From assembly GCA_031259845.1 (NCBI GenBank), contig JAIRKZ010000028.1:1-35419 (forward strand): a stretch of 35,419 bases of DNA. The letters are read 5' to 3'. Within the stretch, counting starts at the first letter, position 1. Every line of letters starts with the position of its first letter. Positions 1 to 35,419 of this stretch are shown one piece after another. The translations under genes were made by a program, and so were the position numbers. This stretch comes from Tannerellaceae bacterium (lineage in GTDB: Bacteria; Bacteroidota; Bacteroidia; Bacteroidales; Tannerellaceae). The notes under the pieces were generated by a model, which was not told where the DNA came from, made no database searches, and saw only the letters and a program-made list of their open reading frames with translations.

Positions 1-450
1 TTCTTCATTTATAACGTAAAGCCTTGGGATGGTTCGATTGGCAAAAAGGGAGAAAACCTCTCTGCCCGGATCAAGGTAAGCAGGCATTGTATATTTATTA
101 TCCAGGAAGTGGCCGGCCACTTCCTGCGCCGGTTCATCCCTTGATATCGTGATTAACTGATAGCCGGGATTGTCTTTCATCCAAGGCCATACTTCATTGT
201 TTATCACAGGTAATACCTTCCGGCAATCGCCACAGGAGGAAACGAACAACAGGAGTAAAGACCGCTTACCCGCAAAGCCGGAAGAGCTAAATGTACCACC
301 CTTATCATCATACACCGTAAATAGGGGAACAACATCGCCTACCCCAACATAATCAATTACCTCGTCCGGAATATCGTCTCCCTCTTTTATACATGACACG
401 AACGGAGCAATGATTGCTAAAAACAACAGAATAATAATACATCTACTCAT
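1..450 (-). CDS. Thioredoxin-fold (TlpA/redoxin-like) lipoprotein, partial
   Basis: The minus strand reads open from an ATG at 450 to the window edge, giving 150 residues with the C-terminus cut off. Residues 5-20 are a hydrophobic signal ending in a lipobox-like FVSC with Cys20 as the probable lipidated residue. A thioredoxin-type CGDC active site lies at 73-76 after a hydrophobic strand (LLLLFV), and a TIP with the expected cis-proline is at 140-142. Known relatives are membrane-anchored periplasmic disulfide reductases or redoxins of the TlpA/AhpC-TSA group. A TAAATTTG element about 32 bp upstream supports this start. It is transcribed away from the DUF5916 gene. The exact substrate cannot be inferred. 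Confidence 0.8.
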   Translation of the reverse strand, partial: MSRCIIILLFLAIIAPFVSCIKEGDDIPDEVIDYVGVGDVVPLFTVYDDKGGTFSSSGFAGKRSLLLLFVSSCGDCRKVLPVINNEVWPWMKDNPGYQLITISRDEPAQEVAGHFLDNKYTMPAYLDPGREVFSLFANRTIPRLYVINEE

Positions 451-481
451 AACTTACCGCTTATTTACTGTTAATTGCCGG

Positions 482-489
482 CAAATTTA
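482..489 (-). promoter_or_regulatory. Bacteroidetes -7 promoter element for the thioredoxin-fold lipoprotein
   Basis: On the minus strand this reads TAAATTTG, matching the phylum consensus TAnnTTTG. It lies 32 bp before the ATG at 450. No clear -33 TTTG is seen at the usual spacing, so the call rests on the -7 match and position. Confidence 0.4.
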
Positions 490-546
490 ATTATACTTCC
501 ACACATTAAAAAAGGAAGACGCGAAGAATACTCTGTTTTTTTCATG

Positions 547-554
547 TATATTTG
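547..554 (+). promoter_or_regulatory. -7 promoter element for the DUF5916 gene
   Basis: TATATTTG matches TAnnTTTG and lies 31 bp before the ATG at 586. It falls inside the longest possible reading frame (which opens at 475), which argues that the true start is 586. The -33 region is only T-rich. Confidence 0.4.
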
Positions 555-585
555 TGCGGATATGTTACTTCGATTCTTACAGGCC

Positions 586-3078
586 ATGAAAAAACAAATG
601 CTTCTCTTCTTTTTTGTCTCTTCTTATGTGCTTTCTTTTGCACAGCAGGATTCGGTTGTTCCTTTTGATAAGGCGTATAAGCGGGTTTATCAGGTAACGA
701 GGGTTTCCGGCATGCGCCCGGTGATTGACGGGCGGCTGGATGATGAATTATGGCAAACGCAGGGAGAGTGGTCGGAGGCTTTTGTACAGGTTATGCCGAA
801 CGAGCGGTTTCCTGCTGCTTCACCCACCCGGATGAAAGTGTTGTATGATGATAAGTATATATATGTAGGGGTTTATTGCGGAGAGAGCGAGCCGGAAAAG
901 ATTATCCGCTTTATAGGGAACAGAGACGATAATAATCTGGGCGATTTGATAAGCGTGGCTTTCGATACCTATCACGACTACCGGGCGGCCCCGGAATTCA
1001 ATATCAATGCCGGGGGGAATAAGACCGACCTGATTGTAACCGATAAACTGGCCGTGAACCGTAGCTGGAACGCCGTATGGGAAGGAAGAACACAGGTAAA
1101 TATGGCCGACTCGAGCTGGACGGCCGAACTGAGCATCCCTTTCAGCCAGCTACGCTACAACCGGCTATCCAGCGAAGGTATCTGGGGGCTGCATGTGCGA
1201 CGGGTGATCCGCTACAAAAACGAAACGCAGAACTGGAGCCTTATCCCACTGAAAAACAATGGACATGTGTTCTCGTTCGGAGAGATGCACGGGATGGATT
1301 GTTTACCTAAGCCGCGTAACATGGAGTTTCTGCCCTACGTGATGGGTAAGAAAGGAAGTGGCTGGGGAGGGAATGCAGGCTTGGACGCCAAGTTTGCACT
1401 GTCCGACTTTACGCTGGACGTAACGATAAACCCGGACTTCGGGCAGATAGAACTCGACCCGTCTGTAATGAACCTCACGGCTTTTGAAACGTTTTACGAC
1501 GAGATGCGCCCTTTCTTCCTGGAAGGGAAGCATATCCTCGATTTCTCTTCGGGCGGCGACAGGGTATTTTACACCCGCCGCATCGGTTCGGAAAACGTAC
1601 CTATCATCGGCGCTTTGAAACTGACGGGGACGAACCGGAAGGGGCTGACAATCGGCGTGGCGCAAAGCGTGACAGCCCGCCGCAACGCAGAGGAACAGGC
1701 GGCAAAACCCTTAACGAACTACACCGTGGCCCGGATGCAGAAAAACTGGAAAGGAAACATCCTGCTGGGCGGCATGCTTACTTCCGTAAACCGGGCCTTG
1801 AACGAGCCTTCCCTTGAAGAAACCATGATACGCAATGCCTTCACGGCCGCTATTGATTATACGCATTACTTCAATAACCGCCTGTATTATGTAGACGCCA
1901 AGGGGATGCTTAGCTCGCTCAATGGCAGCAGGCAGGCCATCGCCCTGGTGCAAAACAATCCGGTACACTATTATCAGCGGGCTTCCGCCGCAGGCTACCT
2001 GGGGGTAGACGAAGGCCGCACATCCTTGAACGGTACGGGGGGATATGTTAAGGCGGGAAGGAAAGGGAATGCCAGATGGTCGTTCTCGGAAGAGTTTAAC
2101 TGGGCGTCGCCGGGCTTCGACCTGAACGATATTGGCTACTTAAAGCAGGCAGACGCCCTGTCGGCCATCACAACCATCGAGTTTAAACAAACGGAAGTAT
2201 GGAGGATGTTTCGCTCGAACACCTTCACTTTCTCACAGGAAAACAAATGGGATTATGGCGGGAGCGCTGTCAATAATACCGCGGGCTTCAACTGGAAAAC
2301 GATGTTTCTCAACCGCTTTGAGCTAACCCTGTATGAGGCTTACGGCTGGAACCGGCTCGATACGCGCCTCCTGAGGGGCGGGCCGGATATGCGCTACAAC
2401 CCTTACTTCCAGCATGCCGCAACGTTCAATACAGATAAGGCCCGCCGCATGATGTTTATGCTTGCCTATACGGGCAATCACAATACCGATGGCTATAACC
2501 GGGCAAACACGCTTTCGCCCAGCCTTTCTTTCCGCCTGGGAAACCACGTTTATATGTCGGGGCAGTTTAATTATTCATGGAATACCGACAACCTGCAATA
2601 CGTAGCTCCGCGCGTTATGGGCCGCATGAAGCAGGAAACCTATGGCCTCACCATGAAACTGCAGGTAAACGTTACGCCCGACGTATCGCTGCAATTCTAC
2701 GGCTCGCCCTTTACTTCGGTCGCTGCATTCAGCCGGTTTAAAGAAGCGGCCGATACACGGTCGGGGGTGTACGAAGAGCGCTTCCGCATGTTCGCCCCCG
2801 CTTCCCTCTCGTATAGCGAGGGCGTATATACGGCAGAGGGGACGGGGGGGAAGGTATCGTTTGCCAACCCGGACTTCAGTTTCAATGAGTTTCGTTCCAA
2901 CCTGGTGGCCCGGTGGGAATACCTGCCCGGCTCTACCCTGTACTTTGTGTGGGAGCATCACCTCTCTGGCCGCAGCAGTCAATACATCCGGGGATGGCGC
3001 CCTAACGCAGAGCGCATGTATGGCCTCCCGGCAACAAACACTTTTATGATTAAACTGAATTACTGGTTTACGCTTTGA
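586..3078 (+). CDS. DUF5916 outer-membrane protein with CBM9/DOMON-like N-terminal domain
   Basis: About 830 residues from the ATG at 586. I prefer this start over the longer frame from 475 because it begins directly with a signal peptide (MKKQMLLFFFVSSYVLSFA, cleaved near AQQ) and follows a TAnnTTTG element. The first ~220 residues after the signal resemble the carbohydrate-binding family 9-like (DOMON) fold, with the characteristic IDGRLDDELW stretch and the later YDDKYIYVGVYC strand pair. The rest is DUF5916, including ELDPSVMNLTAFETFYDEMRPFFLEG and many alternating aromatic/polar strands, ending in an aromatic-rich LNYWFTL typical of an outer-membrane beta-barrel. Related proteins sit in the outer membrane of Bacteroidota, with unknown substrates. 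The last 19 bp overlap the end of the convergent glycerate kinase gene. Confidence 0.88.
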   Translation: MKKQMLLFFFVSSYVLSFAQQDSVVPFDKAYKRVYQVTRVSGMRPVIDGRLDDELWQTQGEWSEAFVQVMPNERFPAASPTRMKVLYDDKYIYVGVYCGESEPEKIIRFIGNRDDNNLGDLISVAFDTYHDYRAAPEFNINAGGNKTDLIVTDKLAVNRSWNAVWEGRTQVNMADSSWTAELSIPFSQLRYNRLSSEGIWGLHVRRVIRYKNETQNWSLIPLKNNGHVFSFGEMHGMDCLPKPRNMEFLPYVMGKKGSGWGGNAGLDAKFALSDFTLDVTINPDFGQIELDPSVMNLTAFETFYDEMRPFFLEGKHILDFSSGGDRVFYTRRIGSENVPIIGALKLTGTNRKGLTIGVAQSVTARRNAEEQAAKPLTNYTVARMQKNWKGNILLGGMLTSVNRALNEPSLEETMIRNAFTAAIDYTHYFNNRLYYVDAKGMLSSLNGSRQAIALVQNNPVHYYQRASAAGYLGVDEGRTSLNGTGGYVKAGRKGNARWSFSEEFNWASPGFDLNDIGYLKQADALSAITTIEFKQTEVWRMFRSNTFTFSQENKWDYGGSAVNNTAGFNWKTMFLNRFELTLYEAYGWNRLDTRLLRGGPDMRYNPYFQHAATFNTDKARRMMFMLAYTGNHNTDGYNRANTLSPSLSFRLGNHVYMSGQFNYSWNTDNLQYVAPRVMGRMKQETYGLTMKLQVNVTPDVSLQFYGSPFTSVAAFSRFKEAADTRSGVYEERFRMFAPASLSYSEGVYTAEGTGGKVSFANPDFSFNEFRSNLVARWEYLPGSTLYFVWEHHLSGRSSQYIRGWRPNAERMYGLPATNTFMIKLNYWFTL

Positions 3079-4211
3079 TAATGCCTGATAATACGCAGGA
3101 ATTGCGCTACCGTACGCTCTATGTTTTGCCGGGCAAAGGCTTTGTCCATAGCCTGCCGGAGGGTAACGGCGCCGGGCTGTATGGAGAAAACCGCTAAAAA
3201 GCCCTGCCCGTTCAAGGCCTCTGTCTCTTCTACTGACCCGCTGATGGCTATGGTGGGGATATGCTGTTTTTGGGCTGCATGGAGTATGCCGCCGGGCGTT
3301 TTTCCCATGCCGGTTTGTTGGTCTAACTTACCTTCGCCGGTAATCACTAAATCGGCCCCTTTTATCTTTTCGTTGAACAGCAAGGCGTCGAGCATCATTT
3401 GTATGCCGGGCCTGAGCGTTGCAGGGAGGAAGGCGAGGAAGCCGCCGCCCAGTCCTCCGCCCGCCCCTGCTCCGGGAATGGCGTCAATGTCTTTCTGCTC
3501 TTGCTGCCTGATTACGGAGGCAAAGCGCTTTAAGCCATTATCCAGCAAGCGTATCATTTCATCGTCGGCGCCTTTCTGGCGGGCATATACAAAGGCCGCC
3601 CCGTTCTCGCCCGAAAACGGATTGTTTACATCGCAGGCCACCGTAAAGGTTGCTCCCTCAAGCAGAGGCAACGCCTGCGAGCGGTCTATCGAACAGATGT
3701 GCTGAAGAATCCTTCCGCCCTGCCCCAGCTCCTTTCCTTCCTTATCCAGGAAACGGAAGCCGAGCGCCTGCAGCATCCCCGTACCGGCGTCGTTCGTGGC
3801 GCTGCCTCCTATGCCTGTCAGGAAATGCCGGCAGCCACGTTCCAGCGCATCCTTTATCAGCTGGCCCGTGCCATACGTGGTGGTAAGTAAGGGATTACGC
3901 TTATCTTCGGGCACCAATGTGAGTCCGCTGGCGGAAGCCATTTCAATCACCGCCGTCTGCCCATCCCCCAATATGCCATATCGGGCATGGACAGGGTTCA
4001 TCAGCGGGTCGCGCACCGGGCAGGTCGTCATCGTCCCGTCCATCGCATGCACTAATGCCTCTGTTGTGCCCTCGCCGCCGTCGGCCACAGGTATTTTCAA
4101 TACTTCGCAATCAGGGAAGACGCTCAGGATGGCTTTCTCTGCGCTTTCGGCTACTTCCAAAGAGGTAACAGAGCCTTTAAACGAGTCGGAAGCTACAACT
4201 ATTTTCTTCAT
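3060..4211 (-). CDS. Glycerate kinase (GlxK/GarK type)
   Basis: 383 residues, the usual length for the type I glycerate kinase family, which phosphorylates D-glycerate (2- or 3-phosphoglycerate depending on the member). Visible family motifs are SDSFKGS (8-14), VADGGEGT (42-49), MASASGL (91-97), TTYGTG (111-116), the glycine-rich GIGGSATNDAGTGM (133-146) and a later GAGAGGGLGGGF. It lies 29 bp downstream of the threonine aldolase gene on the same strand, so the two are probably co-transcribed. A plausible link is serine/glycine-derived carbon entering glycolysis through glycerate. The product is cytoplasmic. Its 3' end overlaps the DUF5916 gene by 19 bp, tail to tail. Confidence 0.93.
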   Translation of the reverse strand: MKKIVVASDSFKGSVTSLEVAESAEKAILSVFPDCEVLKIPVADGGEGTTEALVHAMDGTMTTCPVRDPLMNPVHARYGILGDGQTAVIEMASASGLTLVPEDKRNPLLTTTYGTGQLIKDALERGCRHFLTGIGGSATNDAGTGMLQALGFRFLDKEGKELGQGGRILQHICSIDRSQALPLLEGATFTVACDVNNPFSGENGAAFVYARQKGADDEMIRLLDNGLKRFASVIRQQEQKDIDAIPGAGAGGGLGGGFLAFLPATLRPGIQMMLDALLFNEKIKGADLVITGEGKLDQQTGMGKTPGGILHAAQKQHIPTIAISGSVEETEALNGQGFLAVFSIQPGAVTLRQAMDKAFARQNIERTVAQFLRIIRHYQSVNQ

Positions 4212-4240
4212 CTCAATACAGATTTAAGCGGGCTCTGCGT

Positions 4241-5263
4241 TTATAACAGTATCTCTTTCAAGGCCTGCTCTAAAAGGCGGATATCTTCGTCCGCAGTATC
4301 CCAGGAGGTAACAAAGCGTACTTCGCTTGCCTCTTCGTTCCAATAGTAGAAGAAGTATTTTTCCAGCAGCTTTTTAGCCGCCTGGGCGGGCATGGTAAGG
4401 AAAAGCTGGTTAGACTCTGCCTTCTGCGTGAACCTTATCTGCGGAAAGGTGCGCAGCATGGCGGCCAGTTTGGCGGCTTGCCGGTTTGCCTGCAAGGCAT
4501 TGTCAAGCCATAAATCATTCTCTAAATAAGGGATGAACTGTGCCGACAGGTAGCGCATCTTGGAGGCCAGCTGGGCCGACTGTTTCCTGAAATACCGGAT
4601 ATTTTCCGTTATCTCCGGGCGAAAGGATATAACTGCTTCGCCCATCATCATCCCATTCTTCGTTCCTCCGAAACTCAATACGTCTACGCCGGCGTCTGCC
4701 GTCAGTTCCTTCATTGTGCAGTTCAGGTAAGCGCACGCATTGGCCAGGCGGGCGCCGTCTACATGAAGATACATATCGCGGGCATGCAGCAGATTGGCTA
4801 TTGCTCTCACCTGGCCGGGCGTATAAACCGTTCCCAGTTCCGAAACCTGCGATATATATACTACTTTGGGCTGGGCGTGATGGCACACGCCGAAGTTATG
4901 CAGGTGCGGCCTGATTAGTTCTGGCGACAGCTTTCCGTCTTCCGCAGGTATGGCAATCACCGTACAGCCCGTCATCCGGGCCGGCGCCCCACATTCATCT
5001 GCATAAATATGAGCTGTGCGGGCGCAAATAATACTGTGAAACGACCGGGTGGCCGCCTGCAAGGCCACCGAATTAGCTCCCGTGCCGTTAAACACAAAGA
5101 AAGGAGAAGCTCCTTCTCCAAACACTTCCTTTAACTTAGCGGCAGCGGCTGCCGTCCAACTGTCGTCGCCATACCCCACCGCATGGCCTTCATTCGCTTT
5201 CATTAAGGCATCCATTATCAAAGGATGCACTCCCGAATTGTTATCACTGGCAAAACTTCTCAT
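4241..5263 (-). CDS. Low-specificity L-threonine aldolase (beta-eliminating lyase family)
   Basis: 340 residues, a normal length for this PLP fold-type I enzyme, which splits L-threonine or L-allo-threonine into glycine and acetaldehyde. The start SDNNSGVHP, the AHIYADECG segment with His85, HVDGARL with Asp169 (which contacts the PLP ring nitrogen) and SFGGTKNG with the Schiff-base Lys202 are all present. The gene is first in a probable two-gene unit with glycerate kinase. A near-consensus TATCTTTA lies 21 bp before the start codon. The upstream region is unusual: the 21-bp tandem array starts about 300 bp before this gene. Confidence 0.93.
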   Translation of the reverse strand: MRSFASDNNSGVHPLIMDALMKANEGHAVGYGDDSWTAAAAAKLKEVFGEGASPFFVFNGTGANSVALQAATRSFHSIICARTAHIYADECGAPARMTGCTVIAIPAEDGKLSPELIRPHLHNFGVCHHAQPKVVYISQVSELGTVYTPGQVRAIANLLHARDMYLHVDGARLANACAYLNCTMKELTADAGVDVLSFGGTKNGMMMGEAVISFRPEITENIRYFRKQSAQLASKMRYLSAQFIPYLENDLWLDNALQANRQAAKLAAMLRTFPQIRFTQKAESNQLFLTMPAQAAKKLLEKYFFYYWNEEASEVRFVTSWDTADEDIRLLEQALKEILL

Positions 5264-5283
5264 AACATTTACTTTTAAGACCC

Positions 5284-5291
5284 TAAAGATA
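5284..5291 (-). promoter_or_regulatory. Possible -7 element for the threonine aldolase/glycerate kinase unit
   Basis: The minus strand reads TATCTTTA, one mismatch (final base) from TAnnTTTG, 21 bp before the ATG at 5263. No convincing -33 element is seen. Confidence 0.25.
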
Positions 5292-5559
5292 GTGATTATA
5301 CTTTACTCCGTAAGATTTTGCATATTAAAGCGAAGATATGGCCCCCCCCCGCGTAACGTAAAAAACCGGGCAACACCGCGTGTGAAAGAGAAGGCCTGGG
5401 CGCATCCCCCGCCCGGAGAGGACGGGGGGGCGGGCTTTCCAATGCAAGTCTTCCTCCCTTCGGTCATCGTCAGTCGCCCCTCCGGTCGTCGTCCGGGCTT
5501 TCCACTGTAATCCCTTGTGCGAGCTGCGCCTCCGGCTTGAAGGGGGAGAAATGCCCTTC
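5292..5559. other. GC-rich gene-free segment before the tandem array
   Basis: No gene is supported here. The segment contains a run of nine C at 5342-5350, a run of G near 5424-5430, and several short imperfect repeats (for example CGGGCTTTCCA-like copies near 5431 and 5492). A TGGGCGCATCCC at 5397-5408 recurs inverted at 6698-6709. Base composition differs sharply from the flanking genes. Reading frames through it are by-products of GC richness and run into the repeat. Confidence 0.5.
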
Positions 5560-6273
5560 GGGCTTGATTTGCGTCCCTTCGGGCTTGATTGTCTGTCCTG
5601 CGGGCCTGATTGTCTATCCTTGGAGCCTGATTGTCTGTCCTTCGGGCTTGATTGTCTGTCCTTCGGGCTTGATTGTCTGTCCTTGGGGCCTGATTGTCTA
5701 TCCTTGGGGCCTGATTGTCTGTCCCTGGGGCCTGACTGTCTATCCCTGGGGCTTTGTTTGCTGTCACCGGGGCTTTGTTTGCTGTCACCGGAGCTTGGTT
5801 TGCTGTCACCGGAGCTTGGTTTGCTGTCACCGGAGCTTGGTTTGCTGTCACCGGAGCTTGGTTTGCTGTCACCGGAGCTTTGTTTGCTGTCACCGGAGCT
5901 TGGTTTGCTGTCACCGGAGCTTTGTTTGCTGTCACCGGAGCTTTGTTTGCTGTCACCGGGGCTTTGTTTGCTGTCACCGGGGCTTTGTTTGCTGTCACCG
6001 GAGCTTTGTTTGCTGTCATTGGGGCCTTATTTGCCATCATTGGGGCTTTGTTTGCCGTCATTGGGGCTTTGTTTGCCGTCACCGGGGCCTGATTGTCAAT
6101 CCCTGGAGCTTGATTGTCAATCCCTGGGGCTTGATTGTCAATCCCTGGAGCCTGATTGTCAATCCCTGGGGCCTGACTGTCTGTCCCTGGAGCCTGACTG
6201 TCTATCCCTGGGGCCTGACTGTCTATCCCTGGGGCCTGACTGTCTGTCCCTGGGGCCTGACTGTCTGTCCCTG
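5560..6273. repeat. Tandem array of 34 units of 21 bp (minisatellite)
   Basis: I count 34 consecutive 21-bp units with no spacers. They form three blocks. Units 1-9 (5560-5748) and 26-34 (6085-6273) are of one type, with cores such as CTGATTGTCTGTCC or CTGACTGTCTATCC. Units 10-25 (5749-6084) are of another type, with the core TTTGCTGTCACCG. Because 21 is divisible by three and the unit lacks stop codons, several frames stay open on both strands. On the minus strand the middle block would read as TANKAPV repeats and the outer blocks as TDNQAPG-like repeats. No start site, signal peptide or codon evidence makes any of these frames convincing as a gene. The array fills the gap between the divergent threonine aldolase and pntAA genes. 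Confidence 0.95.
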
Positions 6274-6389
6274 GGGCTTTGCTGAAATAATACCTACGCC
6301 GGATGTATCCCTGTCTCCTGCTATGCAGACAAAGGGGGAAGGCTTGGGCGCAGTCCGCAATAGACTGCGCAAGGGATTGCAGAGGGAGC

Positions 6390-6720
6390 AGGCAAAGGGA
6401 GTCTCATCCTAAGCCTCTCACGGAACCGTACGTGAAAATCTCCTCTTATACGGCTCTTTCTATTCAGTCAAACCTGCTTTCGTTGCCGATTTCTCGCGCT
6501 GGCGGCAGGCTTGTTAGTTGTTTCATTCAATTTGCCGGAATAAGCTAACCCCTTCGCTCCATTTCCATTACAGGTATTTCATCTCTACTGCTGCGGGTTA
6601 GTCTGCCCCTCTCAGAGCATCGAGACTTTTAGCATCTCTGTTCAGGTTTCCGCGTTCGCCGTAAGAGCCTCCATGTAACTTGTGCCGTCTCCATACCGGG
6701 ATGCGCCCAAATCTTCCCCA
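6390..6720 (-). mobile_element. ORF-less group II intron remnant
   Basis: On the minus strand a canonical 34-nt domain V hairpin is followed by a domain VI-like stem (6390-6416, closed by AGGC/GCCT). Upstream lie segments of the type found 5' of intron-encoded proteins, for example GGCGAACGCGGAAACCTG near 6650 and ATGGAGCGAAGGGG near 6560. Only about 100 nt separates that last segment from domain V, where intact bacterial introns carry a reverse transcriptase/maturase gene of more than 1 kb; none is present. The 5' end looks truncated, since only part of domain I can be recognised and no clear GUGYG start was found. The left boundary of about 6720 is approximate. The element points toward the repeat array and is antisense to pntAA. 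Confidence 0.62.
6423..6456 (-). ncRNA. Group II intron domain V hairpin
   Basis: Exactly 34 nt on the minus strand. The outer 8-bp stem is GAGCCGTA paired with TACGGTTC (one G-U), carrying the catalytic AGC triad. A GAGA (GNRA) tetraloop caps the inner stem. A two-nucleotide CG bulge sits on the 3' strand at the expected place. One A-C mismatch in the inner stem suggests some decay. Confidence 0.7.
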
Positions 6721-6787
6721 CATGAAGGTTCTTTTACGGGAACAGAAATTTCTTGCCGGAATAGAATAAGATATATGTATTTATTAC

Positions 6788-6795
6788 TACATTTG
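6788..6795 (+). promoter_or_regulatory. -7 promoter element for the pnt operon
   Basis: TACATTTG matches TAnnTTTG. It lies about 90 bp before the pntAA start, leaving a long AT-rich leader. No clear -33 partner is seen. Confidence 0.35.
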
Positions 6796-6886
6796 GAGCA
6801 TTTTGTAACTTATATCCCGTAAAGGAACACTTTATTGAATTAAATTATCTTAAACAATACACAGATCATTAAAAAAAACTGACATT

Positions 6887-8047
6887 ATGATTATTGGAAT
6901 TCCAAAAGAAATTATGCCCGGAGAAGCCCGTGTGGCTGCCAGCCCGGAAACTGTAAAGAAATTTATCGCCGACGGAGCGACAGTTTTGGTGGAACATAAA
7001 GCCGGAGAAGGCTCCTTTTATTTTGATGACGATTACAAGGCTGCCGGCGCGCAGATTGTGACTTCGGCAGAAGAGCTGTTTGAAAAAGCAACGTTAATTC
7101 TTAAAGTAAAAGAACCGCTTTTCAATACCGGTTGTAACAAACACGAGGCAGACCTGATGCACGAAGGGCAATACCTGATAACATTTATACACCCGGCCTC
7201 GCCCGTTAATCATGAAATGGTAAACAGGCTGGCTGCAAACGGCGTTATAAGCCTCACCCTCGACGGCGTGCCGCGTATATCGCGCGCCCAAAGCATGGAT
7301 GCATTAACGTCTATGAGTACATGCGCCGGATACAAAGGGATACTTTTAGCGGCTAACGCCATGCCTAAGTTCATGCCGCCCATGTTTACGGCCGTTGGCG
7401 CCGTACAGCCGGCTAAGGTATTGGTTATCGGCGTGGGAGTAGGAGGCTTGCAGGCTTTGGCTACGGCCAGGCGGCTGGGGGCCGTTACGTATGCTACGGA
7501 TATTCGCCCGGCGGCATTGGAACAGGCTCAGAGCTTGGGCGCTAAAGTAATAGAGACTGGCGTGCCGGCAGAAATAGCCATCGCAGAAGGCGGCTATGCC
7601 AACGAATTATCCGGAGAATGGCTGGCAAAGGAACGCGAAAAACTGCGCGAAATGATGAAAGGCATAGACGTGGTATTCTGTAGCGCTTTGGTTCCGGGGA
7701 AGATAGCGCCCGTATTAATTACGGAAGAGATGGTAAAAGAGATGCCGAACGGCTCCGTTATTGTAGACATCTCCATAGACCAGGGCGGTAACTGCGAAAT
7801 AACGCCTCCGGGAACAACAGAAATAAAACATGGCGTAACATTGACAGGTATTAAAAATATCCCGGGCATGTTGCCGGGCAGCGCTACCTGGATGTTTTCC
7901 AATAATGTATATAATCTTGTTAAGTATCTGACTAAGGATGGCAAAATAGCCTTGGATATGTCGGATGAAATTGTAAAATCAATCCTGGTATCCATCCATG
8001 GCAAGGTAGTACACGCCGGCGCTCTGGAAGCCATGAATAAACACTGA
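6887..8047 (+). CDS. pntAA: NAD(P) transhydrogenase subunit alpha part 1 (domain I)
   Basis: 386 residues forming the soluble NAD(H)-binding domain I of the Re/Si-specific proton-translocating transhydrogenase, which exchanges hydride between NADH and NADP+ driven by the proton gradient. The N-terminus GIPKEIMPGEARVA is characteristic. RAQSMDALTSMST is at 133-145 and the Rossmann glycine motif GVGVGG at 182-187, with an acidic Asp205 at the end of the second strand, as expected for NAD specificity. The split alpha subunit (separate AA and AB genes) is one of the known arrangements of the enzyme. The next gene starts 7 bp downstream. Confidence 0.95.
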   Translation: MIIGIPKEIMPGEARVAASPETVKKFIADGATVLVEHKAGEGSFYFDDDYKAAGAQIVTSAEELFEKATLILKVKEPLFNTGCNKHEADLMHEGQYLITFIHPASPVNHEMVNRLAANGVISLTLDGVPRISRAQSMDALTSMSTCAGYKGILLAANAMPKFMPPMFTAVGAVQPAKVLVIGVGVGGLQALATARRLGAVTYATDIRPAALEQAQSLGAKVIETGVPAEIAIAEGGYANELSGEWLAKEREKLREMMKGIDVVFCSALVPGKIAPVLITEEMVKEMPNGSVIVDISIDQGGNCEITPPGTTEIKHGVTLTGIKNIPGMLPGSATWMFSNNVYNLVKYLTKDGKIALDMSDEIVKSILVSIHGKVVHAGALEAMNKH

Positions 8048-8054
8048 AACGCCC

Positions 8055-8366
8055 ATGAACCCTGTTTATTTAGTATTGATATTCCTGCTATCCTCCGTTG
8101 CAGGCTATTTTATCATCAAAAATGTACCAAGCCTGCTGCATACCCCTCTTATGACGGGGATGAATGCTTTATCCGGCGTATGCCTTTTAGGCGCAGTAAT
8201 CTCTGTGGGGTATGCTTACCTGGCGGAGGGCGCGGCGTTTACTCCCGGAGTGGTATTCGGCGGGATAGCAATCTTTTTGGCTACCGTAAATGTGGTAGCA
8301 GGATTTGGCGTAACGCACCGCATGCTTAAAATGTTTAACCCCAAAGGAAAAAGAACGGAAAAATGA
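8055..8366 (+). CDS. pntAB: NAD(P) transhydrogenase subunit alpha part 2 (membrane)
   Basis: 103 residues with three hydrophobic segments (about 1-21, 32-55 and 65-85) and a basic C-terminus ending KGKRTEK. This is the short membrane part of the alpha subunit, contributing helices of the proton-conducting domain II. It lies between pntAA and pntB, and its stop overlaps the pntB start (ATGA at 8363-8366), which points to translational coupling. Confidence 0.93.
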   Translation: MNPVYLVLIFLLSSVAGYFIIKNVPSLLHTPLMTGMNALSGVCLLGAVISVGYAYLAEGAAFTPGVVFGGIAIFLATVNVVAGFGVTHRMLKMFNPKGKRTEK

Positions 8367-9796
8367 TAACGGAAACAGCCTGTTACATCCTTTGTGTAAT
8401 CCTCTCTTTGCTCTCTTTGCTGGGGCTATCCATGATGAGCAAAGTCTCTACGGCCGTTCGCGGCAACCTGTTGCTTTCATTTTGCCTGCTGGCAGGATGT
8501 GTGGTTACCTTATTCTATTACCGGATTGCCGGGGTGGCGACTATTTATTTGTTTATATTGCTCGGATGTACTATAGGGGCGCTCCTGGCTTATAAAGCAA
8601 AGATGATGGAGATGCCCCAGACAGTGGCCATGCTGAACGGCCTGGGCGGACTGGCCGGAGGTATCGTAGGGGCGCTTACGCTTATCCATATCGGCGTAAA
8701 GCCGTCGGCCTGGCCATTGTTTGTAAATGTAACGGCCACCCTGGCAGTTGTTGTGGGGATGGTTACCTTTACAGGGAGTATGGTAGCTGCCGGAAAGCTG
8801 CACCGTATACTTCCCCAGCAACCTGTTGTCTGGAAAAATCATCCGTTGCTTACAATCCTGTTTCTGGTTGGCTCCGCAGCATCTGTTGTTTTTGCTTTCT
8901 TTACAGGCAGCGATGCGGGCATCCAGTCCGATAGCTACTTCATATTGGCTTTGGCTGTTATCTCCGGGTCGCTATTCGGATTGGCCTTTGCTATCCGTGT
9001 CGGCGGGGCCGACATGCCTATTGCCATCTCGTTACTTACCTCCCTTGCCGGGGTGGCCGCCGCTATTGCCGGAATGGCTATCGGCGATTTGCTGGTAGTT
9101 TCCATCGGTGGAATCGTCGGTTCGTCCGGTTTGCTGTTGACACAAATTATGTGCCGTGCCATGAATCGTAACCTGACAGTTATTTTAACGGGAAAAACAT
9201 CCGTAGCGCCGGCTACAACCTGCACAAATGAATTACCGGAAGAAAAAGAAGATAACGCAGCTCCGGAACATGAATCGAAAGAAATAACGCTCGGCAATCT
9301 GTTGAAATCGGCCAAACGCGTTATTATTGTTCCCGGTTATGGCATGGCGCTTGCACAGGCGCAACACCAGGTTCGCCGGCTGGCCGGTTTGCTGGAAGCC
9401 CGGCATACCAGCGTTAAGTATGCCATCCATCCGGTAGCCGGGCGTATGCCGGGACACATGAATGTATTGCTTGCCGAAGCCGATGTGGCTTATGAACAGT
9501 TGTACGAAATGGACTGTATCAACGATGACTTTAAAGAGACCGATATAGTTGTTGTCATCGGCGCCAATGATGTGCTGAATCCGGCTGCAAGAGACGCCGA
9601 AGGTACTCCCATTTATGGTATGCCGGTATTAAATGCAGACCAGGCCAAACATATAATCATCTGTAATTTCGACACGAAACCCGGTTATGCCGGCGTTCCG
9701 AATCCTCTTTACGAGATGACGGATAAAGTAACCATGATGCTCGGCGATGCCAAAGAATCGTTAGCCAAATTGCAAAGAATATGGAGTAATTCGTAA
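8363..9796 (+). CDS. pntB: NAD(P) transhydrogenase subunit beta
   Basis: 477 residues. The first ~270 are strongly hydrophobic helices of domain II. The C-terminal ~180 are the NADP(H)-binding domain III. Domain III landmarks are GYGMALAQAQ from 325, VAGRMPGHMN (358-367), GAND at 400-403 and KPGYAG from 439. A charged linker (about 290-305, rich in Glu and Lys) separates the two parts. With pntAA and pntAB it makes a complete enzyme, likely supplying NADPH in the inner membrane. Confidence 0.95.
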   Translation: MITETACYILCVILSLLSLLGLSMMSKVSTAVRGNLLLSFCLLAGCVVTLFYYRIAGVATIYLFILLGCTIGALLAYKAKMMEMPQTVAMLNGLGGLAGGIVGALTLIHIGVKPSAWPLFVNVTATLAVVVGMVTFTGSMVAAGKLHRILPQQPVVWKNHPLLTILFLVGSAASVVFAFFTGSDAGIQSDSYFILALAVISGSLFGLAFAIRVGGADMPIAISLLTSLAGVAAAIAGMAIGDLLVVSIGGIVGSSGLLLTQIMCRAMNRNLTVILTGKTSVAPATTCTNELPEEKEDNAAPEHESKEITLGNLLKSAKRVIIVPGYGMALAQAQHQVRRLAGLLEARHTSVKYAIHPVAGRMPGHMNVLLAEADVAYEQLYEMDCINDDFKETDIVVVIGANDVLNPAARDAEGTPIYGMPVLNADQAKHIIICNFDTKPGYAGVPNPLYEMTDKVTMMLGDAKESLAKLQRIWSNS

Positions 9797-9857
9797 CGAA
9801 TCATACTTCCGGTTTGCGCAATACGTTTAGAAATGTGCAGCATTTAATAATAATCAT

Positions 9858-9865
9858 TATATTTG
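9858..9865 (+). promoter_or_regulatory. -7 promoter element for the FadL-type gene
   Basis: TATATTTG matches TAnnTTTG and lies 59 bp before the chosen ATG at 9924. This leaves a leader that contains an inverted repeat. No clear -33 TTTG is present. Confidence 0.4.
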
Positions 9866-9878
9866 CTGCCGTTTTGTT

Positions 9879-9894
9879 ATGACTAAAAAGTCAT
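9879..9894. promoter_or_regulatory. Perfect inverted repeat in the FadL-type gene leader
   Basis: ATGACT-AAAA-AGTCAT, a 6-bp perfect dyad with a 4-nt centre, lies just downstream of the presumed transcription start and 30 bp before the start codon. It could be an operator for a dimeric regulator or a small RNA hairpin. There is no T-run for a terminator. Confidence 0.35.
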
Positions 9895-9923
9895 GAAATG
9901 TGTTATTAACTAATAATGAAAAT

Positions 9924-11255
9924 ATGAAAAAGATTATTACTTTAGTATGCGCTGCCATGTTGCCCCTGTCGTATGCCGTAGCCGAAGGTTATCAGGTAAA
10001 TTCACAAAGCGCCAGGCAGGCCGGTATGGGTCATGTAGGCGTAGCCATGAAATTGGGCGCCGAAAGTATGCACTTCAATCCTGCAGGGCTTGGTTTTTTA
10101 AATAAAACGATGGACCTGTCGGCTGGTATATCCGGCGTTTTTTCCAGTGGAGAATACACAAAAGAAAATTACAAACACAATCCGGATAACGACCCGAGTA
10201 CCCCCCTTTATTTCTATGCCGGATTTAAAATATATGATTTTATGTCGGCCGGAATAAGCGTTACCAATCCTTATGGCAGCGCAATGAATTGGGGGAAAAA
10301 CTGGACAGGCTCCCATCTTATCCAGGATATTTCGCTGAAATCATTTTCTATTCAGCCTGCATTAGCTTTTAAGATTGGAGACCGCCTCAGCTTAGGCGCC
10401 GGTATGATGATGATGTTCGGCAATTTTTCATTAAGCCGCGCCCTTATTACATCCGGCGATTTGGCAGCAATAGCAACGATGAACCCTGCCTTGCAGCCTC
10501 TTGCCGATAAATATAAAGATATTACTCCCATAGGAACCTCTTTATCGGGCAACGCCGGCGTAAAGTTAGGATTCAACGCAGGAATTATGTATGATATAAC
10601 AGAGCAGCTTACCGCGGGCGTTTCCTATCGTTCAAAAGTAAAGATGAAAGTGCCCGAAGGAACAGCCGAACTATCCTATGCCAATGAGACGGAACTGAAA
10701 CCGGTATTAGGCGCCATGATCCCTCCGTTAGACCAGGGTACGTTTGAAGCCGAATTGCCTTTACCTTCCAACTTAAACGCAGGTATCAGCTACAAGCCTA
10801 CAGACAGGCTTATGCTTTCCGGCGAAGTCCAGTTTGCAGGTTGGAGCGCCTATAAAGAGCTGAATGTTCAGTTCTGGCAGGAAGGTTTGAAAGGATACAG
10901 CCTTTCGGCAAAAAAGGAGTATAAAGACAGCCGCATTTACCGTATTGGCGGCCAATATGCTACAACAAAGCGTTTAGACCTCCGTTTAGGATTCTACTTT
11001 GATGAATCGCCTGTTAAAGATGAGTTCTTAAATCCGGAAACGCCCAGTATGAATAAGCTGGGTACAACTGCCGGACTTAGTTTCCGTCCAGTGGAAAAAT
11101 TATCTATCGACGTGGCCTTATCCTATGTAACAGGTTTCGGGCGCAACGGTTCCTATACCGATGTAAGCCCCGTAACTAAGCAACCAAGAGTTTTTGACGG
11201 ACATTACAAAATTCGTGCATTCACCCCCTCCATAGGGCTGGCTTATTCATTCTGA
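9924..11255 (+). CDS. FadL/OmpP1/TodX-family outer-membrane transporter
   Basis: 443 residues from the ATG at 9924. An in-frame start eight codons earlier would put untypical residues before the signal peptide MKKIITLVCAAMLPLSYAVA. The mature start GYQVNSQSARQAGMGHVGVA, then the asparagine-proline stretch MHFNPAGLGFL, are hallmarks of the FadL family (14-strand barrels that move hydrophobic molecules such as long-chain fatty acids across the outer membrane). The C-terminus PSIGLAYSF ends in an aromatic residue, as barrels do. The cargo is not known. A role in lipid uptake would fit the acyl-CoA dehydrogenase/ETF operon 4 kb away, but that is only inference. Confidence 0.87.
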   Translation: MKKIITLVCAAMLPLSYAVAEGYQVNSQSARQAGMGHVGVAMKLGAESMHFNPAGLGFLNKTMDLSAGISGVFSSGEYTKENYKHNPDNDPSTPLYFYAGFKIYDFMSAGISVTNPYGSAMNWGKNWTGSHLIQDISLKSFSIQPALAFKIGDRLSLGAGMMMMFGNFSLSRALITSGDLAAIATMNPALQPLADKYKDITPIGTSLSGNAGVKLGFNAGIMYDITEQLTAGVSYRSKVKMKVPEGTAELSYANETELKPVLGAMIPPLDQGTFEAELPLPSNLNAGISYKPTDRLMLSGEVQFAGWSAYKELNVQFWQEGLKGYSLSAKKEYKDSRIYRIGGQYATTKRLDLRLGFYFDESPVKDEFLNPETPSMNKLGTTAGLSFRPVEKLSIDVALSYVTGFGRNGSYTDVSPVTKQPRVFDGHYKIRAFTPSIGLAYSF

Positions 11256-11274
11256 AGCAGCAATTGAGTGTGGA

Positions 11275-12858
11275 TTAAAAGCCATTCATCGGTAGTAAAA
11301 CGGTAGGGATCAGTAATAGAAATCCCAGGATTACAAGTAAGAGAATGAACTTCCAAGCCCATTTAAACCATTTGTCGTATGGGATACGGCTTACTCCCAA
11401 GACAGCGATTAATACGCCCGAAGTGGGAGTGATCAGATTGGTAAAACCATCTCCAAACTGAAAAGCCATGATGGTAGCTTGTTTCGATAAACCGATAAGT
11501 TCGGAGAATGGAGCCATGACAGGTATGGTAAGAGCGGCTTTAGCGCTTCCGGAAGGGATAACTAAGTTGATTAGCGTTTGGATAATGTACATCATTCCTA
11601 CGGTGGCGACTTGTCCGAGCCCTTCCATTTCTTTGGCCAGACAGTAAAGAATGGTATCAATTATCATACCTTCTTTTAACATAACGATAATACCTCCGGC
11701 CAATCCTACCACCAATGCTGCGCTCATAATATCTTTACAACCGTCGAGGAAAAGCCTGGTTATTTCATTCGGATTACGCCCGTTGGCCACTCCGGCGGCC
11801 AATCCGAGAGCGAAAAACAAAGTCGCAATCTCCATAATATACCAATCATATCCCATTACCCCGACAATGAGGAAAAAGATGGTGAAGAAAAGTAAATTAA
11901 GTATATAGATATGAACCGTTCTGCGAAGAGCCAGGATAGAACTGAAAATAAACAGAATGGTAAGAATAGGAATTAAGGGAAGCCCTTCGATAATACTATT
12001 TCCGATTTTTAGCGTAGAAAACGGATAATGGACGGAAAAAAGGATCAAGGCAAAACCGATAAAACCAAAACTCCGCCAAGCGGCTTCCGGCGTGTGATAT
12101 TCAATATCGAAGGAATTGCTGTCATGCAAATCCCGCCAATACCGGTCTTCTTCATAGACAGGCGAGAGTTTGGGGTTCTTTTTTACTTTTGCGGCATACC
12201 GGAGTATCCAGATAAAACCGGCAAGATTGATGACAACCCAGCAGAAAAGACGATACTCAATCCCCGAAAACAACGGAATACCTGCTAATCCTTGTGCAAT
12301 ACCGATTGTAAAAGGATTCAGAATAGCTCCGGCAAACCCTAATCCGGCAGCAACGAACACCATACATACACCTGTAATCGAATCGTATCCCATCGAAATA
12401 GCCATGGGGACTAATACTAAACAAAAAGCAATCGTCTCTTCGCTCATGCCGAATACGGCTCCAAAAACACTGAAAAGTAGCATAATGGCAGTAATAATAA
12501 CGTTCTCTACTCCTATTTTGCGAAAGAATTTATTATTCTCCATTTTACGGGCTTTCCGCAAAAAAACAAACGTACCCATATCGAAAGCTTTGCTATCGTT
12601 CACAATCCAGAAAGCGCCTCCTATAATCAGAATAAAAACAATGATATCTGCCCGTTCGATAAATCCTTTGTAGAAAGCGCTTAGTATCTGCCAGCTTTGG
12701 GGAACATGTTCAACAGATTGATATACGGCCGTTTTTTGTCCCGCTTCATTAAAGCTTTCCACGTATTGCCCTCCGGGAATAAACCAGGTAAGCAGGGCGC
12801 AAAAAAGAATGATATAAAACAAGATTACATACGTATGCGGAATCTTCTTTTTCTTCAT
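11275..12858 (-). CDS. YfcC-family (C4-dicarboxylate/basic amino acid type) transporter
   Basis: 527 residues with roughly a dozen hydrophobic segments, a basic N-terminus (MKKKKIPHTY) and the family opening LLTWFIPGGQY. It belongs to the YfcC/DcuC-like anaerobic carrier group of inner-membrane permeases. FGAVFGMSEETIAF, LNPFTIGIAQGLAGIPLFSG and NLVIPSGSAKAALTIPVMAPF match the re-entrant, serine/glycine-rich regions of this superfamily. Its substrate is uncertain: dicarboxylates, amino acids and peptides have been proposed for relatives. Its ATG overlaps the rmuC stop by 4 bp (ATGA), so it is probably translated from the rmuC transcript. Confidence 0.85.
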   Translation of the reverse strand: MKKKKIPHTYVILFYIILFCALLTWFIPGGQYVESFNEAGQKTAVYQSVEHVPQSWQILSAFYKGFIERADIIVFILIIGGAFWIVNDSKAFDMGTFVFLRKARKMENNKFFRKIGVENVIITAIMLLFSVFGAVFGMSEETIAFCLVLVPMAISMGYDSITGVCMVFVAAGLGFAGAILNPFTIGIAQGLAGIPLFSGIEYRLFCWVVINLAGFIWILRYAAKVKKNPKLSPVYEEDRYWRDLHDSNSFDIEYHTPEAAWRSFGFIGFALILFSVHYPFSTLKIGNSIIEGLPLIPILTILFIFSSILALRRTVHIYILNLLFFTIFFLIVGVMGYDWYIMEIATLFFALGLAAGVANGRNPNEITRLFLDGCKDIMSAALVVGLAGGIIVMLKEGMIIDTILYCLAKEMEGLGQVATVGMMYIIQTLINLVIPSGSAKAALTIPVMAPFSELIGLSKQATIMAFQFGDGFTNLITPTSGVLIAVLGVSRIPYDKWFKWAWKFILLLVILGFLLLIPTVLLPMNGF

Positions 12859-14138
12859 ACCCCTACGCCTTTTTCCTCTTTATCTTTTTCCATTTCTTTT
12901 TCAAATTCGCCTATTTCGGGAAGTATGCTACGCGCTTCCTCTTCAGTAAGGGTATCCACGTCTTGCAGTTTACGCTGGATCGCGCGGGTATGCGTACCCA
13001 ATACCTCTTCTATCTGGCCGCCGGCCATGCGAATGTTGCGATGCGCTTTTTCAAGCATACCGCTTACTTTTTCAAATTCCTTTTTTACAGCGCCCAACAC
13101 GGCCCATACCTCGCTGGAATATTTCTGAATAGATAATGTACGGAAACCAACTTGCAAGCTGTTTAGAATGGCCGCAAATGTAATAGGGCCGGTAACGATT
13201 ACTTTAAAATTCCGTTGTAAATCTTCAAGTAATTGCGAACGGCGCACTACTTCGGCATAAACACCTTCAAAAGGGAGAAACATAATACCAAAATCAGTCG
13301 TATAAGGAGGGCTAAGGTAGTTATCATGGATATCTTTAGCCATTTTCCGGATCGTTGTCTCCATTAATTTACCGTACAACTCAATGAGATGCTGGTCGCC
13401 GAGGTCATAGGCGCGCTGCAACTGCTCATATACTTCTCTGGGAAATCTCGCATCAACAGGGAGATAGATATAAGGAAGAAGCTTATCCTTTCCAGGAAGC
13501 TTTATAGCAAATTCAGCCGTAGCCTCCGAATCTTTCCGGATACGTACATTCGTTTGATATTGGTCTGGCGCAAGCATTTGTTCAAGCAACATACCTAATT
13601 GCAATTCTCCGAGATTTCCACGTGTATTCACATTACTGAGGATACGCTTCAAACTTCCTACATCCTGGGCAAGAGCGTTCATTTCTCCTAATCCTTTCTG
13701 TACATTTTCAAGGTAATCGCCCACCATTTTAAACGATTGACTCAGCCTGTCATCTAATGTCTTTTGTAATTTTTCATCCACAACTTGCTTGATCTCTTCC
13801 AGGCGTTTCTCCGTATTTTCCACCAGATACTGCTGTCTTTTGTCTACCAAATCTAATTTTTCACGTTGCAAACTATTCAACAAATTGATATTCTGTTCAA
13901 AAGTTTCGCGAAAGTCACTAAGGATGCGCGACAAATCATCCTTTATCTCTCTGGCGGTCTGTCGGTTTCCGATTGACAGGTTATTTGTTTCCGTCTTAAG
14001 GCTATTCGGTATATCATTTACTTTATCCTGAATATTTTTTAATAGCCTTTCAGATTCTCCTGTTTTTCTGTTAAGAAAAAGTGCAATGATTTGAATAATA
14101 ACGATTAAAACGATTCCACAAATAATAATCAGTTCCAT
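12855..14138 (-). CDS. rmuC: DNA recombination protein RmuC
   Basis: 427 residues from the ATG at 14138. A further in-frame ATG at 14159 overlaps the best promoter element, so I prefer the inner start. Residues 3-21 form one transmembrane helix. About 25-170 is a long predicted coiled coil (many E, K, L, Q heptads such as REKLDLVDKRQQYLVENTEKRLEEI). The remainder is the RmuC nuclease-like domain, with NTRGNLGELQLGMLLEQML and the conserved PVDARFP segment, then DFGIMFLPFEGVYAEVVR. RmuC limits inversions at short repeats in E. coli. It forms a two-gene unit with the overlapping transporter. Confidence 0.92.
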   Translation of the reverse strand: MELIIICGIVLIVIIQIIALFLNRKTGESERLLKNIQDKVNDIPNSLKTETNNLSIGNRQTAREIKDDLSRILSDFRETFEQNINLLNSLQREKLDLVDKRQQYLVENTEKRLEEIKQVVDEKLQKTLDDRLSQSFKMVGDYLENVQKGLGEMNALAQDVGSLKRILSNVNTRGNLGELQLGMLLEQMLAPDQYQTNVRIRKDSEATAEFAIKLPGKDKLLPYIYLPVDARFPREVYEQLQRAYDLGDQHLIELYGKLMETTIRKMAKDIHDNYLSPPYTTDFGIMFLPFEGVYAEVVRRSQLLEDLQRNFKVIVTGPITFAAILNSLQVGFRTLSIQKYSSEVWAVLGAVKKEFEKVSGMLEKAHRNIRMAGGQIEEVLGTHTRAIQRKLQDVDTLTEEEARSILPEIGEFEKEMEKDKEEKGVGV

Positions 14139-14156
14139 AACCTTATCTATTTTCGA

Positions 14157-14164
14157 CAAAGATA
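14157..14164 (-). promoter_or_regulatory. -7 promoter element for rmuC
   Basis: TATCTTTG on the minus strand matches TAnnTTTG. It overlaps the outermost ATG at 14159 and precedes the ATG at 14138, which helps choose the latter as start. The leader would be short. Confidence 0.4.
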
Positions 14165-14262
14165 AAGCTATAATAACTCTTTGATATATTAAAATAGGTT
14201 AAAAACAGCGGACATGGTAAAACTTTTGATGATTTATTTCTTTTTTATATAAAAAAGAGTAT

Positions 14263-14270
14263 TACTTTTG
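14263..14270 (+). promoter_or_regulatory. -7 promoter element for tpx
   Basis: TACTTTTG matches TAnnTTTG, 52 bp before the tpx ATG, in a very AT-rich stretch. The -33 region is T-rich without a perfect TTTG. Confidence 0.5.
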
Positions 14271-14321
14271 CAATACCTTAGAAAAATAAACAGGTAAATT
14301 GAAAAGAAAGAAAAAAACTAT

Positions 14322-14822
14322 ATGTCAGCAATAACATTCAAAGGAAATAAAGTATACACCAACGGTGAACTGCCGAAGGTTAATTCTATCGCGCCAGACT
14401 TTACGGGTGTTAAAGGGGATTTATCCGAATTATCATTATCATCTTTAAGCGGTAAACGTGTTATATTAAATGTTTTTCCGAGTTTAGATACGGCGGTATG
14501 CGCCGCTTCCGTACGTCGTTTCAATAAAGAAGCGGCATCTCTTCAAAACACAGTGATTTTGGCCATATCCAAAGATTTACCCTTTGCCCAAGGGCGTTTT
14601 TGTACGACAGAGGGTATTGACAAGGTAATCCCATTGTCTCTATTTCGTGATTCCACTTTCGAAGATAATTATGGAATGCTTCTCACAGACGGCCCGCTAA
14701 AAGGTTTATTGACCCGTGGCGTGATAATCGTCGACGAGGCAGGAAAGATTATATATACGGAACTTGTTCCGGAAATAACAGAAGAACCGAACTATGAAGT
14801 TGCATTAGCTTCATTAACATGA
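14322..14822 (+). CDS. tpx: Thiol peroxidase (Tpx)
   Basis: 166 residues, standard for the Tpx subgroup of peroxiredoxins, which reduce hydrogen peroxide and alkyl hydroperoxides with thioredoxin as donor. The NVFPSLDTAVCAASVRRFN segment holds the peroxidatic Cys60, and LPFAQGRFCTTEG holds the resolving Cys94; both match the family. The N-terminal TFKGNKV...G..AP.F pattern is also typical. No signal peptide is present, so it should be cytoplasmic. It is a single-gene unit with its own promoter and a hairpin terminator about 40 bp downstream. Confidence 0.95.
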   Translation: MSAITFKGNKVYTNGELPKVNSIAPDFTGVKGDLSELSLSSLSGKRVILNVFPSLDTAVCAASVRRFNKEAASLQNTVILAISKDLPFAQGRFCTTEGIDKVIPLSLFRDSTFEDNYGMLLTDGPLKGLLTRGVIIVDEAGKIIYTELVPEITEEPNYEVALASLT

Positions 14823-14862
14823 TAAAGTTGTAGATTATTGTAAAGTTAAGGGTTAGTGTAGA

Positions 14863-14899
14863 AGGCCGTGAGATGTGAATCTAGCGGCTTTCGTTTTTT
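14863..14899 (+). terminator. Rho-independent terminator of tpx
   Basis: AGGCCG (14863-14868) pairs with CGGCTT (14885-14890), with one G-U pair, and is followed within a few bases by TTTTTT (14894-14899). Confidence 0.6.
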
Positions 14900-14936
14900 A
14901 TGAAAATAATTATGAATGTTTGACAGGGAGGAAAAG

Positions 14937-14984
14937 GGAGGAAAGAAGAAAGGATGCAAATCCCGGCTCCTTTCCTCCTTTTTT
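14937..14984 (+). terminator. Second hairpin between tpx and acyl-CoA dehydrogenase genes
   Basis: GGAGGAAAG (14937-14945) pairs perfectly with CTTTCCTCC (14970-14978) and is followed by TTTTTT (14979-14984). It may terminate leftover tpx transcription and, read on the other strand, the etf operon that ends at 14986, although the T-run on that side is weaker. Confidence 0.55.
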
Positions 14985-14985
14985 A

Positions 14986-16692
14986 TTATACTTTAAAGTA
15001 ATCCAGACCTTCGCGGTTGAAGTTTGTGATATAAGAATAAATCTTATTTACCTCGGCTTGTCCGTAGCTGATATATACTTCTGCTGAACGGCGGAAGTTT
15101 TCTTCGTCTTTATTGGCATCCTGCAACAGGAGATAGCCCATGATGCAATGACCGGCTACTTCTACTAACCGGCGGGCATGGAAATCGAGGTATTCGTTGT
15201 CTTTCGATTCCATAACCAAACCGGCTACTTCGTTGTATTTCGACGTCATTTCAATTAATTTCCGCCGAAGATTTTCTAATTCCGGTTTGTATTCCAACGC
15301 TTCGTATTCGCGTATCCGGCTGAGGTAGGTGCCTGTTGTGACGTGGCGGATAGCTGCTACTACCTGCAACTGGGTAGTTCCTTCGTATATATTTGTAATA
15401 CGGGCGTCTCGATACAAACGTTCGCAGGTATAATCTTTCATAAAACCGGAACCGCCATGTATCTGGATGGCATCATACGCATTTTGATTCGCATATTCGC
15501 AAGTCATGCCCTTACCCAGTGGCGTAAAAGCATCCGCCAGTTTACCGTACTTCTTCATTTCCTGACGTTCTTCCGGCTCCAGTTTGCGCTCCCGGCTGAT
15601 ATCATCAAGCGCTTTATAAATGTCTACGAAGCGGGAAGTTTCGTATAATATGGCACGTGAAGCATCTGTTTTGGCACGCATAAGGGCTGCCATTTCATAG
15701 ACAGCCGGAAATTCGATGATTGCTTTACCGAATTGTTTACGTTCCAGTGCATACGCGTATCCTTCACGGTATGCAGCTTCGCACAGGCCGACGGCCTGAG
15801 CCATAATACCCAAACGGGCGCCATTCATCAGCGCCATTACATATTTAATAAGCCCTAATTTACGTTCGCCACACAGTTCAGCCTTTGCATTTTTGAATAC
15901 CAGTTCGCAAGTAGGAGAGCCTTTGATACCCAGCTTGTTTTCGATACGGCGAACATCTACCCCCCCGTTTCTCTTATCATAGATAAACATGGAAAGACCG
16001 CGACCGTCTTTTGTGCCTTCTTCCGAGCGGGCAAGCACTAAGTGAACATCCGAATCGCCATTCGTAATAAAGCGCTTAACGCCATTCAAATACCAACAGT
16101 TATCTTTTTCGCAATAAGTAGCTTTCAGCATTACAGACTGTAAGTCCGAACCGGCGTCGGGCTCCGTTAAGTCCATCGACATTGTTTCTCCTGCGCATAC
16201 ACGCGGGATATAACGTTGGCGTTGGTCTTCATTCCCAAATTCATATAATGTTTCTATGCAGTCTTGCAATCCCCACAGATTTTCAAAGCCGGCATCGGCG
16301 CGCGATACCATATCGGCAGCCATAATATACGGCGTGATTGGGAAATTCAAACCGCCGTAACGGCGCGGCATGGCAATCCCCATTAAGCCTGCTTTACGTA
16401 CGGCGTCCAGGTTGTGCTGTGTTCCTGATGCATACGTAACCCGTCCGTTGTTTACGGTTGAGCCTTCATGGTCTACTCCTTCCGCATTGGGCGCGATAAT
16501 GTCATCACATATTCCGCCTACAATTTCCAGTACTTTTTCATAACTGTCTATTGCATCTTCAAAATCGTAAGGAGCATAATCAAAAGCATCCTTATCGGCA
16601 TAATTACGTTCTTTCAACTCAACAATGCGCCTCATCAACGGATGATGCAAATGATGCTTTAACCCAGGTGTATCTAAAAAATAGTTGGACAT
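14986..16692 (-). CDS. Acyl-CoA dehydrogenase family protein
   Basis: 568 residues, longer than the ~380-residue classic enzymes because of a C-terminal helical extension after the dehydrogenase core. Such longer forms are common in this family. FAD-dependent alpha,beta-dehydrogenation of an acyl-CoA is the family reaction, with electrons passed to ETF. Core motifs are MSMDLTEPDAGSDLQ, GVKRFITNGD, QIHGGSGFMKDY and NIYEGTTQLQ, with Glu437 in the catalytic-base position. It is the last gene of an etfB-etfA-acd operon, starting 1 bp after the etfA stop. The acyl substrate (straight-chain, branched or aromatic) cannot be told from sequence. Confidence 0.93.
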   Translation of the reverse strand: MSNYFLDTPGLKHHLHHPLMRRIVELKERNYADKDAFDYAPYDFEDAIDSYEKVLEIVGGICDDIIAPNAEGVDHEGSTVNNGRVTYASGTQHNLDAVRKAGLMGIAMPRRYGGLNFPITPYIMAADMVSRADAGFENLWGLQDCIETLYEFGNEDQRQRYIPRVCAGETMSMDLTEPDAGSDLQSVMLKATYCEKDNCWYLNGVKRFITNGDSDVHLVLARSEEGTKDGRGLSMFIYDKRNGGVDVRRIENKLGIKGSPTCELVFKNAKAELCGERKLGLIKYVMALMNGARLGIMAQAVGLCEAAYREGYAYALERKQFGKAIIEFPAVYEMAALMRAKTDASRAILYETSRFVDIYKALDDISRERKLEPEERQEMKKYGKLADAFTPLGKGMTCEYANQNAYDAIQIHGGSGFMKDYTCERLYRDARITNIYEGTTQLQVVAAIRHVTTGTYLSRIREYEALEYKPELENLRRKLIEMTSKYNEVAGLVMESKDNEYLDFHARRLVEVAGHCIMGYLLLQDANKDEENFRRSAEVYISYGQAEVNKIYSYITNFNREGLDYFKV

Positions 16693-16693
16693 A

Positions 16694-17713
16694 TTACTTC
16701 GTATTTTTCTTATAATATTTAATCATTTTAGGAATTACATCTTCTACTGTGCCGGTGATTACGTAATCGGCAATTGTATTGATGGGAGCGGTTGGGTCAT
16801 TATTTATGGAGATAATGATTGAACTTTCCTGCATTCCTGCAATGTGTTGAATCTGGCCTGATATACCGCAGGCTATATAGAGTTTGGGACGAACCGTTAC
16901 GCCTGTTTGTCCGATTTGACGCTCGTGTTCGGTGAAACCGGCGTCTACCGCCGCGCGCGAACCACCTACTTCGCCACCGATAACGGCAGCCAAATCGTGA
17001 AGCAATTGGAAATTTTCCTTTGAGCCTACCCCGTATCCTCCGGCCACAATGACAGGAGCGGCTTTGATATTGGTTTTGCTCTTTTCCATCTGGCGACTGA
17101 TTACGTTGACAACAAAGTCGGTATCGCTTACATACTTAGTTACGTCATGCTCTTTAACTTCCCCTTTATGGGCGGCATTCCGTATTTCCTTTTTCATTAC
17201 GCCTTCGCGGACAGTTGCCATCTGCGGGCGGCATTCCGGATTGATAATCGTAGCTATGATATTGCCGCCGAAGGCCGGGCGTATTTGATACAGCAGGTTT
17301 TTGTATGTTTTGTTTTCTTTTTTCTCTTCGTGATTACCGATTTCCAGGGAGGTACAGTCGGCAGTCAGTCCGCTTCCTAAAGCCGATGATACACGGGGGC
17401 CGAGGTCTCTGCCAATACTTGTAGCGCCCATTAAAGCAATCTGAGGTTTCTCTTCTTCAAACAGCTTTACCAGTATGGACGTATGGGGGAGCGAGGTATA
17501 CGGATTTAAACGGGCATCGTCGAATAAATGAAGCACATCTGCTCCGTAAGGGAATACCTGCCCGGCCACGCCGTCTAATTTATGCCCAATCGCTACGGCC
17601 TCTACTTTACAGCCAAGCGTAGAAGCCAGCGAGCGCCCTTTGGTAAGCAATTCAAGGCTCACATCTGCTACGATGCCGTCTTCTATTTCACAATATACAT
17701 ATAAATTGTTCAT
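16694..17713 (-). CDS. etfA: Electron transfer flavoprotein subunit alpha
   Basis: 339 residues. The C-terminal FAD-binding domain shows VVAGGYGVGSKENF, GGEVGGSRAAVDAGF, RQIGQTGVTVRPKLYIACG, GISGQIQH and SINNDPTAPI, all signature positions of ETF alpha. The N-terminal half is the less conserved domain shared with the beta subunit. With EtfB it forms the soluble heterodimer that takes electrons from the adjacent acyl-CoA dehydrogenase. It lies 12 bp downstream of etfB and 1 bp upstream of the dehydrogenase gene. Confidence 0.95.
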   Translation of the reverse strand: MNNLYVYCEIEDGIVADVSLELLTKGRSLASTLGCKVEAVAIGHKLDGVAGQVFPYGADVLHLFDDARLNPYTSLPHTSILVKLFEEEKPQIALMGATSIGRDLGPRVSSALGSGLTADCTSLEIGNHEEKKENKTYKNLLYQIRPAFGGNIIATIINPECRPQMATVREGVMKKEIRNAAHKGEVKEHDVTKYVSDTDFVVNVISRQMEKSKTNIKAAPVIVAGGYGVGSKENFQLLHDLAAVIGGEVGGSRAAVDAGFTEHERQIGQTGVTVRPKLYIACGISGQIQHIAGMQESSIIISINNDPTAPINTIADYVITGTVEDVIPKMIKYYKKNTK

Positions 17714-17725
17714 ATCTTTTCCTGA

Positions 17726-18601
17726 TTATCCGATGGTATGATTCAAAATTAATTCTCTCATCAGTTCGTCTATGTTATCGTCTGCCGGCTCCAGTGTTTT
17801 GCTTTCTTTGGTTTGGAATACGACGTTTTCTATCTTTTTCACTTTCGTTGGCGAACCGGACAAACCGCATTGTGCAACATCTGCATTAACGTCTGCTACG
17901 CTCCATTCCTGAAGATTCAGATACGGGCGGTTATTGAACAAACCGGCGTAGTGGGCGGTAGCAGCGTCTTGCTTTTCGGTTATCGTCTTTGCATGCTTAT
18001 ATTTCTGTATATATTTTGCATTGCGCGGACGGCATTCGGGAGCGCTTCCGTTTACGGTGATAACAATGGGAAGTTTAGCCTCTACCGTTTCAACGCCTCC
18101 TTCCAGGCGGCGCTTAACGGTCACTTTTCCGTCCTCGATTTTCTGAATTTCCTCAGCATAGGTAATCTGCCCCAGTCCTAATTTTTCCGCCACCTGAGGG
18201 CCTACCTGCGCTGTATCGCCATCGATGGCCTGACGTCCGCAAATAATCAGGTCGTACTTTTCTATTTTACGGATAGCCATTGAAATGGCGTAAGAAGTAG
18301 CCAATGTATCGGCGCCTGCAAAAGCACGGTCTGTCAACAAATACCCGCCATCCGCACCACGGTATAATCCTTCACGGATGATTTCAGCCGCACGCCCCGG
18401 GCCCATGGTCAGTAGCGTAACGGTTGTTCCGGGATGTGCATCTTTCAGGCGTAGCGCCTGTTCTAATGCATTCAGGTCTTCCGGGTTAAAAATAGCGGGA
18501 AGAGCGGCGCGATTTACTGTACCGTCGGCTTTCATGGCATCTTTTCCCACGTTGCGCGTATCCGGAACCTGTTTCGCTAATACAATAATTTTTAAACTCA
18601 T
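17726..18601 (-). CDS. etfB: Electron transfer flavoprotein subunit beta
   Basis: 291 residues. The start IIVLAKQVPDTRNV, NPEDLNALEQALRLKD and the nucleotide-binding CGRQAIDGDTAQVGPQ are typical of ETF beta, which carries AMP (or a second FAD in bifurcating forms). First gene of the etf-acd operon, behind a well-formed promoter. Whether this complex bifurcates electrons, as Bcd-Etf does in some anaerobes, is not decided by what can be seen here. Confidence 0.95.
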   Translation of the reverse strand: MSLKIIVLAKQVPDTRNVGKDAMKADGTVNRAALPAIFNPEDLNALEQALRLKDAHPGTTVTLLTMGPGRAAEIIREGLYRGADGGYLLTDRAFAGADTLATSYAISMAIRKIEKYDLIICGRQAIDGDTAQVGPQVAEKLGLGQITYAEEIQKIEDGKVTVKRRLEGGVETVEAKLPIVITVNGSAPECRPRNAKYIQKYKHAKTITEKQDAATAHYAGLFNNRPYLNLQEWSVADVNADVAQCGLSGSPTKVKKIENVVFQTKESKTLEPADDNIDELMRELILNHTIG

Positions 18602-18665
18602 ACTTTAACGATATTAGGAATAAATAGTTCAGAATCATACTATAGATATGATTAATTTCGCGCTG

Positions 18666-18695
18666 CAAAAGTAATCAAACATTCCAAATGTCAAA
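18666..18695 (-). promoter_or_regulatory. Promoter of the etfB-etfA-acd operon
   Basis: On the minus strand, a -33 TTTG (18692-18695) and a -7 TACTTTTG (18666-18673) are separated by 18 bp, close to the Bacteroidetes consensus. The start codon of etfB is 64 bp downstream. Confidence 0.6.
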
Positions 18696-18769
18696 GAACA
18701 TTCAACTTAATTCTGCACACTTTGTGCTTTTTTGAGCAAACCGGAAGCGATATAATGGCAGAATCGTCG

Positions 18770-18777
18770 TATTTTTG
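18770..18777 (+). promoter_or_regulatory. -7 promoter element for the DUF1801 gene
   Basis: TATTTTTG matches TAnnTTTG, 25 bp before the ATG at 18803. It is divergent from the etf promoter. Confidence 0.45.
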
Positions 18778-18802
18778 TATGGATAAATAAAATGTTAATC
18801 GA

Positions 18803-19159
18803 ATGGAAACAGCATCTGCACCGCAAAACATCGACGAGTATATCGCCGGATTTCCCGAAAACGTACAAGAATTGATGAAACAGTTGCGTACTACAATCAA
18901 TGAAACAGCTCCCGGAGCCAAAGAAAAAATCAGTTGGGGAATGGCCACTTTTACCATGGAAGGTAATTTGGTTCATTTTGCCGGGCATAAAAAACATATC
19001 GGCTTATATCCCGGCGCAGAGGCTATTGAAGCGTTTAAAGAAAAGCTGAGCGCTTTCAAAACCTCAAAGGGAGCCATACAGCTCCCTCTTGATAAACCGA
19101 TGCCCCTTCCGTTAATAGCTGAAATTGTATCTTTCAATGTAAAGCGGAGAAAAGTGTAG
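18803..19159 (+). CDS. DUF1801 (YdhG/iron-chaperone-like) small protein
   Basis: 118 residues with the DUF1801 pattern: IDEYIAGFPENVQELMKQLRTTI, then APGAKEKISWGMATFTMEGNLVHFAGHKKHIGLYPG, and a basic tail KRRKV. Members have a small alpha/beta fold related to the B. subtilis Fra frataxin-like iron chaperone, but a general role is not established. No signal peptide is present. It has its own promoter and ends 1 bp from the convergent glycosidase gene. Confidence 0.85.
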   Translation: METASAPQNIDEYIAGFPENVQELMKQLRTTINETAPGAKEKISWGMATFTMEGNLVHFAGHKKHIGLYPGAEAIEAFKEKLSAFKTSKGAIQLPLDKPMPLPLIAEIVSFNVKRRKV

Positions 19160-19160
19160 A

Positions 19161-20420
19161 TTACTTCACAATCAGTTTCACGGATTCTCTCCCTGTCTTT
19201 AAGATATAGGCGCCTTCGGGCACGGATAGCGTAAACTCGGTGAGATTACCTTTCGTGGATTGGCGTTTTACTAAGGAGCCGTTCAGACTATACATTTCGA
19301 TTGCCGGATAAGGCGTATCTGTTTCTATCCAAATGGATGTTCCTTTTTCTACCGGGTTGGGATATACTTTCAGGCCGGATACGGGGATGGAAGCCGTACT
19401 TGTTACGGGGCCGCAGTCGGCCTTGTTTTGCCATAGCTGCGATAATTGATTGGCCGCCGCTTTGGGAGCGCCTCCTTCCGTAAATACGCCGAAATGTTTT
19501 TCCGAACCGGTTAGTTCGTTAGCGCCCTGCTTCCACGATTCGTCTACCAATTCAAATACATAACCTCCCGCAACGCCCTGGCACAGGCGGCTGTCTATTT
19601 CATTCCATAGCTGTTTAACCCAATCGGCTTGCAGAGCGCTTGCGTCATCTCCGTTTGCCGCCACGGAACTCCTCCCGAATTCGGACACTACTAAGGGCAT
19701 GCCGTTAGCGGAGAGGCCTTTCCACTGGTCGAAAAGGTTGTAGAAACTCTCGCCCCGGTATATATTCAGCATTACGATATCCGCTCCGCATGTTTTGTAT
19801 TCGGCCATTTCCCGGTCGGTGGGTATTTCGCCATGTACCACGCCAACGAACCGGTTGCATCGTTGCCTGATATTCGTTATCGCTCCGGTAAGATTTGCGA
19901 GCCACGATTCTTTGGTAAACCATTTGTCTGCCCAGTCATATTCGCTTCCAATGTAATGGTAGTTGTATTCATTGCCAAGCAAAACGCCTAATAGCGCGGG
20001 ATGGTTTCCCAGTTCGTCGAGGTATGTTTTGTACAATCCGGAAAGTAAGTCCTGATTAAGATCGAAGCCAATCGAAACAGTCATACCTGCTTCGGCAAGT
20101 TTATCGAACATCCGGCGTGTTTTTTCGTAATTAATACTTCCATTGCCGTTGTAAGCGGCCAGTGGGCGATAGGTGCGGATTGAATTGGCGTGAACGCTTT
20201 TCAATAATGCCAGGTGGCTGTCAAAAGAAGCTTCGAACCCGCGTCCGTTCTGGTCTACCGAATAACAGAAACCATAGATTTTGTAATCTGTCTTTTCTCC
20301 TGTTCCGGCAGTAACAATAATCCTGTTGTCTTTCACTTCGGATTTACTGACAGACTGCGCTGATAACGATGCAAACATACACATCGTACAGCCAAGTAAA
20401 ATACTGATTTTAACCTTCAT
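19161..20420 (-). CDS. Secreted glycosidase-like TIM-barrel protein with T9SS sorting tail
   Basis: 419 residues. Residues 1-21 are a signal peptide ending FASLSAQ. About 45-330 look like a clan GH-A type (beta/alpha)8 barrel. LGNEYNYHYIG places Glu151 as a likely acid/base, and VVSEFGRSS places Glu247 as a likely nucleophile. I cannot assign the GH family securely; GH2-like catalytic domains or glucanosyltransferase-like (GH72/GH17) folds are candidates. Residues 348-419, beginning KVYPNPVEKG and ending VKLIVK, match the type A C-terminal signal used by the type IX secretion system. The protein is therefore predicted to be exported across the outer membrane and anchored or released. A single gene with its own promoter. 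Confidence 0.8.
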   Translation of the reverse strand: MKVKISILLGCTMCMFASLSAQSVSKSEVKDNRIIVTAGTGEKTDYKIYGFCYSVDQNGRGFEASFDSHLALLKSVHANSIRTYRPLAAYNGNGSINYEKTRRMFDKLAEAGMTVSIGFDLNQDLLSGLYKTYLDELGNHPALLGVLLGNEYNYHYIGSEYDWADKWFTKESWLANLTGAITNIRQRCNRFVGVVHGEIPTDREMAEYKTCGADIVMLNIYRGESFYNLFDQWKGLSANGMPLVVSEFGRSSVAANGDDASALQADWVKQLWNEIDSRLCQGVAGGYVFELVDESWKQGANELTGSEKHFGVFTEGGAPKAAANQLSQLWQNKADCGPVTSTASIPVSGLKVYPNPVEKGTSIWIETDTPYPAIEMYSLNGSLVKRQSTKGNLTEFTLSVPEGAYILKTGRESVKLIVK

Positions 20421-20451
20421 AATATAAATGTTTAAGTAGTGATGTATTGAC

Positions 20452-20459
20452 CAAAGATA
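20452..20459 (-). promoter_or_regulatory. -7 promoter element for the T9SS glycosidase gene
   Basis: TATCTTTG on the minus strand matches TAnnTTTG, 32 bp before the ATG at 20420. It separates this gene from the operon ending at 20488. Confidence 0.45.
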
Positions 20460-20487
20460 TTAAAACTATGAGTTTACGTTACGAATT

Positions 20488-21996
20488 CTATAAAAAACCT
20501 TCGCCGCTGTACAGTTCGGATGAAAAGTAATAGGACAGCGCAATCTCGTCTTGGCGAACCATGAGGCGGCTTTGATGGAAAAACAACGAACTTGAAACAT
20601 CGTCAAGGATTCTATCCAGATTCAAAAAAGAATCTTTTGTATATCGCATACGGTCTTCCTTTGCCTGAAAAAGTAAACTGCGAAAGCGCCCAAAAAGGCT
20701 GAACTTACTGAGCACATCAGCGTCAATAAGAATGTTTGCTAAAATCATTGACGCATCTGTCCGTTCCCGTTTTTTGTCTACATGGCGTATTATCAGTTCA
20801 GCCACGGCATCAGCCATGCTTCCGCATCCTATTTCATCCATAATCCGCTTTGCTGTTCTTGCGCCGGCTACTTCGTGAGGTTCTCCGGCAAACTCTTCAA
20901 TGTCGTGCAGCAAGGCGGCCGCGGTCAATACCTCTACACTTATTAAACCCGGCTCAGGCAGATGAAGTGCACGTATGATACGTATGGATTTTTCGGCAAC
21001 ATCCAATGCATGCATATATTCCGGAGGCGTCATCGCAGCCAGGTACGGAAGCAAGCGATGAATCATTGTAACGGCGCGGCAGTTGCCGTACCATGGGCGT
21101 AATTCTTCAATCGCTTGTATTAATTCCTTTTCCCTGGATATAAACATTGACTTGACTTTGTTTTTTATCAAATAGTCGGGAAGGCCATCCATGCCAAACT
21201 CCATGCAGTCGAGCACAGTATCCGTCCCTGCGGGTACAGGCCCGGAGCGGTAACAGGTAGCGGTAAATACGGCTTCTTTTGCGCTGTCCGGGGCGAAACC
21301 TACACATCCAGGCATCCGGAATACCGGTAAATCATTCGTATCATTCCCATAATAATAAAACTGTTTCGTTGCCAGACGCCGCATGATTTCCCTTACGCCG
21401 TGGTCTTTTGTGATTCCGGGTATTTTGTATTCTACAAAAAGCAAATTCGCTTTCCTGACAGTTCCGTCAATCTCAATCAAGCGCGTACCGCCAAACTGTT
21501 CTATTTGTAATCCGGTTTCCGTATTGATTTCCGGCGTTCTGTTTACAAAAGCAAGCAGGCAGCTATATTTGCGATCAATCACATAAAGTCCCGGAGTATC
21601 AACCGAACAATAATGTTCTTTCAATAGTTGAACCTGCCGGGCTAAAGCAGTTACCTGTTTATCACTTGTAAAAACGTCGGTATCATTCCCCGGCTCACAG
21701 CCAAAGCGAACGACAGCTCCCTGTTCGGCAATAAAAAAATCCGCAAAAGGAGCATATTTTAAAAGATCGGCCATCGGCCATCCACTGCAAAGCCCAAATG
21801 CCAGCTTTTTGCTACGTTGCAGATAACGGATGCGTTCCTGTATACGGCTGGGCATTGGAGCCGGAACGATGGAAAACCGGCCTTTCCCGTCTGTCGTTTT
21901 CTCTATCCGAAACAATGTGTCCGATTTTGAACCGCCCGGTTTTAATGTACCGTCTATATCGGATATCAATACGGTTGATTTATCAGATTCCTTCAT
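20488..21996 (-). CDS. HAD phosphatase-HD phosphohydrolase fusion protein
   Basis: 502 residues in two domains. Residues 8-275 form a Cof-type (HAD-IIB) phosphatase: DIDGTL at 13-18 with nucleophile Asp13, Ser71 in CSGWP, Lys197 and the metal-binding GNDTND at 217-222. Residues about 325-440 form an HD domain: His329, the His364-Asp365 doublet, His405 and Asp425 fit the H...HD...H...D metal-ligand pattern. HAD-IIB enzymes often act on sugar phosphates or nucleotides, and HD proteins hydrolyse phosphomono- or diesters. No signal peptide, so cytoplasmic. It starts 14 bp after the methyltransferase gene and is last in the operon. The combination is unusual; the substrate is unknown. Confidence 0.82.
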   Translation of the reverse strand: MKESDKSTVLISDIDGTLKPGGSKSDTLFRIEKTTDGKGRFSIVPAPMPSRIQERIRYLQRSKKLAFGLCSGWPMADLLKYAPFADFFIAEQGAVVRFGCEPGNDTDVFTSDKQVTALARQVQLLKEHYCSVDTPGLYVIDRKYSCLLAFVNRTPEINTETGLQIEQFGGTRLIEIDGTVRKANLLFVEYKIPGITKDHGVREIMRRLATKQFYYYGNDTNDLPVFRMPGCVGFAPDSAKEAVFTATCYRSGPVPAGTDTVLDCMEFGMDGLPDYLIKNKVKSMFISREKELIQAIEELRPWYGNCRAVTMIHRLLPYLAAMTPPEYMHALDVAEKSIRIIRALHLPEPGLISVEVLTAAALLHDIEEFAGEPHEVAGARTAKRIMDEIGCGSMADAVAELIIRHVDKKRERTDASMILANILIDADVLSKFSLFGRFRSLLFQAKEDRMRYTKDSFLNLDRILDDVSSSLFFHQSRLMVRQDEIALSYYFSSELYSGEGFL

Positions 21997-22010
21997 AATA
22001 ATCCGTGTTG

Positions 22011-22721
22011 TTACTTTTCATTACGTGCAATAAAACTCCATGCAACACAATCCGACTGCCCTTCTTTTTCTCCGTGATCAGCCAGTTTATGGTCTAATGT
22101 ATTCATTAACCTGCCCAAAGCATTGTATGTTAAAACTTTTAATGGATTATTTGCCCGGCGAAGCCGCAATGCTATTTCAATGGCATGGAATGCAACGAGA
22201 AAAGGGCCTCCGAGCGGCCATAGCAATTGAGGTTTTAATCCGCAATGTTCAAGCAAATGAGTGATTCCAAACCGGGTAAATCGCCAATAATCGGATGGAT
22301 ATCCATGCGTATGCCAATACTGCGGCACAATCCCTGCCACATACCCACCCGGACGAACAATTCGTTTACACGAAGCAAGAGCGCTAACCGGGTTTTTTAA
22401 ATGTTCAAGAATATAAAAAAGAAAGGCGGCGTCGAAAGAATTTTCCCGGATATCACAATCGCAGATGTCGGCGATAATATCAGCGCCGCTTTGAGAAAGC
22501 GGGTCGAGCGTAACGAGCGTCCCTATCTTCTTCAGCGCCGGATAATACGCTTTATCATCCACGCCGACGTCAAGAATACGGAGTGGCGTGCAGCAGCCGG
22601 ATTCGTTTTGAATCCAGTCAACAATCCGCTCGATGTGGCCATACTTGAAACTGTATGGCGAAAAGAACTTATCAGATGAACAGGTGTGGCGTAATTTCGA
22701 TTGCTGTGCTTCCATCTTCAA
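22011..22721 (-). CDS. SAM-dependent class I methyltransferase (Methyltransf_11-like)
   Basis: 236 residues. LRILDVGVDDKAYY (48-60) occupies the motif I position but lacks the usual GxGxG; instead it reads DVGVDD. Asp73 ends the second strand (LVTLDP). EHLKNP (106-111) and RPGG (123-126) match post-motif features of Methyltransf_11/UbiE-like enzymes. HTHGYPSDYWRFTRFG (137-152) is reminiscent of methyltransferases acting on glycans or small metabolites. The gene begins inside the 3' end of the radical SAM gene (50-bp overlap), and the next start codon is 14 bp after its stop. The acceptor is unknown, and the altered motif I leaves some doubt about SAM binding. Confidence 0.82.
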   Translation of the reverse strand: MKMEAQQSKLRHTCSSDKFFSPYSFKYGHIERIVDWIQNESGCCTPLRILDVGVDDKAYYPALKKIGTLVTLDPLSQSGADIIADICDCDIRENSFDAAFLFYILEHLKNPVSALASCKRIVRPGGYVAGIVPQYWHTHGYPSDYWRFTRFGITHLLEHCGLKPQLLWPLGGPFLVAFHAIEIALRLRRANNPLKVLTYNALGRLMNTLDHKLADHGEKEGQSDCVAWSFIARNEK

Positions 22722-24549
22722 TATAATTACAAGTGATTACGTTCAAAGTATCCTCGAGGCATGTTGGCATACAGGCTGAAGGAGATGTTTTCAAAAAACG
22801 TTCGATTTGTTTTTGCTTTATTTCATCCGGATTACCTGTTAACAAACCAAGTTTTTCACCTCCGTTTTCTGAAAACATTCTGCAAGGAAAACACTCTTCC
22901 TTCGCATTGACCAGAAGAAAAAGAAGTGAAAAATAACACGACCGCGCTTTTGGTTTCCGTTCAGCCTGCCAGGGCCATATTCCTTCCTTTGCCGGAATGA
23001 GATGCGCATAATTTGTCTGGATATTTACAAACTCGGCAAAATCATTGTTGGCATTCATCAGTTGTTCCATACGGCTTATTATCCGTTTTAATTGGGGCAA
23101 AGTTGGTTTTTCAACAGCATTTCCGTGAACCGGGCGCTGTTGGATATTTAATTTCTTTTTCTTTAATTGATACATTTCCAATAAAAAGTCGGGGAACTCT
23201 TCACAGTTGTCTCTCTGAAACAGATACCCTACGCCAACGGTTGCAATTTCAGAATCCAGGTAACGTTTAATATTGTACTTTACAGTATGGAGGTTGTTCC
23301 TTTGCTTGATTTTCCGGTAAGTATTTTCACTCCATGCGTCACATGAAACACGAACCCAATCAAGGCGTTTTGTAAAATCTCCATCCGGGAAATAAGAACC
23401 GTTTGTTATTAACCCGATACGGGCCGCCGTTGTTTCGCTAAGCAGTTTCACCATATCGGAGAATGTTTTATTTCCGTTTTTGTAAAGCGTCGGCTCGCCG
23501 CCACCGGCCAATGTTATGCTTTGTGGCCGTAGCCCGGCGATATAATAAAAATCCTCAAAAGGAATCGTTTGCTTTAACTTTTGTCCGGTATAAGAGCAGT
23601 AAAGGCAATCCAAATTACATACGTTTGTTGGATGCAATTCAATTGTCGCATAGGAAAACGGGCTTTTTTTATCATACTGCTTTAATAATTCCAAACCTTT
23701 CCCTCCTGTCTTTTCCCTGATGGCCTCTTTCATATCGGCCAGTATTCCCAGATGATTCAACAACCTCGTTTTTGAACGGATTTGCCTGACGGTTACATAT
23801 CCTTTTTCCTGTGAATGTGTAATAGTTCCTTCTTCGAGGTTTTTTGTCAGCGCTGGATGAAATTTTGTTAGTTTATTATATGATACCAGGCTTATTGTAT
23901 CAATATCTAAAGGGCCGCAACCGGCCTCTTTTACAGCATGCATCACATTCAAAAATCCGCTCAGTTCATCTCCTGATAACTGCCGATACAGATAGCCAAG
24001 CGAAACATGCGCTCCAAAGTCAGGCAATTGTTTGCCCGTAGCGGTTTCAAGTAAAGAACGGATATGCAATATCCTGTTTAAATCGCTCTCTTTGACAAAA
24101 TGAACCTTGACAACTATACATCCTGCATCCGACAGGCCAATCCCTTCAATCCTGGCTTTCACTACGCCGGGTTTATCCAGTTTTCCGAATACTGCATTTA
24201 CTTCTTCAAAACGTTTTGCGTATAATTTGGCGAATTTATCCTTTATAGAAGTTTGAACGTCTTCCTCCCAGTCCAAATCATATATAGTAACATGCCATGA
24301 TTCTTCGGGAAGAAAATAGACAATATCTTTTAATGCTGTTTTATTCAAAAGCAACTGTATTTTGTTTTGAAGTTTTTGAAGTTTTTCAAAACTCTTCTCT
24401 TGCGGAGAAATGAATTTGATGATGCTCAATCCATTCATTAATTGAGGTATTCCGTTTTTGAAAGCGTTAGAAAGCGAAAACGTTGTCCTGCCTTCAAGCC
24501 TAAAACGCCTTTCCAGAATGTTTTCATATACTGATATTTCGTTTTCCAT
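22672..24549 (-). CDS. 2H phosphoesterase-like/radical SAM fusion protein
   Basis: 625 residues from the ATG at 24549. The frame stays open 50 codons further upstream, but that part is AT-rich, reads as a false hydrophobic stretch and contains the promoter. The N-terminal domain (about 30-240) carries two H-x-[ST]-hydrophobic motifs, WHVTIYDL (His86) and AHVSLGYL (His181). This spacing is that of the 2H (LigT/CPD-like) superfamily, which opens cyclic phosphodiesters or works on RNA ends. The radical SAM domain starts near 300, with Cys311-x3-Cys315-x2-Cys318 for the [4Fe-4S] cluster and GGGEP at 349-353. C-terminal cysteines at 538, 553, 556, 593, 597 and 607 could bind an auxiliary cluster, as in SPASM-type enzymes. 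First gene of a three-gene operon. Confidence 0.83.
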   Translation of the reverse strand: MENEISVYENILERRFRLEGRTTFSLSNAFKNGIPQLMNGLSIIKFISPQEKSFEKLQKLQNKIQLLLNKTALKDIVYFLPEESWHVTIYDLDWEEDVQTSIKDKFAKLYAKRFEEVNAVFGKLDKPGVVKARIEGIGLSDAGCIVVKVHFVKESDLNRILHIRSLLETATGKQLPDFGAHVSLGYLYRQLSGDELSGFLNVMHAVKEAGCGPLDIDTISLVSYNKLTKFHPALTKNLEEGTITHSQEKGYVTVRQIRSKTRLLNHLGILADMKEAIREKTGGKGLELLKQYDKKSPFSYATIELHPTNVCNLDCLYCSYTGQKLKQTIPFEDFYYIAGLRPQSITLAGGGEPTLYKNGNKTFSDMVKLLSETTAARIGLITNGSYFPDGDFTKRLDWVRVSCDAWSENTYRKIKQRNNLHTVKYNIKRYLDSEIATVGVGYLFQRDNCEEFPDFLLEMYQLKKKKLNIQQRPVHGNAVEKPTLPQLKRIISRMEQLMNANNDFAEFVNIQTNYAHLIPAKEGIWPWQAERKPKARSCYFSLLFLLVNAKEECFPCRMFSENGGEKLGLLTGNPDEIKQKQIERFLKTSPSACMPTCLEDTLNVITCNYIEDGSTAIEITPHLFI

Positions 24550-24584
24550 AGGTTCAATCCCGTGTTTTATAATTAATGTATAAA

Positions 24585-24592
24585 CAAAGATA
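24585..24592 (-). promoter_or_regulatory. -7 promoter element for the radical SAM operon
   Basis: TATCTTTG on the minus strand matches TAnnTTTG, 35 bp before the ATG at 24549. It lies within the longer open frame and so decides against the upstream start. Confidence 0.45.
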
Positions 24593-24755
24593 TCTAATAT
24601 TATTGTTTTTGAAAACACTATAAGTAGGAAAAACAGGATGTATTTCCGGTAAAATATGAATATCTTTATATCTTTCAAAGACTGTAGCGATAAGCACAAA
24701 AACAGATAAGGCAGCTATGGGAAATATGAATCTGTGCCATAGCCACAGTGACTAA

Positions 24756-25052
24756 ATGGAACAATTAAATCTTAGCCTGACAATGTTAGGCCGCCGGCTT
24801 GAAAGAGGGTATATGGAATATGGTTTTTGCACGTCTGACGGACATGAGTATTGGTGCAAACAATATGAGCTTGACACTATCATGGGGCGCGTGACGCGCA
24901 TTCGCCTGTGGCATTTTCTCAGAGACTGGGAAAAAGAACAGGGGAAAACAGAAAGCGAATTGACAAACTATGAGGATTTCAAACGAATGCTGGCTACAAA
25001 AAACTGGCCGGATGGTTTTGATCCGGGGTATGTTCCATACCAATATGAGTAA
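24756..25052 (+). CDS. Small orphan protein, function unknown
   Basis: 98 residues, MEQLNLSLTMLGRRLERGYMEYGFC and onward (cut short here), with charged helices, several tryptophans (WCKQYELD, LWHFLRDWEKEQ, NWPDGFDPGY) and no signal or membrane segment. I do not recognise the family. A TATCTTTA/TATCTTTC pair at about 24660-24678 could serve as promoter. A dyad GCTATGG...CCATAGC (about 24713-24742) lies just before the start. It is divergent from the radical SAM operon, so it could be a regulator or partner of it, but nothing in the protein shows this. Confidence 0.5.
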   Translation: MEQLNLSLTMLGRRLERGYMEYGFCTSDGHEYWCKQYELDTIMGRVTRIRLWHFLRDWEKEQGKTESELTNYEDFKRMLATKNWPDGFDPGYVPYQYE

Positions 25053-25405
25053 TAATTTATCGGCGAGACGCAGAACTTACGCTTGAAAGCCATTGGGAAA
25101 TGCGAATGATGAACGATTATAGATGCAGGCGTGTTTGAATAAAAACATTTTGCTATTTTAGCATTCTGTCATTTTATCCCATCCCTGTCTCGCTTATTTG
25201 TACTCCAATCCGGGACGACCTCAAAAAATACGCTGTATTTTATACTTGCCTTTTGATAAAATAATATAAAAAGAAAGGAAGTGTTGACTATATGCGCGCC
25301 ATTTAAGCATATACATAATAAAACGGAGCAAAAAAACAACTGTTTGCTATCTGTTTGCTCAATAAAAACAGTGGCTGAAAATAGTTGTTCCAGCGCCGTT
25401 CCGAA

Positions 25406-25440
25406 GGCTCGAAAGCCATTTTTCAGGCCGCTTTTGAGCC
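25406..25440. ncRNA. Strong hairpin, possible terminator or small RNA element
   Basis: GGCTCGAAAGC (25406-25416) pairs with GCTTTTGAGCC (25430-25440): 11 bp with one G-T pair and a 13-nt loop. A short T-run (TATTTTTC) follows on the plus strand, so it might end a transcript from the left. It lies about 350 bp past the nearest plus-strand gene. Confidence 0.4.
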
Positions 25441-25502
25441 TTGCTATTTTTCATTGCGTTCTCTTCACCAAACCATTACAATGCTTTTGTAAAGAGATCG
25501 CC

Positions 25503-25520
25503 ATGCTTTTGCAAAAGCAT
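25503..25520. repeat. Perfect 18-bp palindrome
   Basis: ATGCTTTTGCAAAAGCAT is its own reverse complement. A partial copy, ATGCTTTTGTAAAG, starts about 23 bp to the left. Possible roles are a regulator site or a dispersed palindromic repeat. Confidence 0.6.
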
Positions 25521-25760
25521 CGTAATCCTTTCCTCAAGACTCCGTCATATTTTTCCGAAGCCCTCCCGCAAAACAGTCAATACAGACCCATTTGATTACG
25601 AAAACAATCGGAATAGTCATCCAATTCCCCCCTGTCCGTACAAAACGCCTGTTAGCAGAAAACGCAAATTCCTTAAAATCTGTCAGCAGGTAAGTCTTAA
25701 CGGTAGCATATTGTAAAAACGGACCGGCTTCTCATCCAAGGTTTTTTATTGGTAAATTTA

Positions 25761-25790
25761 TTTGCTATTTTATTATTTTCGTTACATTTG
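25761..25790 (+). promoter_or_regulatory. Promoter of the ECF sigma (FecI-like) gene
   Basis: A -33 TTTG (25761-25764) and a -7 TACATTTG (25783-25790) with an 18-bp spacer fit the Bacteroidetes housekeeping promoter, the same spacing as the etf promoter in this window. Confidence 0.6.
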
Positions 25791-25874
25791 TTATCAGTAT
25801 GACAATAGGTGGAGCTAAATTGAAAGACGAATGGCGGCTTGCAGATTAATGAAAATGTAGTAAAGAATTTACTG

Positions 25875-26435
25875 ATGCTTAAAGAAAATTCGTTAGTTTA
25901 TACAGATTGTATACAGAATGATTTTGATAGAATCTACCTTAGTTATTTCTATCGGTTGCATCGTTTCGCCAAAGAATATGTGATGTCCGACGCCGACGCC
26001 GAGAATATCGTGCAAGATGTTTTTTTATTGCTTTGGGAGAAACGGGAAGTCTTGAATATACAAATCAGTCTTACGGCCTATTTATTTTCTTTAGTAAAGA
26101 ATAAATGTATCGATCATCTCCGTCATAGAGTTATAGCCAATGAATTTCAGCAGGAATTATCCTTAAAGCTGGCCTCTTTGGAAGAATTGGATAGCGCCTT
26201 TGTTTCAGAAGAAGAAATAGAACGGTTTCTTTCCGACGCCATAAATAAGTTACCCGAACGCTGCCGGGAAATATTCATCAAGAGCCGTATTGAAGGAAAG
26301 AAATACCGCGAGATAGCCGAAGAACTGAATATTTCCGTTAATACGGTAGAAAACCAAATAGCCATCGCATTGAGAAAGCTCCGAATCGAATTAAAAGATT
26401 ACCTCCCCTTATTGCTTTTCTTTACTGTTTGTTAA
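25875..26435 (+). CDS. ECF sigma-70 factor, FecI-like
   Basis: 186 residues from the ATG at 25875. A TTG at 25839 would add 12 residues and cannot be excluded. Region 2 is FDRIYLSYFYRLHRFAKEYVMSDADAENIVQDVFLLLWEKRE, given here only as its extent (about residues 18-60). Region 4 is marked by LPERCREIFIKSRIEG and the helix-turn-helix KYREIAEELNISVNTVENQI. It is expected to direct RNA polymerase to the downstream uptake genes when released by the FecR protein encoded 88 bp on. The context (sigma, FecR, SusC with STN domain, SusD) is the classic trans-envelope signalling layout of Bacteroidales polysaccharide or glycoprotein use. Confidence 0.93.
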   Translation: MLKENSLVYTDCIQNDFDRIYLSYFYRLHRFAKEYVMSDADAENIVQDVFLLLWEKREVLNIQISLTAYLFSLVKNKCIDHLRHRVIANEFQQELSLKLASLEELDSAFVSEEEIERFLSDAINKLPERCREIFIKSRIEGKKYREIAEELNISVNTVENQIAIALRKLRIELKDYLPLLLFFTVC

Positions 26436-26468
26436 ATAATATTTATTTATAAATACAATTTAGTGGTA

Positions 26469-26486
26469 AGCGTTATTATAAACGCT
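26469..26486. other. Hairpin between sigma and anti-sigma genes
   Basis: AGCGTT-ATTATA-AACGCT is a perfect 6-bp stem. A second imperfect stem (GCG-A-CCTG...CAGG-CGC, about 26496-26517) ends just before the fecR-like start at 26524 and might affect its translation. Confidence 0.35.
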
Positions 26487-26523
26487 CTTAATATGCGACC
26501 TGTAATATGCAGGCGCTATTGAA

Positions 26524-27498
26524 ATGAATGAACTGATAGAGAAATACTTTAAAGGAAATCTTTCTTCTGTTGAGAAGAAACAACTCTTTGCATTGATTGA
26601 AATGGATGTTAACTTAAAAAAAGAGTTTATTTCTACACAGAATTTATATGCGGTGTCATCTTTATTACCAGACAAAGAGGATGAAAGCAGAGCTTTACCC
26701 AAGTTAAAGCAGTTCAAACAAAAGCGTTTAGAACGAACCGCTATACATCTGTTCAGGCATATAGCGCGCTATGCGGCGGCCGTTTGTTTGGCGGTTTTGT
26801 TAACGTGGGCGTATATGAAACAGCCTGCTCCTCCGGCAGATGAACCTGTTATTGCCTGGCAGGAATTGGTTACTCCTCCCGGACAACGGGCGATGGTGAA
26901 ATTGGCTGATGGCACAACCGTATGGTTAAACGCCCGTTCGTCTTTACGCTATCCTGCTGCCTTTGCAAAAACAGAGCGAAAAGTGGAACTCGACGGAGAA
27001 GCCTATTTTGATGTAGAGCATAAGGACGAGCAACCGTTTATTGTTTCCACCGAAAAATTAACTATTAAAGTATTAGGCACTGAATTTAATGTACACGCAT
27101 ACAAAGGGCGGAATGAATTTAACGCCGCGCTTATAAAAGGTTCGGTCAAAATATATAATAAAGGGCATGAAGAAAATGCTTTATTCATCTCTCCGAATGA
27201 ATATGTGGAACTGATAGATAACCGGCTGGTGAAAAAAGAATTCGGAAATACGGACTTCCTGTTATGGAAGGAGGGAATTTATGCATTCGATGATGTGGCA
27301 TTTACGGAGATAATACACAAATTGGAGTTGTATTATGATGTAACGATACAGATAGCAAATGAAAAATTAAGTACGTACCAGTTTACCGGAAAATTCCGTC
27401 AGCGCGACGGCGTGGAAAGCGTTTTGCGAACCCTGCAGAAAGTATATTATTTCAGATTTACAAAAGATGAAGAGAATAATGTAATCACAATTAGATAG
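26524..27498 (+). CDS. FecR-family anti-sigma factor (DUF4974 C-terminus)
   Basis: 324 residues. Residues 1-75 are the cytoplasmic sigma-binding part. One transmembrane helix is near 81-97. The periplasmic FecR domain shows TPPGQRAMVKLADGTTVWLN (117-136) and VELDGEAYFDV (154-164), and a DUF4974 domain occupies about 254-320 (FDDVAFTEIIHKLELYYDV...). FecR proteins hold the sigma factor and are triggered by the STN domain of the cognate outer-membrane receptor. Such a receptor is the next gene. Confidence 0.94.
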   Translation: MNELIEKYFKGNLSSVEKKQLFALIEMDVNLKKEFISTQNLYAVSSLLPDKEDESRALPKLKQFKQKRLERTAIHLFRHIARYAAAVCLAVLLTWAYMKQPAPPADEPVIAWQELVTPPGQRAMVKLADGTTVWLNARSSLRYPAAFAKTERKVELDGEAYFDVEHKDEQPFIVSTEKLTIKVLGTEFNVHAYKGRNEFNAALIKGSVKIYNKGHEENALFISPNEYVELIDNRLVKKEFGNTDFLLWKEGIYAFDDVAFTEIIHKLELYYDVTIQIANEKLSTYQFTGKFRQRDGVESVLRTLQKVYYFRFTKDEENNVITIR

Positions 27499-27598
27499 AT
27501 AGACAGAAAAAGGAACAACTTAACAACCCTGATATAAACAACCCTAATGTATAATCAATTAACAATCAAATGCCTATGATGTAAATAAAAAATGAAGA

Positions 27599-27626
27599 AC
27601 CGGCAAGCGTTGCAGCGCTTACCGGT
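27599..27626. other. Hairpin in the leader of the SusC-like gene
   Basis: ACCGG and AAGCG pair with CGCTT and CCGGT across one C-A mismatch, with a TTGCAG loop. No T-run follows, so it is not a simple terminator. It lies in the 187-bp gap between the fecR-like and susC-like genes, where a sigma-dependent promoter would also be expected, and may act in attenuation or mRNA stability. Confidence 0.45.
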
Positions 27627-27685
27627 AAAGAAGCTAACACAAAATTTAATTAATTAAGTATTAACAAGTAAAATGACACAAAGTT

Positions 27686-30600
27686 ATGAAAAAAGAACCT
27701 TTGTCCAATCTTTTATTATTTCAAAATTATCATGTTACGAAATTTTTGAATATTATGAGAATTTCAACCTTCCTCCTTTTTCTTTGTGTTTTCACGTCGT
27801 TTGCAGCAAAAGTCAACTCTCAGAATGCACGTGTAAACATCAGTGAAAACAGTCTGACGATTAGTGAATTTATCGATCAGGTAGAAAAGCAAACAGATTA
27901 TTTGTTTGTATACAGCAAAAACGAATTGAATGTAAATGAAGTGCTTCGTTTACGTTCGGGAAGTAAATCGGTAGCGCAGTATCTCAATGAAGCGTTTACA
28001 GACAAAGACGTAAGATATGTGTTTGAAAACGATTACATTGTATTAACAAAAAGCGGGATTACATCTGTTACCCAACAAGGGAAAACCCTTACAGGTACTG
28101 TTACCGACGGCGACGGCGAGCCGGTTATAGGCGCCAACATTGTAGTAAGAGGCACAACAATCGGCACAGTGACGGATATCGACGGCAAATATACATTACC
28201 CGGCGTTCCGGCCAACGCCGTACTTCTGGTATCATACATCGGATACCTGACAAAGGAAATAGCTGTGGGCGCCCAGACAGTTGTTAATGTTACCTTATCG
28301 GAAGACTCGCAAGCTTTAGAAGAAGTAGTGGTAGTAGGTTATGGTACGATGCGTAAATCAGACGTTACCGGTTCTATCTCCGTTACAAAAGGGGAAGACA
28401 TCGTGAAAACGCAAAACTTTAGCCCGCTGGATGCTCTCAGGGGTAAAGCTGCCGGCGTTAATATCTATTCAAACTCAAGCCAGCCGGGCAACTACGGCAA
28501 CCGTGTTGTGATTCGCGGTAATTCAACCATCCTGGCTTCCGCCGACCCATTGTATGTGGTAGACGGCGTGGTAATGAGTGAATTCTATCAGGTCAACCCG
28601 AATGATATCGAAAGTATCGAGGTATTGAAAGATGCTTCGTCTGCAGCTATTTATGGAGCCAGGGGCGCCAATGGCGTTATTCTTGTTACTACAAAAAGAG
28701 GTAATAAAGGACAAGGCACAGTGGTAAGCTACCAGGGCTCGGTAAGTATGAATACGGTGGCCCGTTATATGGATACGCTGAATGCGCAGGAATGGGCGGA
28801 TACCTTTATGAAGGGGTTGGAAAATGAAAATAAATGGCAGGGTAAAAACTGGTCGTTGAACCGTGCGGAATGGTTTACCGACAGGGATTATTTTGATGCA
28901 AACGGTAATCCGATATACGATACCGACTGGCAAAGAGAAGCCACCCATGCCAGTGTTTCGCATAATCACCAGTTGAATATCCAGCAGGGCGGGCCAAAGT
29001 CGTCAATGGGTACTTTCCTTAATTATACGGATATGCAGGGTATCGTTAATGATACGTATACCAAGCGTGTAAATGCCAAATTTGCATACGACGCAAAGCC
29101 GTTGCCGTGGCTGTCTACTGCCGTAAACTTAATGGTAAACCATACCTGGGGACGCTATACGCCGGAATCGGGCGGAGGACAAGACGCCCGCCGTACGATG
29201 ATAGAAATGCTTCCCTGGCTGCCGGTACGCGACAAGAACGGTAATTATACCACCTCGGCCACATCAACGATGAACGACGTATTTGGTTTTGAAGGGATGT
29301 CTAACCCGGTAATGATTCTCGACCTGCAAAAACGTATGACGTATAATACGAAAATATTCGGTAATGCCGCTTTGACTTTCCACCTGCTGGATGGCCTGGA
29401 TTTAAAGACGCAATTGGGTATCGATAATTATCATAAGGCGTATAAAGGATACTCTTCGGTTACGCTGAATAATATTTCCATGCCCAACGGATGGGCCGAA
29501 CGGACGCATGACGAAATGCTCTACTGGCAGGAAGAAACCTATCTTACGTACAACAAAGTGTTTGACAAGCACCGCGTGAATGCCATGGCCGGACTTTCCT
29601 GGCAGGAATACACCAAGCATTACGACTACTCCAGAACAGAAGGGTTCTCAGACGACTTTTACGAATATTATAAAATGAGCGTAGGAACCTCCCCTTCGGC
29701 TCCCGATTCATCCTGGGAACGCTGGCGGATGAACTCATTCTTCCTGCGTTTGGCGTATACCTATAATGATAAGTATTCGGCTACGTTGACGGGGCGTTAC
29801 GACGGTTCGTCCAAATTCGGCAAGAACAACAAATACGCATTCTTCCCCTCCGCCGGCTTGGCATGGAATGCCAAGAATGAAGATTTCCTGCTGGATAATC
29901 CATTGATAAGTAACCTGAAGGTGCATACGAGCTATGGTTTTACGGGTAACTCCGAAATAGGCGTTTACCAGTCGCTGGCAAGCGTAGAAGCAACGACGGG
30001 CCTGCTGAACGGAACGCGCGCTCCCTTTTCCCGGATTAATACGATGGCGAACCCGGATTTGAGATGGGAAAAAACGGGCATGTTCGACGTAGGTTTCGAT
30101 TTGGGCCTGTTCAATCAGCGATTGACCTTCGATGTTTCTTACTACAATAAGAAAACGACCGACCTTTTATTGAATCAGCCGCTTCCCCGCTCAACCGGTT
30201 TTACTTCGGTAACGAGCAATATCGGTTCGGTGAAAAACCAGGGATTCGACCTCATGATTACCGGCCGCCCCGTACAAACCCGCGACTTCTCATGGACAGC
30301 CTCTCTGAGCGCCAACTATAATAAGAACGAAATCGTGAAGCTGGGCGAAAACGACGAAGACATCGAAACGCATGGCTGGGTAGGAGGTTCCGAAGGCGTT
30401 ATCCGCGTGGGAGAATCGCTGAACAGCTTCTACGGGTACAGAAGATATGGCGTGTATACGGTGCAGGATTACGAAGCCGGACTGTGCGATATGGAACAAA
30501 TCGGACGCGCCAAACGCTCGGATAAAAAAGAAATATTGGGCAAAGGCGCGCCGGACTGGACGGGCAGCTTTATCAATAATTTAAGCTACAAGAACTTTGA

Positions 30601-31081
30601 CCTTTCGGTTGATCTGCAATTTGTATACGGCGTTGAAACCATGCAGCAATATTATCACTCGGTGTACGACCGCTTCGGGATTACGAACGGCCTGAGCAAT
30701 ATTTTGTACGACGCTTACGACGGGACGAATCCGGGCGCCATGCAGCAGGCCGTTTATCTGATGAACTCCGGCCATGCCGGACAGGATACTACGGTAGACT
30801 CTGCATGGGTAGTGGATGGCTCATACCTCCGGCTGAATATGCTGCAATTAGGCTATACGCTTACTTCCCGGCAGGCCAAATCGCTGGGACTGGCCGGCTT
30901 GCGTCTCTATTTGAGCGGCAATAACCTGTTTCTCCTTACTTCGAGCGACTTTACGGGATACGACCCGGAAAGCACCTCGCAGATCAGTACGAGTTACGAA
31001 AGCAAGTTTGGGCAGAACATGACGTTCTTCTCTTATCCGAGAGCCAGGACGTATACGCTGGGTGTTAATGTAACGTTTTAA
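27686..31081 (+). CDS. SusC/RagA-family TonB-linked outer-membrane transporter with STN domain
   Basis: 1131 residues. A signal peptide spans about 24-46 (inner Met at 24 is a possible alternative start). Residues 50-121 are an STN (secretin/TonB short N-terminal) domain, the signalling module of FecA-type receptors. Residues 132-207 are the carboxypeptidase-regulatory-like domain (GTVTDGDGEPVIGANIVV). The TonB box-like EEVVVVGYG is at 212-220 and the plug follows to about 345. The barrel runs to the final LGVNVTF. The STN domain explains the adjacent sigma/anti-sigma pair. It should import oligosaccharides or peptides captured by the SusD partner. No degradative enzyme lies beside it, so the substrate is open. 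Confidence 0.96.
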   Translation: MKKEPLSNLLLFQNYHVTKFLNIMRISTFLLFLCVFTSFAAKVNSQNARVNISENSLTISEFIDQVEKQTDYLFVYSKNELNVNEVLRLRSGSKSVAQYLNEAFTDKDVRYVFENDYIVLTKSGITSVTQQGKTLTGTVTDGDGEPVIGANIVVRGTTIGTVTDIDGKYTLPGVPANAVLLVSYIGYLTKEIAVGAQTVVNVTLSEDSQALEEVVVVGYGTMRKSDVTGSISVTKGEDIVKTQNFSPLDALRGKAAGVNIYSNSSQPGNYGNRVVIRGNSTILASADPLYVVDGVVMSEFYQVNPNDIESIEVLKDASSAAIYGARGANGVILVTTKRGNKGQGTVVSYQGSVSMNTVARYMDTLNAQEWADTFMKGLENENKWQGKNWSLNRAEWFTDRDYFDANGNPIYDTDWQREATHASVSHNHQLNIQQGGPKSSMGTFLNYTDMQGIVNDTYTKRVNAKFAYDAKPLPWLSTAVNLMVNHTWGRYTPESGGGQDARRTMIEMLPWLPVRDKNGNYTTSATSTMNDVFGFEGMSNPVMILDLQKRMTYNTKIFGNAALTFHLLDGLDLKTQLGIDNYHKAYKGYSSVTLNNISMPNGWAERTHDEMLYWQEETYLTYNKVFDKHRVNAMAGLSWQEYTKHYDYSRTEGFSDDFYEYYKMSVGTSPSAPDSSWERWRMNSFFLRLAYTYNDKYSATLTGRYDGSSKFGKNNKYAFFPSAGLAWNAKNEDFLLDNPLISNLKVHTSYGFTGNSEIGVYQSLASVEATTGLLNGTRAPFSRINTMANPDLRWEKTGMFDVGFDLGLFNQRLTFDVSYYNKKTTDLLLNQPLPRSTGFTSVTSNIGSVKNQGFDLMITGRPVQTRDFSWTASLSANYNKNEIVKLGENDEDIETHGWVGGSEGVIRVGESLNSFYGYRRYGVYTVQDYEAGLCDMEQIGRAKRSDKKEILGKGAPDWTGSFINNLSYKNFDLSVDLQFVYGVETMQQYYHSVYDRFGITNGLSNILYDAYDGTNPGAMQQAVYLMNSGHAGQDTTVDSAWVVDGSYLRLNMLQLGYTLTSRQAKSLGLAGLRLYLSGNNLFLLTSSDFTGYDPESTSQISTSYESKFGQNMTFFSYPRARTYTLGVNVTF

Positions 31082-31104
31082 TTAACTTGATAAAGAATTA
31101 CGAT

Positions 31105-32664
31105 ATGAAGAAAATAATATATTTGTTTGCTTGTGCAGCTTTATTAATCAGCGCTACGGGCTGCGAAGGTTTTTTGGAAGAAGAGCCGAAAGACAGGTTG
31201 ACTTCGGGAGCTTATTACCAAACCGAAGCTCAGGCAACGGCCAATGTAAATTGGCTCTATTGGGAAGGCGCAGTAAAACGCCTTGGCGAAGCAAGCAGCG
31301 CTTATATAGGGCCTACCGCTTCGATTCCGGGTATGCTGACGGGTTATTTTGTAAACAGTTACGAAGGCCAGGAAATCATCTGCATGTATTCGCGCCAATT
31401 GACGCGCCAGCAATATACGGCTACGATGACCAGTACGCTGAACAATATGTGGGATTACAGTTACAGAGCCATTAATATTGCCAATGGCGCTATCAAACAT
31501 ATTCCCGATATAGCGATGAGCGAAGCCGGCAAGGCCAAATTGCTGGGCGAAGCCAAATTCTTCCGCGCGCTCAACTATTTTTACCTGGTTAAGTCATTCG
31601 GAGATGTGCCGATGCCTGTAGACCCCTACGAATCGTTAGAAAATCTCTACCTGGAACGCACGGCTGCGGCCACCGTATACAGCCTGGTGGAAGCAGACCT
31701 GAAGGAAGCGGTAGAGGCTTTGCCGGCCGTTTTGTTCTCTAACGGGCATCGCATCACCCGGTATGCTGCGGCCATGCTGCTCTCTACCGTTTATTTCTAT
31801 CAGGGAAAATATGCCGAAGCGGCGCAGTATAGCAAAATAGTGGTAGACTCGCCCCACACGCTGGCTACCAATACCGATTGGGCAGAAAACAGCGCATTCA
31901 ACAAACTGCGCACCACCGACGACCTTGACGAGGTAATCTATGCCATTGAGTTTGACGCAAACATCCGCAAAAGCAGTTGGTGGCCCACGTACTCGTTTAA
32001 TTCGGGCGCAACGGCGGTATTCAATAAATACGCTATTTTTGAAAGGGTGTACGGCCCCGTCAACCTTTTCCTGAATGTCTATGCTGAAGACGATTTGCGC
32101 ATCCAGCCGAATCAGTTCTTCCATTGGGAATATACCAACCCGCAGACGGGCGCCGAATGGAAATCCGAGATACCCGGTTGCTGGTATTATTTCGACGAAG
32201 AAGCGATGCTGAATACCGGCAACGGTACGAAAGACTGGAATATCTTCCGCTATGCGGAAGCGTTGCTGGTAGCCGCCGAATCGATTGCCCAGACCACCGG
32301 CGTAACCGCCGAAGCAGCCGGCTACCTGGCCCAGATTAAAGCGCGTGCGGATATGAAAGGTAAAACAGCAGCCCAGTATACGGCCGAATTGCAGGGCTTA
32401 TCCAAAGACGCCTTTATCCGGGAATGCTGGACGGAGCGTTTGCGCGAATTTCCGCTGGAATTTAAAATCTGGGACGATTGCGTACGCACCGGAAAATTCC
32501 CCGTTATCTCCCAAACGCAGAAAGGGCAGGTAAGCTATGTAGATTTAATCGGCGCCGAGAATGCTTCGGGGGCAACCTTTAAGGATTCGGATTTGTTATG
32601 GCCCATCTCCTTAGACGAATTGCAGCGCAACCCGAAATTAACTCAAAATCCGGGTTATAAATAA
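31105..32664 (+). CDS. SusD/RagB-family surface lipoprotein
   Basis: 519 residues from the ATG at 31105, which gives a clean lipoprotein signal. A TTG at 31087 would add six residues before it. Lipidation is expected at Cys20 (SATGC), followed by an acidic stretch EGFLEEEPKD, the kind of surface-export signal seen in Bacteroidota lipoproteins. SusD landmarks include the N-terminal FLEEEPKDRLTSGAYYQTEAQA-like region, LLGEAKFFRALNYFYLVKSFGDVP and a C-terminal RNPKLTQNPGY. It caps the SusC barrel and binds the ligand. Its start is 23 bp after the susC-like stop. Confidence 0.95.
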   Translation: MKKIIYLFACAALLISATGCEGFLEEEPKDRLTSGAYYQTEAQATANVNWLYWEGAVKRLGEASSAYIGPTASIPGMLTGYFVNSYEGQEIICMYSRQLTRQQYTATMTSTLNNMWDYSYRAINIANGAIKHIPDIAMSEAGKAKLLGEAKFFRALNYFYLVKSFGDVPMPVDPYESLENLYLERTAAATVYSLVEADLKEAVEALPAVLFSNGHRITRYAAAMLLSTVYFYQGKYAEAAQYSKIVVDSPHTLATNTDWAENSAFNKLRTTDDLDEVIYAIEFDANIRKSSWWPTYSFNSGATAVFNKYAIFERVYGPVNLFLNVYAEDDLRIQPNQFFHWEYTNPQTGAEWKSEIPGCWYYFDEEAMLNTGNGTKDWNIFRYAEALLVAAESIAQTTGVTAEAAGYLAQIKARADMKGKTAAQYTAELQGLSKDAFIRECWTERLREFPLEFKIWDDCVRTGKFPVISQTQKGQVSYVDLIGAENASGATFKDSDLLWPISLDELQRNPKLTQNPGYK

Positions 32665-32689
32665 GCCCTGACTGATACGTAAAATGAAT

Positions 32690-32728
32690 GAACGCCCGGC
32701 AGTTTATGCAGCCGGGCGTTCTATTATT
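32690..32728 (+). terminator. Rho-independent terminator of the sigma/SusCD locus
   Basis: GAACGCCCGGC (32690-32700) pairs perfectly with GCCGGGCGTTC (32711-32721) around a 10-nt loop, followed by TATTATTT. It lies between the SusD gene and the convergent beta-barrel gene. Confidence 0.85.
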
Positions 32729-32735
32729 TACGGAT

Positions 32736-33635
32736 TTACAGATGCAAATGAAGCCCTATGGATACAGGATGTACTTTGGGGCCTTTTCCTGATTCGAACA
32801 ATTCCATGGGCGAGTATCTGGCATAAACGCCCAGCCAGTTGCAACCGGCCTGGAATAAGAAATCCATCGTAACGGGGCGGATATTCATCCCGCCGTCTAC
32901 TTTTTCCTTCTGCTTCTTTCCCGCTTCGTTCCGGTAGGTTACCCGCGAAGACGAGGCGGTTTTTACTACGCCTGCCGCGCCTGCCGAAACAAAGAAGTCG
33001 TGACGGCTGTACCTGCCTTGCCATTCAAGCAGCAGGGGAATGGTGAGGCTGGTTATATTCAGTTTGCTGGCGCTGTAATGGATTCCTTCCGGGGCGTTGT
33101 GCAGGGAGGTAATACCGCCGACTTCCTTAAAATACTTGTTTTCATCAAGCCGGTAACGGCTCCAGCGCATGCCGGCGCCCGTCACTATGGCCCAGCTGCC
33201 CCTTTTTGAAAGGGGGATGCTCGTTTCCAATACATTGAGGTTATATTCGAGCGACTTGCCGCTGCGCAGCGACACGCCGTCTATATCATTAAAGTGAAGG
33301 TCTCCATCGGCAAAACTGGCAAAGCCCATGCCAAAGCCGCCCCAATGTCCGTCGAAATCTTTGTTCCAGGAAGGAAGCGGGATGTTTATCGAGCGTTTGC
33401 GCCTTTCGTAGCTCTTGCCGTCTATGTAATGGCCTTCAAATACCATTTCGTCGTCCGTTTCCCGGCCCTCGTCTGTTAGCTCGTACACTCTTACTTTCAT
33501 CCGGTCGCCGGTTTGCTTTATTTCGATACGTTTCCCGCCTGCTACAAGCGTTGTGTCGGGTTGTAGCGGTTTGGTAGCCGTGCATACTGCCAGGGGGGAA
33601 CAAAAAGCCGTAATCAGCCATACTAATCTTTTCAT
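32736..33635 (-). CDS. Predicted outer-membrane beta-barrel protein
   Basis: 299 residues with an N-terminal signal (MKRLVWLITAFCSPLAVCTA). An early soluble part (about 25-85) is followed by alternating strands such as GGFGMGFASFADG, SWAIVTGAGMRWSRYRLDENKY, SLTIPLLLEWQGRYSRHDFFVSAG and VGVYARYSPMELF-like, ending HPVSIGLHLHL. The pattern resembles the small porin-like/OMP_b-brl families of Bacteroidota. It is the last gene of an ECF sigma operon, 20 bp after the preceding stop. Function unknown. Confidence 0.7.
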   Translation of the reverse strand: MKRLVWLITAFCSPLAVCTATKPLQPDTTLVAGGKRIEIKQTGDRMKVRVYELTDEGRETDDEMVFEGHYIDGKSYERRKRSINIPLPSWNKDFDGHWGGFGMGFASFADGDLHFNDIDGVSLRSGKSLEYNLNVLETSIPLSKRGSWAIVTGAGMRWSRYRLDENKYFKEVGGITSLHNAPEGIHYSASKLNITSLTIPLLLEWQGRYSRHDFFVSAGAAGVVKTASSSRVTYRNEAGKKQKEKVDGGMNIRPVTMDFLFQAGCNWLGVYARYSPMELFESGKGPKVHPVSIGLHLHL

Positions 33636-33655
33636 CTTGTTTTATTATTAATTGG

Positions 33656-34120
33656 TTATAAGTCTTTTTTAGTAAAGAGAATCGTTATCAAATCGTCGCT
33701 ATCCAGTTCGCCTTCAATGTATACAAGCGTTATTACCTTTCTCCGGCTTAGTTTAAAGAGGATAAAGCGGTTCAAATCTTCCTTATTTCCCGGCAGTTGA
33801 TAATAGGCCGATATTAGTCCGCCATCGTCGGTCACTTCCTTTATCTTGCGCGCGCCCTGCTGGTCTTCGTCCAGGCAGTGGCGGATGAATTGCAGCGCTT
33901 CGCGGTCGTCTTTTATCGTGATACTTTTATAATGCGTCATGCTGAATGTTTCTACCATCTCGTTAGAGAGTTCTACCATCGTGACGTTCTTATTTTTTCC
34001 ATAACGCCGGAATACCTCCTGTATCTTCAAATCTTTCTGCGCCTCTATCGCCGCGGCTTGTGCCGGGAAGCAGCAACAGGCGGCCAGCAGCAAGGCTAAT
34101 GTGTATTTTATCTGTTTCAT
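33656..34120 (-). CDS. DUF4252-like (possibly DUF6108) secreted protein
   Basis: 154 residues from the ATG at 34120, which has a good AGGA Shine-Dalgarno-like sequence and starts with a signal peptide (MKQIKYTLALLLAACCCFPAQA). A longer start at 34147 would overlap the previous gene and lack such a signal. Residues 27-150 show a compact alpha/beta pattern: VTMVELSNEMVETF, DREALQFIRHCLD, KIKEVTDDGG, FILFKLSRRKVITLVYIEGELDSDDLITIL. It resembles DUF4252 or DUF6108 families, which often follow ECF sigma genes in Bacteroidales. Predicted periplasmic; role unknown. The family name is tentative. Confidence 0.72.
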   Translation of the reverse strand: MKQIKYTLALLLAACCCFPAQAAAIEAQKDLKIQEVFRRYGKNKNVTMVELSNEMVETFSMTHYKSITIKDDREALQFIRHCLDEDQQGARKIKEVTDDGGLISAYYQLPGNKEDLNRFILFKLSRRKVITLVYIEGELDSDDLITILFTKKDL

Positions 34121-34133
34121 TTTCCTGCCTGGT

Positions 34134-34592
34134 TTAATCGTTATCACTAAATATTGTGCTCAGTTCGTTTAACTGGTCTTCTATCGCAGCAGGGGTGGCT
34201 ACTTCCTGCAAGGCGTAGAAGGCAAATTCTTTTACTTTTTGAATGTCTGTATAGCAGCGGCCGTTTATCACTACATAATTCGCGGAGCAGAGGCAGGGAC
34301 TGGGCGGGAAAAAGAGCTGCCTTATCCCAGGCAACAGCGCCAGGCAGGCCGCCGCCGACATCACGTAGAGAATAACCCGCCTGGCTGCCGGGCGGTCTTT
34401 TTGCCGCTTTTCGCGCTTCCCCTGCGCGTGGCGCGTCTTCCGTATTTCTTCATCAAGGCAGGCAAACAGCGGTTTGTAGATGGCCAAACGCTGTGGCGCC
34501 TCGCCCGAAGCAAAGAATGCCCGGAGCTGCCGCTCTTCCTCCCCGGAGGTTTCTCCTTCAAAATATTTATCCAGCAACTCATCTATATTCAT
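34134..34592 (-). CDS. Small one-pass membrane protein, likely anti-sigma factor
   Basis: 152 residues. The N-terminal LLDKYFEGETSGEEERQLRAFF resembles the start of FecR-type anti-sigma factors. Residues 55-72 are highly basic, 73-91 form one membrane helix, and the C-terminal ~60 residues are outside, with a Cys-rich CLCSANYVVINGRC. It overlaps the sigma gene by 4 bp (ATGA), which is typical of sigma/anti-sigma pairs. It lacks the FecR periplasmic domain, so it probably senses something other than a TonB receptor. Confidence 0.7.
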   Translation of the reverse strand: MNIDELLDKYFEGETSGEEERQLRAFFASGEAPQRLAIYKPLFACLDEEIRKTRHAQGKREKRQKDRPAARRVILYVMSAAACLALLPGIRQLFFPPSPCLCSANYVVINGRCYTDIQKVKEFAFYALQEVATPAAIEDQLNELSTIFSDND

Positions 34593-35095
34593 GTGCCTGA
34601 TTGATTTAATGCAATAAATTGTTCCCTTATTTTTTTTCTGGCCCTCGAAAGGTTTGTCCTTACGGCTTCTATCCGGCTTCCCGTTATTTCGGCTATCTCA
34701 TGCAGTTCATACCCTTCTACGTCCTTCATCCGTATGATGGTTTGCTGTAATGAGGGTAATTGCTTTATCAGCGTGCGTATGCAAGCTACGGCATCCTGCT
34801 GTTCCAGCCATTCGGCGGGGCTTTTCTCTCCCGAATCCAGCATCCATAAGTCTGCCGCCTCCACCACAGGCCTTCGCGCCTTCAACTTGTCAAGCGCCAG
34901 ATTCTTTGCGACCATCACAGCCAATGCCTCCACGCTATTGTATCCGTTCAGCTTATCCCTTATATGCCAGAGCTTCAGGAGCGCTTCCTGCACCACATCT
35001 TCGGCATCCGCCTTCTCGCCCAGCATCCTCAGGGAGATATTCATCAATTTCTCTCTGAGCGGAAGCGCCGTTATTTTAAACCTGTCGAGTTCCAT
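34589..35095 (-). CDS. ECF sigma-70 factor
   Basis: 168 residues from the ATG at 35095. A longer frame reaching 35254 is less likely because it would run through GC-rich sequence next to the repeat array. Region 2 is LREKLMNISLRMLGEKADAEDVVQEALLKLW. Region 4 has LPSLQQTIIRMKDVEGYELHEIAEITG and the recognition helix SRIEAVRTNLSRARKKI. First gene of a four-gene operon (sigma, anti-sigma-like, DUF4252-like, beta-barrel). Such operons often respond to envelope stress, but no target is visible here. Confidence 0.9.
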   Translation of the reverse strand: MELDRFKITALPLREKLMNISLRMLGEKADAEDVVQEALLKLWHIRDKLNGYNSVEALAVMVAKNLALDKLKARRPVVEAADLWMLDSGEKSPAEWLEQQDAVACIRTLIKQLPSLQQTIIRMKDVEGYELHEIAEITGSRIEAVRTNLSRARKKIREQFIALNQSGT

Positions 35096-35254
35096 CTTTA
35101 GAAGTAAGACGACAAAGGAAGGAAAATATAACATCGTGCACAAAAAATAATCTGCGGGATTTGCGCACGCCGCCGCCTTAAACGTTACGCACACCTTAAA
35201 AGAACCGCCCCCGCCCCAGGAGAGAGAGGGCCTTTGGGCGGTGGCTCGCTCCAA

Positions 35255-35419
35255 GCCGGCAAAGACCGGGCGGGCGACAGCTAAGACCAGTCAGGCGACA
35301 GCTAAGGCCGGGCAGGCGACAGCTAAGACCGGGCAGGCGACAGCTAAGACCGGGCAGGCGACAGCTAAGACCGGGCAGGCGACAGCTAAGACCGGGCAGG
35401 CGACAGCTAAGACCGGGCG
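35255..35419. repeat. Second 21-bp tandem array, running off the window
   Basis: One diverged unit (35255-35275), six near-identical 21-bp units (35276-35401) and a partial unit reach the window end. Each full unit starts GACAGCTAAG and ends CAGGC. On the plus strand one frame reads TAKTGQA repeats without stop. The period equals that of the array at 5560-6273, and both units contain GACAGC (in the other array on the minus strand). It lies about 160 bp upstream of the ECF sigma start. Confidence 0.92.

Follow-up and report, generated by a model that had tools for sequence, protein, structure and literature searches.

Gene organization and domain composition

The window, i.e. the whole stretch of 35,419 nucleotides analysed here, contains a trio of minus-strand genes at 20488–24549 that encode a 2H-radical SAM fusion, a class I methyltransferase and an HAD-HD fusion. 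The genes and the promoter-type boxes around them are as follows.

22672–24549, minus strand: 2H phosphoesterase-radical SAM fusion, 625 aa, open reading frame from ATG, assigned by Pfam and motifs
22011–22721, minus strand: class I SAM-dependent methyltransferase, 236 aa, open reading frame from TTG, Methyltransf_11
20488–21996, minus strand: HAD-HD fusion, 502 aa, open reading frame, HD over the cut-off, HAD below the cut-off but with its motifs present
24585–24592, minus strand: TAnnTTTG box TATCTTTG, 35 bp before the first ATG
20452–20459, minus strand: second TAnnTTTG box TATCTTTG, preceding the next gene

The first two genes overlap by 50 bp (22672–22721) and a gap of 14 bp (21997–22010) separates the methyltransferase from the HAD-HD gene; this arrangement, described in the earlier note, is borne out by the list of open reading frames. 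The methyltransferase frame has an in-frame ATG two codons after the TTG, and that start would shorten the overlap to 44 bp. Upstream, the frame of the 2H-radical SAM gene continues without a stop as far as a TTG at 24699 (675 aa). The ATG at 24549 is preferred, because window 24574–24646 aligns with a stretch of the genus mate G013 (see below) that lies between an AraC-like open reading frame and the next gene. A foreign origin as judged by codon use was not supported, the three genes falling within the range of 20 other open reading frames of the window.

Five domains acting on phosphate or SAM are spread over the three genes, and the domain reading proposed earlier proved correct for all three proteins in a Pfam scan and by catalytic motifs. 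In the 236-aa protein, Methyltransf_11 scored 40.5 bits against a cut-off of 21.2 (E 4.5e-10). By motif, this enzyme may resemble the methyltransferases of polysaccharide clusters. At E 1e-6 it had matches in 21 of 149 genomes of the order, its own included, the 20 others being remote (best E 4e-17). The catalytic motifs of HAD-IIB proteins are DxD, S/T, K and GDxxxD/GNDxxD, and all four occur in this order in the 502-aa protein as D13xD15, S71, K182 and GND219xxD222, in agreement with a Cof-type HAD-IIB domain. The profile scores of this part stayed below the cut-offs, both for Hydrolase_3 in Pfam (17.7 against 20.9 bits, 3.2 short) and for the NCBIfam models Cof (16.3 against 137) and HAD-SF-IIB (14.8 against 41.8). 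The HD domain passed in Pfam (27.9 bits, cut-off 22) and carries the residues of an HD phosphohydrolase (H329, H364-D365, D425/D427). The structure of the HAD-HD protein, predicted without relatives, had a mean pLDDT of 35.

The TAnnTTTG motif is of the Bacteroidetes promoter type, and the box ahead of the first ATG is a candidate promoter. Across the window the motif occurs 29 times, no more often than in shuffles (30.7 expected), which makes a single box weak evidence. Between 20300 and 25300, sigma-70-like promoters numbered 18 (12.1 expected) and terminator-like sites 6 (5.3 expected). No terminator stands out after the last gene, where 20420–20500 folds worse than all 200 shuffles.

The radical SAM half and its family

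In the 625-aa protein the 2H part occupies the first ~250 residues and the radical SAM domain residues 300–600. Radical_SAM passed in Pfam (40.7 bits, cut-off 29.5). Relatives of this half were identified in 24 loci from many phyla by an alignment-based scan (two patterns, yielding 66 stretches and from these the 24 relatives). The window protein was aligned with 15 of them, leaving out L041 as a duplicate of L040 as well as the weak or partial L055 and L057–L063. In the resulting 16 rows the CX3CX2C motif of the superfamily (C311, C315, C318) is invariant and GGGEP is common to all, reading GGGEPT at residues 349–354 of the window protein. The C-terminal cysteines of the latter lie at 538, 553, 556, 593 and 597, with C538 invariant and C597 nearly so. 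A SPASM/twitch-like C-terminus is suggested by the match of the alignment profile to the C-terminus of BtrN (E 2e-4); PF13186 had no match in the window protein. Ahead of the radical domain the family shows a motif NRxLNHxxLI, present in the window linker as RLLNHLGIL (262–270). Twelve of the 15 relatives retain it in the form LNH or FNH, and 9 of the 15 end in FF. In a tree the window protein sits on its own long branch, and its placement is unsure. Viral contigs scanned with the radical SAM alignment gave 29 candidate loci.

Among the VIA-align matches listed, the folds nearest to the modelled radical half are those of DesII and BlsE (14% and 13% identity), with peptide enzymes close behind. 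When all open reading frames of the 24 loci were searched, several of these loci being short contigs, 2H, HAD or HD matches at E < 0.05 turned up in 0/24, and the only methyltransferase match was weak and generic (L051, E 0.003). In at least six of the 24 loci (L042, L043, L046, L050 and L051 by Pfam, L045 by NCBIfam) the gene directly downstream encodes another radical SAM enzyme. Two relatives, in L050 and L053, are fused to a GT4 glycosyltransferase; in L050 the gene after the fusion encodes the second radical SAM enzyme.

These folds and neighbourhoods bear on a different function, in which a SPASM-type maturase would act on a peptide or protein, the methyltransferase and phosphatase domains providing further tailoring. 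SkfB and SuiB are close to the radical half and level with BlsE, and some relatives sit among several consecutive radical SAM genes, the one in L051 also adjoining TIR, AAA and FGE-domain genes. A precedent is offered by MoxR-vWA conflict systems, in which a radical SAM enzyme is reported as likely to modify a peptide effector (PMC7159879). No precursor gene was recognised, the one small neighbour scanned (24756–25052, plus strand) being divergent, 98 aa long and without family. We know of no place for HAD, HD and 2H domains in RiPP pathways, and consider peptide modification quite unlikely. Tailoring of a surface polysaccharide (capsule or O-antigen), one sugar unit of which the trio would methylate and dephosphorylate, would fit the sugar genes near some relatives, namely DegT in L044, an epimerase in L049 and, by eye, glycosyltransferases and a flippase in L051. 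The three window neighbours scanned are instead a T9SS-sorted protein and a DUF1801 protein (18803–20420) and the 98-aa frame. We consider this function very unlikely.

The 2H half

Both HxT/S motifs of 2H proteins are present, as HVT at 86–88 (H86, T88) and HVS at 181–183 (H181, S183). The Pfam model 2H-phosphodiest (PF08975) scored 20.0 bits in the fusion protein, one bit short of its cut-off of 21. The 2H half has a relative within a C–P lyase (phn) operon, a stand-alone 2H protein in locus L109 of genome G778, which passes PF08975 with 25.2 bits. Aligning the two gave a score of 101, with 62 as the best of 1000 shuffles, and the HxT/S motifs line up. The link to the phn operon rests on this shuffle test and Pfam and not on single-genome E values. 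As to the LigT-like bilobal fold of 2H enzymes, this part of the predicted structure has mostly pLDDT < 50, and no 2H fold appears among the fold matches listed. Our literature search retrieved no work joining radical SAM enzymes with a 2H phosphoesterase, the 2H superfamily or DUF1868, nor, among the papers listed, any on the trio as a set. An article that mentions both C–P lyase and a 2H phosphoesterase (PMC3840354) names the latter solely in its reference list.

A match of the HAD part in genome G694 (E 2.6e-6) falls in an open reading frame that resembles a cyanophycin synthetase by sequence reading and was judged to be chance; single-genome matches near this E value can therefore be fortuitous.

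Spread of the two fusions

Neither the 2H-radical SAM nor the HAD-HD fusion was seen in a second genome among the searched samples, which overlap and form a fraction of the available genomes. The whole 2H-radical SAM protein gave seven matches in 60 near relatives (its own and six at E 8.6e-15 to 5.3e-4) and, at E 1e-10, eleven in 395 genomes of the phylum (its own and ten of one genus); the rows shown start at residue 286 or later, i.e. in the radical part. The HAD-HD query matched two of the 395 phylum genomes, namely its own and a second one with similarity limited to the HD part; among 249 genomes of the phylum of G544 all 13 matches, in frames of 159–294 aa, were confined to that part. 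A joined 2H and HAD-HD query returned only the own genome from 123 genomes of the family, and three from 295 of the order (the own genome, one 2H relative and one judged to be chance). The same query gave one match at E up to 0.01 in the 24 genomes that harbour a relative of the radical SAM half and two in 200 genomes of the phylum of G543, all in the HD part only. Searched with a few short peptide patterns, contigs of 84,980 species (one genome each) and viral contigs gave 25 and 13 pattern matches to the 2H-radical SAM protein, respectively, and no relative among them. For the HAD-HD protein, viral contigs gave one pattern match and no relative, and phages no match; plasmids held no match to either fusion.

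A conserved order of the trio was found neither in the 24 radical SAM loci nor in the searches for other HAD-HD fusions. The earlier note had named scattered homologs as evidence against a linked system. This applies to the radical SAM half, the relatives of which are scattered and have no 2H, HAD or HD match in the 24 loci; for the HAD-HD protein the searched genomes gave no second fusion to compare.

An empty site in a close relative

The genus was compared across 18 genomes, the own genome included. The genus mate G013 is without a block of ~4.1 kb (window 20460–24573) at the same spot, in its locus L104. Two features flank the block.

24574–24646, minus strand: left anchor, 73 bp, aligned with G013 L104 1105–1177 at 83.6%; carries a TATCTTTG box and is a candidate cassette promoter
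20441–20487, minus strand: right edge of the cassette; the long G013 alignment ends at 20459, the second TATCTTTG box precedes the next gene, and a weak direct repeat of 42 columns is shared with the left edge

The downstream genes are in the same order in G013, L104 1159–6759 aligning with window 20459–14896 at 90.6% DNA identity over 5.6 kb. As both alignments use L104 1159–1177, the block edges are known to ~20 bp. The direct repeat between the edges is merely suggestive, 14 of 1000 shuffles reaching its score. G013 has one TAnnTTTG-type box, TACCTTTG, before the T9SS-type gene, where the window has one TATCTTTG at each edge. Further out, L104 1026–1075 matches window 25111–25062 (50 bp, 94%) with the end of the AraC-like open reading frame of G013, and L104 1–1025 has no alignment to the window. 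Elsewhere in G013, queries with the 2H, HAD-HD and radical SAM proteins found no match.

The block is accordingly accessory, being absent as a unit from a close relative. Since G013 is missing all of it, the three genes probably come or go together, gained or lost as one block, and the empty site supports the earlier view of the trio as one unit. The left anchor measures no more than 73 bp and stems from one genome, and a rearrangement with breakpoints at this spot may also account for the pattern instead of simple presence or absence. Moreover, the spot is variable, as seen from the AraC-like frame of G013 and from the 98-aa frame (24756–25052), which is likewise absent there; genome G016 has other genes beyond DUF1801.

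This variability, together with the lack of a conserved order in the searches above, would suit three unrelated accessory genes that are accidental neighbours and were lost jointly only through proximity. Such an origin is somewhat unlikely in view of the single strand, the 50-bp overlap and 14-bp gap, the five phosphate- or SAM-acting domains within three genes and the single block missing in G013.

Proposed function

In summary, the locus holds real genes in an accessory block with two rare fusions. The best supported reading, put forward tentatively, is that the three genes form a small accessory cassette which tailors a single substrate, a phosphorylated sugar or nucleoside. The data show the domains, their motifs, the gene order, the presence or absence of one block between two genomes and the fold class of the radical half, whereas we infer the substrate class, the order of steps and the action of all three proteins on one compound. 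The radical SAM enzyme, with its putative SPASM/twitch-like cluster region at the C-terminus, would remove a hydrogen atom from the substrate's sugar moiety and then oxidise, deaminate, decarboxylate or rearrange this moiety. Capping of the new group would fall to the methyltransferase, and the HAD and HD domains would take off phosphate groups. The 2H domain may open a cyclic phosphodiester of this compound, mere binding being less likely, and its fusion to the radical enzyme could allow local hand-over of the substrate. A phosphorylated metabolite or nucleotide, as suggested in the earlier note, is still plausible given DesII and BlsE, which act on sugar nucleotides and nucleosides, as nearest folds and the 2H relative in a C–P lyase operon.

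A bolder version is unlikely: a self-contained, transferable three-gene pathway to a new metabolite, a phosphorylated sugar or nucleoside. Its radical SAM enzyme, equipped with its own cyclic phosphodiesterase, would act on a cyclic-phosphate intermediate, which a dual HAD-HD phosphatase would then strip. Should the tailoring reading hold, the locus would be a very small candidate pathway coupling radical chemistry with phosphate removal. What draws attention to the locus is that two fusions found nowhere else among the searched genomes sit side by side in a block absent from a close relative. With related genomes that do and do not carry the block, the product should be testable by comparison if the tailoring reading holds. 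Even if it fails, a wide radical SAM family with the NRxLNHxxLI motif, nameless in the scanned libraries, has been marked out.

Comparison with known systems

The cassette is not filed under viperin, MoaA, Pnkp-Hen1 or OxsAB, because each failed a defining test. Viperin, prokaryotic viperin and MoaA are the closest proteins by plain sequence, far under the curated cut-offs. A viperin-like maker of antiviral nucleotides draws on the PADLOC model pVip (E 1.5e-15) and on viperin-like enzymes as the best matches of the single sequence among solved structures (E 7.7e-6). It is most improbable. The NCBIfam score for viperin is 46.9 against 180, and the window protein differs from viperin and MoaA in its 2H domain and its putative SPASM/twitch-like C-terminus. 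The NCBIfam scores for MoaA were 50.4 against 325.25, 46.0 against 231 and 40.3 against 284.05. Repair or editing of RNA or tRNA ends in the manner of Pnkp-Hen1 would draw on 2H, HD and HAD domains, all of which are known from enzymes that process RNA ends. A Pfam scan of the three proteins found no Hen1 methyltransferase and nothing of the Pnkp kinase-phosphatase-ligase; the end-healing analogy of the earlier note gains no support, and such a role appears highly improbable.

Weak matches link each of the three proteins to one of three NCBIfam models that we take to describe one gene neighbourhood, which we treat as a lead only: the HD part matches the DVU_1551 NTP transferase (E 2e-5, 23.8 against a cut-off of 315), the methyltransferase DVU_1556 (E 0.046, 13.2 against 155) and the radical SAM domain TrsS (E 5.6e-4, 18.6 against 490). 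In DVU_1551 the HD domain is fused to an NTP transferase, in the window to HAD. 2H phosphoesterases of the DUF1868/PF08975 type, such as the L109 protein, have the two HxT/S motifs of the 2H half and are significantly similar to it in pairwise alignment; they stand alone whereas the window 2H domain is fused to radical SAM. The fusions in L050 and L053 show the same radical family joined to other enzyme domains, with a GlnD-like part and GT4 where the window protein carries 2H. DesII, a dTDP-sugar ammonia-lyase, and BlsE, a cytosylglucuronate decarboxylase, are the closest solved folds in the VIA-align listing; to our knowledge, neither has a 2H fusion and both belong to other operons.

In oxetanocin A biosynthesis, the radical SAM enzyme OxsB acts in the same pathway as the HD phosphohydrolase OxsA, and dephosphorylation finishes the product (PMC7074753, PMC13331322). 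The pairing of a radical SAM enzyme with an HD phosphohydrolase is common to both systems. OxsB is cobalamin-dependent, whereas the Pfam scan found no B12-binding domain in the three window proteins, which sets them apart from OxsAB; the 2H, HAD and methyltransferase parts are additional. In its manner of working the tailoring cassette may be likened to OxsB/OxsA: the substrate would undergo radical chemistry and methylation, and the HAD, HD and 2H domains would take off phosphates.

Relatives of the radical SAM domain

Among the loci that carry relatives of the window's radical SAM domain, two encode fusions of about 1240 aa in which, by domain scan, this domain is joined to a GT4 glycosyltransferase. 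Their hosts are a Clostridiaceae MAG and a Chlorobium MAG, respectively.

L050:5522-9250, plus strand, radical SAM and GT4 glycosyltransferase fusion
L053:5534-9235, plus strand, radical SAM and GT4 glycosyltransferase fusion

The fusions also include a GlnD-like part, which exceeds the Pfam cut-off in L050 only. At both loci the fusion is followed by a 447-aa gene, identified as radical SAM by scan in L050. Two further loci, L040 and L041, belong to Planctomycetales MAGs and seemingly represent one and the same stretch; here, a phosphorylase-superfamily gene (PNP_UDP_1 by scan in L040) ends at the start of the radical SAM gene.

Elsewhere, radical SAM genes recur as runs of two to four (L042, L043, L045, L046 and L051), the extent of each run being counted from the radical SAM-homologous gene onward. 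The MAG titles of these loci read Nitrospirae, Magnetococcales, Chlorobiaceae and Prevotellaceae. Behind the run in L051 lie a TIR gene, an AAA gene that resembles MoxR on visual inspection, and a gene with an FGE domain; in L045, the run gives way to an ORF with an nSTAND3 match below the cut-off. The radical SAM runs are possibly linked to NTP-dependent conflict systems.

Surroundings of the cassette

A second variable piece (24756-25111) is found at the spot occupied by the three-gene cassette. It contains a 98-aa ORF to which family scans assigned no family and which had no match among the other 17 genomes of the genus. Next to this ORF, a 50-bp stretch matches G013, a genus mate lacking the cassette at this spot, where the corresponding sequence ends an AraC-like ORF. 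In another comparison genome, G016 (L105 1-5157), gene content past DUF1801 differs considerably from that of the window: ORFs of 950 aa and 459 aa are present where the window carries the T9SS gene and the cassette. Judged by eye from ORFs and their sizes, 25839-32664 of the window appears to encode an ECF sigma factor, a FecR-type anti-sigma factor and SusC/SusD-type proteins, and looks like a polysaccharide-use locus.

A 2H protein in a C-P lyase operon

A relative of the 2H domain lies within a C-P lyase operon in a genome of the window's order.

L109:676-1515, minus strand, 2H phosphoesterase

It has a phnM-like gene on one side and a gene for a phn hexapeptide transferase on the other, and perhaps fills the role of PhnP.
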